Below are positions 1 through 64,000 of a stretch of 64,000 nt of DNA, piece by piece; position 1 is the stretch's first letter; every line of letters begins with the position of its first letter. This stretch comes from Marinitoga lauensis (GTDB lineage: Bacteria; Thermotogota; Thermotogae; Petrotogales; Petrotogaceae). Location: assembly GCF_004135675.1 (NCBI RefSeq), contig NZ_QHLX01000002.1, positions 186,001 through 250,000 of the forward strand, in the 5' to 3' direction. Below the pieces are notes generated by a model. The model was given only the letters and a program-made list of their open reading frames with translations, was not told the DNA's origin and did no database searches. The translations under genes and the position numbers were made by a program.

Positions 1-27
1 TATAAAAAAGAGGAGGTTTTTTTTAAG

Positions 28-1025
28 ATGAAATATCATTTAATAGTAATATTTTTGTTCGCTTTATTTTTTACACAAATTTTTTCACAACTTTTTCAAA
101 TTCCCGTTGAAAATACATATATAACTTCTTCATTTGGAGAATACAGAGATACCGGGGATAAACCTCATTTTCATACAGGAATAGATTTTTCTTCTTTTTC
201 AAAAGAAGGTCTTCCTGTAAAATCTATTGAAAATGGTTATGTTTATAAAATATGGTTAAATGAACCAATATATGGAAATACAATTTTTATATATCATCCT
301 TCTATAAATAAAATTAGTGTTTACGCACACTTGAGTTCATTTAATAATATAGTTAAAACAATCGCCGCATCTGTAAAAAATGAATTTGGAAATAGTTTTG
401 CTGAAATAATTTTTCCAGAAAAAGAAGTTTTGGTTGAAAAAAAGAAATTATTGGTTATTCTGGGAAGAGTGGAGAAGCACAGGTGCCCAATATACATTTT
501 GAAATAAGAGAAATAATAAAATCTGGAGATAATGAAACCGAAATAATAAAAGATGCTCTTGAATATGTAAATTATACAGAATTAAGAACAAAAGAATTAA
601 TAATTTCAAAAATTAGAATAAACAATAATATTTATAATTTATCAGAAAATAATTTAATGGAAATCCCTTTTTATACTTTACCTAAAATAGAAATCAATGT
701 TTCTGAAAAATTAGGGAAAAATACTAAAATAATACCAAAAAAAATATCTTTAAAAATAAATAACGAAGTTGTATACAAAATTGAATTTGATGAAATACGA
801 GAAGATGAAATGTATTCTCCTGATAGTATTTTTGGATATGGATCTAACTTATATAATTATTGGATTAAGTTATATTCCACATCAAAAATAACTCCGATAA
901 AAATAAATAGATGGAATGAAATCTTTTCCTCTTTAAAAGAAAGAAATTATGCTGAAATTATTATTGAAGATATCTGGAATAATACTAAAATTTATAAATT
1001 TATTCTAATTAAAAACACTAAATAA
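28..1025 (+). CDS. M23 (LytM-type) peptidase paralogue, frameshifted
   Basis: Exported cell-wall metallopeptidase of family M23, which in its active form cuts peptide cross-links in peptidoglycan. An N-terminal signal peptide (residues 1-20) is followed by the H-x3-D zinc motif (HTGIDF). The reading frame breaks at a run of seven A at 437-443; one more A restores a 333-codon gene. After the break the sequence reads VPNIHFEIRE, so the usual HxH motif is NxH: the zinc histidine is kept but the catalytic histidine is Asn. The protein aligns along its whole length with the intact peptidase at 35629-36621, which has HVH. It may be a regulatory or inactive paralogue. The start is chosen for the strong upstream agaggagg. 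Confidence 0.8.
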
Positions 1026-1053
1026 AATATAGCTGGTTTCCCAGCTATATTTT
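1024..1053. terminator. Bidirectional intrinsic terminator
   Basis: Perfect 13-bp inverted repeat (AAAATATAGCTGG / CCAGCTATATTTT, 4-nt loop) between two convergent genes. The flanking A and T tracts allow termination in both directions, ending the M23 gene on plus and the copper operon on minus. Confidence 0.85.
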
Positions 1054-1239
1054 ATTTAATAATTCTTCAACTGTTTCTTCTGCAATTATTTCTTCATCTT
1101 TTTTCACAAAAACTTTTGAATGACATATATTGCACTCATCAAGACAGTTTGCTACAAAGTATTCAATATCATTATTTTCCAGATATTCTATAATTTTTTC
1201 TACTCCCTTATTATTTTTACACAGTTGAATCATTTTCAT
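1045..1239 (-). CDS. DUF1450 (YuzB-like) small cysteine protein
   Basis: A 64-residue cytoplasmic protein with the DUF1450 pattern: an N-terminal Cys (QLC), a central C-x3-C-x2-C cluster (NCLDECNIC) and a C-terminal 'EEL' helix. The family has a thioredoxin-like ferredoxin fold and no firm function. It is the last gene after the copB-type ATPase, with only 28 bp between them, so it probably shares that transcript and may bind metal or act in redox homeostasis. The start is set by aggaggt just upstream. Confidence 0.75.
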   Translation of the reverse strand: MKMIQLCKNNKGVEKIIEYLENNDIEYFVANCLDECNICHSKVFVKKDEEIIAEETVEELLNKI

Positions 1240-1267
1240 ACCTCCTGTTTTTATTATATGAAATTTA

Positions 1268-3374
1268 TCAACTTTTTAATTTTAATAATTTAGCATTTAT
1301 TGCAACTATAACTGTACTTAAAGACATAAAAACTGCTCCAACTGCTGGACTCAAGAGTATTCCCCATTTATACAGAGCACCTGCTGCAAGAGGTATTGCT
1401 ATAGCATTATACCCTGTTGCCCATAATAGATTTTCAATCATTTTTTTATATGTATTTTGAGCCAGACCAATTATCGCAACAACATCTCTTGGATCGCTTC
1501 TAACGAGAATTATGTCTGCTGATTCAACTGCTACATCTGTTCCTGCTCCAATTGCTATACCAACATCTGCCTGAACTAATGCTGGAGCATCATTTACACC
1601 ATCACCTGTCATGGCTACAATTAAATTACGGGATTGAATTTCTTTTATTTTTTGTGATTTTTCATGAGGTAAAACCTCCGCAAAATATTCATCAAGGTTT
1701 AATTCATCAGCAACCCATTTTGCTACCTGTTTATTATCTCCCGTTAACATCATACATTTTATTCCCATTTCTTTTAACTTAGCTATCGCTTCTTTTGATT
1801 CTGGTCTTATAATATCTGCTAATCCAATTGCACCTTTTAATTCGGAATTTATTAATAAATACACTACAGTTTTTCCAGCTGATAGCATTTTATTTATATT
1901 TTCATTTTCTACTTTTATATTTTTTTCTCTTAAATATCCAGGACTAACAACCATTATATGTTTTCCCTCTACTTTTCCTTCAGCACCTTTTCCAGGAATG
2001 GCTTTAAAACTTTCAACATTCATAGGATTTTTTGCAGATTTTGCAATTGCTTTTGCAATTGGATGTTCTGAATGCATTTCAACTGAAGCTGCATAATTTA
2101 AAATTTCATCTTCTGTTATATCTTCTGAAAGTTTTACTACATCAGTTACACCAAATTTTCCCATCGTTAATGTTCCTGTTTTATCAAATACAATAGCCTG
2201 AATATTTCTTGCTCTTTCAAAGGCTACTCTATCCCTGATAAGAAGACCATTCTTTGCTGAAATTGCTGTTGAAACAGCAACAACCAATGGAACAGCCAAT
2301 CCAAGAGCATGAGGACATGTTATTACCATAACAGTAACAGTTCTTTCAAGAGCAAAAACAAAACTTTTATTCATTATCAATGTCCAGATAAAAAATGTTA
2401 CTGCACCGCCTGTTAAGGCTATAAACGTTAACCATACTGCTGCTCGATTTGCAAGATCCTGTGTTTTAGATTTGCTTTCCTGTGCTTCTTTTACAAGCTC
2501 AATTACCTGTGAAAGATATGAATCTTTTCCGGTATTTTTTACTTTAATCTTTAAAGAACCTTCACCATTTATTGAACCGCCAATAACAAGATCATTTTTT
2601 TTCTTTGATACTGGCTTACTTTCTCCCGTTAACATTGATTCATTTACTGAACTTTCTCCTTCTATTATAATACCATCTGCAGGAACTTTTTCACCTGGTT
2701 TTACTATAACAATATCTCCTGTTTTTAATTCTTCAAGTGGTATATCAATTATTTCTCCATCTGGCATAAGCTTATGTGCATCTGATGGCATTAATTTTGC
2801 AAGTTCTTCCAAAGCACGAGAAGCACCCATTACCGATCTCATTTCAATCCAATGACCAAGCAACATAATATCAATTAAAGTAGCAAGTTCCAGAAAAATA
2901 TTCCACCTTCTAAACCAAAAACAACCACACTGCTATATACATATGCTGTACTTATTGCAACAGCAATCAATGTCATCATTCCTGGTTTTTTACTCTTTAC
3001 TTCATCATAAAATCCTTTTAAAAATGGATATCCACCATAAAAATAAATAAATGTTGAAATAGCAAAAAGAACATATAAATCTCCTGGAAATGTTAATAAT
3101 TTCTCAACCCAAGCAATTTTTGAACCAATGGTGATAAGACCAAAACTGGTATGGTGAAAATTAACGAAATCCAAAAACGTTTTTTAAAATCTTTAACCAT
3201 ATGAGCATGATGGTCATGATGATTATGATGTTCATGTCCATGATCATGGTGTTCGTGTTCATGTTCTTGATGTCCATGATGTTCATGATGTTCATGGGCT
3301 GAATGATTTCCATTTTTTGGTTGTTCATCTTTCATATGATGACTATGATCCATCTTTCCTTCATTCTTTTCCAT
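1268..3374 (-). CDS. copB: CopB-type P1B ATPase (CPH), two frameshifts
   Basis: Copper-exporting P-type ATPase of the CopB (P1B-3) kind. The first ~60 residues are a His-rich tail (HHEHHGHQEHEHEHHDHG and similar) that replaces the HMA domains. The transmembrane metal site is CPH (TCPHALGLAVP) rather than the CPC of CopA. DKTGTLT, the TGES loop and GDGVNDAPAL are all present. The frame is broken near 3094 (one T missing) and near 2890 (one G missing); restoring both gives 703 codons, a normal length. It lies downstream of the RND exporter and upstream of the DUF1450 gene. By family it exports Cu(I), Cu(II) or Ag(I) to the periplasm. Confidence 0.9.
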
Positions 3375-3385
3375 TTTCCTCCCCC

Positions 3386-3445
3386 TTCAATTGTTGAATT
3401 AAAATTTTTTATTTATTCTTCTATAATTTATTATACTATAAAATT
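3386..3445 (-). promoter_or_regulatory. Possible copB promoter with hyphenated operator
   Basis: The 88-bp gap before copB holds a TATAAT-like -10 on the minus strand (within 3430-3440) and, between it and the GGGGGAGG ribosome site, the inverted repeat TTCAA-N3-TTGAA at 3386-3398. This could be a repressor site. It is not G/C-tract flanked like the two CsoR operators in the island, so copB may have separate control. Confidence 0.35.
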
Positions 3446-3462
3446 TAAAAATAATGAAATCA

Positions 3463-5981
3463 TTATTTCATTAATAAAATATTATTTTTAGATAGATTAA
3501 AAATCTGAATAAAAATAGGCAATATAGTAAGAGATATTATTAAGCAAAATAATATTCCAAAAAATAATAAAAATCCCATTTGTGAAACTAATGGATCTTT
3601 TACAAAATATAATGAACCAAAACCCAGCATACTGGTTATTGAAGTAATAATTACTGCTTTACCGGATTGTTTTAATGTTTCAATTATGCTCCTACTTTCA
3701 ATATAACTGTGCATCATATGTATTCCATCATCTATACCTATACCAATAATCAGTGGAATTACAACAATATTTGCTATATTAAATTTTATACCAAAAAACA
3801 TCATAAAATTAAAAAGCCATAATGTTCCAAAAAGAACAGGTGTCAGCGTTAAAAGAGTAATATTTATTTTTCTAAAATAGAATAAAACAATTAAAAAAAC
3901 TAAAGCTAAAACAATAATAGAACTCCTTACCAAATCATCTCTAATATAATCAATAAGCTTTATCCAGACAAAAGTTGTCCCCGTTGAATTTTTTTCAATA
4001 TTTCTAAGTATATTAACTATTTTTTTCATATTTTCCTCATCCCATGCTCCTTTTTTTATAAAAACAAAGGTTGCTATATTTTTATCTGCATCAAGATTTT
4101 TTGATTTTATATATTCTGGAATGTTATTAATAGTAATTTCTCCATTTATTGAAGCATTTTCCATACTTTTTATTAGGAAATAAAAAGTATTTTTAATTTC
4201 CCTTTGAAGTTTTTCTTTCTCAGTATCATTTAAAGAATTTAACTTTTCAACCATTTTTTTAACTTCAGTATAAATTGTTTTTTCATTAAAGTTTTTATTT
4301 TTAATTTGAAATAAAATTAAATTTGTTACTAAATTTAAAGGTACATTAGTAACCTTGGGTTTTTCTTCTATTAAATATCTATTATATAAATTTTTTAATA
4401 TTGATATTTTTTCAGATTGATTTTCTGGTATTAAATACACTAATGAATCAACTTCAAAAGATTCTTTTTCATTTTTTAATTTTTCATATATTCTTTTACT
4501 CTTTTCAAGAGAATCTGAAACTAAAATATTATATTCAAAAGTAGTATTAAAATCTTTTTTAATGAATTTTCTATTTTTACCGAAGGTAAATCAGGAAGTA
4601 AATCAAAAGCATTATAATTAAATTCTATTTTGTTTCTGAATATATAAGGTATTAAAGTAATTAAAAATACGACTAATATTATAACATATTTATTCTTTGT
4701 AAGTATTTTCATATAAATTTCACTCAAAGTACTATTTTTACTTTGAGTATCTGATTTTATTTTTAAATAAGATAATATAGAAGGTAGAATAAATATAATT
4801 GATATTAAAGACATCAATATTCCTGTACCTGCAACAAATCCTAATTCATATAACCCTTTAAATTTTGATAGCATTAATGCATAAAAAGATGATGCTGTTG
4901 TAATTGCTCCTACAAAAATTCCAGATAACGTATGATTAAAAACCTTTTCAAGAGCTGTATATGAGTCATTTCCTTTGTTTATTTCATAATAAAATTTTGT
5001 TAAAAAGTGTAGCGAATAGTCAACTCCCAGACCTAATAATAAGATAGAAAAAATACTTGTAACTATATTTAATCTACCGATTATCAGGTAATTTATTCCA
5101 AGTGTCCATATTATTGCTATAATTACAGGCATTACAATATATATTGATGATGAAAATTTTTTATATGACAAAGTGAATAAAACTATTAATAATAACAATA
5201 CTATTATAGAAATTATTGTTATTTTTGAGTTTAAATTTTGTTGTTGTTCTGCCATAATCACTGGCATTCCAGTAATTCCAATATTCAAAGTGGAGTATTT
5301 TTTTGTTATCGGATATATATCTTTTTTTACTTTTGAAACCATTTTTTCAAAAAAAAGCATATCATGATTCGCATTTGTTGGTCTTAAAAAAATAAGCAAT
5401 GTTGTTTTTGACTCATTATAATAATATTTCATATCAAGTATTTTTAAAATATTATTCCTATTTTTTTTAATTAAATTATTAATAATACTTATCTCTTCTT
5501 CTTTTATATCTTTCTTTGTACTTAAATATAATAATAATTTTGAAAGATTATTTTTTTCCTGAGTTAACTTTAATAAATCCATATTATTCTTCAATAAATA
5601 TATTATTTCTTCAAATGAATCTTTATCAAGATATAATAAGATATTTTCTTTAATAAAATCTACTGGATATTTATAATCAACATATTTCACATATTCTTTT
5701 AGATTTTTCATTTCATTAGCTATTTCTTCTGCGGCATTTTCCATTTTATTATTATTTTTACCTTTTATATAAATAATCATATTATCAAAACCGCCAAATT
5801 TCTTTGAAATTTCATTAAATTTTATTATTTCTGAATCCTTGTCTGGTAATAAAGTATATGTCCCCATATCAATGGTTGTTTTTGCAGCAAATATACCAAA
5901 AAATATTGTAAAAATTACTGAAAATACTATAATCCAAAATCTATATTTTATAATGAATATATATAAATTTTTATTAAACAT
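3463..5981 (-). CDS. RND/MMPL-family exporter, frameshifted
   Basis: Large inner-membrane transporter of the RND superfamily (hydrophobe or lipid exporter, MMPL-like). It is built from two similar halves, each with one N-terminal helix, a large extracytoplasmic loop and a five-helix bundle. Each half carries the conserved TM4-type acidic motif: GLGVDYSLHF in the first and GIGIDDGIHM in the second. One missing A near 4558 splits the gene; restoration gives 840 codons. It follows the terminator at 6012-6043, so it probably starts its own unit. Its location suggests a link to envelope copper stress, but the substrate cannot be told from sequence. Confidence 0.8.
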
Positions 5982-6011
5982 AAAATATCCCCTTTAATTC
6001 AAATTCAAAAA

Positions 6012-6043
6012 CACATCCTTTAACCTGAAAGTTAAAGGATGTG
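6012..6043 (-). terminator. Intrinsic terminator after Met-rich gene
   Basis: Perfect 13-bp stem (CACATCCTTTAAC / GTTAAAGGATGTG) with a 6-nt loop. On the minus strand a run of T follows. It separates the CsoR-controlled operon from the RND exporter gene. Confidence 0.85.
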
Positions 6044-6050
6044 CATATTT

Positions 6051-6659
6051 TTAATTGTCTCCCATCATATTGTTATCCATTTCATTTTGAGATCCAGGTT
6101 CATTATAAGGATAATTAGGATAACCATAACCACCCATTGTTCCTGGATAACCACCAAAACCGTTCATCATTCCGGGATAGCCGTATCCATTCATCATCAT
6201 GTTATAGCCTCCCATCATTCCTGGGTAACCATATCCGTTCATCATATTACCACCCATCATCCCTGGATAGCCATAATCATTCATCATTCCATAACCAAAA
6301 TTTTTAGGTGTCATATATTCTTTATTATCAATCTCAATAGAATCTACAATTAATTCATCAATTTTCGAAAAACTATATATTACTACACCTTCAACCTTTA
6401 TTTCTTTTCCTGTTTCTATTGGTAAATCATTATAAAACATAAACATTTTATCCAATTTTAAAACATAATATTTTCCTTTTTCATCAATTGCTAAAGCGAT
6501 AGGTAATTGTTCATTTATTTCTACTATTTTTAAATTCAAACTAATTTCAGAAATATTTGGATAATACGAATTATTTTGATTCACTATATCTCCGCCATGT
6601 GCGAAAATTAATGATAAACTAAATACCAACATCAAACCTAATAATAATCTACTCTTCAT
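6051..6659 (-). CDS. Secreted Met-rich repeat protein, putative copper binder
   Basis: A 202-residue exported protein. It has a signal peptide (residues 1-20, ending LIFAHGG), a middle region of about 100 residues that looks like a small beta domain, and a C-terminal low-complexity tail from about residue 125. The tail is built of imperfect repeats of the kind YGYPGMMGG and contains many Met pairs (MMG, NMMN, NMMM). Met-rich clusters bind Cu(I) in known periplasmic copper proteins. As the last gene of a CsoR-operator operon it is a good candidate for an envelope copper sponge. No named family is recognised. The start has gaggaggg upstream. Confidence 0.7.
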   Translation of the reverse strand: MKSRLLLGLMLVFSLSLIFAHGGDIVNQNNSYYPNISEISLNLKIVEINEQLPIALAIDEKGKYYVLKLDKMFMFYNDLPIETGKEIKVEGVVIYSFSKIDELIVDSIEIDNKEYMTPKNFGYGMMNDYGYPGMMGGNMMNGYGYPGMMGGYNMMMNGYGYPGMMNGFGGYPGTMGGYGYPNYPYNEPGSQNEMDNNMMGDN

Positions 6660-6671
6660 AAAAATCCCTCC

Positions 6672-6926
6672 TCATTCAATTAGTTTCTTTTTTCTAATAT
6701 ATTCTTCTTCGGTAATCTCACCTTTAACAAACTTTTCATTTAAAATTTTTATTAAATCTTCGTTGTTACCTCCGATTTTTCTACTTTCTTTTGAACCACT
6801 ATTTTTAAATAAATTCTTAAATAGGAAATATATAATTACTAAAAACAAAATCATAAATCCAAAACCTATTAAAGAACCTATTATTCCTCCATATCCATAA
6901 AATCCTGTCCAACCCCAACAAGGCAT
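6672..6926 (-). CDS. Small SHOCT-domain membrane protein
   Basis: An 84-residue protein: a Trp/Gly/Tyr-rich N terminus (MPCWGWTGFYGYGG), one transmembrane helix (about 20-45), and a C-terminal SHOCT motif (LNEKFVKGEITEEEY). SHOCT is a short helical oligomerisation or targeting module often found at protein ends. This is one of four paralogues in the island (others at 7545, 8278 and 8507). The aromatic/His/Cys-rich N terminus may face the periplasm and bind metal; that is inference. SD ggaggtg. Confidence 0.7.
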   Translation of the reverse strand: MPCWGWTGFYGYGGIIGSLIGFGFMILFLVIIYFLFKNLFKNSGSKESRKIGGNNEDLIKILNEKFVKGEITEEEYIRKKKLIE

Positions 6927-6950
6927 ATCATTTTCACCTCCTGATAATCA

Positions 6951-7526
6951 TTAAAATAGATTATATTTAAAACCTACTATCCAATTTAATTTAAATGAAG
7001 TATTAATAATATTATTTATATTGTCTTTTACACCTATTTCTATCATATATTTATCTTTAAATACAATTCCACTACTTAAAATAACTTCTATTTTCTTATA
7101 ATCATTCAAATTTTTAAGCTCATTTTCTACTGCAAATCTAAAAGGAATATATATATTATTTTCAATATTATTTTCTCTTGTTATATTTCTAAAATATCTC
7201 ATATGCATCATAGGAAAAAAATGAAAACCTTTTGTTTTAAAATCTGTATTAATAATATCTATTCCAATCTTTATATCTTCTAATTTTATATTTTTATTAG
7301 GGTATATTACAATTTCACTAAAATCTGTTTTATAAAAATTATCAACTGCTAATGGTATATTAGCATATAGTGAAAACACATTAACTCTTCCATAAATATC
7401 AAAATAACCGTTATTTTCATCATTTAAATATGGTTTATATATTTTCTCAATAGATAAATCTATAATATTACTAAATGAAAGTATTACAATATTTAATACT
7501 ACAAATATAAATATTAATTTTTTCAT
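6951..7526 (-). CDS. Putative outer-membrane beta-barrel protein
   Basis: A 191-residue exported protein with a clear signal peptide (MKKLIFIFVVLNIVILSFS). The mature part shows alternating hydrophobic/polar strands and ends in an aromatic residue (FKYNLF), the usual signature of an outer-membrane barrel. HFFPMMHMRYF in the middle is Met/His rich. I do not recognise a family. It sits between two SHOCT genes in the CsoR-operator operon. The start ATG at 7526 is preferred over 7535 because gaggtg lies at the right distance. Confidence 0.55.
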   Translation of the reverse strand: MKKLIFIFVVLNIVILSFSNIIDLSIEKIYKPYLNDENNGYFDIYGRVNVFSLYANIPLAVDNFYKTDFSEIVIYPNKNIKLEDIKIGIDIINTDFKTKGFHFFPMMHMRYFRNITRENNIENNIYIPFRFAVENELKNLNDYKKIEVILSSGIVFKDKYMIEIGVKDNINNIINTSFKLNWIVGFKYNLF

Positions 7527-7544
7527 ATAAAACACCTCACATTA

Positions 7545-7792
7545 TCACACAGCATTACTTAATATCAGTTTTTTCTTTCTAAGGTATTCTTCTTCTGTAA
7601 TTTCACCATTTACGAATTTTTCATCTAATAAATCCAAAGCTCTACTTTTTTTATTTGATTCTTCTAACACAGGCTGGCGAGAATCCTCTAATCTCCTTAA
7701 ATCATCTGAATGCCTATGATGTTCATCAGAATGATAATGCCTATTAAATAACCCTCTCCATGATAACCAAATATTCCTCCTCCACAAGACAT
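7545..7792 (-). CDS. Small SHOCT-domain membrane protein, frameshifted
   Basis: Paralogue of the SHOCT genes nearby. From ATG 7792 (aggtg upstream) the frame reads MSCGGGIFGYHGEGY and then a hydrophobic helix, but it stops early. The C-terminal half, with LDEKFVNGEITEEEY, is in another frame. One missing base near 7690-7710 explains this and gives 83 codons. The alternative start in the second frame gives an unlikely His/Asp-rich N terminus. Confidence 0.6.
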
Positions 7793-7804
7793 ATTTTTCA
7801 CCTC

Positions 7805-8238
7805 CTATATTTGAAAAGTTTTATAAATTCCTATTTTTTCAATAATTTCTGGAACATACTTAGTTTTTGCTACTTTTCTATCATACAGATATATAAAATA
7901 ATATGATATTAACATACTGGTTAAACCTAAAAGAAAAGATATAATTTCATTTAAACCCAATGAGAATAGAAGTACAGTAATTGTAACCATTGTCAGTAAT
8001 GGAATCCCATACATTATAAAGGCTGCTTTTGATTCTAATGAATCTATTTTTTTATATACACAAAATCATTTTTATTTAAATTCAAGTTTTTATTATTAAT
8101 TGCCTTAATTTTTCTATTTGGATCGCCTGTTAAATTACATGAACCCTTTATTGCACAAGAACCGCAATTTGCTGCTTCAAGAGCCTGTAAGTAAACATAT
8201 TCTTCATCCATATCAACTATTCTCATCAATTCATTCAT
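7805..8238 (-). CDS. RseC/MucC-family membrane protein, frameshifted
   Basis: N-terminal half (MNELMRIVDMDEEYVYL...) has the RseC Cys cluster C-x2-C-x5-C (CGSCAIKGSC) and ends in a beta-rich segment. The C-terminal half has two adjacent transmembrane helices (YGIPLLTMVTITVLLFSLG and the next). The two halves lie in different frames, joined by a run of seven T (plus strand) at 8045-8054; one more base gives 145 codons, the usual RseC length. RseC-type proteins modulate sigma-E signalling or serve electron-transfer complexes (SoxR reduction, Rnf). Here its position points to a role in copper or redox stress. Confidence 0.7.
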
Positions 8239-8277
8239 AACATCACCTCAAAAATTTTCTTTACTTTTTTATCATTA

Positions 8278-8476
8278 TTATTCTATAAGTTTCTTTTTTC
8301 TTAAATATTCTTCTTCTGTGATTTCACCATTCACAAATTTTTCATTTAATATTCTTAATGCCTCTTTTTGGAATCTTCACTACTATTCTGAAAATCTCCT
8401 AATTTTTTGCTGCGTCTGGATTTTTCATAAAATACCAGATTACAAATATTATTATTAATAGAAATAAAAACATCAT
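8278..8476 (-). CDS. Very small SHOCT-domain membrane protein, two frameshifts
   Basis: Not visible as a single frame. From ATG 8476 (gaggtg upstream) it reads MMFLFLLIIIFVIWYFMKNP, one hydrophobic helix. After two one-base deletions it ends with ILNEKFVNGEITEEEY, the SHOCT motif seen in its neighbours. Restored length is 67 codons. It lacks the aromatic N terminus of the other three paralogues. Confidence 0.6.
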
Positions 8477-8506
8477 ACCTTTCACCTCACTTTAAATTTT
8501 TTAATA

Positions 8507-8776
8507 TTAATTCTTTTTTCTAAGATACTCTTCCTCTGTAATCTCACCTTTAACTAATTTTTCATTTAAAATTTTTATTACATTATATTCTTCATTTTTA
8601 TTATTTTTGCCAATATTTTTAAACTCAAAATTCCCATTAAAAAATATCTTTTTTACTATGAAATAAATCACCACAAGAAATATTATTAGAAAAATAAAAC
8701 TTATAAATGATCCTATTAAACTATATCCTCCAAAACCATATGGCCCAAAACCTGACCAACCCCAACCATGCATCAT
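8507..8776 (-). CDS. Small SHOCT-domain membrane protein
   Basis: About 89 residues: MMHGWGWSGFGPYGFGGY, one transmembrane helix, then a basic linker and the SHOCT motif LNEKLVKGEITEEEY. Start at the ATG-ATG pair at 8776 is favoured by aaaggag; an in-frame ATG at 8794 would overlap the stop of the upstream DUF302 gene. Paralogue of the genes at 6672, 7545 and 8278. Confidence 0.7.
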   Translation of the reverse strand: MMHGWGWSGFGPYGFGGYSLIGSFISFIFLIIFLVVIYFIVKKIFFNGNFEFKNIGKNNKNEEYNVIKILNEKLVKGEITEEEYLRKKN

Positions 8777-8793
8777 AATATCCTCTCCTTTCA

Positions 8794-9177
8794 TTAAAGA
8801 TTTGAAATAACTCTAGTTAAAGCATCTTCTATATTTTTTGCTATTTCATATACTTCTTCATTTTCTGCTGAACTCATTGCTACTGTTGGTTTTATCGCTG
8901 TTACTACTGTTTTTCCTTCTTTTTCATATACTATTACATTACAAGGTAAAAATACTCCTATATTTTCTTCGGCTAATATTGCTTTGTGTGCATTTTTTGG
9001 ATTACATGCTCCCAATATTGCATACTTTTTAAACTCAATTCCAAGTTTTGCTTTAAATTTTTCATTTAAATCAATTCTCATTAAAATTCCAAAACCCTCT
9101 TTTTGTAATTCTTCATTCAGTCTTGATATTGCTTCTTCAAAATCATAATTTGTTTCTTTTAATATTCCATATTTCAT
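8794..9177 (-). CDS. DUF302-domain protein
   Basis: A 127-residue soluble protein with the whole DUF302 fold: an N-terminal beta strand, helix, then GFGILMRIDLNEKFKAKLG, LGACNPKNAHKAI and the C-terminal IKPTVAM strand. DUF302 proteins are common in sulfide and metal gene clusters and their biochemical role is unknown. It is the first gene after the CsoR-type operator at 9203-9222, so its transcription should respond to copper. Confidence 0.85.
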   Translation of the reverse strand: MKYGILKETNYDFEEAISRLNEELQKEGFGILMRIDLNEKFKAKLGIEFKKYAILGACNPKNAHKAILAEENIGVFLPCNVIVYEKEGKTVVTAIKPTVAMSSAENEEVYEIAKNIEDALTRVISNL

Positions 9178-9202
9178 TTTTCTCTCCTCCTTTTATTTTT
9201 TG

Positions 9203-9235
9203 TCACCCCCGTACGGGTGGGACAATTGTAGTATA
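9203..9235 (-). promoter_or_regulatory. CsoR-type operator and promoter for DUF302 operon
   Basis: TCACCCCCGTACGGGTGGGA (9203-9222) is a G/C-tract pseudo-palindrome of the kind bound by CsoR. In this AT-rich DNA it stands out strongly. A minus-strand -10 TATACT (9230-9235) lies directly upstream, so the operator covers the transcription start. The same spacing and the same -10 occur before copA. Confidence 0.75.
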
Positions 9236-9264
9236 ACATACATTCCTTAAAATTTCCTTAGAAT

Positions 9265-9495
9265 TCATTCATTTTCTGAAATTAATTTTTCTATATAATT
9301 TATTTCTTCCACTACATTGTTTAATTTTCGTACTACTACATTTACATTTAATCCTTTGTCTTTACAACTTTCCTTTAAACTACTCATTTTTGCACAACAA
9401 ATATCAAATCCAAAATTTTTTAACTCGTCAAATAATTTATTGTCCATATCCATAATTTCCTTTAAACTCATATTTTCATTTATTTCTGGTAACAT
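9265..9495 (-). CDS. ScdA N-terminal/DUF1858-like small redox protein
   Basis: A 76-residue protein: MSLKEIMDMD near the start and GFDICCAKMSSLKESC in the middle. The adjacent Cys pair followed by a third Cys and a 'GLN' stretch is the pattern of the short ScdA-N (DUF542)/DUF1858 modules, found alone or fused to di-iron repair or hybrid-cluster proteins. It follows csoR by 13 bp and is probably co-transcribed. Function here is unknown; redox or metal handling is inference. Confidence 0.65.
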   Translation of the reverse strand: MLPEINENMSLKEIMDMDNKLFDELKNFGFDICCAKMSSLKESCKDKGLNVNVVVRKLNNVVEEINYIEKLISENE

Positions 9496-9508
9496 TTTAT
9501 TCGCCTCC

Positions 9509-9793
9509 TTATAAATTTTTGCTTATATAATTCATTACTTCTTCTAATTCATTTATTTTTACATTTATTTCTTCTGTATTATTTGAATATGCAGCATTTT
9601 TGACGCAACTTTCAAGATGAGAGTTCAATATTTGAGCATTTGCTTTTTTTAATAGAGAAAGAGTAGCTAAAATTTGTCTTGATATATCTATACAATATCT
9701 ATTCCCTTCAACCATTCTTATTATTGCTTCTATCTGTCCTTTCGCTGTTTTTAAAACATTTAGACTATTCTTATTATTATGCATTACCTTCAC
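9509..9793 (-). CDS. csoR: CsoR-family Cu(I)-sensing repressor
   Basis: A 94-residue all-helical repressor of the CsoR/FrmR family. The Cu(I) ligands are seen as C34, H59 and C63 (RYCIDIS and NSHLESC), the Cys-His-Cys set of CsoR rather than the FrmR or RcnR set. Apo-CsoR binds G/C-tract operators and releases DNA when copper binds. Two such operators lie in this window (9203-9222 and 12667-12685), one before DUF302 and one before copA. It lies in the copA-copZ-csoR transcript, so it should regulate its own synthesis. Confidence 0.9.
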   Translation of the reverse strand: MKVMHNNKNSLNVLKTAKGQIEAIIRMVEGNRYCIDISRQILATLSLLKKANAQILNSHLESCVKNAAYSNNTEEINVKINELEEVMNYISKNL

Positions 9794-9806
9794 CTCATTT
9801 TTATAA

Positions 9807-9831
9807 CCAGAGAGAGGAACACTCTCCCTGG
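9807..9831 (-). terminator. Hairpin between copZ and csoR
   Basis: CCAGAGAGAG / CTCTCCCTGG, a 10-bp stem with one mismatch and a 5-nt loop. On minus it lies after the copZ stop but lacks a strong T run, so it may be an attenuator or RNA-stability element that lowers csoR relative to copA and copZ. Confidence 0.4.
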
Positions 9832-9836
9832 GTTTT

Positions 9837-10142
9837 CTAATGGCAATGTCCTTTATGATGCATTCCTTTATGTTTCATATGATGTCCGTGATGAGTATGG
9901 CTTTCATGATTATCTTCATGATGTTCTTCAATTTCATCATTTTCTGCTATTTCTTTAACTTCATAACCAGCTTCATCTATAGCTTCTCTTATAGCTTCAT
10001 CATTCAAAACGTCTCCTTCTATAACTGCCTTACCAATTTCAACTGATATAACATTTACACCTTCTAATTTTCCCAATTCTTTTCTTACTCTCTTTACACA
10101 ATGCTCACATGACATACCTTCAATAATAATTACCTTTTTCAT
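9837..10142 (-). CDS. copZ: CopZ-like copper chaperone with His-rich tail
   Basis: 101 residues. Residues 1-66 are a heavy-metal-associated domain with the Cu(I) motif GMSCEHC (C12, C15). The end is a His-rich tail (HHGHHMKHKGMHHKGHCH) not usual in CopZ, which could store extra copper or bind another metal. It lies 14 bp after copA; the chaperone passes Cu(I) to the ATPase. SD ggaggag. Confidence 0.9.
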   Translation of the reverse strand: MKKVIIIEGMSCEHCVKRVRKELGKLEGVNVISVEIGKAVIEGDVLNDEAIREAIDEAGYEVKEIAENDEIEEHHEDNHESHTHHGHHMKHKGMHHKGHCH

Positions 10143-10156
10143 AATATCTCCTCCTT

Positions 10157-12645
10157 CTAGTTTTTAGGTTTAAATGTTTTTAACCTTAAAGCATTTAATA
10201 ATACTGATACTGAACTAAACGACATTGCTGCTGCTGCAATCATTGGACTTAATAATGGTCCTCCAAATACATGTAATAGTCCAGCTGCAATTGGAATTCC
10301 TGCTGTATTGTAACCAAATGCCCAGAATAGATTTTGTTTAATATTTCTAATTGTGGCTTTACTTAACTGAATAGCTGTCACTACATCTTCTAAATCACTT
10401 TTCATCAGAACTATATCCGCTGATTCTATAGCAACATCTGTACCTGAACCTATTGCTATTCCAACATCTGCCTGAGCAAGTGCAGGAGCATCATTTATTC
10501 CATCACCAACCATTGCTACTATATCTCCATTTTGCTGTAATTTTTTTACTTCATTTGCTTTATCCTGTGGTAATACTTCTGCAAGTACTATATCTATACC
10601 AACCTGTTTAGCAATAGCTTCTGCTGTTCTTTTGTTATCTCCTGTAATCATTGCAACTTTAATTCCCATTTTATGAAGTCTCTTTATAGCATTTGCACTT
10701 GATGGTTTTACTGTATCAGCAACTGCAATAATTCCTTCTAATTTTCCATTAATAGCTATAAACATTGGTGTTTTTCCTTCATCAGCTAACTTGCTGGCTT
10801 CATTACTTAAACTTATTTCTATATTTTTATCTTTCATAAGTTTTAAATTTCCAAGATATATATCCATATTATCTATTATTACCTCAATTCCATGTCCTGG
10901 AATAGCCATAAATTTATCTATTTTTTTCAAAGTTAAATTTTTCTCTTCTGCTGCTTTTACAATAGCTTCTCCCAATGGATGTTCAGAACCTTTTTCAGCT
11001 GATGCTGCTATAATTAATAATTCATCTTCCTTATAATTTCCTGATGTATATATATCCGTAACTTTTGGCTTTCCTTCTGTTATTGTTCCTGTTTTATCAA
11101 AAACTATAGTTTTTATTTTATGAGTTGTTTCAAGTGGTTCTCCACCTTTTATTAAAACTCCGTATTCAGCACCTTTTCCTGTACCAACCATTATTGCAGT
11201 AGGGGTTGCTAATCCTAATGCACATGGACATGCTATAACCAATACTGAAATAAATATTGTTAATGCAAATATTTGTCCTGCTCCTGTCAGATACCATGCT
11301 ATTGCAGCAACAATTGCTATTGCTATAACTATTGGAACAAAATATCCAGAAATTACATCAGCCATTTTTGCAATTGGTGCTTTTGATCCCTGTGCTTCTT
11401 CGACTAATTTTATTATTTGAGCTAATGCGGTATCCTTTCCAACTTTCGTTGCTTTAAATTTAATACTTCCATTTTTATTCATTGATCCCCAATAACCTTA
11501 TCATTTATATTTTTTTCTACTGGAATACTTTCTCCAGTAAGCATTGATTCATCGACGGATGTATGACCTTCAATAATAATTCCATCAACTGGTATTTTTT
11601 CACCAGGCTTAACGATTATAATATCCCCAACTTCAACTTCATCAACAGGTATTTCAATTTCTTTCCCATCCAGAAAAAGAAGTGCTGTTTTTGGTTGTAA
11701 TCCCATCAATTTTTTTATTGCTTCAGATGTTCTCCCTTTAGTTACACTCTCAAGATACTTTCCTAAAAGAATTAATGTCACTATAACACCGGCAGTTTCA
11801 AAATATAAATCATTTGCATATTTGGTATTACCTAAATAAATTTGAATTGTTCCAAAAACTCCATAAATTATTGCCGCTGAGGTACCTATTGCTATTAATG
11901 AATCCATATTAGGGCTTAATTTAAATAAATTTCTAAAACCAATTGTATAAAACTTATATCCAGCAATTGCAATAGGAATAACTAATAATAATTGAATTAA
12001 AGCAAAATTAAAAGGATTAATTTCTGGATTTATAGTTGCTGGTAATTTTAATCCCAACAAATGTCCCATTGATATGTATAATAATGGAATAGAAAAAACT
12101 GCTGAAACTATAAATTTTCTCCATAATGTTTTAATTTCTTTTTCACGTCTTTCTTTTTCAAAATCCACACTATCTTTTGAATCTGCTTCAAGTGGTTTGT
12201 ATCCAGCATTTTCAATAGCCTTTTTTATATTTGATAAACGTACAATATTTGGATCATAGGTAACAACTGCTTTTTCTGTTGCAAAATTTACGTTTGCTGA
12301 TTTTATTCCTTCAAGCTTGTTAATTTCTTTTGTAATTGCATTGGCACATGATGCACATGTCATACCTTCAATTGGAATAGTAACTGTTTTATCTTCAACT
12401 GGAGCTTCTACATCATACCCAACATCTTTTACTACTTCTTTTATAAGTTCTTCATCAACCTTTGTTGGATCAAATTTCAGAGAAAGTTTTTCTGTTGCAA
12501 AATTTACGTTTGCTTTTTCTATACCTTCTATTTTTCCTAGCTTTTTTTCTATTGCAAGAGCACAGGAAGTACATGTCATTCCTATAACACTGAGTTCTTT
12601 TTCAACAATTTTTTTATTTTCAGTAAGAGCTTTACTTTCACTCAT
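10157..12645 (-). CDS. copA: CopA Cu(I)-exporting P1B-1 ATPase, frameshifted
   Basis: Two N-terminal HMA domains (GMTCTSC and GMTCASC), eight predicted helices, the TGES loop, the membrane copper site CPC ([11 protein letters not shown]), DKTGTIT, and the [12 protein letters not shown] hinge: a complete CopA. The frame breaks near 11488 where one G is missing (VIGG); restored length is 830 codons. The start at ATG 12645 is chosen over 12675 because aaaaggagga precedes it. A CsoR operator and -10 lie directly upstream. It pumps Cu(I) out of the cytoplasm and is the first gene of the copA-copZ-csoR transcript. Confidence 0.95.
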
Positions 12646-12666
12646 AATAATTCCTCCTTTTTTATT

Positions 12667-12701
12667 ATCCCCCACCAGGGGGGTGTTTCATCTATAGTAT
12701 A
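12667..12701 (-). promoter_or_regulatory. CsoR-type operator and copA promoter
   Basis: TCCCCCACCAGGGGGGT (about 12668-12684) has opposed C and G tracts as in CsoR operators. The minus-strand -10 TATACT is at 12696-12701, directly upstream. The layout repeats that at 9203-9235. Confidence 0.75.
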
Positions 12702-12782
12702 ACCTTTTTTTGTTACAAACAAAATACTTATATTTCTTTATGGTTTCAAAAAAATAAATATACTGTGTCTTTTGTTTTTTTA

Positions 12783-12819
12783 TTGACATTTTTCTACTGT
12801 AATAGTATAATATTACAGT
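12783..12819 (+). promoter_or_regulatory. Consensus promoter with perfect repressor palindrome
   Basis: TTGACA (12783-12788), 17-bp spacer, TATAAT (12806-12811). The inverted repeat ACTGTAATA-N6-TATTACAGT (12796-12804 and 12811-12819) is perfect and spans the -10 box. It is the natural operator for the GntR/YtrA repressor encoded 14 bp downstream. Confidence 0.85.
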
Positions 12820-12832
12820 GAGGTGATTTTTT

Positions 12833-13195
12833 ATGTGGTTTACAATAGATTTCCATTCCCATGTCCCTGTATACGAACAAATAAAAAATAAAATAAAAGA
12901 AAAAATTGTAAAAAAAGAAGTAAATGAAAATGAATTTATACCTTCTATTAGAACTTTAGCTAAAGAAATTGGCGTTAATTTAAATACAGTTGCAAGGTCT
13001 TATAGAGAATTAGAACAGGAAGGTATTATTCAATCTGTTAGAGGATCTGGATATATCGTTATTGGAATTGATAAAGATAAAATATTTGATGAGAAAATAG
13101 AAGAATTTAGAAAAATTGTTATATCTGCTAAAAATTTAAAAATAGAAAAAAGGGATTTGTTAAAGGTTATTGATGAAATTTATGGAGGTGAATAA
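12833..13195 (+). CDS. YtrA-subfamily GntR transcriptional repressor
   Basis: 120 residues. An N-terminal winged helix (VPVYEQIKNKI, PSIRTLAKEIGVNLNTVARSY, RGSGYIV) is followed by a short ~45-residue helical dimerisation tail, the mark of the YtrA subfamily. These repressors usually control an ABC transporter encoded beside them. That matches here: the next two genes are an ABC ATPase and permease, and the promoter has a perfect palindrome over its -10 box. The inducer is not predictable; in relatives it is often a cell-wall antibiotic. Confidence 0.85.
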   Translation: MWFTIDFHSHVPVYEQIKNKIKEKIVKKEVNENEFIPSIRTLAKEIGVNLNTVARSYRELEQEGIIQSVRGSGYIVIGIDKDKIFDEKIEEFRKIVISAKNLKIEKRDLLKVIDEIYGGE

Positions 13196-13196
13196 T

Positions 13197-13985
13197 GTGA
13201 TTTTAAAAGTGGAAGGATTAATAAAAAAATATGGTAACTTAACCGCTGTAAATAATATTTCTTTTGAGATTGAAAAAGGAGAGATTTTTGGATTATTGGG
13301 TCCAAATGGAGCTGGAAAAACTTCTACTTTAAAATGTATTTTAGGTTTAAGAAAAAAGGATTCAGGAAACATATATTTAAATGGATCTGTTTCATATTTG
13401 CCTGAAAAGAAGAATTTATATAAAAGTTTTACTGTTGAAAAAATGATAGAAATAACGAGTTCTATAACCAATAATTTTTCTAAAAATAAAGCTTATGAGA
13501 TAATTGATAATTTTAATTTAGATAAAAAAACAAAAATTGCTAATTTATCTTATGGTATGCTTACACAATTATATATCGCTTTAACTATATCTCAAGATGC
13601 CGATTTATATATTCTTGATGAACCTACCTGGGGTTTGGACCCTTTAATGAGAAATAATATTTTAAATTTAATCAGAGATTTATCATATAATGGAAAAAGC
13701 GTGTTATATACCAGTCATATTCTTGCAGAAGTAGAAAAAATTACTGATAGAATTGCTATTATGTCAAATGGAGAAATTTTAGAAATGGATTATCTTGATG
13801 ATATTAAAAGGAATTATTCTGCCATTTCTTTACCAAAAGACAAAAAAACAAAAGGATATCTATGGAAAAAATTAGAAAATGAAAATATCTGGATCGTTAA
13901 AAGCAATGAAGGAGAACCTGTAACCATTGATGAAATATTTGAGGCTATTGTAAAGGGGAGTGGAAATGAAAAAAGAACTATATAA
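13197..13985 (+). CDS. ABC transporter ATP-binding protein
   Basis: NBD with Walker A (GPNGAGKTS), a slightly unusual signature (LSYGML in place of LSGGQ), Walker B with catalytic Glu (LYILDEPTWGLDP) and H-loop (YTSHIL). The start is GTG 13197, set by ggaggtg overlapping the end of the repressor gene; an ATG further upstream would run deep into that gene. It partners with the permease whose start overlaps its 3' end. Probable ABC-2 type exporter under YtrA control. Confidence 0.85.
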   Translation: MILKVEGLIKKYGNLTAVNNISFEIEKGEIFGLLGPNGAGKTSTLKCILGLRKKDSGNIYLNGSVSYLPEKKNLYKSFTVEKMIEITSSITNNFSKNKAYEIIDNFNLDKKTKIANLSYGMLTQLYIALTISQDADLYILDEPTWGLDPLMRNNILNLIRDLSYNGKSVLYTSHILAEVEKITDRIAIMSNGEILEMDYLDDIKRNYSAISLPKDKKTKGYLWKKLENENIWIVKSNEGEPVTIDEIFEAIVKGSGNEKRTI

Positions 13986-14721
13986 TATGAAAATCAGAGC
14001 ATTAGCAATATTAATTATTACATTAATTTTATTCTTTTCTATTGCTCCTTTTCAAAATGTTTTTCTTAATCTTTTAGATGAAAACAAAGCAGTTATTGAA
14101 AGTTATGCAAAAAAATTTGGAGCATCAGCAATGTTATCAAAATTGCATGATTGGAATTTTTATATATTCACACAATGGTTTGGTAAAAATTTTGGTCAAA
14201 TGATTCCTATTTTTGCTATTATTTTTGCATTTCCTTTATTTTCAAGAGAGGTTGAAAATGGGACTATGGAATTTCTATTGGTTAGAAAATCACGCGATTA
14301 TGTTTTTTATTCAAAAGTTTTTTCAAGTTTAATTATTGGTTTTTCTGTTGTAATTATTGGTAGTATTTTGCCTATTATATATTCATTTTTTACTGGAAAG
14401 GATTTCTTTTATGAATATGCATTAAAATATATAATTCATGGACTAATAGGTTTCTGGTTCTGGAATAGTGTAACTGTATTTTTTTCCATTTTTTTCAATG
14501 ATCAGGTAAAACCTATTCTTTCATCTGTTGGTTTATTAGCAATAACTACTGCTTTAGGTTTTTTAAAACCATTAAAATGGCTAAACACATATAGTTATAT
14601 ATTAGGTGGTAAAATTCTTTCAGAGGGAAAAATAAACTGGATATATTCTGAATCATTATTTGTTATCGGTGGATTTATACTTTTAGCAGGTTATTATCTT
14701 TTCAAAAATAAAGAAATTTAA
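13966..14721 (+). CDS. ABC-2 type permease
   Basis: About 251 residues with six predicted helices and a conserved cytoplasmic loop 'FSREVENGTMEFLLVRKSR', typical of ABC-2 permeases of the YtrC/CcmB/NatB kind. Start at ATG 13966 (ggggagtggaa). It overlaps the ATPase gene by 20 bp, so translation is coupled. Substrate unknown. Confidence 0.8.
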   Translation: MKKELYNMKIRALAILIITLILFFSIAPFQNVFLNLLDENKAVIESYAKKFGASAMLSKLHDWNFYIFTQWFGKNFGQMIPIFAIIFAFPLFSREVENGTMEFLLVRKSRDYVFYSKVFSSLIIGFSVVIIGSILPIIYSFFTGKDFFYEYALKYIIHGLIGFWFWNSVTVFFSIFFNDQVKPILSSVGLLAITTALGFLKPLKWLNTYSYILGGKILSEGKINWIYSESLFVIGGFILLAGYYLFKNKEI

Positions 14722-14736
14722 AAAGGGGGAATTTTT

Positions 14737-15060
14737 GTGATTGTAACTACAGTTGGATATGTTCCTGGCTATGAGTTTGAAGAAGTTTTGGGAGTAGTTA
14801 TAGGAAATACTGTTCATTCAAAACATCTTGGAAGAGATATTGCTGCTGCATTTAAAACTTTAGCTGGTGGAGAATTAAAAGGATATACGGAAATGCTAAC
14901 TGAAGCAAGAAATATAGCTTATCAAAGAATGATTGATGAAGCAGAAAAATTAGGAGCAGATGCAATTATTGGTATGAGATTTTCAAGTTCTGCGGTAATG
15001 CAGGGTGCTGCTGAAATGGTAGCATATGGCACTGCTGTTAAATTAAAAAAGAAAGAATAA
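14737..15060 (+). CDS. YbjQ/UPF0145 (DUF74) protein
   Basis: 107 residues with the whole YbjQ pattern: TTVGYVPGYEFEEVLGVV, the central GGELKGYTEMLTEAR, and EKLGADAIIGMRF. The fold is a pentameric ring of unknown function. It starts at GTG (gggggaa upstream) 15 bp after the permease, so it belongs to the YtrA operon. Confidence 0.85.
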   Translation: MIVTTVGYVPGYEFEEVLGVVIGNTVHSKHLGRDIAAAFKTLAGGELKGYTEMLTEARNIAYQRMIDEAEKLGADAIIGMRFSSSAVMQGAAEMVAYGTAVKLKKKE

Positions 15061-15217
15061 TTAAAAATTTAATCTTTTTGTTTGATTTTGTTAATATTTA
15101 TTAATGTTATATAGATTTTACTTTGTAATCAATAATAAATGGATATAATCATCCATAATCATTGTTAGTTATTTTTTTCTCTTTTTTTCTTCTGTGTTAT
15201 TATTAAAATTGTATAAA

Positions 15218-15223
15218 TATAAT
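15218..15223 (+). promoter_or_regulatory. -10 box for leader/exporter transcript
   Basis: TATAAT, with only a weak -35 region (around 15195-15200). A start near 15229 would give a very short untranslated lead before the leader ribosome site at 15235. Confidence 0.5.
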
Positions 15224-15247
15224 AAAATTTCGAGAGGAGGTTATCAC

Positions 15248-15340
15248 ATGTTAATTAAAAGATTATTTGCATTATCAGTATCAGATAGTGGGAATAGTGT
15301 GCCTATTTGTGATAACCTTGCTCACATCAATCATTATTGA
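15248..15340 (+). CDS. 30-residue leader peptide of exporter operon
   Basis: ATG 7 nt after a perfect AGGAGG; reads MLIKRLFALSVSDSG and ends AHINHY. It has no similarity that I recognise. The strong SD, the following terminators and the complementary elements support a regulatory leader. In a sequence with many one-base deletions the exact peptide is less sure than its start. Confidence 0.6.
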   Translation: MLIKRLFALSVSDSGNSVPICDNLAHINHY

Positions 15341-15357
15341 TGATAAAGTAATTTATT

Positions 15358-15392
15358 TGGGCTATGGTTATCACGCCATAGCCCATTTTTTT
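15358..15392 (+). terminator. Leader terminator 1
   Basis: Perfect 10-bp stem TGGGCTATGG / CCATAGCCCA, loop TTATCACG, followed by seven T. It lies 17 nt after the leader stop codon. Confidence 0.85.
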
Positions 15393-15405
15393 ATCCTAAG
15401 ATATG

Positions 15406-15434
15406 GGCTATGGTTATCACACCATAGCCTTTTT
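15406..15434 (+). terminator. Leader terminator 2 (near copy of 1)
   Basis: Perfect 8-bp stem GGCTATGG / CCATAGCC, loop TTATCACA, followed by five T. Same stem and almost the same loop as terminator 1; the pair is a tandem duplication. Confidence 0.8.
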
Positions 15435-15459
15435 ATATTTTATAGAAAGGAGTGGAAAA

Positions 15460-15495
15460 ATGACTTTTAAAAGTGTAAGGTGGAATTTTAATTAA
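15460..15495 (+). CDS. Possible 11-residue ORF after the terminators
   Basis: ATG with aaaggag 9 nt upstream; reads MTFKSVRWNFN. The ribosome site is good, but so short an ORF may be chance or the relic of a longer one. Confidence 0.25.
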   Translation: MTFKSVRWNFN

Positions 15496-15502
15496 GTAAA
15501 TT

Positions 15503-15556
15503 ATGAAAAAAGGTGAGTTTGATGTAATTATTAATTCGCAGGAGGTTATACAATGA
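15503..15556 (+). CDS. Possible 17-residue ORF coupled to exporter
   Basis: MKKGEFDVIINSQEVIQ, whose TGA overlaps the exporter ATG (ATGA). It has no clear ribosome site of its own. It could couple translation or be chance. Confidence 0.2.
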   Translation: MKKGEFDVIINSQEVIQ

Positions 15557-17281
15557 AAGAAATTTTAAAATATGTTTTTAACCAGAAGAAGTATATTATT
15601 ATTGCTTCAATTGGGATGATTGGTGGGGTTGCGGCAGAATTAATTCTGCCGTATTTAAACAAAATTGTTATTGACAACATAATTATCAACAAACAAAAAG
15701 AGTTATTGTTTATAACTTTAACCGCTATATTTTTTATTACAATTTTCAGAGCATTGATGGGCTATGTTCAAGAATTTACTTTTGATTATGTTGGATCAAA
15801 AATTAATAAAGAATTAAAATATGATGTTTTTAAGCATATTCAAAAACTGCCATTTAAGTATTTTGATAAAACAAACACTGGCGAATTAATGTCGAGATTA
15901 GGTGAGGATATTGATAATATATGGATGGCGTTTGGTTTTGGAATTGGTTTAGCAATAGAATTTTCATTATATTTTATTTTAGGTAGTACTGTTTTATTTT
16001 ATTTAAATTGGAAATTAGCTTTAATTAGTTTAATATCAGCACCATTTATTGCCTATTTAGCAACAAAATTAGAAAAGGAAATAGGTAAAGCATTTGATAA
16101 AATTAGCGACCAGGCAGCTGTTATTAACACTACTGCACAGGAAAATATTTCAGGAGTTAGATTAGTTAAAGCTTTTGCCAGGGAAAAACATGAGATTTTA
16201 AAGTTTTTAAAGTTAAATAATGAAAATTATAATCTAAACATTATGAAATCAAGAATATGGGGAAAATATTTCCCAACTATTGAATTTTTAGGAAATGCTG
16301 CTTTAATACTGGTTATCACAATTGGTGGTATATTTGTAATAAATGAAAATATATCAATAGGAACTTTAGTTGCATTTAATGGTTATATGTGGATGATTGT
16401 CTGGCCAATGAGATTAATTGGATGGTTATCAAATATTTTATCTCAAGCAAATGCATCAGCAAAAAAATTGAAAAGATATTAATGGAAAAAGAAGAAGATT
16501 TTAAAGGTATTAATCCAGAAAATATAAAAGGAACTTTAGAATTTAAAAATGTTAGCTTTAAATATGATAATGAATATGTACTAAAAAATATTAATTTTAA
16601 AATTGAAGAAGGAAAAACACTGGCTATAATGGGACCTACAGGTTCAGGAAAAAGTACTTTAATATCTCTAATAGCTAGATTTTATGAAATTGAAGAAGGA
16701 GAAATTCTTTTAGATGGAATAAATATAAAGGACATTTCTTTAGATTCATTAAGGAAAATATCAGTTATATTTTCCAGGATACATTTTTATTCTCTGAATC
16801 AATAAAAGAAAATATAAAGTATGGAAAAGAAGATGCTACTGACGAAGAAATCATAATTGCCTGTAAAGAGGCTCAGGCACATGATTTTATTATGAATCTA
16901 CCAGATAAATACGATACAGTTGTTGGTGAAAGAGGTCTTGGATTGTCTGGTGGTCAAAAACAACGATTAACTATTGCTAGAGGTTTATTAAAACATGCTC
17001 CAATCATTATTTTCGATGATGCTACATCTGCTCTTGATATGGATACAGAGTATGAATTATTAAAAAGTGTATATTCTAAAGAAAAACAAAACACAAAAAT
17101 TATTATTGCTCATAGAATTTCTGCTGTAAAAAATGCCGATGAAATAATCTTTTTAGAAAATGGAGAAATTGTTGAAAGAGGTACACATGATGAACTATTA
17201 GAATTAAAAGGAAAATATTATGAAATATTCAAAGAACAATTTAAAGAGTTTGAAGATTTGATAAGAGATGAGGTGATTTAA
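15553..17281 (+). CDS. Heterodimeric ABC exporter subunit, TM287-like, two frameshifts
   Basis: Half-transporter: six-helix membrane domain (1-310), then an NBD with Walker A (GPTGSGKST), Q-loop, signature (LSGGQKQR) and H-loop. Walker B reads IIIFDDATSALD: the catalytic Glu is Asp, marking a degenerate ATP site as in T. maritima TM287 and BmrC. One missing A near 16467 and one near 16757 split the gene; restored length is 577 codons with the Q-loop IFQDTFLF regained. SD ggagg; stop overlaps the start of the partner. It forms a multidrug-type exporter with the next gene. Confidence 0.85.
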
Positions 17282-19021
17282 TGACTAAAATAAATACAGT
17301 TTTAAGAATATTTTCATATTTAAAACCATTTATTCCAAAAACAATATTTGTAATATTTTTAATGGTTATTGTTATGATAATAAATTTGATTAATCCATAT
17401 TTCTTTAAAGTTGCAATTGATACATATATTGCAAATAAAGATTTAAAAGGTTTAATGAGCATTGGTGGAATATTGGTAATCTTAAACTTAATTGCTATGA
17501 TTCTTTCAAGAATAAGAATTGTTGAAATGGGAAAGATTACTAATAAAATTGTTTTAAATATAAGACATGAATTATATGACCATATTCAAAAATTGTCATT
17601 TTCATTTTTTGATAGTAGACCTGTAGGAAAAATTTTAGCAAGAGTGGTAAATGATGTAAATTCTCTTCAACAGTTGTTTTCTAATAGTATAACAAGTCTG
17701 GTGCCAGAATTATTAACATTGTTATTTGTTGCTGGAATTATGTTTTATATGAATTTTAAACTGGCATTAGCCTCTATGATTATTCTACCTTTATTAATTA
17801 TTGGATTATTTTTATAGAAGTTATTAGCAGAAAAAGATGGATGAATTATAGAAATAATCGTTCAGAATTGAATGCTTTCACACATGAAAATATATCAGGT
17901 ATTAGAATTGTAAAGTCTTTTACCAGTGAAGAAAAAACAAACAGAAAATTTAAATTTTTAACAAATAAAATGATGAATTCTTTTGTAAATGCTGTAAAAA
18001 TAAATGATTGGTTTTGGGCCATGGTCTTTACCTCATGGGGAATTGGAAGTGTATTGGTCTTTTATTTAAGTGTAAAAATGATAGATTTAAATGAGGTTAC
18101 TGTAGGTACTGTTGTTGCATTTGTTGGATATATTGGAATGTTCTGGAGACCTATTATGAATTTAAGTAATTTTTATAATTCATTGGTAACAAATATTTCA
18201 GCAGGTGAAAGAATTTTTGAGATACTGGATATAAAACCAAATATAGTTAATCCAGAAAATGCTTTAATTATGCCAGAAATAAAAGGTGAAGTTGAATTTA
18301 AAAATGTATATTTTTCTTATGATAAGGATATTGTGTTGAATAATGTTTCTTTTAAAATTACCCTGGTGAAACCATAGCTCTTGTTGGTCCCACTGGAGCA
18401 GGAAAAACCACGATAGTAAATTTAATTAGTAGATTTTATGATCCACAAAAAGGAGATATTTTTATTGATAGTTATAATATAAAAAATGTGGATATTGAAT
18501 CATTGCGTTCTCAAATGGGAATTATGCTTCAGGATACATTTTTATTTTCTGATACGATAAAAAATAATATTAGATATGGAAAATTAGATGCTACTGATGA
18601 AGAAATAATTGAAGCTGCAAAAGCAGTTCATGCACACGAATTTATTATGAAATTAGAAAAAGGATATGATACAGATGTAAATGAAAGAGGAGTTAGATTG
18701 TCAATTGGAGAAAGACAACTTATTTCATTTGCAAGAGCATTATTAGCAAATCCAAGAATATTAATTCTCGATGAGGCTACTTCAAATATCGATACACATA
18801 CAGAACAATTAGTTCAGGATGGAATTAAGAAATTATTAAAAGGAAGAACCTCTTTTGTTATTGCTCATAGACTTTCGACAATTAGAAATGCTGACAGAAT
18901 ATTCTATATTGATAATGGTGAAATTATTGAGACTGGAAATCATGATGAATTAATAGCCAAAAGAGGATATTATTATAATCTATACATTTCACAATTTAAA
19001 TTTTTAGAATTAGGTGCATAA
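17281..19021 (+). CDS. Heterodimeric ABC exporter subunit, TM288-like, two frameshifts
   Basis: Partner half-transporter. The membrane domain (1-330) is followed by an NBD with Walker A (GPTGAGKTT), Q-loop (MLQDTFLF), an altered signature LSIGER, and canonical Walker B (ILILDEATSNID). The canonical Glu here and the Asp in the first subunit, plus the altered signature, give the asymmetric sites of TM287/288-type exporters. One T is missing near 17815 and one near 18361; restored length is 581 codons. Starts at the last base of the first subunit's stop (TAATG). Confidence 0.85.
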
Positions 19022-19026
19022 AAAAC

Positions 19027-19129
19027 CCCGGATTTTTAAAATGATATGATACCTCCTCGTAGTTCAGTGTATTTTTTATTAATTACACTGCCTACTCTGG
19101 AGGTATCATATCAATTGTCCGGGATTTTT
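19027..19129 (+). terminator. Long interrupted hairpin ending in a terminator
   Basis: Outer stem CCCGGA/TCCGGG with a T tail is a terminator after the ABC pair. Inside it lies a perfect 15-bp repeat TGATATGATACCTCC / GGAGGTATCATATCA, then CAGTGTA/TACACTG. About 31 bp pair in total. The inner arms may be a MITE-like insertion into the loop of an older terminator (compare the compact form at 21510-21548), or a structured RNA. Confidence 0.65.
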
Positions 19130-19151
19130 ATTTTATTAAAAACTCCTTTGG

Positions 19152-19272
19152 TATATTTAAAAGAGTAGTATCTTGAAAATATAATAATAAATTAACAATA
19201 AAAATATATCAGTTGATATAATAAAAATGTAAATTTATTGAATTTAAGAAAATAAAAATTTACATCGAGTTC
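19152..19272 (+). repeat. Intergenic repeat, copy A
   Basis: Shares TATATTTAAAAGAGTAGTA, then yCTTGAArATATAATA and AAAATGTAAATTTATTGAA with 33903-33956. Copy A has about 30 extra bases in the middle. Both copies follow a CCGGGATTTTT terminator. The rest of 19130-19358 is AT-rich with no gene that I can support. Confidence 0.6.
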
Positions 19273-19358
19273 ATCTTAATGTTTTTGATTTTTTCTTTTT
19301 TTTTGATAAAATTTTTGTGAATTAAAATTAAAATAATTATGGTTTTCTCAGAAAGCTA

Positions 19359-19441
19359 ATGAATTTAGATATAATATAAATATTGAAGATTGCATTAATT
19401 GTGAAAAAAATAATTTTATAAACATGACCCACGCTGCTTAA
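19359..19441 (+). CDS. Possible Cys-containing small peptide, frameshifted
   Basis: ATG AAT TTA GAT, then, allowing one missing base near 19373, a frame reading INIEDCINCEKNNFINM and ending THAA; restored length is 28 codons. C-x2-C and the place 34 bp before an exporter gene would fit a small secreted or modified peptide, but the ribosome site is weak and chance cannot be excluded. Confidence 0.2.
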
Positions 19442-19475
19442 AATCTTCAAACAAAAAAGAAGGTGAATTATTTAT

Positions 19476-21131
19476 ATGGCAGAAAAAATAAAAGATGAGA
19501 AATTAGAAAAAAAAGAAATAAATCATTTTTTGCTCGGATTATTTAAAAAGTATTGGAAAAGACAGGTAATTGCTATTATTTTTATAAGTTTAATGGCATT
19601 ATCAATATTGATTTTTCCAATATTGATAAAATATACAATAGATACAGTAATACCATCTAAAAATATTCATATATTATTTAAGTACATATTATTAATGATA
19701 GCAACTCTTTTTGGAATTTCGTTAATAACCTATTTTGGAGAAGTTATATTTGAATTTAATGCTTTAAAAGCAAAAAAAGATATTAGAAAAGAAATAATTA
19801 TAAAGTTAACAAAATTGCCGTATGATTTTTTTATGAAGATAAATTCTGGAGAATTAATTTCAAAATTAATGTCTGATCTTGAAATGGTTGGAGTTGTAGT
19901 TTCACAGGTATTTCCAATTTTGGTATTATCGGTTTTACAAATAACAGGAATAATTGTAATGCTCTTTTATTTAAATTGGAAATTAGCATTAGTTCCAATT
20001 ATTTTGACTATATGTTCTTTATTAATTTTAAAAATAATTAATAAAAAAGCAGAAAAACTTTCTATTCGTGAAAGAGAAGTGTTTGGAGAAATATCAAATA
20101 TGTTGGTAGATGTTATAAATAATATGAAAACAATTAAATTAATGGCACATAATGATTGGATATCTAATATGATTGATAATTATCTTGACAATCATTATAA
20201 AATAAGTAAACGATTTACTAAATGGATAAAATTAACAGGTGCGTTGGGTAATTCTATAAATGGTATGATAACAGTGGGAGTATTTAGTTATGGAGGTTAT
20301 TTAATAATAAAAGATGAAATAACTCTGGGGACATTAATTGCTTTCTGGACATATATACAAACTTTAATGAACCCCTTACAATTATTAATGAAAGTAAATA
20401 CTGTATTAAGAAGTTCCTGGGGTGGTATTAAAAGAGTTATTGAAATAACAAAATATGAAGAAGAACATATTCCAGAACTAAAAAGTGAAAATAACATAAA
20501 ATCTATAAAACTTAAAAATATTGAATTCAGTTTTGATAATAAAAAGATTTTAAATTCAATAGAATTAAATTTAGAAAAAGGAAAAATAACAGGTATAATT
20601 GGTGAAAACGGTGCAGGAAAGACTACGTTGTTTAACGTATTAATGGGATTATATAAAGCTAACAGAGGAAAAATAATATTTAATGATAATGAAAATGCAA
20701 ATATAGGTCTTTTAAGAAAAAATATTGGATTTGTTGAACAGGAACCAGAGTTGTTTAAGAATTGTACGATAAAAGAGAATATATTAATGGGTAGGGAAAT
20801 CTCAGAAGAAAAGTTAAAAGAAATTTTAGAAGTAACTGGAATAAATAAAATAGTATCAAAATTCGAAAAAGGTATAGATGAAAAAGTCAAAAACATAAAT
20901 TTATCTGGAGGTCAAAAATAAATAATTGCTATAGCCAGGGCTTTAATAGATGATCCTCAAATTATATTACTCGATGAATTTACATCTGCAATGGATTCAA
21001 AAAATGAGGAATTAATTCACAATATTCTGATTAAATTAAAAGAAAAAGGAAAAATAATAGGAATAATAACTCATAGAGACTCTACTCTAAAAATATGTGA
21101 TGAAATATATGAAATTAAAAAAGGAGAATAA
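19476..21131 (+). CDS. ABC exporter with in-frame stop in NBD
   Basis: Half-size ABC exporter: six helices in residues 1-320, NBD with Walker A (GENGAGKTT) and signature LSGGQK. Directly after GGQK there is TAA where Gln (CAA) is expected; the frame continues without change as IIAIARALIDDP and Walker B (IILLDEFTSAMD), ending at 21131. This is a base substitution, unlike the one-base deletions elsewhere in the window, so it may be a true nonsense change, a C-to-T error, or readthrough. Walker B has Glu (DEF). There is no C39 peptidase domain. It may export the product of a nearby small peptide gene or act in drug efflux. Confidence 0.7.
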
Positions 21132-21133
21132 AT

Positions 21134-21466
21134 ATGAAAAATACTATATTAAAATGGGTAAAATACTTAATATTAGCATTATTTTTAACTCTTGCTTTTT
21201 TGTATTTGTATCTAGATGATTTATCTATTAATTTTCATGATTTTATTATATTCTATTTTATGTTTTTTCTAATAAGTACAGTTATGAAATTTTTTAAATT
21301 ATCCTTAAAAAATATTTTTATAGAATCATTTTTGTTTATGATAATTATTTTTACCTTTGGATTTATATTAAAAATACCATTAAAAGATTCATTATATATT
21401 CTTTTTTTCATGATTTTTACTGAGGGATTTGTTTATTATAAAATGAAAAAAAATAATAATATATAA
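21134..21466 (+). CDS. Small membrane protein, unknown
   Basis: 110 residues with four predicted helices and Lys-rich ends. It starts 2 bp after the stop of the ABC exporter (aaggag upstream), so it is co-transcribed and may be an accessory or immunity protein of that exporter. No family recognised. Confidence 0.6.
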   Translation: MKNTILKWVKYLILALFLTLAFLYLYLDDLSINFHDFIIFYFMFFLISTVMKFFKLSLKNIFIESFLFMIIIFTFGFILKIPLKDSLYILFFMIFTEGFVYYKMKKNNNI

Positions 21467-21509
21467 ATATTTTTATAGAGTTTTTTAGTTGATTTAGAAA
21501 TAATAAAGC

Positions 21510-21548
21510 AATCAAAAAATCCCGGCCAATCGCCGGGATTTTTTGATT
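21510..21548. terminator. Bidirectional intrinsic terminator
   Basis: Perfect 16-bp palindrome AATCAAAAAATCCCGG / CCGGGATTTTTTGATT with a 7-nt loop, between convergent genes. Confidence 0.9.
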
Positions 21549-23307
21549 ATTCCTTACTTTTTTCTATTTCTTTTAATAACTCTATTAATCTTGAACTATT
21601 TTGATTTACTTTTTCCCATAATTCTTTTATTTCAAATTCATGTTCTTTTAAAATTTTTAAAACCTCTGGATGAAAATCTTCTGGATTTGTTCTATCATCT
21701 CCATTAATAATTATATCCATTGTTTTTTCATGAGAAAATGCAGGTTTATAAGGTCTTTCTGAACGTAAGGCATCATATACATCAACAACAGAAACTATTG
21801 CTGCACATAACGGTATTTCTTCTCCATTTAAACCATATGGATATCCTTTTCCATTATATTTTTCATGATGATATAAAGCTATATTTCTGGCTATTTCGAA
21901 CTTAGGTGATTCTCCTATTAGTAAAGACCCATAAAGAGTATGTTTTTTCATTATTTCGAATTCTTCTTCTGTTAATCGACCTTTTTTTTCTAAAATTTCT
22001 TTTGGTATCATTATTTTACCTATATCATGCAATGGAGCGTAATATCTTATTTTTTCTACTGTTTCTTCTTTTACTCCCATTTTTTGAGCAATAAATGCCG
22101 ATAATTCACCAACTCTATTTACGTGATTACCTGTTGTTTCGTCATAACCTTCAGCTATTATGGATAACTGCGTGCTAAAGTTTAAATAGGCCTCTTCTAA
22201 TTCATTATTTACTTTTTCTATTTCTTTATATGACGATTCTAATTCTTCATTCATGGCATTTATTTCTTCAAAAGATGACATTATATCCTCTGTCATTTTT
22301 TGATATTCTGTCATTAATTCATTTATTTCTTTAATATCACATTTTTCCATGATTTTATCAAATTCAAGGTATCGTGTTTCCTGGAATTTTTTCATATTGT
22401 CCAGCATAATTTCAAAAGGTTTTGAAATTTGTCTTGAAACTTTATGTGCTTTTTTTGAGATAATATATAAAATGAATCCCAGAGCTATAATAAACATTAA
22501 AAAATTAATAAATATGCTCATTTTAAATTTGCTAAAATCGAGTTTTAATACTATTCCTATGGGTCTGAAAAGTGTTTTTTCATCTTCATATTTCCATATA
22601 CTATAAAAGTTAATACCCGTTCTTTTTTCAATTATTACTTCTTTTTCTGTATCAAAAGCTTTCTTTAAATATTCAGTATCTTCTTCATTTAGTTCTGGAA
22701 ATTTATCTGATAAACCTTCAAATGAATGTGTACAAATATTTATATCTTTTATAAAGTCATATTTCTCTTTTAAAAGTGAAAGATTGTTTATTATACTTTC
22801 TATTTTTCCAATAGGTAATAATGTTTTTAACATATAAAAATTATCATTTAGTCTTAAATAAACATTTCTAATAAGGTTTTTAGGAGTTAAATCAAGTTCT
22901 ATAAAATAATCAAAATTTTTTAGTTTTTTTAATTTATTCTGAATTTTTAAATCAAGATTTTTCATTTCAACTTTTGTTATAGTAGCTTCTTCACCTAATC
23001 TTTTATTCACATACATAAAATCCATTATTTTTTTATCCAGATTTTCTTGATCTGTTTTTAAATATTCTATAAACATATCGAGTCCTTTATAATATCTTGC
23101 ATCAAAATCATATATTGCACTGTATAAAGAATTAAATGTTATGCTTACAAGTTGTTTAGCATTTTCTCTAAATGAATCTTCAATTCTTTTAAAATTTAAA
23201 TAGCTTATTGTTGTTATTACAACTAAAACTGCTATTATACCAGTTAAAACTATAGTCATAATATTTTTCGATATTAACTGATATAGAGTTATTTTATTTT
23301 TTTTCAT
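21547..23307 (-). CDS. Membrane HD-GYP c-di-GMP phosphodiesterase
   Basis: About 586 residues: TM helix (15-35), a ~220-residue extracytoplasmic sensor, TM helix (about 265-285), a coiled-coil linker rich in EELESSYKEIEKVN, and a C-terminal HD-GYP domain. The domain has HDIGK, the HHEKYNGKGYPYGL motif and a DVYDAL helix, all intact. It hydrolyses c-di-GMP to pGpG or GMP. ATG 23307 is preferred (gaggaaat). It lies 43 bp after the exported propeller gene, which may supply its signal. Confidence 0.9.
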   Translation of the reverse strand: MKKNKITLYQLISKNIMTIVLTGIIAVLVVITTISYLNFKRIEDSFRENAKQLVSITFNSLYSAIYDFDARYYKGLDMFIEYLKTDQENLDKKIMDFMYVNKRLGEEATITKVEMKNLDLKIQNKLKKLKNFDYFIELDLTPKNLIRNVYLRLNDNFYMLKTLLPIGKIESIINNLSLLKEKYDFIKDINICTHSFEGLSDKFPELNEEDTEYLKKAFDTEKEVIIEKRTGINFYSIWKYEDEKTLFRPIGIVLKLDFSKFKMSIFINFLMFIIALGFILYIISKKAHKVSRQISKPFEIMLDNMKKFQETRYLEFDKIMEKCDIKEINELMTEYQKMTEDIMSSFEEINAMNEELESSYKEIEKVNNELEEAYLNFSTQLSIIAEGYDETTGNHVNRVGELSAFIAQKMGVKEETVEKIRYYAPLHDIGKIMIPKEILEKKGRLTEEEFEIMKKHTLYGSLLIGESPKFEIARNIALYHHEKYNGKGYPYGLNGEEIPLCAAIVSVVDVYDALRSERPYKPAFSHEKTMDIIINGDDRTNPEDFHPEVLKILKEHEFEIKELWEKVNQNSSRLIELLKEIEKSKE

Positions 23308-23350
23308 TTTATTTCCTCCTAAAAGGTTTGTCATATTAATTATAACATAT

Positions 23351-24589
23351 TTATTTTATAAAACCATTGAGTTTTCCTTCAGGATTTGTGTATATTATTA
23401 TTCCAGAAATAACATCTTTCTTTTTCTGATAACCAACGGATATTATAATACTATTGTTTATTAATTTTGAGTTTAAAATTCTTTCATCATATTCTTCTCC
23501 ATAATAATTTTCTTTTAATAAAATACCATCAGATTTATTTAATAAAATTTCAAAACCATCAAAATCATTGTTTCTTTCTAAAGCATATCCTGAAATAATT
23601 ATTTTGTTATTGAAAATATGTGCTGAAAATCCTATTGATGATCTCTTTAGAAGATAATCATTTCTCCATAATATGTTAAATCTACTATCTGTTTTTATTG
23701 TTAATACTTTCCATGGAAAATTATTAATTGTAGTACTATATCCTATAATATAAAAATGATTATCTTCTTTTAATAGAGAGTATCCATATTCATTTAGTTG
23801 TTCTTTTCCAAATTTTGCTATAGAATAGTCATTATAATTTAATTTATTGAGTTTTACCAGAAATATATCATTGTTGTTATTAGCTGTAGAATTAGTATTT
23901 CCAAGTAGATATATATAATCTCTGTCAGTAACAATATCAGTTAAAAACTCATTATTGTACCATGTAATTTTATAGTCATTCAATTTATCCAGATTCTTAT
24001 TAATCTCAAGAAAATATCCTGTTTTTTTTGAATTTTCTATTATATATCCAACAACATATATACTATCATAATCATCTTTTATGATTTTTAAGAATTCACC
24101 ATTTTTTTCAAAAATTTTTGATTTAATCATTTCACCAGAGTTGTTTATTATATATATAACTGGTTTGTAATCTTGCGTTCCTACTATATAAAAGTTATCA
24201 TTAATGTATTCAACTTTATTGATTTTTGTTGATGATGGTATTCTTATTTCTTTTTGCAATAAAATATTTCCATTTTTATCCGTATTTAGAATAAATAGAT
24301 TTTTATTAACTTTTTCATTTTGACCGAAAACATAAATCTTATTGTTAGACAAAACAACATCTTTAAGTATTAACGATTTGCCATCTGTTATTATTTTATA
24401 CCATCCTTTTACCTTTAATTCTTCCTGATTTTTATTGATATTTATATTGTATATTTCTTCTTTTTGTGTATCGATGTTATCTATGTTTTTTGTTTTTAAA
24501 TCTCTACTTGTGGATATATTTATAAATATAATATCTAATGAAAATAAAATAAATATTGTTATTAAAGTAAACAACAAAATTTTTTTCAT
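23351..24589 (-). CDS. Exported beta-propeller-like protein
   Basis: 412 residues with an N-terminal signal or anchor helix (KKILLFTLITIFILFSLDII). The rest is a repeating four-strand pattern (NDNFYIVGT, DSIYVVGYI, DYIYLLGNT, NHFYIIGYS, NKIIISGYA), about 50-60 residues per repeat, which predicts a six- or seven-bladed propeller. No enzyme motif. It shares a transcript with the HD-GYP gene and may sense or bind something outside the membrane. Confidence 0.6.
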   Translation of the reverse strand: MKKILLFTLITIFILFSLDIIFINISTSRDLKTKNIDNIDTQKEEIYNININKNQEELKVKGWYKIITDGKSLILKDVVLSNNKIYVFGQNEKVNKNLFILNTDKNGNILLQKEIRIPSSTKINKVEYINDNFYIVGTQDYKPVIYIINNSGEMIKSKIFEKNGEFLKIIKDDYDSIYVVGYIIENSKKTGYFLEINKNLDKLNDYKITWYNNEFLTDIVTDRDYIYLLGNTNSTANNNNDIFLVKLNKLNYNDYSIAKFGKEQLNEYGYSLLKEDNHFYIIGYSTTINNFPWKVLTIKTDSRFNILWRNDYLLKRSSIGFSAHIFNNKIIISGYALERNNDFDGFEILLNKSDGILLKENYYGEEYDERILNSKLINNSIIISVGYQKKKDVISGIIIYTNPEGKLNGFIK

Positions 24590-24659
24590 ATTTAATTCTC
24601 CTTTATATATATTATTTATAGGTATAGGTGCTATAGTGATGTTGTTTGTTGATAAGTAA

Positions 24660-25190
24660 TGGGAGTCCTTTATATAACCAAATTATATTATGTTGAGAAA
24701 ATTTAAATTTTTTTTGTTTTTTATAACCAATTTTGTTAGAAGTATGATATAGGTATATTTGTTCTATATTTTTTGTTATTAAAATTTTTTTGTTTTTAAA
24801 CTATAAACTTCCAACGTTTATAGTTGTTATTAATGTTTATAATACAATTTTATAAACATATATAGTTGAAAAATAATTAACGAAAATTACAGTTATGAAC
24901 ATTTTTAGTTGTTAACTTTTATAATGTCTATTAATAGCTATTTTTATAAAATAACATATGTTGAAAATTATGAACTTTATAATACTATTATAACATAATC
25001 ATATCCATTTTTATTTTTTCAACAATTCGAGATTTTAATTATCTTTTTCAGTTACAAACCGTTTAAGCTTTGATTTAAAAAGGATTTTAGGATTAATAAT
25101 TATCATTAAATTAATCATGGGGTAAAAAAAATACATGTGATTTTAACTTTTTTAGTTTAAAGTTGACAGGAAAAGTTAAGAATAGATAAT
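24660..25190. promoter_or_regulatory. Long AT-rich intergenic with stacked palindromes
   Basis: No gene found. It holds AACTATAAAC-N7-GTTTATAGTT (24799-24825), GTTTATAA-N7-TTATAAAC (24835-24857) and AACATATGTT (24953-24962). The repeated GTTTATA half-site in both orientations suggests regulator binding between two divergent genes. Confidence 0.4.
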
Positions 25191-25207
25191 TCAGGAGGTT
25201 GAGAAAG

Positions 25208-26335
25208 TTGAAAAAAAATTTAAAGTATATTCTTATACTACCATTTTTGCAGGTTTTTGTTCAGGTTGGGATAGCTTCATCGTTTCCACAATTAACAGAA
25301 ATATTTAACTCTACATTGCTAGCAAGTACCTTTATAGGAATTACTCCTTTAATATCAATTATATTTGGTTCTTTTTGGGGAAAAATATTGGAAACCAAAG
25401 GAGAAAGTAAAACATTTTTATATTCAATGGCTTTATGGAGTACAGCAATATATTTATCAGGTGTATCTTTAAAATTACCGGTATTAGCAATAATCTTTCG
25501 TGCAATTCAAGGTATAGCAGATTCAGCTTTGTTTTCTAATGCATTAACTGTAATATCAAAAGCAGACTTTTCACAAAAAGAGCAAACGAAATATTTTGGA
25601 TTGGTAGAGTTTTTAGCCAGTTTTGGTGCTGTAATGGGACCGATGGTTATAGGTACAGGCTTTATTTATATGTCTCATTATATATTGATGACTGTGGGAG
25701 TTATTTTATTTATAGGTACATTATTTGTTTATAAGCAATTGCCGGTTATAGAAATACATTCAGAAAAGGTTAAAAAGCAGGTTACTAAATTCTCTCCAAG
25801 AATTTTTTTAGCTGCATTTTTTGGTATAATGACTCTTGCTGTTATCGTTGGATTTCAGGCAACAATGCCGTTATTTATAGAAAAGCATATTAGTAATCCA
25901 GTTTTTGGAAAGATTTATATATCAATATTTGCTTTATCATTGATGCTTGGAAATCTTTTTAAACATAAAATTAGTGGAATAAAGATATGGATTCCATTGG
26001 CAACATTTGCAACATTGATGCTGGCAATATTTTTAAGTACAGTTTCAATGGTTGTATTCTTGTTATTAATAATTGTTTCTGGATTGTTCCTTGGGTTATC
26101 ACTTACTATGAGTAGTGAATATGCATCATACTTATCAGTTGGTTTTGAAGAAAAAGGAATGGCAGTATTTTCTGCATTTAGAATAAGTGGGAATTTCTTT
26201 GGACCATATTTATCTTTGTTTTATTCAATGGGTGGAATGAATTTCTTTATGCTGGTATTGTCTATTATAAGTTTAGTATCAACTATATTCTTATTTAATT
26301 TTAAAAAAAATTATAATGAAATAAAAGAGATATAA
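25208..26335 (+). CDS. MFS transporter
   Basis: About 375 residues with 12 predicted helices and the loop-2 motif GKILETKGESKTF. It resembles drug-efflux or sugar-efflux MFS proteins, but the substrate is not evident. The start is TTG at 25208, 9 nt after AGGAGG; the TTG at 25199 touches the SD and is less likely. Confidence 0.75.
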   Translation: MKKNLKYILILPFLQVFVQVGIASSFPQLTEIFNSTLLASTFIGITPLISIIFGSFWGKILETKGESKTFLYSMALWSTAIYLSGVSLKLPVLAIIFRAIQGIADSALFSNALTVISKADFSQKEQTKYFGLVEFLASFGAVMGPMVIGTGFIYMSHYILMTVGVILFIGTLFVYKQLPVIEIHSEKVKKQVTKFSPRIFLAAFFGIMTLAVIVGFQATMPLFIEKHISNPVFGKIYISIFALSLMLGNLFKHKISGIKIWIPLATFATLMLAIFLSTVSMVVFLLLIIVSGLFLGLSLTMSSEYASYLSVGFEEKGMAVFSAFRISGNFFGPYLSLFYSMGGMNFFMLVLSIISLVSTIFLFNFKKNYNEIKEI

Positions 26336-26406
26336 AAAAGTATATAAAACCCAACCTAAGCTATTTTTAATTATCACATAAATAATTTTAAATTTAAATA
26401 ATGTAA

Positions 26407-26444
26407 AAAACAACCTCATCTTGATTTCAAGATGAGGTTGTTTT
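26407..26444. terminator. Bidirectional intrinsic terminator
   Basis: Perfect 17-bp stem AAAACAACCTCATCTTG / CAAGATGAGGTTGTTTT with a 4-nt loop, between the MFS gene and the convergent GGDEF gene, whose stop codon lies in the left arm. Confidence 0.85.
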
Positions 26445-28274
26445 GTATATAATAGTAGTATTCTTAACTTTTTTAGCTTCGTACATGGCAATATCAGCAT
26501 ATCTAATTAAATCATCGATATCTTCAGAATGTTCCGGGAAAAGTGAAACGCCTATACTTAAAGAAATGCTAAAAAACCCTCCATTTTTTTCAAATTTTTT
26601 TGACATCTTATGATTTAATTTTTGAGTTATAGTATAAATATCTTTTATATTTTTATATTGAGTTAAAATCACAAATTCATCTCCGCCAAATCTTGAAATT
26701 ATATCTGAACTTCTTAAAGTTTCTTTCAAAATTTTAGCCATATGTTTCAGTAATTCATCCCCTTTTTCATGACCGAAGGTATCATTTACCTTTTTAAAAT
26801 TATCAATATCTATAAACATAATAGCATATTTTAAATTATTTCTTTTACCGAGAGATAATAAATTTTTAGAATTTTCAAAAAATAATGTTCTATTTGGTAA
26901 TCCTGTTAAAAGATCATGTGTTGCTAAATGTTTTAATTTATCTTCCATTATTTTTTTCTGTGTATAATCTTCTATAATTGCGATTCCGCCTATAATAAAA
27001 TGATCTTTTTTTAATGGAGCAAATGTTGCACGCAAGATGATGTTTTTTCCAGATATAGAAGAATTATATTCCCCTTCATAATATGATAATTTATTTTTTA
27101 AGGTATCTTTGATCATATTTTTTATAATGTTATGAGGTAAGGTGTTTAAATCAAGCCCTATAAGTTGTTCTTTAGACACATCAAGAATTTTTAAAGCAGC
27201 ATTATTAGCTATTGAAACATTTAAATTAGTATCAAAAATTATTATTCCTATTGGTGAATTTTCAAAAATAGTTTGAAACATTCCAAGACTCTTATTTAAC
27301 TCATTTTTAAGTTTTATAAGGCTATAATAATTTATTGTTATGTAAATAAACAAAATGCCGCTAAATATTAAAGAAAATATATCTATGAATAAAACATTTT
27401 TTTTATCTTTTAATTCCATATTAATTTTTACTTCGAGTTTTGATAGTTCGTGATTTATAATATTTTGAAAAAAATCAACAATAGAAGTTAAGTTTTCAAA
27501 AGTTTCTTTTGGATTGAGTTGATATAATTTCGGTGATTTATTTTCAAATAATTCATAATAATACAATAATTTTTTGTAATATTCTGATTCTGGAAAAGTT
27601 GAAACCTTTTTATATGTATATTCAGTATAAGAAAACCCTTTAAATTTTGAAAATTCAATAATATTATAAAAACTTTTATCCAGGAAAAAATATTCTTTTT
27701 CGGAAATATTTTGTTTTTTTATAATCGATGAGTAAATACCTCTAAACTCTCCAGCATATTCTTTTATTTTTTCAAGATAATAAATAGAAGTTAATAATTT
27801 TCCTGTTTCAGCAGTTGTTTTTTGCTTTATTGGATAATCATAATAATCAATAAGTTCATTTATTAGTTTTGTATATTCATCGAAGATATAAATATATTCC
27901 ACTTTTTTTTCTTCTGAAACCTTACGTAAAGATTTTAGTTTAGATTCAATTTCTCCGAGATTATCAAAATAATGATTTTTATTATTTAAATCTTTTATTA
28001 TTTGAAAATGAGTATCAACCAAATTTCTTTCTTTTTCAATATCAGAATAGATATTTTTTTCACCATTTAAATACATATTGACCATTCCGCGTTCTTTTTG
28101 AAGATAAAAAACAACAGAGGATATATTTTTGATTAAATATACAGAATCTTTCATATGATTGAGCATATTTTGTTCATTTTTTATTTGAAATAAGGAATTT
28201 ATAGAAATTATTAGTATTCCAGATAAAATTAAAATTATAATTATTGAATGCGTTATTTTTGTTTTAAATGTCAT
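26427..28274 (-). CDS. NIT-PAS-GGDEF diguanylate cyclase
   Basis: 615 residues. Two TM helices (about 8-28 and 297-318) enclose a helical sensor whose start, VFYLQKERGMVNMYL, matches the NIT (nitrate/nitrite-type) domain. A PAS domain follows (IFENSPIGIIIFDT to about 440), then a GGDEF domain with RFGGDEF and an intact inhibitory I-site RSSD five residues before it. It makes c-di-GMP and should be product-inhibited. Confidence 0.9.
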   Translation of the reverse strand: MTFKTKITHSIIIILILSGILIISINSLFQIKNEQNMLNHMKDSVYLIKNISSVVFYLQKERGMVNMYLNGEKNIYSDIEKERNLVDTHFQIIKDLNNKNHYFDNLGEIESKLKSLRKVSEEKKVEYIYIFDEYTKLINELIDYYDYPIKQKTTAETGKLLTSIYYLEKIKEYAGEFRGIYSSIIKKQNISEKEYFFLDKSFYNIIEFSKFKGFSYTEYTYKKVSTFPESEYYKKLLYYYELFENKSPKLYQLNPKETFENLTSIVDFFQNIINHELSKLEVKINMELKDKKNVLFIDIFSLIFSGILFIYITINYYSLIKLKNELNKSLGMFQTIFENSPIGIIIFDTNLNVSIANNAALKILDVSKEQLIGLDLNTLPHNIIKNMIKDTLKNKLSYYEGEYNSSISGKNIILRATFAPLKKDHFIIGGIAIIEDYTQKKIMEDKLKHLATHDLLTGLPNRTLFFENSKNLLSLGKRNNLKYAIMFIDIDNFKKVNDTFGHEKGDELLKHMAKILKETLRSSDIISRFGGDEFVILTQYKNIKDIYTITQKLNHKMSKKFEKNGGFFSISLSIGVSLFPEHSEDIDDLIRYADIAMYEAKKVKNTTIIYKTTSS

Positions 28275-28326
28275 AAAAAATCCCCCTGAATAATAATTCG
28301 ATTATATCATAAATAAAATTAATATT

Positions 28327-29272
28327 TTAAACTTTTTCAATTAATTCAGCGATTTTATATACAGTGAATTTAACAGCTGGTGTTCTGTAAGGTATGGTTG
28401 TTGAATCCAATTTAACGAGCCAATCATTTGTTTTTTATAAATGGAAATATAGTATTGTTGCATAAAATCATCATCAGTAGAAACAACTCTAAGTAAATAT
28501 CTATCATTTAAAAGGTCTTCATATATAGAGCTTACGGTAAACGCCATATTATTTTCTTTGATATGTTTATCTTTTAAATCTTTTAATTTTTCTATATCGA
28601 CATTTTTTATATTTTTATGTGGCAATTCGCTCACTCCTTCCAGAACTCTTTTAACTTTATTATCTTCTATTTTTTGGCGATAAATAAATATTTGTTTCTT
28701 CCTTCTTTATCCCATTTTAACTCATATTTTGTTTTTATGGGTCTTTCAAAATTTTCTATTATTTCTTCAGCTTCAAAGAATTTAGAGTCTTTGAAATTAT
28801 TATACACCTCTTGTGCATACCAATCGACATCTGTTGCTAACTCTATTGTTCCACCTTTTTTCAAAACATCAGCTAAGGTGTTTATGAATGATTCTATAAA
28901 TATTCTTCTTTCTTTATGTCGTTGTTTTGGCCACGGACATGGAAAATTAACAATTAATTTTGAAATTGAATTTGAAGGAAATAATTCTCTAATTAATAAT
29001 CTCGCATCTCCCTGAATAACACGTGCATTTTTTATGTTATTTTTGTAGAATTTTACCTGAGCTTTGTATAAAGCCGTTAAAGATGTTTCAAAACCAACAA
29101 AATTAATATCAGGATTATTTTTGGCTAACGCAGCCATATATTCACCACTACCAAATCCAATTTCGACATATATCTTTTTTTTATTTCCAAAAATTTCACT
29201 CCATTTTAATGGATATATATCATAATGCTGGGGTTTAAGAAAATATTTTAATACCCCAATTTTGTCATGCAT
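28327..29272 (-). CDS. trmB: TrmB tRNA (guanine-N7)-methyltransferase with C-terminal extension, two frameshifts
   Basis: Methylates G46 of tRNA. SAM site EIGFGSGEY, then FETSLTALYKA and the catalytic NFPCPWPKQRHKERR. The usual family end is near residue 200, but here one missing A (28674-28679) hides a continuation of about 115 residues (IEDNKVKRVLEGVSELPHKN onward). A second missing base near 28398 leads to a final RTPAVKFTVYKIAELIEKV. Restored length is 316 codons. Thermotogales TrmB proteins have such an extension, which supports one gene rather than two. Confidence 0.85.
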
Positions 29273-29404
29273 TTTTTATCCTCCTTGCTAATAATATTTA
29301 TATAATAATACCATATATACCAAAAAATATTATTATTTTAATGTAAAAATAGTCTGTATTATTTATAATTATTAGAAATTTAGATTAATTATAAAAAAGA
29401 AGTA

Positions 29405-29413
29405 TGGTATAAT
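29405..29413 (+). promoter_or_regulatory. Extended -10 promoter of chemoreceptor gene
   Basis: TGGTATAAT, an extended -10, 46 bp before the chemoreceptor start. No clear -35. Confidence 0.5.
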
Positions 29414-29458
29414 ATATATATAATTTAATTTTACAATATTTTTTTAAGGGGTAAAAAA

Positions 29459-31491
29459 ATGAAAATTAAAACTAAAATGCTATTATTAGTTTTTTTAGGA
29501 ATTATTGTTTTTTCTATTATTGGTTTGTTTGTAGTTAATGAAATGAGAGGTTTGAAATTAAAATGGGAAGATTATGTTAGCACGGTAACTGAAAGACAAA
29601 AAATTCTTTCAGATATAAAAGAACAATTTGGTTATGGTGGAGGAATTCATTTATTTAAAAATTATGTATTGAGAGGTAGTGAAAAATATATAGATAGATT
29701 TAAAAAGAAAGAAGAACAGGTTTTAAAAGATTTTGAAATGTATAAAAAGATTCCTGATGTAACCCAGGAAGAAATAAAATATCTTGATATAATAGAGGCT
29801 ACCTTTAGAAAATATGGAGAAAATATAATTCTTGCATCAAAATTAAAAAAACAGGGTTTATCAATAGCAGAAATAGATAAAACAATAAAGATTGATGATG
29901 GGCCAGCATTAAATGCATTTGATGAATTGGAGAAAATAAATTCTGCTTTAACTCTTAATAAAACAAAAAGTTTTGAAGATGCGATTTTAAGATTAGAAAT
30001 AATAATTATTGTTATATCTGTAATAATTATTCTGGTTTTAATAATTTTATATCTTTTTATTGCCAGATTAATGAAGCCATTATATAATGTAAGAGATAAA
30101 TTGGAAGAATTATCTAAAAATGGTGGAGACTTAATTACAAAGTTAGAGGATAACAGAACAGATGAAATAGGAGAAATAGCAAAATTCTTTAATGTGTTTA
30201 TAGAAGCATTTAGAATATCTTTAAAGAATTTCTTCAATAGATTTAGAAACAATATTACGCAATTTAATTCTATAAATACTGAACTGAGAAATTTTAATGA
30301 TAATTTTGAAAAAATAGATAAATCGTTGATGAAAAATCAGGAATCATTGAATAATATTACAAGTTATGTTGAAGAACAAAATGCAAGTACCTTTGAGATT
30401 TCAGATAATATACAGGGTTTGGCCAATACAGCTGTAGAATTAAGTGGTATTGCGCATGAAATAACAGATATAGCAGAAAATGGACGAACAGGATTGGATC
30501 ATGTTAATAAAACGATGAATGAAATATCCGATAATATGGTGCCAATTGTGGAAAAGGTAAAATCGGTTGCTCAAAAAGCAGAAATAATAAATGATGTAGT
30601 TGAAACAATAACAAGTATATCAGAGCAGACGAATTTGTTGGCTTTAAATGCAGCAATAGAAGCTGCAAGAGCTGGAGAAGCAGGAAAAGGATTTGCTGTA
30701 GTTGCTGATGAAATTAGAAAATTAGCTGAGGAAAGTAGAAAGGCTGCAGAAAGTATAAGAGAAAATTTAGGAGAAGTTATGGACGGAGTAAATGAAACAT
30801 CAGAAATGGTTGTAGAAATGTCAGGAAATATAAATAATGTTTTATCCATAAATAAAGAGACTGCTGAAAAACTTTATGAGCTTATAGATTCAGTTGAAAA
30901 AATTTCAAATTATTCGGATAATCTTGCAGCAAGTGCAGAAGAACAGGGGCAGCTGTTGAAGAACTTTCAGCATCTTCTCAAAATATTACAGAGTTAGTTA
31001 ATTCATTAAAAGAAGATATGGAAGAGATTGTAAAAGAGCAGGAATACGTTAAAGAAAGAAATGAAAATTTATTGAGCAAAGTTGAAAAGGAATCGTTTGA
31101 ATTAATAAAAACGGTAAATATATTTTCAGCATTTAAATTGTTTACAAGAGAAGATTTAATTAATGAATTGGAAAATGCAAAAATTGCTCATAAAAAATGG
31201 GTTGAAAGTTTTGAATATTCAACAAATAATGATTTAAGATTATTATCTGAAGATAATCCTGAAAAATGTGCTTTTGGAGTGTTTGTTAAGGTTGTTTCAA
31301 ATAATATACCGGATAAAATCAGAGAAAAATGGAATAAAATATTATCATTACATGAAAAATTACATCATTATGCAAAAGATTTTGAATATAAAAGTAAAGC
31401 ACATAATGAGGCTTTGTTAAAAGAGGTAAAAGCAACTTCTGATGAATTGATGAAACATATAGATGAGATTAAAGATATACTTTCAAAATGA
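29459..31491 (+). CDS. Methyl-accepting chemotaxis protein with CZB domain, frameshifted
   Basis: N-terminal TM helix, a helical sensor with [17 protein letters not shown], a second TM (about 180-202), HAMP, and the signalling hairpin [21 protein letters not shown] missing G near 30950 (EEQGAAVEEL) splits off the last 170 residues. That end is a CZB zinc-binding domain ([21 protein letters not shown]); zinc release from CZB is a known hypochlorous acid or zinc signal in some receptors. Restored length is 678 codons. Confidence 0.9.
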
Positions 31492-31493
31492 CG

Positions 31494-31511
31494 AATCCCC
31501 AACTGGGGATT
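31494..31511 (+). terminator. Intrinsic terminator after chemoreceptor gene
   Basis: AATCCCC / GGGGATT, 4-nt loop, followed by TTATTTTTATT. Confidence 0.8.
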
Positions 31512-31688
31512 TTATTTTTATTATGTCTAAAAATTTCTTTATTAATAGAAAATAATTACTTTTAAATGCAATAGAAGAAAAAATAGTTAATGTTATGTAA
31601 TTTGACAAAATTAGAAAAAAGGAGTAACATTATATTTTACATGCATATATATTTTTTAAGGATATATTATTTTAAAGGAGGGGTTAGA

Positions 31689-33848
31689 ATGTATAAAAAG
31701 CTTTTTATTTTGTTGATGTTGGTAGCGTTGCTGGCTATATCTGTATTTCCAAATGCTAAAGCATTTAAAGTTATGGATAAGAGCCAATTATTGCCAGGAC
31801 CCGCTGCAGATGGTAAGGTAGGGGATTATATTTTAGCTAATGAAAAGGTTGAATTTTTAATTGGAAATCTTGGCAATTATCATGGATATATGAAATCAGG
31901 AGGAAATCTTCTTGATGCTGTTTATCTTGGTGGAGAAGATCAATTTGATGAAATGCATACTTATTTTGGGTGGCCAAAACAGGCTATTTATGAAAATGTA
32001 TTTATATTAAATAATGGTTCTGATGGTGGACCTGCTGTTTTAAAGCTCGTAGGACATCATTCTGATATACCAGGAATTAAAATAACCTCTACATACATGT
32101 TATTACCTGGTGTAAATTATTTAATAATGAAAACAACTTTAGAAAATCAAAGTGGAAAAGACATTGATAAAATGATTTTAGGAGATGCAACATTCTTTGG
32201 TTATGCAAGACCATTTACGTTTGGACTTGGGTATAAAGTAAATAGAATTGATACAGATTTATTAGGTGCTCAGGGTGATGGGATTGCTTATGGTGTTACT
32301 ACAACAGAAACAGGAGAAAAAGGAAAATTAAGAGATATTCACATTTCTTATATTTTTGCTGATCCAGAAATAAAAACCGTTTCTATTAAAAATGGTGAAA
32401 AAGTAACTTTCCAGAGAATATTTATGGTTGGTAAGGATTTATCTTCATTGTTAAAAACATCATTTGATTTGAGAAGTGTTGATTATACATTAGTGAATGG
32501 AAAAGCTATATATGAAAATGGAAAACCAATAAAAAATACAAAAATTAATGTATACAATAAAAATGGAACATTGTATATTGTTGCATATACAGATGAAAAT
32601 GGCGAATATAAATTTCCAGCTAAAGAAGGAAATTATACAGTTAAAATTGATTTATCAGGTATGAATACAGTTAAATCTCCAGAAATAGTTGTTAAAGGCG
32701 AAAAAATGTTAAATGCTTTACCTGTTATTGGTAAGTATGCAGAAGAAAATAAAGTATTATGGGGTCCATATCTATCAGATGTATCTAAAGATAGTGTATA
32801 TATTAACTGGAAAACACTTGTTCCAGCAAAAGGTAAGGTTTTTGTTGATGGAAAAGTATTTGAAGATAATAACGAAAGTGTTTTACATCATTTAGAAGTA
32901 AAAGGATTAGAACCAGGAAAAGAATATACATATAAACTGGTAGTTGAAGATGGAGCTGCAAAGGGTTTAACAACAGAAGCTTATACATTTAAAACAGTTG
33001 CTAATAATCCTAAAAAATTCAAATTTGTTGTTTATGCTGATACAAGAACATATAATAAAAGACATAGATTAGTAGCTGATAAAATTGCAGAAGAAAAACC
33101 AGATTTTGTTGTTCATGTTGGCGACCTTGTAATGGATGGAAGAATTATGAGTGATTGGGATGGTTTCTTCTGGGCAATTAAGAATATGGCAGCAATTTCA
33201 CCATTTTATCCAGTATTAGGAAATCATGAATATAATTCAAAATACTACTTCAGTTCATTTGTTACTCCAACAGGTGGAGGAGATTATAATGAACAATATT
33301 ATTCATTTAATTATGGAGATGCACATTTTATAGTTTTAGATGCTGATGTATTATTAATGCAGAAAGATAAAGAAGGTATGGAAAGAGAAACACAATGGTT
33401 GATTAATGATTTAGAAAAGAATAAAGATGCTAAATGGAAATTTGTATTCTTCCACGAACCATTCTGGACAAATTGTACAGAATACGGTGTAGAACCTGTA
33501 AGTCCAACAATAGATTATTGGAAACCTGTATTTGAAAAATATGGTGTAGATATTGTATTCAATAGTCATTTCCATATGTATGAAAGATTTACAAATAATA
33601 AAATCAATTATATAGTAACAGGTGGAGGAGGCGCTCCATTATATTCAAAAGTAAAATCTTATGATGAAAAATATCCATTTACAACAAAGGATATAACAGG
33701 ACTTCATCATTATGTAGAAGTTATTGTTACAGAAAATCAGGTTAAAGTGCTCATTAAAGGTGTTGCACAACAAACAGATAAAAAGAAAGAAGATGGATTT
33801 ATTCCTGTTAATGTAATTCTTGATCATTTTGTTTTAAATAAGTATTAA
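31689..33848 (+). CDS. Secreted purple-acid-phosphatase-like metallophosphoesterase
   Basis: 719 residues. Signal peptide (1-26, ending NAKA); a ~260-residue N-terminal beta domain without a name I recognise; a carboxypeptidase-regulatory-like domain (about 280-345, DENGEYKFPAKEGNYTV); a purple-acid-phosphatase FnIII domain (VLWGPYLSDVSKDSVYINW); and the catalytic domain with ADTR, GDL, GNHEY, FFHEPFW and NSHFHMYER. It should hydrolyse phosphoesters outside the cell membrane. ATG 31689 follows aaaggagg. Confidence 0.85.
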   Translation: MYKKLFILLMLVALLAISVFPNAKAFKVMDKSQLLPGPAADGKVGDYILANEKVEFLIGNLGNYHGYMKSGGNLLDAVYLGGEDQFDEMHTYFGWPKQAIYENVFILNNGSDGGPAVLKLVGHHSDIPGIKITSTYMLLPGVNYLIMKTTLENQSGKDIDKMILGDATFFGYARPFTFGLGYKVNRIDTDLLGAQGDGIAYGVTTTETGEKGKLRDIHISYIFADPEIKTVSIKNGEKVTFQRIFMVGKDLSSLLKTSFDLRSVDYTLVNGKAIYENGKPIKNTKINVYNKNGTLYIVAYTDENGEYKFPAKEGNYTVKIDLSGMNTVKSPEIVVKGEKMLNALPVIGKYAEENKVLWGPYLSDVSKDSVYINWKTLVPAKGKVFVDGKVFEDNNESVLHHLEVKGLEPGKEYTYKLVVEDGAAKGLTTEAYTFKTVANNPKKFKFVVYADTRTYNKRHRLVADKIAEEKPDFVVHVGDLVMDGRIMSDWDGFFWAIKNMAAISPFYPVLGNHEYNSKYYFSSFVTPTGGGDYNEQYYSFNYGDAHFIVLDADVLLMQKDKEGMERETQWLINDLEKNKDAKWKFVFFHEPFWTNCTEYGVEPVSPTIDYWKPVFEKYGVDIVFNSHFHMYERFTNNKINYIVTGGGGAPLYSKVKSYDEKYPFTTKDITGLHHYVEVIVTENQVKVLIKGVAQQTDKKKEDGFIPVNVILDHFVLNKY

Positions 33849-33853
33849 TCGAA

Positions 33854-33879
33854 AATCCGGCGATTGGCCGGGATTTTTT
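33854..33879 (+). terminator. Intrinsic terminator after phosphatase gene
   Basis: AAATCCGGC / GCCGGGATTT with one bulged G. The sister terminator at 21510 has three C in the left arm, so one C may be missing here, as in the genes. Confidence 0.75.
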
Positions 33880-33902
33880 GATTTCATTAAAAGTTTGTTT
33901 AT

Positions 33903-33956
33903 TATATTTAAAAGAGTAGTACCTTGAAGATATAATAAAAATGTAAATTTATTGAA
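33903..33956 (+). repeat. Intergenic repeat, copy B
   Basis: Near-identical to parts of 19152-19242 and placed likewise just after a CCGGGATTTTTT terminator. It lies outside any gene. Confidence 0.6.
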
Positions 33957-33967
33957 ATTGCTAAAAT

Positions 33968-33999
33968 AAAAAATTCCCGATCAAATCGGGAATTTTTTT
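33968..33999. terminator. Intrinsic terminator for rpsT
   Basis: AAAAAATTCCCGAT / ATCGGGAATTTTTTT with a 3-nt loop; flanking A and T runs make it usable from both sides. On minus it directly follows rpsT. Confidence 0.85.
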
Positions 34000-34001
34000 G
34001 A

Positions 34002-34279
34002 TTAAGCATCATCGCCTAAATATTCTTTAACTTTAGCGTGCAATCTTGATTTTTTTCTTGAAGCGTTATTTTTGTGAATAACACCTTTTTTAGCAGCTTT
34101 ATCAATTACAGAAAATGCTGAATCTAATAAATTCATAACTTCTTCTTTTTCTTTTTCGCTTCTATAGCTGCTAATACTTTTTTAATTGAGTTTTTAACTC
34201 TTGTCTTATAAGCTTTGTTTCTTAATCTTCTTTTTGCTGTTTGTCTCACTCTTTTTTTAGCTGACTTAACGTTTGGCAC
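34002..34279 (-). CDS. rpsT: Ribosomal protein S20, frameshifted
   Basis: Binds 16S rRNA during 30S assembly. It reads (M)[17 protein letters not shown], then [20 protein letters not shown]; one A is missing near 34163, and the other frame continues with [18 protein letters not shown]. Restored length is 92 residues. The start is GTG 34279 behind ggaggaat. S20 is essential for good growth, so the frameshift is almost surely a sequence error. Confidence 0.9.
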
Positions 34280-34310
34280 TTTGATATTCCTCCTTTATAT
34301 TATTATTTTA

Positions 34311-35505
34311 TTATAGTCCAAAAGCTGCTTTTAAATCGTTAACCTTATCTGTTCTTTCCCATGGTAAATCAACATCTGTTCTTCCAAAATGACCATAAGC
34401 AGCTGTTTTTTTGTAAATTGGTTTTAATAAGTCCAGGTTTTTAATAATTGCACCAGGTCTAAAGTCAAACATTTCAGTTACTACATTGTATAATTTTTCT
34501 TCATCGACTTTTGCAGTACCTTTTGTATCAATTAAAATTGAAACAGGCTTTGCAACACCTATAGCATAACCTAATTGAATCATAACTTCGTCAGCTAAAC
34601 CTGCTGCAACAATATTTTTGCAACGTAACGAGCCATATAATGAGCTGATCTGTCTACTTTTGTAGGATCTTTTCCAGAGAAAGCTCCTCCTCCATGTGGT
34701 ACCCAGCCACCATAGGTATCAACAATAATCTTTCTCCCAGTTAATCCTGTATCAGCATGTGGACCACCTAAAACAAATCTTCCTGTTGGGTTAACTAAAA
34801 TTCTGGTATTTTCTGTTAATAAGTTTTCTGGAACTATAGGTTTAATCACATGTTCAATTAAAGCTTCCCTAATTTCTTCTATTGTTACATCTGGTTCATG
34901 TTGTGTAGAAATCAATACAGTTTCTACTTCAACAGGCTTTCCATTTTCATCATATTCAACTGTAACCTGAGTTTTTCCATCAGGTCTTAAGAATTTTAAA
35001 GTTCCATTTTTTCTAACTTCAGCTAATCTAAAAGCCAATTTATGAGCTAAAACAATTGGTAATGGCATCATTTCTGGAGTTTCATTTGTAGCATAACCAA
35101 ACATAATTCCCTGGTCACCAGCACCAAGTTTTTCGTATGGATCTTCTTCAGAAATTTCTCCCTGTTTTGCTTCTAATGCCTTATCTACTCCATAGCGATG
35201 TCTGGTGATTGTTCGTCTATAGAAACCAATACAGCTGAAGTTTCACCATCAAAACCATATTTTGCTCTTGTATATCCAATATCTAATATTGTTTGTCTTA
35301 CGATTTTTGGTATATCAACATAAGCTTTTGTTGATATTTCACCAGCAACCATTGCAACACCTGTTGTAACCAATGTTTCTACAGCAACCCTTGAAAAAGG
35401 ATCTTTTTCTAATAAAGCATCCAATATTGCATCAGAAATTTGGTCTGCAACTTTATCTGGGTGTCCTTCTGTAACACTTTCGCTTGTGAAAAGTCTTTTT
35501 TTCAA
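34311..35505 (-). CDS. metK: S-adenosylmethionine synthetase, two frameshifts
   Basis: Makes SAM from Met and ATP. Has [41 protein letters not shown] and [17 protein letters not shown]. Frames change near 35190 (one G missing in IAMGVDKA) and near 34612 (one A missing in AKNIVAAG); restored length is 399 codons. Starts at TTG 35505 behind ggagga. It supplies SAM for trmB, rlmH and the methyltransferase fusion in this window. Confidence 0.95.
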
Positions 35506-35557
35506 TTTTCTTCCTCCTTTTTATTTATTTAATATTGTAATCGATGTCCAAAGTATT

Positions 35558-35566
35558 ATTATACCA
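35558..35566 (-). promoter_or_regulatory. Extended -10 promoter of metK
   Basis: Minus-strand TGGTATAAT, about 50 bp before the TTG start. I see no SAM riboswitch fold in the short leader. Confidence 0.5.
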
Positions 35567-35628
35567 GAAATATACCTCAATACACTTATGAAAAATTAAT
35601 TTTAAAATAAAATCTATTGTATTTTAAG

Positions 35629-36621
35629 TTACATTTCTTTTACCAGCACTAACTTATAAACCTTTACAGTTCCCCATATATCTTCTAAGATTAATTCAGC
35701 CGGGTTTCTATCTTTTAATGTAAATGCTATTTCATTCCATCTATTAACTTTTATTGGAGTTATAAATGAAGAAGAATAGAGTTTAATCCAATATGTGAAT
35801 ATATTTGAACCATTGCCGTATATTATATTTGGTGAATACATTTCATCTGTTCTTATTGCATCAAATTCTATTTCGTATACTAATTCATCATTTATACGCA
35901 AAGAAATTTTTCTTGGTATAATTTTGGTATTATTGCCAATTTTTTCATCTGTTTTTACTTCTAATTTAGGTAAGGATGCAAAAGGAATTTCTGTAACCTG
36001 ATCTTCTAAAAGTTTAAAGGTTCTGTTATTCGATCTAATTTCAAGTGCTTCTAATTTTCTTGGTCTCATTTCTACATAATCAACAAATTCAAGAGCATCT
36101 CTAACAATTTCAACTTTTTCATTTCCAGATTTTTTAATTTCTCTAACTTCGAAATGAACATGGGGAACTTCAGCCTCACCAGATTTACCAGAATATGCAA
36201 TAATTTCTCCTTTTGATACTCTTATTTCATCTTCAGGAAATTTTATTTCTGCAAAGGTATTTCCAACTTCACTGATAACTGAATTTGCAATTTCTTCGAT
36301 TAACCCTTTAAAAGAACTTAAATGAGCATATACAGTTATTAAATCATAATCTGGATGATATAAGAATACAGTATTACCATATACTTTATGATTTATCCAT
36401 ATTTTATATACATAACCATCCGCTGCCGCATTTACAGGATAACCAATTCTTGAAAACGATGAAAAATCTATTCCTAAATGAAAATGTGGTTTGTCTCCAG
36501 TATCTCTATATTCTCCAAATGAAGAGGTGAGATAAGAATCTTTAACAGGTGGTAAAAATCTTTGAGAAAAAGCAAAAACAATACTTAAAAGAACTATTGA
36601 GATAATAATTAGTTTTTTCAT
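35629..36621 (-). CDS. M23 (LytM-type) peptidase
   Basis: Exported peptidoglycan endopeptidase of about 330 residues with signal peptide (KKLIIISIVLLSIVFAFS). The zinc and catalytic motifs HLGIDF and HVHFEVRE are both intact, in contrast to the paralogue at 28-1025. The C-terminal 150 residues form a beta-rich domain shared only with that paralogue within this window. ATG 36621 follows taggagg. Confidence 0.85.
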   Translation of the reverse strand: MKKLIIISIVLLSIVFAFSQRFLPPVKDSYLTSSFGEYRDTGDKPHFHLGIDFSSFSRIGYPVNAAADGYVYKIWINHKVYGNTVFLYHPDYDLITVYAHLSSFKGLIEEIANSVISEVGNTFAEIKFPEDEIRVSKGEIIAYSGKSGEAEVPHVHFEVREIKKSGNEKVEIVRDALEFVDYVEMRPRKLEALEIRSNNRTFKLLEDQVTEIPFASLPKLEVKTDEKIGNNTKIIPRKISLRINDELVYEIEFDAIRTDEMYSPNIIYGNGSNIFTYWIKLYSSSFITPIKVNRWNEIAFTLKDRNPAELILEDIWGTVKVYKLVLVKEM

Positions 36622-36748
36622 GATATACCTCCTACAGGATTTTGAATTTATAACACAATATCCAGAAGATAACAATCTTCTGGATTTAAAGATATATAAT
36701 AATTATTTTTAGCAATGAATTATGATAATTTAAAAATTTAAACATCTG

Positions 36749-36997
36749 TTAGTTTTGATTGCCTCCTGTATTATCCTGCTGGAATAATCTAACGTATTTC
36801 ATTGGAACAATCATTTTTATTGCGTGTTTATAAACGAGAGATTGTTGTCCCTTTTTTTCCAATAAAATTGTAAAATTATCAAAGGATTTAATAAATCCGG
36901 TGGTTTGGAATCCTCCTTCGAAATAAATTTTACATTCAATTTTGTTTGTTCTTAATAAATTCAAAAATCTTTCCTGTAAATTAAATTTTTCTGCCAT
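36749..36997 (-). CDS. hfq: RNA chaperone Hfq
   Basis: 82 residues with Sm1 (FEGGFQTTGFIKSFDNFTILL) and Sm2 (YKHAIKMIVP) motifs; hexameric RNA chaperone that pairs small RNAs with mRNAs. Lies downstream of miaA, the common order. Confidence 0.95.
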   Translation of the reverse strand: MAEKFNLQERFLNLLRTNKIECKIYFEGGFQTTGFIKSFDNFTILLEKKGQQSLVYKHAIKMIVPMKYVRLFQQDNTGGNQN

Positions 36998-37046
36998 TCC
37001 AACTCCCCCTTTTTAAGTAGTAAATTTAGAAAATAAAACTACAAAT

Positions 37047-37951
37047 TCAATCAATAAATTCAAAAATAATTTTCTTAATTTTTTCAATTGGATTCTTTTC
37101 TATTGATAAATTTATCCATGTAGCATTTTCATATCCTCTGAAATAAATTATTTGCCTTCTTGCATATCGTCGTGTATTCCTTTTTATATAATGAATCATT
37201 TTGTCATAATCATATTTTCCTTTAATATATTCTAATACTTCTTTATATCCAATAGTATTCAAAGAATTTAAGTTTTTGTTATATCCTAAATTAATTAAAT
37301 TTTTTACTTCATCAATTAATCCGTCTTCAATCATTTTTTCAACTCTTAAATTAATTCTTTCATGTAGTTCTTTCCTATCTCTGTCTAATATAATAATGTT
37401 AAATTCATAGGGGATTGGGTTTTATGATTTTTTATTAATTCAGACATTCTTTTTCCAGAAACGATATATATTTCTAATGCTCTAATACTTCTTTTTAAAT
37501 CGTTTTGATGAATTCTCAAATAGCTTTCAGGATCAACATCTTTTAAAATTTCTCTTATTATTCCAGGCTGGGAATTTTCTAATTTTCTTAAATAACTTCT
37601 TAATGTCAATGAACCAGGAGATTCAAAAAATCCTTTATAAATGGAATCAAAATATAAACCAGTTCCACCGGAAATAAGGGGTATTTTCCCTCTATTTAAT
37701 ATATCTTTTATTACATTTAATGCATCCTGTCTGTACATATATGCGTTATAATATTGATCAGGTTCAACAAAATCAATTAAATGGTGTTTTATTTTTTTTT
37801 GTTCTTCTATTGTTGGTTTAGCTGTTCCAATATTCATATATTTATATATCTGTCTTGAATCACAGGAAACAACTTCAAAATCATTTCCAAGTTGAGTTAA
37901 TAAACCAGTTTTTCCCACGGCAGTTGGCCCTAATATAACGGGTATTTTCAT
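37047..37951 (-). CDS. miaA: tRNA dimethylallyltransferase, frameshifted
   Basis: Adds dimethylallyl to A37 of tRNAs reading UNN codons. P-loop GPTAVGKTGL, then CDSRQIYKYMNIGTAKP and SGGTGLYFDS. One T is missing near 37400; after it the frame gives IIILDRDRKELHERI and YARRQIIYFRG. Restored length is 302 codons. Overlaps the methyltransferase gene upstream by 4 bp. Confidence 0.95.
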
Positions 37952-38979
37952 TTTAAATAAATCACCCCATAAAATACGCCAGAATTTTTACTTCCGTCAA
38001 TTTTATCGAATTTATATTTATCCCATATAGAATCTTTAACATGTGCTTTAATAATAACTTTATCTTTTGCCACTCTTTTCATTTCTTCAATGTCAGATGG
38101 TTCAAGTTCATCATACACAGCGAATCTTCTTAAAGGGTTTAATGCTGAAGATTCAAAAACAGGATTTTCAAACATAGGATCACAATATATTATGTCATAA
38201 CTTTTATCTTTTTGTTTTCTAATAAATCTTTTATAATTATCGTTTATTATTTCGATTTTCTTCTGTGCTTCTTTTAGCCATTTTATTTTATATGGATAAT
38301 ATTTAATACTTTCTTTTACAACGAAATAAATAGGGAATGATCCTTCCAGCCCAATTAATTTTCCTTCATTTAATTGAGAAGATATTAATAAAGCTTCACT
38401 ACCAAGTCCAAATGTTAAATCTAAAACAATTTCATTACCTTTTAATTCCATATTGTTTAGTAGATAATCTTTTTTATCAGAAATAAAATTTTTCATTCTT
38501 ATTTTTACAATTGAAGGATGAAAAAAGAACTCAAAATCGTCCTTTTTAACCTTTACAGTAAGATTCTTTTCAACAACAAAATAAATATTATTTGTTTTTA
38601 AATGTCTTCTATTTTTATATATTAAACCGTATTGTTCAGCGAGTTGTTTGGCTCGCTGTAGTTGTTCCTTCGATGGTTTGTGGACGTAGTTATAATTAAT
38701 TTTTCCATTTTTTATTGTCACACCTTTCTCTTCCAGCATTTTTTTTATCATATCTCTTTCTTTTTCTATGGCATTAAGTTTCTTTTTTAATGATTCAAAT
38801 TCACTCTGGGTTTTTTTATATTCATTACTTAATTCAGCATATATAAATACCATACGAACCATCTGTATGCCGAAATATAATATTACAAAAATTATGGCAA
38901 AATAAAGAATCAATCTGAAAACATTAATTTTTTTTTCTTTTTTCTTTTTTTTGCCGACGATAATCTTTTTTCTTTCCAT
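37948..38979 (-). CDS. DivIC/FtsL-like helix fused to a SAM methyltransferase
   Basis: 343 residues in one frame. Residues 1-105 have a basic start, one TM helix (21-45) and a coiled coil (ELSNEYKKTQSEFESLKKKL onward), like DivIC/FtsL septum proteins. From about 108 on is a class I methyltransferase related to the RsmJ (DUF548) kind: FFHPSIVKIRMK, the SAM loop LDLTFGLGSEA, and the catalytic-type IIYCDPMFENP. The fusion would tether an RNA or other methyltransferase to the membrane. An artefact joining two genes is possible given nearby frameshifts, but no internal start with a ribosome site was seen. Confidence 0.65.
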   Translation of the reverse strand: MERKKIIVGKKKKKEKKINVFRLILYFAIIFVILYFGIQMVRMVFIYAELSNEYKKTQSEFESLKKKLNAIEKERDMIKKMLEEKGVTIKNGKINYNYVHKPSKEQLQRAKQLAEQYGLIYKNRRHLKTNNIYFVVEKNLTVKVKKDDFEFFFHPSIVKIRMKNFISDKKDYLLNNMELKGNEIVLDLTFGLGSEALLISSQLNEGKLIGLEGSFPIYFVVKESIKYYPYKIKWLKEAQKKIEIINDNYKRFIRKQKDKSYDIIYCDPMFENPVFESSALNPLRRFAVYDELEPSDIEEMKRVAKDKVIIKAHVKDSIWDKYKFDKIDGSKNSGVFYGVIYLK

Positions 38980-38982
38980 TTT

Positions 38983-41201
38983 TTATCCTTTCAATCCTGA
39001 ACGTGCGATGCCAGCTACAAAATATTTTTGCATGAATATGAATAATAAAATTATAGGAATTACCGAGAATGTAGAAGCTGCCATTAAAAGATTATATAAA
39101 GTTCCCGATTCTGTTGTGAATGTTTGCAAACCAACAGCTAACGTTCGCATTTCTGGAGATTTTGTTACAATCAAAACCCATAAGAAAGCATTCCAACTAC
39201 CAACAAATTTAAGTAATGCACCGGTTATTAAAGCAGGTTTACTCAATGGTACCATTACTGTCCATAAAAATCTCCAGCTACTGCTACCATCAATCTTAGC
39301 AGCATCCATAAGTCATTGGGTATAGTTAAAAATTGCTGTCTTAATAGGAATATAGCAAATACGCTAACTATCCACGGTATAATCAATGCATAATATGTAT
39401 CAAGCCATCTAAATTTACTGATAGTTATAAAATTAGGAACGAGCATTACTTCTCCTGGAACCATCATTGTAGCTAAAAATAGGGTAAATAAAATATTTTT
39501 GCCCCAGAATTCTAGTTTTGCAAAGGCAAAAGCTGCCATTGCAGCAATAATTATTTCAAAAATTGTTGTTGATGTTGCCATAAATACTGTATTTATATAA
39601 TATTTTGAAAATGGAGCAGCATTCCATGCATCAACATAATTCTGGAAAACATTTGCAAATATTTGAGAAGGTGTGAATTTTACATTCATAGTTGGTTGTT
39701 CATCAAGGAACCATAATGCGTAAACATCTTTAAAGTAAATTTCGATATTTGAATAATTTCTATAATATACTTTATCAACAATGTCGGGTTTTTCTATTAA
39801 TTCTACTTTTGATATAGCATCAGAATAAACTTTGTTGAATTTTTCAAGTACTTTATTATATTCATTCCTTAAGACAGATAAACTTAGAAGTTTTCTTTTA
39901 TCAAGATTTTTTTCTTTTATAAAATCAATATCAAAACTGTTTAGATAAATATCTATATTATCCTGATTAATATTTTTGATTTTTGATAAACTTCTTATAA
40001 TCATTAATGTTCTTGATAGGTCTTCAGCGGATATTTTTAATTCCCGTAAAACCTTATCATTAAAATCATGCTCTATATTTAGGACAAAATTATCTTTAAT
40101 CTTTAATATGTCTAGTTTTGGATTAACATCTTTTCTAAATTCTTCTGGTATATCAGATGAATTTAAAGCCTTTAAAAAATTATTTTTCATAGTTTCTTTT
40201 GTTGGAACATTGAATTTTATTAATGATTTGTTTACAGAATATTTTTGAATTTTACTAAATTCATTTTCAAAGAAAGATTTGAATTTTAAAGAGTTTTTAT
40301 TGTGTATAATAGCATTGTAAATATTTTTTTCAAGTAATCTATTAACATTTCTCAGGTACATATCAGTATATGAAATAAAATTAATAGTATTTAATTTTTC
40401 TATAATATCGTTAATTTCATCATTTGATATTATACCAGTTCCTTTTGAATAATTTGAAATTAATTCAGAAATATTTGTCAGATTGCTTTTTAAGTTTTCA
40501 AGATAATTTTTAAGTTCTTCCTTTTTTTCTTCTTTTTCTTTTTTTATAACGGAATTATCAGTATTTTTAATTCTGAGATAAGGTAATCTATTTAAAGAAA
40601 TTTTCAAAAATTTATCAATATAATTTATAGATTTTTTGATTTCTTTATTAAGCGATTTAAGTATTTGGGCTTTTTTGAATAAACCATTTGAGGATGAATA
40701 TAGACTGAAATAGAAATTTTCAAAACTTTCAGGAGTATCTTCAAGCGAGTTAATTTTATTTGATAATTCTGTTATTAATGGAAAATTTGCATTATATGTT
40801 TTTATATTATTAACTAAATTAGTTAAATCGATATTATTTGCATAGTTTAAGTCTTGGAAATTTAAGGTTATTAAGCCGCGTCTTACAGCATCATCTTCTA
40901 TTGTTAAGACCTTTTTATATGGATTATAAACACTTTCACTTTGAGAAGCTCTGAATTCTGCTAAACTGACACTTCCCTGAGTTCCCAATGAAGTAGAAAG
41001 AGAATTTTTTATATTCACAGATATTTCAGATTTAAAGTTTTTTGATGTCCATTTTGGTGGCCATTGAGAAATTTCACTTCCTGTTTTAAATGAGGTTACA
41101 ACCATCCATGCAAAGGGCATAGCCATAACAATTGCGCCACCAATAACCAATAAATATACTATTAGTGTTCCCATTGTATTCATAAATTTTGTCCAGGACA
41201 T
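38983..41201 (-). CDS. MalG-type sugar ABC permease with large insert, frameshifted
   Basis: TM1 (13-38, VYLLVIGGAIVMAMPFAWM) and TMs 2-6 are as in MalG, with the EAA loop DAAKIDGSSSWRFLW. Between TM1 and TM2 there is an insert of about 450 residues, Lys/Asn/Leu-rich with long helices, on the outer side of the membrane. Usual MalG length is about 280-300; restored length here is 740 codons (one missing A near 39290). Thermotogales maltose permeases are known to have such enlarged loops. It pairs with the MalF-type gene just upstream. Confidence 0.8.
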
Positions 41202-41212
41202 TATAAGACCCC

Positions 41213-42575
41213 TTAAGAATCGTAATGGACACGTTTTTTTCCGGCTACAAACTGTATAAATGTAAATATCAATATAATACCAAATAATACATATGCAGCC
41301 GCACTTGCCTGTCCCATTCTCTGTTCACCATAGAATTTTTCAAAAACATAATAAACTACAGTTAAACCGCTATTATTGTATGGACCGGGAGTCCTGAATA
41401 AAGAACAAATATTTCAGAAAATACTTTAAATGCACCAATCATAGAAACTATCAATATGAAAAATGTTGTTGGAGAAAGCAAAGGCCACGTAATATAGGCA
41501 AATTTTTGCCATGTTGTTGCCCGTCAACCTCAGCTGCTTCATAATAACTTTTATCTATATTTTGAAGACCAGCTAAAAAGATTATCGAATAATATCCTAC
41601 CAATTTCCATATAGATATAATAGCTATTGTTGGAATTGTCCATTTTTCATCTTTTAGCCATAATATTTTATCTATACCAAAAAAAGAAAGAATATAATTT
41701 AATAACCCATTATCGTTAAATATCCATTGCCATACTAATGAAACAGCAACAACACTGGTTACAAAAGGAATAAAATATATGGTCCTGAAAATAACTTTTC
41801 CATGTATTTCCTGATAAAATAATAAAGCGATGATTAACGATAAGAAAATAGTTATAGGCATGGATAGTAGAACATAATAACTTGTATTCCATATAGCCTT
41901 TAAAAAGTCCGCTTCTTCTTTTGCCATGCTTAAATAAGTGACAATTTCAGGTATTTTAATCATTTTTATTCCAACAATATATATACCAATAAAGATTAAT
42001 AGCCTTAATAACAATTTATCTGGGGTTCCTTCAATTTTTTTCATAGCTGCAATTACAACATAAGAAAAAGCAAGCCATAAGAAAATAATCCATTGTAAAT
42101 TATAATTTATATAATTCCATAAAACAAAGGTTATCAGGCCAAAAATTGCATTTATAAAAACAATATTTTTAACTTTTTTGTCAGGAATTCTCCTTGAATC
42201 TAAAATGGCATTTAGTAAATAAGCTACAAAAAATACGATAAAAAAGGTACCTAAAAAAGCAACATTAAAAGTTAAGTCTACAGGATGTTTTAGCTTAAAC
42301 AATTCTGTATAATTTTTAAATCCAATAAACTGAGGATTCGCTTGATTTTTAAAATCCCATTTAAAAAAACTCAATACAAATGAATATATAATAGGCCAGA
42401 AAACAAAAATCGATAAAACAATCATAGAAGGTAATATATACAAATATGCAGTTAAACTTTCTCTGGTCCTTCTCCAGGCATGTGGAGAAAGAAAAAATTT
42501 TGATACCTTCATCAAAATTGCCAGGATTAAAGCAATACTAACTCCTATAATAGGAATGAGAATTTCCGCGGGCAT
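41213..42575 (-). CDS. MalF-type sugar ABC permease, two frameshifts
   Basis: Partner of the MalG-type gene. After the usual first helices (LYILPSMIVLSIFVFWPIIY) there are about four extra hydrophobic segments (residues about 105-235) before the core with YEAAEVDG. The frame breaks near 41518 (DGATTWQKFAYITWPLL) and near 41392 (SGTPGPYNNSGLTVVYY); restored length is 455 codons. ATG 42575 follows ggaggaa. No binding protein or ATPase gene is in the window, so these must come from elsewhere. Confidence 0.8.
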
Positions 42576-42696
42576 AGACTTTCCTCCAATCAACAAAAAA
42601 TTTTTAACACTAATTTTACCATATTAATGAGATGAAAGTCAAAATTTAATTTTATTTTATAAGATATATTTTTGTAAAATTCAAAATAAATTTATA

Positions 42697-44019
42697 TTAT
42701 TTTAGTTTGTTTGCGAGTTTTATTAATTGATCCACAATTTCATCAAAAGTAGGTCTTTCAAAAGTTCCTTGCTTTAAAAAGGCATTTATATTATCAATTT
42801 CTTTTTTTGCAATATCAATTTTTTTGTTTGTTCCTTCCTTATAAGCACCAACTTCAATTAAATCTTTAGCATCATTATAAGTGGCCATAATATCTCTCAC
42901 AGTATAAGCTGCGTCGAGATGTTCTGAAGTTACTACAGAAGACATTAACCTACTAATACTTGCCAAAACATCTATAGCTGGATAATGAGAAGATTCTGCC
43001 AATCTTCTGGATAAAATAATATGCCCATCTACAATACCTCTAACGGTATCAGAAATAGGTTCGTTAAAGTCATCACCTTCAACTAAAACGGTGTAAATAG
43101 CTGTTATACTACCTTTATCAGAATTTCCGGCTCTTTCCAGTATCTTTGGTAATTCTGCAAAAACGCTTGGAGTATAACCTCTTGTTGCAGGTGGTTCTCC
43201 AATTGATAAACCAATTTCTCTTTGAGCCATAGCCCAACGGGTTAACGAATCAACCATTAACATTACACTATATCCCATATCTCTGAAAAATTCCGCAACA
43301 GTTGTTGCACTAAGTAAAGCTTTTGTTCTCATTAATGCAGGTTGATCTGATGTAGACACTATAACAACAGAACGCTTAAGACCTTCTTCTCCTAAATCTC
43401 TCTCGATAAATTCTCTTACTTCTCTTCCACGTTCTCCAATTAATGAAATGACATTTATGTCAGCAGATGTATTCCTTGCAATCATACCCAATAATGTACT
43501 TTTTCCAACTCCACTACCAGCAAAAATTCCAATCCTTTGTCCTTTGCCAAGGGTTATTAAACCGTCTATAGCCTTTACACCAACAGATAAAGGTTCTTCA
43601 ATTTTATTTCTAATTAATGGGTTAGGTGGAGGTGAATAAATAGAACGATATTTATCTGTAATTAAAGGTTTTCCATCGATTGGGCGCCCAATTCCATCTA
43701 ATACTCTCCCTAAAAGATTTTGAGTAATTCCAATAGAAACTTTTCTGTTTAGTTTTTTTACTTTAGCTCCTACATATAATCCATGAACATCTTCAAAAGG
43801 CATTAACAATACTTTATTTCCAACAAATCCAACTACTTCACATAATGCTGTATTTCCATCTTTTAAGGTAATAGAACACAAATCTCCAAGGGACACATCT
43901 GGTCCCTTGGATTCAATAACAACGCCGGTTATTCTATCTACAATACCTTCTAAAGAAAATAAATCCAGTGAATTTAGTTTTCTATTGATATTTTCATATA
44001 TTTTGTTATAATCCTTCAT
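42697..44019 (-). CDS. fliI: Flagellar export ATPase FliI
   Basis: 440 residues, complete. Walker A GSGVGKSTLLG, ERGREVREF, and Walker B VMLMVDSLTRWA. Hexameric ATPase of the flagellar type III export apparatus. Its start overlaps fliH by 14 bp. Confidence 0.95.
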   Translation of the reverse strand: MKDYNKIYENINRKLNSLDLFSLEGIVDRITGVVIESKGPDVSLGDLCSITLKDGNTALCEVVGFVGNKVLLMPFEDVHGLYVGAKVKKLNRKVSIGITQNLLGRVLDGIGRPIDGKPLITDKYRSIYSPPPNPLIRNKIEEPLSVGVKAIDGLITLGKGQRIGIFAGSGVGKSTLLGMIARNTSADINVISLIGERGREVREFIERDLGEEGLKRSVVIVSTSDQPALMRTKALLSATTVAEFFRDMGYSVMLMVDSLTRWAMAQREIGLSIGEPPATRGYTPSVFAELPKILERAGNSDKGSITAIYTVLVEGDDFNEPISDTVRGIVDGHIILSRRLAESSHYPAIDVLASISRLMSSVVTSEHLDAAYTVRDIMATYNDAKDLIEVGAYKEGTNKKIDIAKKEIDNINAFLKQGTFERPTFDEIVDQLIKLANKLK

Positions 44020-44692
44020 CGTTTAATTCTTCCTCTATAATATCGTTTACCTGTTTGAGTACATCCTCTTTATTAATAACGATTTTTCCCATATCAGTAT
44101 GTATAGACATTGAAAAATCCGGTAATGTAATATCTTCTACTATTTCTATATTATCTACAGCATTAAATTTTTCAATTAATTCAGGAAAATCATTTATAAT
44201 GTTTGAACTAACATGGATTTTGATATGTTCAAAGTTAACAAATTTTTCTAAAATTTTATTTAGTGAATTTTCTATCCACTTGGGAGAAGAAAAAATTTCA
44301 ACATTTAAAAATTTGTTGATCAATAGTTTTAATAAATTAAATAATAAAATTCTTGTATTATAAATTTCCAGATTGATTGATTTATTAAAAGTGTCTAATA
44401 GGTTATTAAGTTGCAAAGAATATTGTTGGATAAGATTATTGAGCTCATATTCTGCCTGTTCTTTTCCTTCTTTTCGGCCTTTTTCTACTTCTTCGGCATA
44501 GGCTAAATGAGCTTCATTGATTATATTTTCTGCTTCTTCTTTTGCGCTATCTATAATTTCTTTTGCTTTTTTTTCTGCATCATCTATAATCTTCTTTGCT
44601 ATATCTTCAGCAACAGTCTTTTCTAACTCCTGGGTATCTTCAGGTGATTCAAAGATAATATATTGTCCTTTAATAATCCTTCGATTAAACAA
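44006..44692 (-). CDS. fliH: Flagellar assembly protein FliH
   Basis: 228 residues: a long Ala/Glu/Lys coiled coil (40-95) and a C-terminal FliH/V-ATPase-E-like domain. It is the peripheral stalk and negative regulator of FliI. Gene order and 8-bp overlap with fliG support the call; sequence alone is weakly conserved. Confidence 0.85.
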   Translation of the reverse strand: MFNRRIIKGQYIIFESPEDTQELEKTVAEDIAKKIIDDAEKKAKEIIDSAKEEAENIINEAHLAYAEEVEKGRKEGKEQAEYELNNLIQQYSLQLNNLLDTFNKSINLEIYNTRILLFNLLKLLINKFLNVEIFSSPKWIENSLNKILEKFVNFEHIKIHVSSNIINDFPELIEKFNAVDNIEIVEDITLPDFSMSIHTDMGKIVINKEDVLKQVNDIIEEELNDEGL

Positions 44693-45700
44693 TTAATTCT
44701 TCTCCTCCTCCACCAGCGATAATTATTTCACCGGATTCTTCAAGTTTTCTTATAATTGCAACTATTCTTTGTTGTGCTTCATCTACATCTTTTAATCTAA
44801 CTGGACCCATAAATTCAAGTTCTTCCTGTATCATTTGACTTGCTCTTTGAGACATATTTGTAAGTATTTTATTTTTAAGGTCTTCAGAAGCACCTTTTAA
44901 AGATAATGTCAAATCACGGGTATCAACTTCTCTAAGTATTCTTTGTATAGTTCTATCATCGAGTTTAAGTATATCTTCAAATACGAACATTTTCTTTCTA
45001 ATTTCTTCAGAAAGTTTAGGATCAGATTCAGATAATCTATCAAAAATATTTTTAGATACAGTTCTATCAATATTATTCATTATTTCAGCTGTAGTTTCGA
45101 TACCTCCAACCTGACTGAATGGTTGTGCGGCGAATGATGATAATCTGTCTTTCATACGGCTTTCCACCTCCTTAACAACATCTGGAGTGGCCCTATCCAT
45201 AATAGAAATTCTTTTGATTACATCAACCTGTAAATCCTCTGGTAATCCAGCAATAACCTGAGCAGCAGCAGCAGGTGGCAAATAACATAATACCAGGGCT
45301 ACAGTTTGAGGATGTTCATTTTGCAAAACATTAGTAATCTGTGCAATATCGATTCTTTTTAAGAAATCAAAAGGTTTAACCTGTAAATTTGTAACAAGAT
45401 TTTCAATGATTTTAATAGCCTGTTCTGGTCCGAAGGCTTCTTCAAGCAACTTTTTAGCGTAATCTACGCCACCTTCTTTAATAAATTCTTTTACTTTCAT
45501 TAACTCAAAGAATTCATTTAAAACATTATTTTTTTCCTCATCAGATATTTTCCCAGATTGGCAACTTCTAGTGTCAGCATTTCTACTTCTTCTTCCGTTA
45601 ATTCTTTTAATAGCTTTGAAGCTCTATCGGGTCCAACAAGAACTACTAAAATAGCTGCTTTCCTTAATCCACTAACGCCCGAAGAATTTTGTGCAGCCAT
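44685..45700 (-). CDS. fliG: Flagellar motor switch protein FliG, frameshifted
   Basis: Torque-generating rotor protein. Shows LRKAAILVVLVGPDRASKLL, NEHPQTVALVLCYLPP, and the C-terminal torque helix KNKILTNMSQRASQMIQEEL. One A is missing near 45550 (GKISDEEKNN); restored length is 339 codons. SD gaggtg. Confidence 0.95.
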
Positions 45701-45720
45701 AATATCACCTCTATAATCAA

Positions 45721-47263
45721 TTATTGATTAATCCAATACTTAAGTATTTCAACAACGTCATCCAGACTTGAATCAACAGTTTTCGTAAGTTTTTCAAATG
45801 CTTTTTGATCTTCAGTAATCTCTGAAACTTCAGGTTCAATTTCTTCAATAGCCTTGTTGCAGCTTCTTCAAGTTTCTTTTTCCTTTCAATAAGCGTTCTT
45901 CTTGCCTTTCTTTTCTTGTTAATATTAATTATACCAATTATCAATAGGATCAAAACAAACATAAAGATAACAGAAATTATTGTAATAACAGTAATTGTTT
46001 TTGCTCTTTCAGATTGCTGAACAATTTTTTGATATTCTGCTTCCAGTTCTTTATTAAATTTAGTAAATAAAATATTTATATTACTGGTGTAGCCCAGTAG
46101 CTGTTGATATTGCACTTTTTATCTGTGCTTTTGTTGTATCATTTTCTGGTATAGGAGATTTATCAAGATCAATAAATACTGTGATAGATTTTTTTGCAAT
46201 TTCACCATTTTTATCGTCAGTAACTTTTTGGTATATTTCATTGAAATCATAATTTGTAATTGTTTTAGAAGTTTTATATGTATCTGAGCCCTGATTATCC
46301 GGGTTTGCGTTGTATATGGAGGAACATTAGAATCCACTCCAGGGACGTTTGATGATCCAGATAAAGATTTTTTTCTTCAGATTCTTTTTGTTCACTAACA
46401 ATCAAACCGCTACTTTTATTAACGGTTGTACCTTTCTCGATTCTTCCTCAATTTTTGCCAGTTTAGGTCTACTTCCGGTATGACAACAACTGCACCCATT
46501 CCAAAAACTCTTTGTAATTTATTTTCTATTTTTGCTGTGTAATATTCTTCAATTTTTCTTTTTAAATCAAATTTTGTAGCTGCGTCTGCAATATTACCTT
46601 CTGATATAACCTGAGCGCTTAAATTTCTTGAATTATTATCTACAACCTTAACATCCTTTGGATCTAAATTTTGAACAGCTCCAGCAACAAAATCCATAAT
46701 CGCTTTTACCTGATTTGGTTCTATAGTAGCACCTGGTTCTAAAAAAAGCAAAACTGATGCAGTAGGTTTAGCCTGTTCTGCTGGTGTATAATAGGTTCTT
46801 GATGGCATAACTATATGTACTCTCGCAAATTGAATCCCTTTCATTGTTGAAATTGAACGAGATAATTCACCTTCAAGTGCTATTTGATAATTCACCTGCT
46901 TATCATAACTTGTAGCTCCAAAACTTTGTTTTTGAAGCAATTCATATCCTGTACCTGATTTCCAAGAACACCATTTAATGCGAGTTTCATCCATAATTCA
47001 TATTTATTATATTTTTCAGGTACCATTATAGAACCACCAGGTCCAACTTTGTAAGGAATATTTAATTCTTCTAATTTTGAAATAATTCTTCCACCCTGTT
47101 TTTCGTCAACACCACTAATTAAGACCTGATAATTTGGTCTTAGGTTTAAAACAATCAGGAATATTAACAGAAATATAACCGTTAAAGTTATTACTGAAAA
47201 TATGATTTTTTGATTTGTATTAAAGTTTTCCCAATAATCTTTAATCATTTGAAAAGGGTTCAT
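45721..47263 (-). CDS. fliF: Flagellar MS-ring protein FliF, about eight frameshifts
   Basis: Anchors the basal body in the cytoplasmic membrane. N-terminal TM (20-42), ring-building motif GGSIMVPEKYNKYELWMKLA, ISTMKGIQFARVHIVMP and VVVIPEVDLNW, then a second TM and a C-terminal acidic tail ending ILKYWINQ that binds FliG. The second half is broken by about seven one-base deletions between 46460 and 45860; with one more near 46955, eight additions give 517 codons. Such density points to poor consensus in this stretch. Confidence 0.9.
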
Positions 47264-47273
47264 ATTTTCACCT

Positions 47274-48266
47274 CTAAAGACTCATATATACTCCAATTCT
47301 ATATTCGGAATTGAATATCATCCCAAATTTTATATCATAAATAGAAAAACCTGTAGCAATCTGTAATTTTTTATCAATATATAATTTTAGCCATAATCCA
47401 TTTTTCTTTTCGATGTTTAAGTAAAACGAATCTAGCGTTTTTAAATTATCAAGAGATAGAATATTTTGTGTCCAGGGATAACCAAGTCTCAAATAAAAAT
47501 TCACATTTTTTCCATAAGATGTTCCAATAGAAAAATCTGATTTTGGAAAATACATCAAACCAACATTTAAATTTATATCATTAAATTTTGTGGCATTATC
47601 TGATTTTATAAATGAAATATTTTGTGTAGAATAAAATTCTAAATTTTTATATGCCAGACCAGAATAACTATTTAGTTCAAAAAAATTTTGTGAAACAGAA
47701 CCCTGAATACCAATCAAAATAGGAGAAAAAATCTTAGTGTTTTTATAATTTTTTTGAGCTTTTTTTACTTTCTTATAATAATATAATCCAGAGGAATTTA
47801 TACCATTTTTGAGAACTGAATTTGGTCCTTGATAATAAGCAGCAATTTCGCTTTTTTCCGATTGTAGCAATTTATATAAAAAGCTATGATAAGCAGACGC
47901 CCCGGTTATATTATCAATTGGATTAAATAAATTATCTATACCAAAATCCTGAGCAACAACAGGTTTTAATTGTAAAAGTCCTATTGCATGACTGGAAGAT
48001 ATAGCATGTGTGTAATAATTCGATTCTACATACATTTGACCACCAATAAGTGTTCTATCCTGTGCCCAGACATATTTTAATAAATCAGAAGATTTCATAT
48101 ACGAATATTTTCCAAGAAAAGTGTATTCAAAATTCAAAAACATGGAGTCCGTATACAACTCCATGTGTAGGCCTGGTTTATAGAAAATTTTATTATATAT
48201 ATCAATTTTTTGAGAAAATAATACTGCTGATATTATTAAAAAAATAAGAAAAAAAAATCGTTTCAC
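47274..48266 (-). CDS. Lytic transglycosylase fused to beta-barrel-like domain
   Basis: About 330 residues. Signal peptide KRFFFLIFLIISAVLFS; SLT domain (about 70-175) with the catalytic Glu in GGQMYVESNYYTHAISSSHA and GLLQLKP; then about 150 residues of alternating strands (GLAYKNLEFYSTQNISF, YLRLGYPW) as in outer-membrane barrels. GTG 48266, behind aggtgaa, is chosen over GTG 48278 because it gives a proper signal peptide. Its place next to fliF suggests it opens peptidoglycan for the flagellar rod. Confidence 0.7.
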   Translation of the reverse strand: MKRFFFLIFLIISAVLFSQKIDIYNKIFYKPGLHMELYTDSMFLNFEYTFLGKYSYMKSSDLLKYVWAQDRTLIGGQMYVESNYYTHAISSSHAIGLLQLKPVVAQDFGIDNLFNPIDNITGASAYHSFLYKLLQSEKSEIAAYYQGPNSVLKNGINSSGLYYYKKVKKAQKNYKNTKIFSPILIGIQGSVSQNFFELNSYSGLAYKNLEFYSTQNISFIKSDNATKFNDINLNVGLMYFPKSDFSIGTSYGKNVNFYLRLGYPWTQNILSLDNLKTLDSFYLNIEKKNGLWLKLYIDKKLQIATGFSIYDIKFGMIFNSEYRIGVYMSL

Positions 48267-48267
48267 C

Positions 48268-49101
48268 TTAAAGTTCACCTAATAATGCCAGAATAATCTC
48301 AGCTATTTTTTCACCTGTTTTATTGGCTATTTCTATAACCTCTTCAGCAGTTACTGGTTTCAATTCCTCAGGAACTGCTTTATCTGTAACAGCAGAGAAA
48401 CCCAATACCTTTATTCCACCATGATTAGCAACAATAACCTCTGGAACCGTAGACATTCCAACTAAGTCCGCTCCGAAATTTCTCATCATTTTTAATTCGG
48501 CAGGTGTTTCAAAGGTAGGTCCTGTAATTCCTAAATAAACGCCTGTATAAACAGGGATTCCCAATTTTTTTGCAGTGGATATAGCTTTTTCTGTTAATTC
48601 TTTATTATAAGCTTCACTCATATCAGGGAATCTTGGTCCCCATTCTTCAGCGTTTGGACCAATTAATGGATTATCTCCCATAAAATTAATTTGATCAGTA
48701 ATTATACAAGGATTTCCAACTTCGAAATTTGGATTCATACCGCCAGCAGCATTGGTCACTATTAAAATTTTTACACCCAATTCCTGCATAACTCTAATCG
48801 GAAAAGTAACTTCTTTCATTGTATAACCTTCATAATAATGGAATCTTCCATTCATTAACATAACATCTTTTCCTGAAATTGTTCCAAACATTAATTCTCC
48901 TTTGTGTCCTGGAGCAGTTGAAACAGGAAAATTTGGAATATCTGAATAAGAAATTTTTAATGGATTTTCTAACTTATCAGCAATTCCGTGCAAGCCAGAA
49001 CCTAGAACAATGGCAATTTCAGGTTTGTTTTTAATTTTTGTTTTTATATATTCAGCAGCTTCTTTAACATTTTTTACATATTCATCGATATTGAAGTTCA
49101 T
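48268..49101 (-). CDS. Purine nucleoside phosphorylase
   Basis: 277 residues, trimeric PNP family: VLGSGLHGIAD, phosphate/base motifs NGRFHYYEGY, NAAGGMNP and GPTFETPAE. Cleaves inosine or guanosine with phosphate for purine salvage, feeding the hpt gene just upstream. ATG 49101 follows ggtgga. Confidence 0.95.
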   Translation of the reverse strand: MNFNIDEYVKNVKEAAEYIKTKIKNKPEIAIVLGSGLHGIADKLENPLKISYSDIPNFPVSTAPGHKGELMFGTISGKDVMLMNGRFHYYEGYTMKEVTFPIRVMQELGVKILIVTNAAGGMNPNFEVGNPCIITDQINFMGDNPLIGPNAEEWGPRFPDMSEAYNKELTEKAISTAKKLGIPVYTGVYLGITGPTFETPAELKMMRNFGADLVGMSTVPEVIVANHGGIKVLGFSAVTDKAVPEELKPVTAEEVIEIANKTGEKIAEIILALLGEL

Positions 49102-49161
49102 AAATCCACCTCCAGAAATTCGTTTAACTTTATCATAACAATTATTATTATACCACAAAAT

Positions 49162-49692
49162 TTATTCTACATAGCCAATGAATGGTAAATTTCTATATTT
49201 TTCATCATAATCAAGACCATAACCAATAACAAAATAATTGTCAATTTCAAATCCAGGAAAGTCTACATTTATTCCATGATCATGAGCATTTTTTATAAGA
49301 AGGGAAGTTAACTTTATTGAAGCGGGATTTTGTTTTTTTATTTCATTTATCAAGAATCTGATAGTATTTCCAGTATCAACAATATCTTCAACAATGAGAA
49401 TGTGTTTTCCTTCTAAAGGTTCATTTGTCCAGCTATTAACTGTTATTTTTCCAGTTGAAGATGTTCCACCATGATAGCTTGAAACCCTTACGAAATAATA
49501 TTTCATGTCGTGGTCAATGTTCTTTACTAAATCAGAAAAGAAATGTACGGAACCTTTTAATGCGCAAACAGCAATGATTTCATCATCAATATCTTTATAA
49601 TACTCTGTTATTTGTTTTCCTATCTCTTTTGCTTTTTCAAGAATCTGTTCTTCTGTTAATAAAACCTTTAGTTTTTTTGGATCTATTTCCAT
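49162..49692 (-). CDS. hpt: Hypoxanthine phosphoribosyltransferase
   Basis: 176 residues with the PRPP loop ILIVEDIVDTGNT and the base-binding end LDYDEKYRNLPFIG. Converts hypoxanthine or guanine with PRPP to IMP or GMP. ATG 49692 is placed 8 nt after aaaggagag; a GTG at 49701 is the alternative. Confidence 0.95.
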   Translation of the reverse strand: MEIDPKKLKVLLTEEQILEKAKEIGKQITEYYKDIDDEIIAVCALKGSVHFFSDLVKNIDHDMKYYFVRVSSYHGGTSSTGKITVNSWTNEPLEGKHILIVEDIVDTGNTIRFLINEIKKQNPASIKLTSLLIKNAHDHGINVDFPGFEIDNYFVIGYGLDYDEKYRNLPFIGYVE

Positions 49693-49693
49693 T

Positions 49694-50416
49694 TTAAACA
49701 CTCTCCTTTCTCAATGAAACCTCACCAGCATAAATATTTTCTATTAAGCCGTTTTCAAGTAATACTTCTAAATAATCTCCATGTATTGAAACAATTTTAC
49801 CATGTTTTTCACCATTTTGCGATATTATTTTTATAAAATCTCCGTTTCGAATGTTAAGATTATTTATCCATTGTTTTGTAAAAACTGAAATCGTATCGTT
49901 TTTAAAATATTTTATATAATATTTATAATAAGCAGTTGAATTAATTTGTTTTAATAACTTTTTAAGGTTGAGCTTTTTATTTTTTTCTTCTATATAACTG
50001 GTAGCAATATCACTCAATTCATCAGGAATTTTATTATTAACATTTAACCCAACGCCAACAATAATTGCGGCAACAGTTTTACCTGTATAAACACCTTCAC
50101 CTAAAATACCACATATTTTCTTTTCATTTACAAGTAAGTCATTAGGCCATTTTATAACGGTTTCAAGTTTGTATTTAGCTAAAACGTATTTTACAGCCAT
50201 AGTATAAAGTCTTACATAATGCCACGGATTCATAGGTCTATTTTTGGGTTTGAACAAAACAGAAAACCACAAACCACCTCTTTGTGATATCCAATTTCTT
50301 TTCATTCTCCCGTATCCACCGGTTTGTTTTGAAGCCCAGATAACTGTTTCTGAAGGAAGTTCTTTCCAGTGTTCTTTTAAAAATAGGTTGGTAGAATTTA
50401 TTGTATCAAAATATAT
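49694..50416 (-). CDS. birA: Biotin-protein ligase with apparent ATA start
   Basis: Class I (no N-terminal HTH) biotin-[acetyl-CoA-carboxylase] ligase, about 240 residues: DTINSTN, SKQTGGYGRMKRNW, VIKWPNDLLV and KICGILGEG. The frame is open upstream of the first ATG (Met 46 in GRMKRNW), which would remove the substrate site. The best SD, AGGAG at 50423-50427, lies 8 nt before an ATA codon at 50416. Either ATA is the start or an ATG was changed by one base. C-terminal SH3-like domain present. Confidence 0.85.
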   Translation of the reverse strand: MYFDTINSTNLFLKEHWKELPSETVIWASKQTGGYGRMKRNWISQRGGLWFSVLFKPKNRPMNPWHYVRLYTMAVKYVLAKYKLETVIKWPNDLLVNEKKICGILGEGVYTGKTVAAIIVGVGLNVNNKIPDELSDIATSYIEEKNKKLNLKKLLKQINSTAYYKYYIKYFKNDTISVFTKQWINNLNIRNGDFIKIISQNGEKHGKIVSIHGDYLEVLLENGLIENIYAGEVSLRKESV

Positions 50417-50430
50417 TAGTTTATCTCCTA

Positions 50431-51237
50431 TTATTTTTGATCACTGCCTTCTATTGGTTTAAAAGTATTTTCAATTGAGGGAAAAATGCCTTCTTTTACT
50501 TCTTTAGAATACCGTTCAATGGCTTCTTTAAATAATTCAAAACCATTTAAGTATTTTTTTAAGAATTTAGGTTCAAAATCTTTATTTAATCCCAAAAAGT
50601 CATGCCATACCAAAACCTGTCCATCGCAATATCTTCCTGCACCAATTCCAATGGTTGGAACAGAAATTGAATCTGTAATCTTTTTTGCAACAGGTTCAGT
50701 TATCATTTCTAAAACAATAGAAAAAACTCCGGCTTCCTCAATTGATTTCGCACTCTCAAGCAGAAAATCTTCTTCTGTTTTGTTTTTTCCTTTTGAAGAA
50801 ATACCAATTTGTTTATATGATTGAGGGGTAAAACCAATATGCCCCATTACAGGAATTCCATAGTCAACCATTTTTTTTATTAAAGGAGCGACATTTTTGC
50901 CACCTTCCAATTTAACAGCATCAGCTCCAGCTTTTAAAATGAGACCGGCATTTTTAATAGCTTCAGATTCTGAAACTTGATAACTTAAAAATGGCATATC
51001 TCCAACAACAAAAGTATTTGGAGCCCCGTTTTTTACAGCTTTTATAAAAATCAACATTTCTTCCATACCAATTTTTATGGTATCTGTATTACCGAGCATT
51101 ACATTGGAAGCAGAATCTCCCACAAGAATCATATCAATATTGGCAGCTTCTGCTATTTTTGCGCTTATGTAATCATAAGCGGTTATCATTGCTATTTTCT
51201 CTTTTTTCTTCATTTTTAATATCTTTTTTACACTCAT
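50431..51237 (-). CDS. panB: Ketopantoate hydroxymethyltransferase
   Basis: 268 residues: MITAYDYISAKIAEAA, VGDSASNVMLG, GDMPFLSYQ, MGHIGFTPQS and GIGAGRYCDGQVLVWHD. First committed step of pantothenate synthesis. Overlaps the upstream gene by 4 bp. Confidence 0.95.
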   Translation of the reverse strand: MSVKKILKMKKKEKIAMITAYDYISAKIAEAANIDMILVGDSASNVMLGNTDTIKIGMEEMLIFIKAVKNGAPNTFVVGDMPFLSYQVSESEAIKNAGLILKAGADAVKLEGGKNVAPLIKKMVDYGIPVMGHIGFTPQSYKQIGISSKGKNKTEEDFLLESAKSIEEAGVFSIVLEMITEPVAKKITDSISVPTIGIGAGRYCDGQVLVWHDFLGLNKDFEPKFLKKYLNGFELFKEAIERYSKEVKEGIFPSIENTFKPIEGSDQK

Positions 51238-51962
51238 TTCTTTTCCTCCTTTATTTTATAGAGGGTATCTATAAAAAAATCATATACATCATCATTACCA
51301 AAAATTTTTTTAAATTCTTCTTTTTCTTCCCTGATTGTTTTTAAATCATTTCTTAAAACGGGGCCGGTGAGAGCATTTTTCAATCCATGTTTTTTAATAT
51401 TGTTTAAAGATATTATAGAAAGGTCTATTAAATGATTTATATCCTCTATTTCGAGATTTGAATATATATCTCTGACCAGTTTTATTAAAGCATATGAAAA
51501 ATTTGAAGCAATAACAGCAGCTAAATGATATAATTTCTTTTTGTTTTGTGGTATTATAACATATTTTCCATTGAGAATATCAACTAATTTTTTGGCGAAA
51601 TTTAAACCTTTTTCATTTCCTTCTATACCCCAGACGATATTTTTTATATCTTCACAATTAATAACAGAAGAAAAAGGGAAATTTGGATGTATTGAAAAAT
51701 GAGGAATCTGTCCAAAAAAAGACGAATTCAGATAACCACTGCAGTGTCCAATCGCATTTATCCGGGACAAATCATATTTTTTTAATTTGTTCCAGACCTT
51801 TTCTATATTTTCATCATTGGTAGTTATTAAAACAATTCCAGTGAGTATATTATTTTCATAATCGAAGTTCTTATCGATTAAAACGGCATTTAATCCTTTT
51901 TTATTAAAACAATTGTAAAGGCTTTTTCCAACCTTTCCAGGACCAATAATATTTATATTCAT
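51234..51962 (-). CDS. DUF2520 Rossmann protein, probable ketopantoate reductase PanG
   Basis: 242 residues. N-terminal Rossmann domain (NINIIGPGKVGKSLYNCFNK) and a C-terminal helical DUF2520 domain (LYHLAAVIASNF, ALTGPVLRND). DUF2520 members that sit beside panB include the PanG alternative ketopantoate reductase. The 4-bp overlap with panB and the lack of a panE in the window make that the best guess. Confidence in the fold is high, in the reaction moderate. Confidence 0.65.
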   Translation of the reverse strand: MNINIIGPGKVGKSLYNCFNKKGLNAVLIDKNFDYENNILTGIVLITTNDENIEKVWNKLKKYDLSRINAIGHCSGYLNSSFFGQIPHFSIHPNFPFSSVINCEDIKNIVWGIEGNEKGLNFAKKLVDILNGKYVIIPQNKKKLYHLAAVIASNFSYALIKLVRDIYSNLEIEDINHLIDLSIISLNNIKKHGLKNALTGPVLRNDLKTIREEKEEFKKIFGNDDVYDFFIDTLYKIKEEKK

Positions 51963-52061
51963 ATTTCACCTCACATTTATAGTATAATTACAATTTAATA
52001 CTAAAATTTTTATGATATAATAATATTGCTTAAATTAATTATACTACTTTGGAGGAATAAT

Positions 52062-52739
52062 ATGAAAAAGCTATCTTTGTTATTTGTTTTGTTTTTGGGA
52101 ATAACAACATTTGGAATTTTAAAAGTTGGAATAGCTTTAACTAAACCTTATGCATATTTTGAAAAAACAAATGAAGGGTATTTATTAAAGGGTATAGATG
52201 TTAATTTAGTGAAAATGATATCAAATGATTTAAACGAAGATGTTGATATATATATTACAGATTTTTCTGACTTAATAAAAAATGGATTAAAAAAATATGA
52301 TTTAATAATAGGTGGAATACATATAAATGGAGAAAGAAAAAAATATATAAAATTTTCTATTCCGTATTTAACAACAGGATTAGTTATTTTAAAATTAAAA
52401 AATAATAGCACTGAATTAAAAACTTATGGAGTAAAAAATGGTTCGACGGGATACAAAAAAGTATTAGATTGGATAAAAGAAGGCAAAAAAATAGATTATA
52501 TAGTATATGAAACCAATGAAGAATGTCTTGAAGCAGTTTTAAAATGCAAAGTAGATGGAGCATTTTTTGATCTGATAAATGCAGTATATTTGATGAAAAA
52601 ATATCCAGTTGAAATCTATGGAGAACCTTTAACAAAAAATGATATTGGTATTGGAATTAAATCAGAAAAATTATTGGAAAAAATAAATAGGTTAATAATA
52701 AAATATAGGAATAATAATTTAATAAAAACAGGTGAATAG
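52062..52739 (+). CDS. Periplasmic amino-acid-type solute-binding protein
   Basis: 225 residues with signal peptide (KKLSLLFVLFLGITTFG) and the family 3 binding fold: GIALTKPYAYFE, LKGIDVNLVKMIS, DLIIGGIHINGERKKYIKF, and GIGIKSEKL. No ABC partner genes lie nearby; the next gene is a membrane HD-GYP protein (1-bp gap), so this protein probably presents a ligand signal to it. ATG 52062 behind ggaggaa. Confidence 0.75.
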   Translation: MKKLSLLFVLFLGITTFGILKVGIALTKPYAYFEKTNEGYLLKGIDVNLVKMISNDLNEDVDIYITDFSDLIKNGLKKYDLIIGGIHINGERKKYIKFSIPYLTTGLVILKLKNNSTELKTYGVKNGSTGYKKVLDWIKEGKKIDYIVYETNEECLEAVLKCKVDGAFFDLINAVYLMKKYPVEIYGEPLTKNDIGIGIKSEKLLEKINRLIIKYRNNNLIKTGE

Positions 52740-52740
52740 A

Positions 52741-54771
52741 ATGACATTAAAATTCTGGCTAAAAAAAATATTAAAAAAAACACTGATAATATTAATATCG
52801 ATACTATTTCTTGTATCGATAATTTTGGTTATATTTAATATTCAAAATAATTTGAATAAGAGAATAGAGTTGCAATACAATAAAATTAATAAAACAATAG
52901 ATTTTCAAAAGAAAAGAATAATTAATAATATAAAACTGATATCAAGAACATATTCATATTCGATAGATAATAAAAGTGTGCTGAAAAATATGGTTGAAAA
53001 TAATAAATCTATTGATAAAGTCATAGATTACAAACCGACATTTGATGAAATAAATGAATATTATCCTGATGATAATATGGATAAAAAAATAAAGGAGTAT
53101 ATAAAACAAAATCTAAAATTGCTTGAAGAAGGAAAATTAAAAGTATTTAATTTTAAAAATAATATAATATTTATTGCACCATATTTTTATTATTTAGAAA
53201 ATATAGAAATTTTTGAAGGGGTTTTAATATATTATATGTCAAAAGAATATCTTCTGTCTGAAATAAAGATTGGTTTAGTTGAAAATGAATATATTAAACC
53301 TTATAATAAAAAATCTATTTTTACCCTTTCAAAGGAATTTGACTTTTATTCAGAAAAATACTATTATATACTGGATTATAGTAACGATGTATATTTATTA
53401 ATAATGTTGACGATTATTTTGATGTGTTTAAGTTTCATATTATATGAAATATTAAAAATAATGTTTTTTAAAAATCTGGAAAATGAGGTTATAAAACCAA
53501 TAGAAGAGTTTTCTGATTATATTAAACAATCTGGAAATTTATATGAAAAAGAAATCTTTATAGACGAATTTGATAATTTAAGAAAATCATATAATAATTT
53601 ATTAATAGAAATTGAAGAGCAAAAAAATGAAATAGAGGCATCGTATGAAGAAGCAACAGCTGCAAATGAAGTTCTCATTGAAACGACAAAACAACTGGAA
53701 TTTAGTATAAGCAGATTTGAGGGATTTATTAAATTAATAGGAAATCTTGCGTTAAGCAATATTAGTGAAAAAGAATTTTTTAATACCCTTTTAAAAACTG
53801 CAATTAATTTAATTCCAGGGGTTGATTATGGAAGTATTGTTATAAGGGAAAATGGAAAATGGAGATTTATCTCTTCATACGGGCATGATTATGATATATT
53901 AAAAAATATAGAAATTCCAGATAATATATTTGTTTATGTTAATAAAACACAAATTATTGAAAATATTCTTGAAGAAGATAAAGTAGCAATTCAAAATGAA
54001 GAGATAAAAAAAATTTTTAAGGCAAGTAAGCCCTTTGTAAAGAGCATTTTTTCACCATTAAAAATAAATGATTATGTAATAGGTCAAATATCCCTTGATG
54101 CAAAAAAAGATGTAAAATTTGATGATGAAGCAATAAAAGTTTTGGAAACATTTACTATAATTTCTTCTATTTTTATAAGATTAAGAAGAATATCAAAAGA
54201 AGAAGGACAGCTTCATAAAAATATAATTTTAGTTCTTGTTAAAGCTCTTGAATATTATGATAAATATACAAAAGGCCATTCAGAAAGAGTAGCAAATATA
54301 GCTACAGAATTTGCAGAATATTTAGGAATTTCACATGCTGAAATAAAAAAGGTATATTGGTCTGGTATTACTCATGATATAGGTAAGTTTTTTATACCTC
54401 AAACAATATTAAATAAACCGGGTAAATTAAATGATGAAGAATATGAAATAATAAAGCAACATCCGATAAAAAGTTATGAATTATTAGCAAGTAATCCATA
54501 TCTTTCAGAATATTCTAAAATTGTAAAACATCATCATGAAAGATGGGATGGGGAAGGTTATCCTGATGGGTTAAAAGGAGAGAAAATACCATATATTTCA
54601 AGGATAATTATGCTTGCAGATAGTTTTGATGCAATGATTACAATAAGACCGTATAAAAAAGCATTGAGTATTCAGGATGCAATTGAAGATATAAAAAAGA
54701 ACTCTGGAAGTCAGTTTGATCCTGAATTAGCAGAAAAATTTATAGAATATCTCAGGAGGAAGTATTTGTGA
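52741..54771 (+). CDS. Membrane GAF-HD-GYP c-di-GMP phosphodiesterase
   Basis: About 676 residues: TM (15-35), extracytoplasmic sensor, TM (about 215-240), coiled coil, GAF domain (about 330-475), and HD-GYP with HSERVANIATEFA, HDIGK and HHHERWDGEGYPDGL. Degrades c-di-GMP. Tightly coupled to the binding-protein gene before it and to rodA after it (GTGA overlap). Confidence 0.9.
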   Translation: MTLKFWLKKILKKTLIILISILFLVSIILVIFNIQNNLNKRIELQYNKINKTIDFQKKRIINNIKLISRTYSYSIDNKSVLKNMVENNKSIDKVIDYKPTFDEINEYYPDDNMDKKIKEYIKQNLKLLEEGKLKVFNFKNNIIFIAPYFYYLENIEIFEGVLIYYMSKEYLLSEIKIGLVENEYIKPYNKKSIFTLSKEFDFYSEKYYYILDYSNDVYLLIMLTIILMCLSFILYEILKIMFFKNLENEVIKPIEEFSDYIKQSGNLYEKEIFIDEFDNLRKSYNNLLIEIEEQKNEIEASYEEATAANEVLIETTKQLEFSISRFEGFIKLIGNLALSNISEKEFFNTLLKTAINLIPGVDYGSIVIRENGKWRFISSYGHDYDILKNIEIPDNIFVYVNKTQIIENILEEDKVAIQNEEIKKIFKASKPFVKSIFSPLKINDYVIGQISLDAKKDVKFDDEAIKVLETFTIISSIFIRLRRISKEEGQLHKNIILVLVKALEYYDKYTKGHSERVANIATEFAEYLGISHAEIKKVYWSGITHDIGKFFIPQTILNKPGKLNDEEYEIIKQHPIKSYELLASNPYLSEYSKIVKHHHERWDGEGYPDGLKGEKIPYISRIIMLADSFDAMITIRPYKKALSIQDAIEDIKKNSGSQFDPELAEKFIEYLRRKYL

Positions 54772-55880
54772 GAATAAATGTTGAACCATTTGAAAGAATG
54801 AGAAAATTTGAATATATCATTCCTTTAATATATCTAACCTTACTTATTTTTGGAATTTTTATGGTAAGAACAGCAACATATGGTGAATATATTGAAGATA
54901 ATTATTATAAGCAAATAATATTTTCCATATTAGGAATAATAATATTTTTTTTCACATATTTTTTAAAAGAAAGAATTTTAAAAAGTATAATTCCTCATTT
55001 ATATGCTATAACAATGTTATTATTATTATATGTTTTAGTCTTTGAAAAAGCCAGATATGGCGCCAGAAGATGGATAAGAGTAGGACCTGTTGGGATTCAA
55101 CCATCGCATTTATTTCTGGTATTTACACTCATAATATTTTCTAAATATCTGGCAGAAAAGAATAAAAAGGCTTATTACATATTATCTTTTACCACTTTGA
55201 TAGGTCTTGGATTAATATTTAAGCAACCGGATTTAGGAATGACATTATTTACATTCGGGTTATGGTTTTTATTGACATATGTTTCAGGTCAGCATGAAAA
55301 AACATGGAAAACATCATTATTTTTAATGCTCTTTTCCTCACCATTTGCATTTTATTTTATGAAAGATTATCAAAGAGCCAGGATAATAGGTTTTTTATTT
55401 CCAGAGAAAAATGCTGCAGGTGTTGCATATAATACATTACAGGCAATTAGAGCAATTGGATCAGGTGGTTTATTTGGGAAAGGATATTTAAATGGTTTTA
55501 TGAATCTTTCCAATTTTGTGCCAGAAGATCATAATGATTTTATTATAGCGGTAATTGGTGAAGAATTAGGATTTATTGGAATATTGTTTGTTATAGGTTT
55601 GTATGCTTTATTGATTTATAGAATTTATCAATATGCTATGAAGACATCAAGAAAATTCTGGAAATATATATATTTTGGTACAATTGCAATAATATTTTTT
55701 CATGTATATGAAAATATTGGAATGAATTTGGGAATTATGCCGGTAACTGGTGTTCCATTGCCGTTAATTTCATATGGGGGAAGTCAAATAATAACATTCT
55801 CATTTTTACTGGGATTGGTTACAAAAGGTATAGCTACAACAGAAACATTTAGCGAAGAAAATTATCTGGATAATGAATAG
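54768..55880 (+). CDS. rodA: RodA peptidoglycan glycosyltransferase
   Basis: 370 residues, ten helices, SEDS family: GARRWIRVGPVGIQPSHLF, KQPDLGM, PEDHNDFIIAVIGEELG and PLPLISYGGSQI. It polymerises glycan with PBP2 in the elongasome; the PBP2 gene is on the other strand at 59953. GTG start overlaps the HD-GYP stop. Confidence 0.95.
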   Translation: MRINVEPFERMRKFEYIIPLIYLTLLIFGIFMVRTATYGEYIEDNYYKQIIFSILGIIIFFFTYFLKERILKSIIPHLYAITMLLLLYVLVFEKARYGARRWIRVGPVGIQPSHLFLVFTLIIFSKYLAEKNKKAYYILSFTTLIGLGLIFKQPDLGMTLFTFGLWFLLTYVSGQHEKTWKTSLFLMLFSSPFAFYFMKDYQRARIIGFLFPEKNAAGVAYNTLQAIRAIGSGGLFGKGYLNGFMNLSNFVPEDHNDFIIAVIGEELGFIGILFVIGLYALLIYRIYQYAMKTSRKFWKYIYFGTIAIIFFHVYENIGMNLGIMPVTGVPLPLISYGGSQIITFSFLLGLVTKGIATTETFSEENYLDNE

Positions 55881-55889
55881 GTGGTTTAT

Positions 55890-57283
55890 ATGAAAAAAGA
55901 AGATATATTAAAATATATAAATAATGGAGAAAATGAATATATTGAATTTAAAGAAAAAATTTCTGATGAAGCTATAAGAACATTATGTGCTTTTTCAAAT
56001 TATAAAGGTGGTATTGTTATAATAGGTGTTTCGGATAGAGGGAAATTAAAGGAATAAATTTGGGTAAAGAAACTATTCAAAAATGGTTAACAGATATAAA
56101 AAATAAAACTTCTCCATATATAACTCCTGAAATATCTGTTTTAGAAATAGAGAATAAAAAAATAATAACTTTAGAAGTAATAGAATTTCCCATAAAACCA
56201 GTGTCTTTTAAAGGAAGATATTATATAAGAACAAAAAACAGAGATCATCATATGGGATTATCGGAAGTTGCAGAAATGTATTTAAGGACAAGAAACACAA
56301 GCTGGGATTATCTTGTCGAGGAAAGTAAAACAATTAATGATTTAGATGAAAATAAAATATTAAAAGTTATGAAGATGATAGAAAAAAATTTGGAAATTGA
56401 TTTAGAAAATCCATTATCTTTTTTAAGAAAATATTCTTTAATTGTAGAAAAAAATGGAAAAGAATATCCAACAAATGCAGCATTATTATTATTTTCGAAG
56501 AAGGAATTGAATATGACTGATATTCAAATTGGTTTGTTTCAAGATGAAATAACAATAAAAAAATCTATTGTTATAAGAGATGATTTGATTTTACAGGTAG
56601 AGATAGTAATGGATTTTATAAAATCATATATTTTAAAAGAATATATATTTAATGGAAAAGCACAAAGAATTGAAAAGTGGCAGTATCCACTAAAATCTCT
56701 TCGAGAATTTGTTATAAATGCAATTGTTCATAGGGATTATAGAGAAGAACACTCACAATTTCAAATTTTTCCTGATAAAATAGTATTATGGAATTCGGGT
56801 AAATTACCTTATGATTTAACAATAGAAGATATTAAAAAAGGTAATCAAAAATCACATCCTAGAAATAAATTAATAGCAGAAATATTTAGAGATGCAGGAT
56901 TCATTGAAAGATATGGTAGCGGAATTAAAAGAGCTATTATGGAATTAAAAATGAATAATTTAGCTGAGCCAGATATTAAGGAAATATCTGGAGGATTAGA
57001 AGTTACTATTTATAGTTCAAAGACCGCCCTAAAGACCACCCCAAAGACCGCCCTAAAGACCACCCCAAAGACGTCATATCAGATTACAAATCTGGAGAGG
57101 AAAATATTAATTAAAATAAATGAAAATTCTAAAATCACAAGAAAAGAATTAGCTAAAGAATTGAATATAAGCTTAAATACGATTAAAGAATATATAGCAA
57201 AAATGAAAAAGAAAAACTTATTAACAAGAATAGGTTCTTCGCGAAACGGATATTGGAAAGTTGAGGTTGAATTAGATGATTAA
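55890..57283 (+). CDS. AlbA/Schlafen-type ATP-binding regulator, frameshifted
   Basis: 465 codons after restoring one A near 56045. N-terminal AlbA_2 domain (EYIEFKEKI, LCAFSNYKGGIVIIGV), a HATPase-like middle (REFVINAIVHRDYRE, ERYGSGIKRAI), a Thr/Lys/Pro repeat linker, and a C-terminal winged helix (TRKELAKELNISLNTIKEYIAK). Family members are putative DNA-binding regulators often called RecG-like. Starts 9 bp after rodA, aggtgg upstream. Confidence 0.8.
57019..57073 (+). repeat. Tandem 24-bp coding repeat
   Basis: Two exact 24-bp units plus 7 bp, each made of two 12-bp halves (AAAGACCGCCCT and AAAGACCACCCC). It encodes KTALKTTP twice. G+C is about twice that of the surrounding DNA. Lies in the linker before the winged helix; likely to vary in copy number. 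Confidence 0.85.
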
Positions 57284-57740
57284 AATATTTGTAATCGGGA
57301 AACCGAAAACGAAATTTATTAAATTAGGTATTGAACAATATTTGAAATGGAACAAAAAGTATGATAGAGTTGAATTAATTGAATTACCATTGTCCAATGA
57401 TTTAAATAAAATAACAGTGAAAGAATATAAAAAACAGGATAAAGAGAAATTTGATAAATACTTTTTACCAGATGTTTTTAAAGTGGTTTTAGATGAGAGA
57501 GGAAAAGAATTATCCTCTGTAGATTTTGCTAATAAGATAGAAAAATGGAGAATAGGAAAAAAGAATATATCTTTTTTTATTGGAGGCCCTTTAGGTCATC
57601 ATGAAGATATACGAAAAAATGCAGATTTTTTATTATCAATTTCAAAAATGACATTTACACATGAAATTGCAGTTTTGTTGTTATTAGAACAAATATATAG
57701 AGCTTTTAAAATAAATAATAACGAAAAATATCATTATTAG
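57276..57740 (+). CDS. rlmH: 23S rRNA pseudouridine-1915 N3-methyltransferase
   Basis: 154 residues, SPOUT fold: VVLDERGKELSS, FFIGGPLGH and the C-terminal EQIYRAFKINNNEKYHY. Overlaps the preceding gene by 8 bp. Confidence 0.95.
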   Translation: MIKIFVIGKPKTKFIKLGIEQYLKWNKKYDRVELIELPLSNDLNKITVKEYKKQDKEKFDKYFLPDVFKVVLDERGKELSSVDFANKIEKWRIGKKNISFFIGGPLGHHEDIRKNADFLLSISKMTFTHEIAVLLLLEQIYRAFKINNNEKYHY

Positions 57741-57749
57741 GAGGTGGCT

Positions 57750-58067
57750 ATGCATAAAAGACTGTTTAAAAGATTAAAAAATTATAATGAAGTAAGAAAT
57801 TATTTTGAAACTGAAATAAAGGATAAAAGTGTTTTAGAATTTGTTAATGAAGTTTTGTTTGAAGATGAAGATTCATCATCTGGAATTATTGAAGAAAAAG
57901 ATAAAGTTAGATTTATAAAATTTTATCGTTCTGGAAGTTGTGAATTATGTTACGAAGAATATATAGATGAAACTAAAAAGAAGTTAGAGAATTGGAAAGA
58001 AACTCCACCAGATTTCAGAGACGATTCTTTATTTTTAGAAATAATATTTGAAGTTAGAGAAAAATAA
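57750..58067 (+). CDS. Small acidic protein, unknown
   Basis: 105 residues, Glu/Asp/Lys-rich, predicted helices then strands; contains CELC (SGSCELCYEEY). Not recognised. ATG 57750 follows aggaggtgg, 9 bp after rlmH, so it ends the rodA-rlmH transcript. Confidence 0.6.
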   Translation: MHKRLFKRLKNYNEVRNYFETEIKDKSVLEFVNEVLFEDEDSSSGIIEEKDKVRFIKFYRSGSCELCYEEYIDETKKKLENWKETPPDFRDDSLFLEIIFEVREK

Positions 58068-58091
58068 GCCAGAATTATTTCTGGCTTATTT
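58062..58091. terminator. Bidirectional intrinsic terminator
   Basis: Perfect 13-bp stem AAATAAGCCAGAA / TTCTGGCTTATTT, 4-nt loop, between convergent genes. Confidence 0.85.
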
Positions 58092-58713
58092 GATTTATAA
58101 TTGGTATTATTTCTTTTATATTATGAACAATATAATCTGCATCTTTTACTTCCTCATCTCCAAAACCATATGTACAACCAATGGATATAAAATCATTAGC
58201 TTTAGCTGCTTCAATATCTTTATGTCTATCTCCGATCATAATAAAATCATTATTTCCATTTGCTATTAAATTTAATACGTAATCTTTATCTTTCCAATTA
58301 TACATTTCAGCACAATGAGGAGAATCAATATATTTATTTAAGCCTTTTTCTAATAATGCATTCATATATTTTACATTGCAGTTTGAAAGAATATATAATT
58401 TGTGTCCATTTTTTTTCAGAATATCTAAAACTTCAAAGACATCATCAAAAAAGATCCTATTAATATTTTCATTTTGTATAATTCCAGTTTCATATTTATC
58501 CAGTAGATTAATAGCTTTTTCTATAATTTTTTTATCGTCTGTTTTTAAAAGCCCTTCAAAAATTTCATCTATAGTGTATCCAATATATTTAAATATTTCA
58601 GAATCAGGAATATCAGGATTATATCCTAAATCATTTAATACTAATCTAATAGCAGGTAAAGCGATATTTCCTGTATTAACTAACGTTCCATCCAGATCAA
58701 AAACTATATTCAT
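58075..58713 (-). CDS. HAD-family phosphatase (phosphoglycolate phosphatase-like)
   Basis: 212 residues with motif I FDLDGTLVNT, motif II LYILSNCN, the Lys in WKDKDYV, and motif IV MIGDRHKDIEAAKAN. Cap type C1 as in Gph/PGMB. Substrate not certain. Last gene of the mreB-mrdA transcript. Confidence 0.85.
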   Translation of the reverse strand: MNIVFDLDGTLVNTGNIALPAIRLVLNDLGYNPDIPDSEIFKYIGYTIDEIFEGLLKTDDKKIIEKAINLLDKYETGIIQNENINRIFFDDVFEVLDILKKNGHKLYILSNCNVKYMNALLEKGLNKYIDSPHCAEMYNWKDKDYVLNLIANGNNDFIMIGDRHKDIEAAKANDFISIGCTYGFGDEEVKDADYIVHNIKEIIPIINQISQK

Positions 58714-58726
58714 TTTATCCTCCTTT

Positions 58727-59936
58727 TTATTTTACATTACTTCTTATATTTAATTCTAAAGATTGATTACCCTGAACATAAATTGAAATATTGTCAGCAT
58801 TTTCAATTTTTTAATATAGTTTCCCTTAATGTTTAATAATTTCATTGCTATACCGCTAATTGTAATTTTTGATTTTCCAGAAGATTTGATATTAAATTTG
58901 AAGGTTTTGTCAATATGATCTTTTGATCTTGTTTCATTTAATATTTCTAAATCTGCAGTTGAATTCCATGACTGACCAAGCAAAATTTCTGCTATTTCAT
59001 TTTCATTTGTTTTTGAAAGTGTTGCAACCTTTTGTATAAACTCTTTACCATCTTTTTTTGTAAAAATATAAATATTACTTTTGATTAAAGGAACACCAAC
59101 ACCATTTTCTTTAGTGTTTTTAAATTCTCGGATAATACCCATGTATTTATTTTTAAATGACCGGAATAAAAGTTTATATTTAAATAATTAATATCATCAT
59201 ATTTTTTTATAGTTCCCAATTTTATTACCTTTGAAAATACACCATTAAAGGGTTCAATTTTTCCAAAATTTACAATAGCACTTTCATTAACAATTTGAGG
59301 AAGATATGGAGCAGATTCCAATGCCATGGTTTTTGTATATATTGTTTTGTTATTTACCTGTCTATCGTTAATATTAAAGTTTTCATCAATTAAAATAGCA
59401 TTATATGATTCTTTTATACTACCATTTATTTTATATGTGGCAAACAAATCACCATTGCTTTTTAGATCATAAAACAAATTCCAACTTATGGGTTTGGATA
59501 TTAAAATTTTTCCTTTAACGTTTTTAGCATACAAAATTTTGTGGTTTAACAAAATATCAAGATTTTTTGCTTCAGTTCGACACCACATATTCAAATATGA
59601 ATTGAAAAAATAGATATAATTTAAGTTCAAAGCATCTTTTAAAATTACAGGATTTGGATTCAACATGGTTATTCTGCTACCTAATACATTTTTTAAATCA
59701 TCGCTGTTTCCTATAATTTTGAAATTAATATCTTTTAATTCTGATAAAGTTATTTTATAAAAATCAGCATTTTCAACAAAAACAACATCTTCATCTTTGT
59801 GTAAAGGGATATTTATTTCATCAGTCCACGGATAATCTTTGCTTATAATTCCAATATTTTTAAAAATAAATATATCATTAGAAAATGATGTCAGAGCTAT
59901 AATACTAATTATAATAAGAAGTAAAACTTTTTTCAT
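58727..59936 (-). CDS. Exported protein with DUF4139-like end, two frameshifts
   Basis: 404 codons after adding one A near 59125 and one base near 58810. Signal peptide (KKVLLLIIISIIALTSFS), then beta-rich sequence throughout. The C-terminal part (EFKNTKENGVGVPL, IYIFTKKDGKEFI, and a final strand ending SNVK) resembles DUF4139. Follows mrdA by 16 bp, so perhaps an envelope protein linked to rod growth; function unknown. Confidence 0.6.
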
Positions 59937-59952
59937 ATAATTTCCCCTTATA

Positions 59953-61659
59953 TTATTTGTTATTATTTTTTAATTCAATGTATTTTTCCAGAGCTTTTTT
60001 AGCTATAGGAGCGGCTACTTCCGAGCCATATCCGCCATTTTCAACGAATGAAACTATTGAAACCTCCGGATTATTTGCCGGCATAAACCCTGCAAACCAG
60101 GAATGTGGTGACTTGCCGCCGGTTACTTCTGCAGTTCCGGTTTTTCCAGCTACTAATTCTTTAAAGTTTTTAAATACATGATATGCTGTTCCACCATCAG
60201 AGCTGTTTCCTGGATATGTTGTAACCTCTATTAGCCCTTTTAAAATATTAAAATATTCAATAGGTTTGATATTGAAAACAAAATCTAATTTTTTTCATAA
60301 TTTACAGCTTCTTCTGATATATTTTTGACATATTTTTTAAAACATGAAATTTATAGTATTTCCCTTTTGTTGATAGTATATTGTATAATCTGAGAATACT
60401 AATAGGTGTAAATTGCATATATCCTGACCAATTGAAGTTAAAACTGTTTCTCCAATGAACCAATCTTTTCCAAATTTTTCTTTTTTCCATGAGCGACTTG
60501 GAAAAACAGAAGCAACTTCTCCTGTTAAGTCAATACCAGTTTTATGATTTATTTTAAATACATTAGCATATGAGCTCATAGTATCAATACCGAGTTTTAA
60601 ACCAAGATTATAGTAATATAAATTACAGGAAACCCTTAATGATTTTACAAGATCAGTAACACCATGTCCAAAAATATTCCAATCATAATATTCCGCAATA
60701 ACTTTATTTTGAGAATTTTTTAATTCAAATTTTCCATCACAGAAAATGGTAGCTTCAGGAGAAATGCCTTCTTCCAGACCTACAAGTGCAAAAAAAGGTT
60801 TAATAACTGACCCTGGAGCATACACAGATGATATTGCTCTATTAATTAAAGGTTGTTTTGTATCATATATAATTTTTTTCCAATCCTGAATCGATAAACC
60901 AGAAGAAAATAAATTTGGTTCTATGGATGGATAACTAACAAGAGCTAAAATTTCTCCATTATTTGGATCTGACATTATTACGGCACCGGGTTTTTTATAT
61001 TTTTCCATTTCATCATATATAAATTTTTGTAATTTATAGTCAATAGTAAGATATAAATCCTTACCTTTTATAGGAACAACGGTTTCTAAAACCTTATCTA
61101 TACGTCCTCCGGGTGTAATTTTCACAATCTGATAACCTGGTTTTCCTTCCAGAATGTTATTATAAACCTTTTCAACACCATATAAAGGAACACCTTCAGA
61201 GTTAACATAACCAATAATAGGGTATATAGTATTATCTTTATATTTTCTAATAAATTTTTCAGAAATTCTTATTCCTTTTATAGTTGAAATAAGTTTTATA
61301 TTCGCTGGAGTAAGATTAACTGTAATTCTTTTTTGAAAAATTAATTTATCAATAAGCGTTTCGGGAGATTCTGTAATGTTTGAAAAAGCTTTTTTCAATA
61401 ATGTAATATCTTTTTCTGAAAAAGATTCCCTATAGTTTTCAATAACATATACTTTTTCATTCCAGGCTAATAAAACACCATTTCTATCATAAATATTTCC
61501 TCTTATAGGATTCAGGGTTATAATTTTTGTACTTAGTTCTTCTACTTCCTTTGCATATTTTGCATGATTAAAAATCTGTATATAAATAGTTCTTGAAATT
61601 AAAATAATAAAAGAAAATAAAAATAGTATAATTAGTAATTTAAATCTCGATTCTGTCAT
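59953..61659 (-). CDS. mrdA: Penicillin-binding protein 2, three frameshifts
   Basis: Elongasome transpeptidase partner of RodA. TM (8-28), pedestal (IRGNIYDRNGVLLAW), transpeptidase with SxxK (APGSVIKPF), SxN (VSCNLY) and KTGTAE. The last third is spread over three frames: one G missing near 60422 and one A each near 60325 and 60288; restored length is 570 codons, ending YIELKNNNK. Overlaps mreD. Confidence 0.9.
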
Positions 61660-62052
61660 TTTTACCGATCCTTCCAGTGATGATAAAATGAGTAATAGAA
61701 AGTAAAATATATGAAATTAATAACACGTAGAAATTTTTGTTTATAAAAGCCAGAAAAAACAATGGTATGGAAGAGCTAAAAAGGCTTCTTAAATAGCTTT
61801 TTTCTAAAAATTCAAAAATATGAAATGAAGAGATTGTTAAAATAAAAAAGATAATAGTCATTAAACCAATATCGTATTTAGATGCAAAATATATAACAGA
61901 ATATAATAAAGCAAAAAAATACATCTTTTCTCTAAACAAATATTGAACTACTAAAAATATTATAGGAAAAGAAAAAAATAATACATCTCCCATCCATCTA
62001 TCCATGAGGAAGATATTAAAGTCATAACAACAATATAAATATATGACATCAT
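61640..62052 (-). CDS. mreD: Rod shape protein MreD, frameshifted
   Basis: About 137 residues with five predicted helices. The start MMSYIYIVVM (ATG 62052 in the overlap with mreC) is in another frame from the rest; one T missing near 62020 explains this. Weak sequence identity, but position after mreC and size support the call. Confidence 0.8.
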
Positions 62053-62729
62053 TTCACCCCAAATTCACTAAAAAGAATAATTTTATCGTCTAATTTTGTT
62101 GGATATAAATAATAAATAGTGTTAGATTTTTTATAAACTTTTCCTTTTATTATTAATGTTCTGTTTATCCAATTTGATTTTGATATGGTTAAAGTGACTT
62201 CTTCTCCATTATCAAAAACAGAAAAACCTTCTGGAATATTTATGAAAATATTTCCATTGCCACTTTCTTTTATCAATAGTTCAATATTCTTATATGAACC
62301 AAAAATTTCGTGATTACCCCATCCTAATTTTTTAATTACTTTATTATTTTTTAAAGAACTATCTACAAAACCAATAATCATTCCATTTTTAGTAAATGCA
62401 ATCTCATTATTTTTCACATCTTTGCTTGTTTTTACATAATAATATTTGGTATCTTCATTTATAAAAATCCCCGGGATTAAAGATAATTTTAAATCTATAT
62501 TTTCATTTTTAATCTGTATATATCTGGTATAATCAGATATAATATTATCCAAATTTTCTAAATATTCTGCATTTTTAGTTAATAATAAATAATTATTTCT
62601 TATTTCAAAAAAAACAATATCCAGAGGATAATTTACTCTGGATATAATAGAATTAATATAAGGGAATAATGTAGAGATTATTGAAATAAATAGCAATATT
62701 ATAGTATAAGATATAAATTTTCTAAACAT
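62049..62729 (-). CDS. mreC: Rod shape protein MreC
   Basis: 226 residues: N-terminal TM (6-26), coiled coil (55-85), then two beta domains (NGMIIGFVDSSLKNNKVIKK and VFDNGEEVTLTIS). Scaffold between MreB, MreD, RodA and PBP2. One base after mreB's stop; stop overlaps mreD's start (ATGA). Confidence 0.9.
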   Translation of the reverse strand: MFRKFISYTIILLFISIISTLFPYINSIISRVNYPLDIVFFEIRNNYLLLTKNAEYLENLDNIISDYTRYIQIKNENIDLKLSLIPGIFINEDTKYYYVKTSKDVKNNEIAFTKNGMIIGFVDSSLKNNKVIKKLGWGNHEIFGSYKNIELLIKESGNGNIFINIPEGFSVFDNGEEVTLTISKSNWINRTLIIKGKVYKKSNTIYYLYPTKLDDKIILFSEFGVK

Positions 62730-62730
62730 A

Positions 62731-63741
62731 TTACCTCTGTAATTTAGCTAAATTCTCTAAAATTTTAATTTTATCAAGTACCATACCAGCTCCTCTGGCA
62801 ACAGCAGTTAAAGGATCTTCTGCGACAATAACCTTGATTTTGGTTTCATGTTCGATTAATTCTTTTAAACCCTTTAATAATGCACCACCACCGGAGAGAT
62901 ATATACCTTTCATGACAATATCTGTTAAAAGTTCTGGTGGTGTTTCTTCAACAGTCAATTTTATTTGTTCCACAATCTTTGAAACGGGATTGCTTATAGC
63001 CTCCCTTATTTCAAAACCTTTTAATATTATATTTTTTGGAAGACCGGATAAGATATCTCTCCCAATAATTTCAATTTCTTCATTATCATAATCTTCATTG
63101 GGCCAGGTATTACCTATTCTCTTTTTAATTTTTTCTGCTGTTCTTTCACCAATAAGAAGACTGGCTTTATCTTTAACGTAATTTATAATAGCTTCATCAA
63201 GCTCATCACCGGCTATTCTAATAGATTTTGAAAGAACGATACTTCCAAGAGAAATAACAGCAATTTCCGTTGTTCCTCCACCAATATCAACAACCATATT
63301 TCCTGACGGTTCTTCAACATTTAATCCAACTCCAATGGCTGTTGCCATTGCTTCCTCAATCAAAAAAGCTTTTCCAGCTCCAGCATCTAATGTTGCTTTG
63401 TGTAAAGCACTTCTTTCGACCTCTGTAGCATCAGTTGGTACCCCAACTACTACAGTTGGTTTAAAAAAAGTGAATGATCCAACAGAGGCATTTATAAAAT
63501 ATTTTAACATAGCCAATGCAGTATTATAATCAGCAATAACACCATCTTTTAATGGTCTAACAGCTATTATATTAGCAGGAGTTTTACCTATCATTTTTTT
63601 TGCTTCTTTTCCAACAGTTAAAATTTCCTTAGTATCCTTTTCTATAGCAATAACAGATGGTTCGTTAACAACAATACCTTTTCCCTTTACATAAACTAAA
63701 GTATTAGCAGTTCCCAAATCTATACCAATATTCGCTCTCAT
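62731..63741 (-). CDS. mreB: Rod shape-determining actin MreB
   Basis: 336 residues, complete. Nucleotide motifs [27 protein letters not shown] and [14 protein letters not shown]. Membrane-bound actin that directs lateral wall growth. First gene of the unit, with a consensus promoter at 63774-63802. Confidence 0.95.
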
Positions 63742-63773
63742 TTCAAATCCTCCTGAAATTTTTTGTTTTACAA

Positions 63774-63802
63774 ATTATACCACATTACAAGTCTTTTGAC
63801 AA
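63774..63802 (-). promoter_or_regulatory. mreB operon promoter
   Basis: Minus-strand TTGTCA, 17-bp spacer, TATAAT; ends 33 bp before the mreB start. Confidence 0.85.
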
Positions 63803-63843
63803 AATAATTTCTAAACTTTGTAATTATGAACAAAATAAAATAA

Positions 63844-64000
63844 TCAAAATAATACTCGCTCATCGGGTGAAAATTCTAAATCCTCAAAAATGTTCATTCC
63901 TGCCTGCCGTTCAGACTCACATCCATGTTCGGCTTCACTCAATTTTGCATCCATGCAAAATTGACAGGCTTCATTCACATTTTTTCGGGAATTTTCAAGG
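63844..64000 (-). CDS. Partial ORF or repeat element at window edge
   Basis: Open minus-strand frame with no start in the window, ending TGA at 63844: has NEACQFCMDAKLSEAEHG, CESERQAGMNIFEDLEF and PDERVLF. G+C is well above the surroundings and there is a perfect 11-bp palindrome CAATTTTGCAT/ATGCAAAATTG inside. It may be the 3' end of a gene or a dispersed repeat with an open frame. Confidence 0.35.
   Translation of the reverse strand, partial: LENSRKNVNEACQFCMDAKLSEAEHGCESERQAGMNIFEDLEFSPDERVLF

Follow-up and report, generated by a model that had tools for sequence, protein, structure and literature searches.

A probable ribosome-mediated transcription attenuator before a heterodimeric ABC exporter in Marinitoga lauensis

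What does a short reading frame followed by two intrinsic terminators do in front of the genes of an ABC exporter? The question is raised by a stretch of 64,000 nucleotides of Marinitoga lauensis (contig NZ_QHLX01000002.1, positions 186,001 to 250,000), here called the window, in which all positions below are counted. We read the site as a ribosome-mediated transcription attenuator before a heterodimeric ABC exporter, with a probability of roughly 80%. The leader Shine-Dalgarno (SD) region would pair with a downstream element, E2, as anti-antiterminator, and E2 with the 5' half of the first terminator, T1, as antiterminator. The leader RNA probably induces the exporter upon a stall in protein synthesis, since the rival pairings are kept in relatives although their letters have changed.

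Leader, terminators and exporter genes at the site

The features of the site are as follows.

15195-15203, + strand: candidate promoter, an extended -10-like element (TGTTATTAT) picked by eye and absent from the neutral scan; no good -35
15236-15240, + strand: leader SD, GGAGG
15236-15248, + strand: element 1, leader SD plus start region (GGAGGTTATCACA), partner of E2 in the putative anti-antiterminator; covariation
15248-15340, + strand: leader ORF of 30 codons (MLIKRLFALSVSDSGNSVPICDNLAHINHY), with in-frame length changes in six genus members
15290-15301, + strand: GGGAATAGTGTG, matching GG-N6-TG-Y-G, a possible RNA polymerase pause right before E2
15308-15319, + strand: E2 box 1 (TGTGATAACCTT), the switch strand common to SD and terminator
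15320-15324, + strand: E2 box 2 (GCTCA), possible partner of 15358-15362, the foot of the T1 5' arm
15358-15385, + strand: terminator T1 (neutral scan); SD-region sequence recurs in its loop and upper 5' arm (15366-15374)
15405-15430, + strand: terminator T2 (neutral scan); stem sequence in common with T1, loop element at 15412-15421
15460-15495, + strand: mini-ORF MTFKSVRWNFN, 3' of T2
15553-17281, + strand: ABC-A, first exporter subunit; frame interrupted in the assembly (several ORFs), open in G001-G003
17281-19021, + strand: ABC-B, second exporter subunit; frame interrupted in the assembly (several ORFs), open in G001-G003

A preliminary description, made from the letters alone, had placed here a 30-codon leader ORF with a strong SD, two intrinsic terminators with loop copies at 15366 and 15412, and an exact complement of the leader SD region. 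All three were confirmed, with coordinates right to the base: the reverse complement of 15238-15248 stands, letter for letter, at 15308-15318 (TGTGATAACCT), and the neutral scan finds both terminators. The 9-mer GGTTATCAC lies at 15239, 15366 and 15412 on the + strand and at 15309-15317 on the - strand; of its six matches in the window, where 0.22 would be expected, four fall within 182 bases. RNA folding, suggested there as a check, gave -80.9 kcal/mol for 15218-15445 as compared to a shuffled mean of -43.4 (z -8.93). Letters resembling the extended -10-like element were also found upstream of the leader in L013 and L015. A YbjQ-family gene lies just 5' of the site (14737-15060, + strand). 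By eye, L004 has a similar ORF in the same place, and in L003/L014 (G001) the DNA ahead of the leader is unlike that of other genus members and resembles the end of a mobile element.

The pattern GG-N6-TG-Y-G, the full pattern of an elemental pause, occurs in 6/6 genus leaders, in 0/9 others and in 1-3% of shuffled genus leaders. It fits a pause that may give the ribosome time to load ahead of E2 synthesis; the elemental pause features G-10 and Y-1 G+1 appear in the available text of PMC12288461. By eye, GGGAATAGTGT was seen in the genus leaders (15290-15301), in another reading frame in G011 (L009), and nearly so in G062 (L095).

The target had been taken for a heterodimeric exporter, and this held: two adjacent ABC half-transporter genes were present in 12/12 loci examined (counted without G000, G004 and G005), with Walker B DD in the first and DE in the second. 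We take the DD to be a degenerate Walker B glutamate. Sequencing indels are the likely cause of the interrupted ABC-A and ABC-B frames, because completeness of the assembly is low (87.9%, against 99-100% in six other genus members). The first subunit of G004 is spread over two contigs. When the first subunit of G003 was searched against the PDB, the best matches were eukaryotic ABCB-type proteins (E to 2e-153); among the bacterial chains listed were Sav1866, TM_0288, its 3qf4 partner chain and YheI, presumably BmrC (E 2e-100 to 4e-93). Further 3' on the + strand (19476-20921) there is a third ABC exporter ORF, 481 amino acids long and with a truncated nucleotide-binding domain. Mini-ORFs were also seen 3' of the terminators in the window and in L013, L014, L015, L009 and L006 (MTFKSVRWNFN, MILKFVRWVFN, MTFKNVGFFLNE, MVFNF, MTKKVIKN, MNKLIRGITEN). 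Between T2 and the exporter, L017, L013 and L015 carry a 39-41 codon ORF with SYYEGF and KD(I/L)L(I/L)ELKR in common, of which none was seen in the window; other small ORFs were noted by eye in L006, L008 and L009.

The same plan in relatives and its covariation

A leader SD, an E2 and a terminator that repeats the SD sequence in its loop and upper 5' arm make up a plan that we found at 15 loci in 15 genomes. The site shares it with 14 further genomes of the class, across two families, and in 13 of these it precedes ABC exporter genes. E2 lies within the leader ORF or just 3' of it (right after the stop codon in G086 and G087). In G005 (L016) an orphan leader with T1 was seen, with no exporter genes after it.

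The loci came from several searches, all kept to the phylum of the window. Homologues of the first piece of ABC-A, at E <= 1e-40, came from 10 of 61 genomes, its own included. When leader-region DNA was searched against 101 genomes, six genomes of a single genus (G000-G005) reached best E-values of at most 1.8e-26, and the best of the others was 1.5e-4. Two other genera of the family, G007 and G011, have the same plan in different letters before ABC-A homologues. The region is cut by a contig end in G013 and G016, the latter with one terminator only, and no plan was seen in G041, whose ABC-A homologue has 33% identity. The intact subunit matched 63 of 103 genomes at E <= 1e-100. A scan of those exporter loci and of 60 upstream stretches gave the plan in G062, G064, G075, G087 and G089 of family f10; of the stretches upstream of other exporter matches, two of which were as short as 140 and 240 bases, 4/60 carried it, and a set of 40 among the 60 held none.

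Pattern searches and a covariance model, R1, added two loci. The pattern GGGATAGCTNTNCCTCGAAG occurred at 17 places in 16/103 genomes; the two exact ones (G007, G011) were accepted, and the 15 with two mismatches were checked by script alone. The pattern GGGTTGYCCRATG occurred at 18 places in 18/103 genomes; six were accepted, G082 being added by pattern search, and the other 12 had no three-way score of 14 or more. R1 gave 12 strong matches (E <= 1.3e-8), with E-values that are circular, since 11 were its seeds and the twelfth, G005, scored as the seed G004 does; it found neither G007 nor G011. We took in G086 (E 0.011) after looking at its SD, E2, terminator and exporter pair, and rejected G085 (E 0.005), apparently coding sequence, and G088 (E 0.026), for want of a fitting terminator. 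Weaker matches (E 0.1-1: second sites in G002 and G000, G036, G048, G069 twice, G094, G054) all stayed below a three-way score of 15, and two further matches were the opposite strand of known sites. Three marine MAG loci of 28% identity from a contig search were set aside; R1 had no match in one of these genomes, which is uninformative.

The three-way scan, devised after the site was known, scores SD, E2 and terminator top together. It gave 22 for each of the two terminators in the window, where the next best were 16 and 15. In 142 other loci (367,899 bases, 90 terminator-like sites) the best was 17, then 14. Eight dinucleotide shuffles of the window reached 14, a weak control with 1-3 terminator-like sites each, and two accepted loci out of 15, G011 and G086, escape the scan. 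In Rfam the window had no matches at the gathering threshold, and seven loci searched at E up to 1 had five, all under the gathering score.

Alignment of relatives, the other check that had been suggested, showed that the three-way complementarity and the hairpins are kept and covary between lineages, with compensatory changes between E2 and both partners, SD and T1. The SD:E2 count took in 11 of the 15 sequences and left out G005 (a near copy of G004), G007 and G011 (other register) and G086 (found later). Both sides changed at 5 of 11 pairs (reached by 22/500 shuffles), with 11 further pair types (20/500); 96.7% of cells were paired as against 84.0% in shuffles, and the covariation score was 0.451 as against 0.205, each reached by 0/500. 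When the partner was slid by 1-3 columns, only 27-51% were paired. E2:T1 was counted on all 15 sequences in a hand alignment: in the core, p3-p10, 117/120 cells were paired and both sides changed at five of the eight positions (p3, p5, p6, p8, p10), while pairing at the flanks p1 and p2 was poor outside the genus. Independent events are few in these counts, since six of the sequences are close relatives from one genus.

Concerted changes in SD, E2 and T1 are seen at p3, p5 and p6. At p3, the genus has T facing A (SD and T1) and f10 has G facing C, the T1 of G089 excepted; at p5, A with T is replaced by G with C in G087; at p6, T with A alternates with C with G, the SD of G001 giving G-U. Over 14 sequences, E2 binds its own T1 top with a mean of -15.3 kcal/mol, compared to -7.7 across lineages, and its own SD with -21.6, compared to -12.4. 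Single cross-lineage duplexes equal own ones (up to -16.2 for E2:T1 and -25.5 for SD:E2), probably because f10 elements are G+C rich. At 37 C, the energies of SD:E2, E2:T1 and T1 differ by no more than 4.0 kcal/mol in 8/15 loci and by 5.6-9.8 kcal/mol in seven (all f10 but G064, plus G002), these being duplex energies without loop costs.

Proposed switch, second terminator and signal

The pairings suggest how the leader may work. With no ribosome, E2 would pair with the leader SD and start, T1 would fold and transcription would end. Under normal translation, ribosomes would sit over E2 during T1 synthesis, and transcription would again end. A ribosome parked on the SD and early codons would mask the SD and set E2 free to take the T1 loop and upper 5' arm, possibly also the arm base, ahead of the emergence of the T1 3' arm. 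Once E2:T1 had formed, RNA polymerase would read through into the exporter, and where T2 is present the freed T1 3' arm would pair with the T2 5' arm, so that T2 would be disabled too.

We modelled these states by equilibrium folding, which does not prove switching. Without a ribosome, T1 reached at least 0.93 in 15/15 loci and SD:E2 at least 0.89 in 13/15 (G011 0.22, G086 0.37). With E2 covered, T1 was at least 0.91 in 14/15 (G087 0.64). With the start covered, E2:T1 exceeded 0.5 at some length ahead of the complete T1 3' arm in 12/15, and never did so in partial transcripts of G062, G064 and G089; once the T-tract was made, T1 was still at least 0.91 in 10/15. In those ten loci equilibrium thus favours T1 even when the SD is blocked, and antitermination would have to be kinetic. 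The site has, then, a translatable leader ORF with an SD 5' of a terminator, an intrinsic terminator predicted between leader and target gene, and a putative antiterminator that by covariation and energies overlaps the terminator 5' half. The candidate anti-antiterminator helix, SD:E2, is backed by covariation, and its opening by a ribosome is a modelled step.

The antiterminator had been described as pairing with the terminator loop. The E2:T1 pairing itself is kept, but it is not confined to the loop: E2 pairs with the T1 loop plus 2-4 bases of the predicted 5' arm (14 loci), and in the window 15308-15324 is able to pair with 15358-15375, that is, 5' arm plus loop. Pairing of box 2 with the base of the T1 arm is a probable further part of the antiterminator, with moderate support. 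It reads GCTCA/TGGGC in the genus and TGGAG/CTCCA in most f10 loci. Its shuffle test gave p 0.14 in the window, 0.018 to 0.76 singly over the 15 sequences, and a combined p of 0.001 over 11 of them, chosen without near copies and without G086 and non-independent. For box 2, G082 and G087 gave no support, G011 and G086 little.

A second terminator lies within 60 bases in seven loci; in the f10 loci examined for terminators there was none within reach. The loop complementarity noted at first does extend to both terminators in the window. The T2 loop carries the E2-binding element in only two of the seven tandem loci (G000, G004), however, and with f10 loci lacking T2, double gating by a loop element in both terminators did not survive as a general rule. 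The same switch could still have T2 as a second gate read directly by E2 and not through the T1 3' arm. E2:T2 is about equal to E2:T1 in G000 and G004 (-20.4 and -19.5 kcal/mol), but it amounts to only -5.0 to -9.1 in the five loci whose T2 is without the element, and one E2 is unable to occupy two terminators simultaneously. By comparison, the T2 5' arm is able to pair with the T1 3' arm in 7/7 tandem loci (5-12 bp), which suggests a relay. In the model, with E2 on the T1 5' half, this pairing held at 0.52 or more until the last bases of T2, ending with 6 bases left in G011, 4 in G001 and G002, 2 in G003, G004 and G007, and 0 in G000. When T2 and its U-tract were complete, T2 won at 0.82-0.99 in five of the seven (G001-G004, G011) and stood at 0.55 in G007 and 0.01 in G000; thus the relay too would be kinetic, a point in favour of the direct gate, which on balance we hold to be unlikely. 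Another reading of the tandem terminators of common stem is a recent T1 duplication, T1 and T2 resembling copies of each other in the genus; as a control, only two unrelated tandem pairs (6 and 4 bp) were available, too few for statistics. If the relay is real, such terminators would answer how one antiterminator opens two.

What the leader senses is suggested by its geometry. Spacing from start to E2 in the genus is 54/57/57/60/63/69 nt, all multiples of 3, and such in-frame length changes imply that the leader is translated, as had been supposed. E2 lies 37-94 nt 3' of the start codon, a place kept across loci, so that it stays uncovered when a ribosome is held up at the start or on the first codons, which speaks for a general sensor of early stalling. 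Apart from the residues that E2 encodes, conservation of the leader peptides does not extend across lineages, and no common drug-arrest motif is therefore evident. Antibiotics may be the signal. We tentatively propose, as one possible form of the switch, an initiation checkpoint that is independent of the peptide, in which the leader SD would be the sensor and the SD copy in the terminator the effector, a loaded, unmoving ribosome would be needed, and tandem terminators would act as a relay.

Three readings do without such a ribosome-position sensor or give it another cue. The repeat shared by SD and terminator loop could be the binding site of a regulatory protein, with E2 merely sequestering the SD. 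Its presence in two structured places, exposed in the loop of T1, would suit a protein; the repeat varies by lineage (GGTTATCAC; AGCTATCC; GGGTTGTCC; GGGTTGCCC) while its complementarity to E2 is kept, and the stretches of E2 that pair with SD and with T1 are offset from each other in G007, which leaves this reading a slim chance. A mere strong insulating terminator region, its complementarity a by-product of duplication of the SD segment, would account for the copy-like T1 and T2 of the genus and for E2 as an inverted copy of the SD region; such copies would diverge, yet E2, SD and T1 co-change at p3, p5 and p6, and we consider it very improbable. An amino-acid-starvation attenuator of the trp/his type has identical 1:2 / 2:3 / 3:4 logic and single leaders with runs (SSSS and FFF in G064), but is scarcely credible with 14 other leaders free of residue runs of three or more, none common between lineages, and an exporter pair as target.

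Comparison with known attenuators

The logic of the stall-responsive leader is known from BmrB- and VmlR-like attenuation, of which the SD-based arrangement is a variant. In the bmrBCD leader of Bacillus subtilis, as presented in parts of PMC4191407, a leader ORF and predicted terminator, antiterminator and anti-antiterminator precede the ABC exporter genes bmrC and bmrD; leader translation is needed and lincomycin, erythromycin and chloramphenicol are inducers. The likeness lies in a leader ORF with three rival structures before an ABC exporter pair. The bmrB terminator lies inside the 53-codon ORF, and since all three structures fall in nt 60-162, the leader SD is outside the anti-antiterminator, the role of which its authors call unclear; here, by contrast, the SD is the putative anti-antiterminator strand and the terminator is 3' of the ORF, bmrB being compared by its description. 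For vmlR of B. subtilis, the relevant parts of PMC9226507 describe a stalled uORF ribosome that prevents the anti-antiterminator, so the anti-antiterminator, antiterminator and terminator logic is shared. Differences are its uORF, Met-Ile-Asn in the bulge of the anti-antiterminator hairpin, a single-stranded upstream SD and an ABCF factor as target; the word tandem is absent from the text available.

In tlrB (yxjB) of B. subtilis, according to sections of PMC6851288, a pause lets translation begin before structure forms, and it is the stalled ribosome that obstructs the base of the terminator. Leader peptide, terminator and possible pause are alike; unlike here, no antiterminator was identified and the sequestered SD is that of the target gene, not the leader's, a weak hairpin at the leader SD being mentioned for B. 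pumilus. In mef(E)/mel, as recounted in portions of PMC4335068, macrolides induce transcription attenuation of an efflux operon with an MTASMRLR leader, and the anti-attenuator is an 18-base repeat pair 174 bases apart; the same paper tells of two adjacent terminators in erm(K), so tandem terminators alone are not new. The efflux target recalls the former and the two terminators the latter; an SD copy in the terminator loop is described for neither in those portions. Across bmrB, vmlR, tlrB and mef(E), the open-access text available does not describe a leader SD as anti-antiterminator strand together with a terminator copy of it.

ABC-leaders, in the main text of PMC2965389 as available, are attenuators predicted, with their antiterminators, ahead of ABC transporters, in one case ahead of a multidrug export operon of lactobacilli; their mechanism is given as undetermined, possibly aptamer-like, and no word beginning Thermotog occurs there. 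We found no report of exporter-leader attenuation in this class in the open-access literature, outside which most subscription papers and supplements lie, and in the same literature no paper on Marinitoga with a leader peptide. The available text of PMC4833913 and PMC8632094 describes no ABC exporter leader for Thermotoga, and the main text of the latter (26 genomes, Thermotogae included), so far as available, does not mention an ABC transporter. The studied drug-type attenuators compared, in the partial texts cited, come from Bacillus and streptococci, and the present one comes from another class and two of its families, where a compact design rewritten in different letters in three lineages offers a natural test of SD-based sensing.
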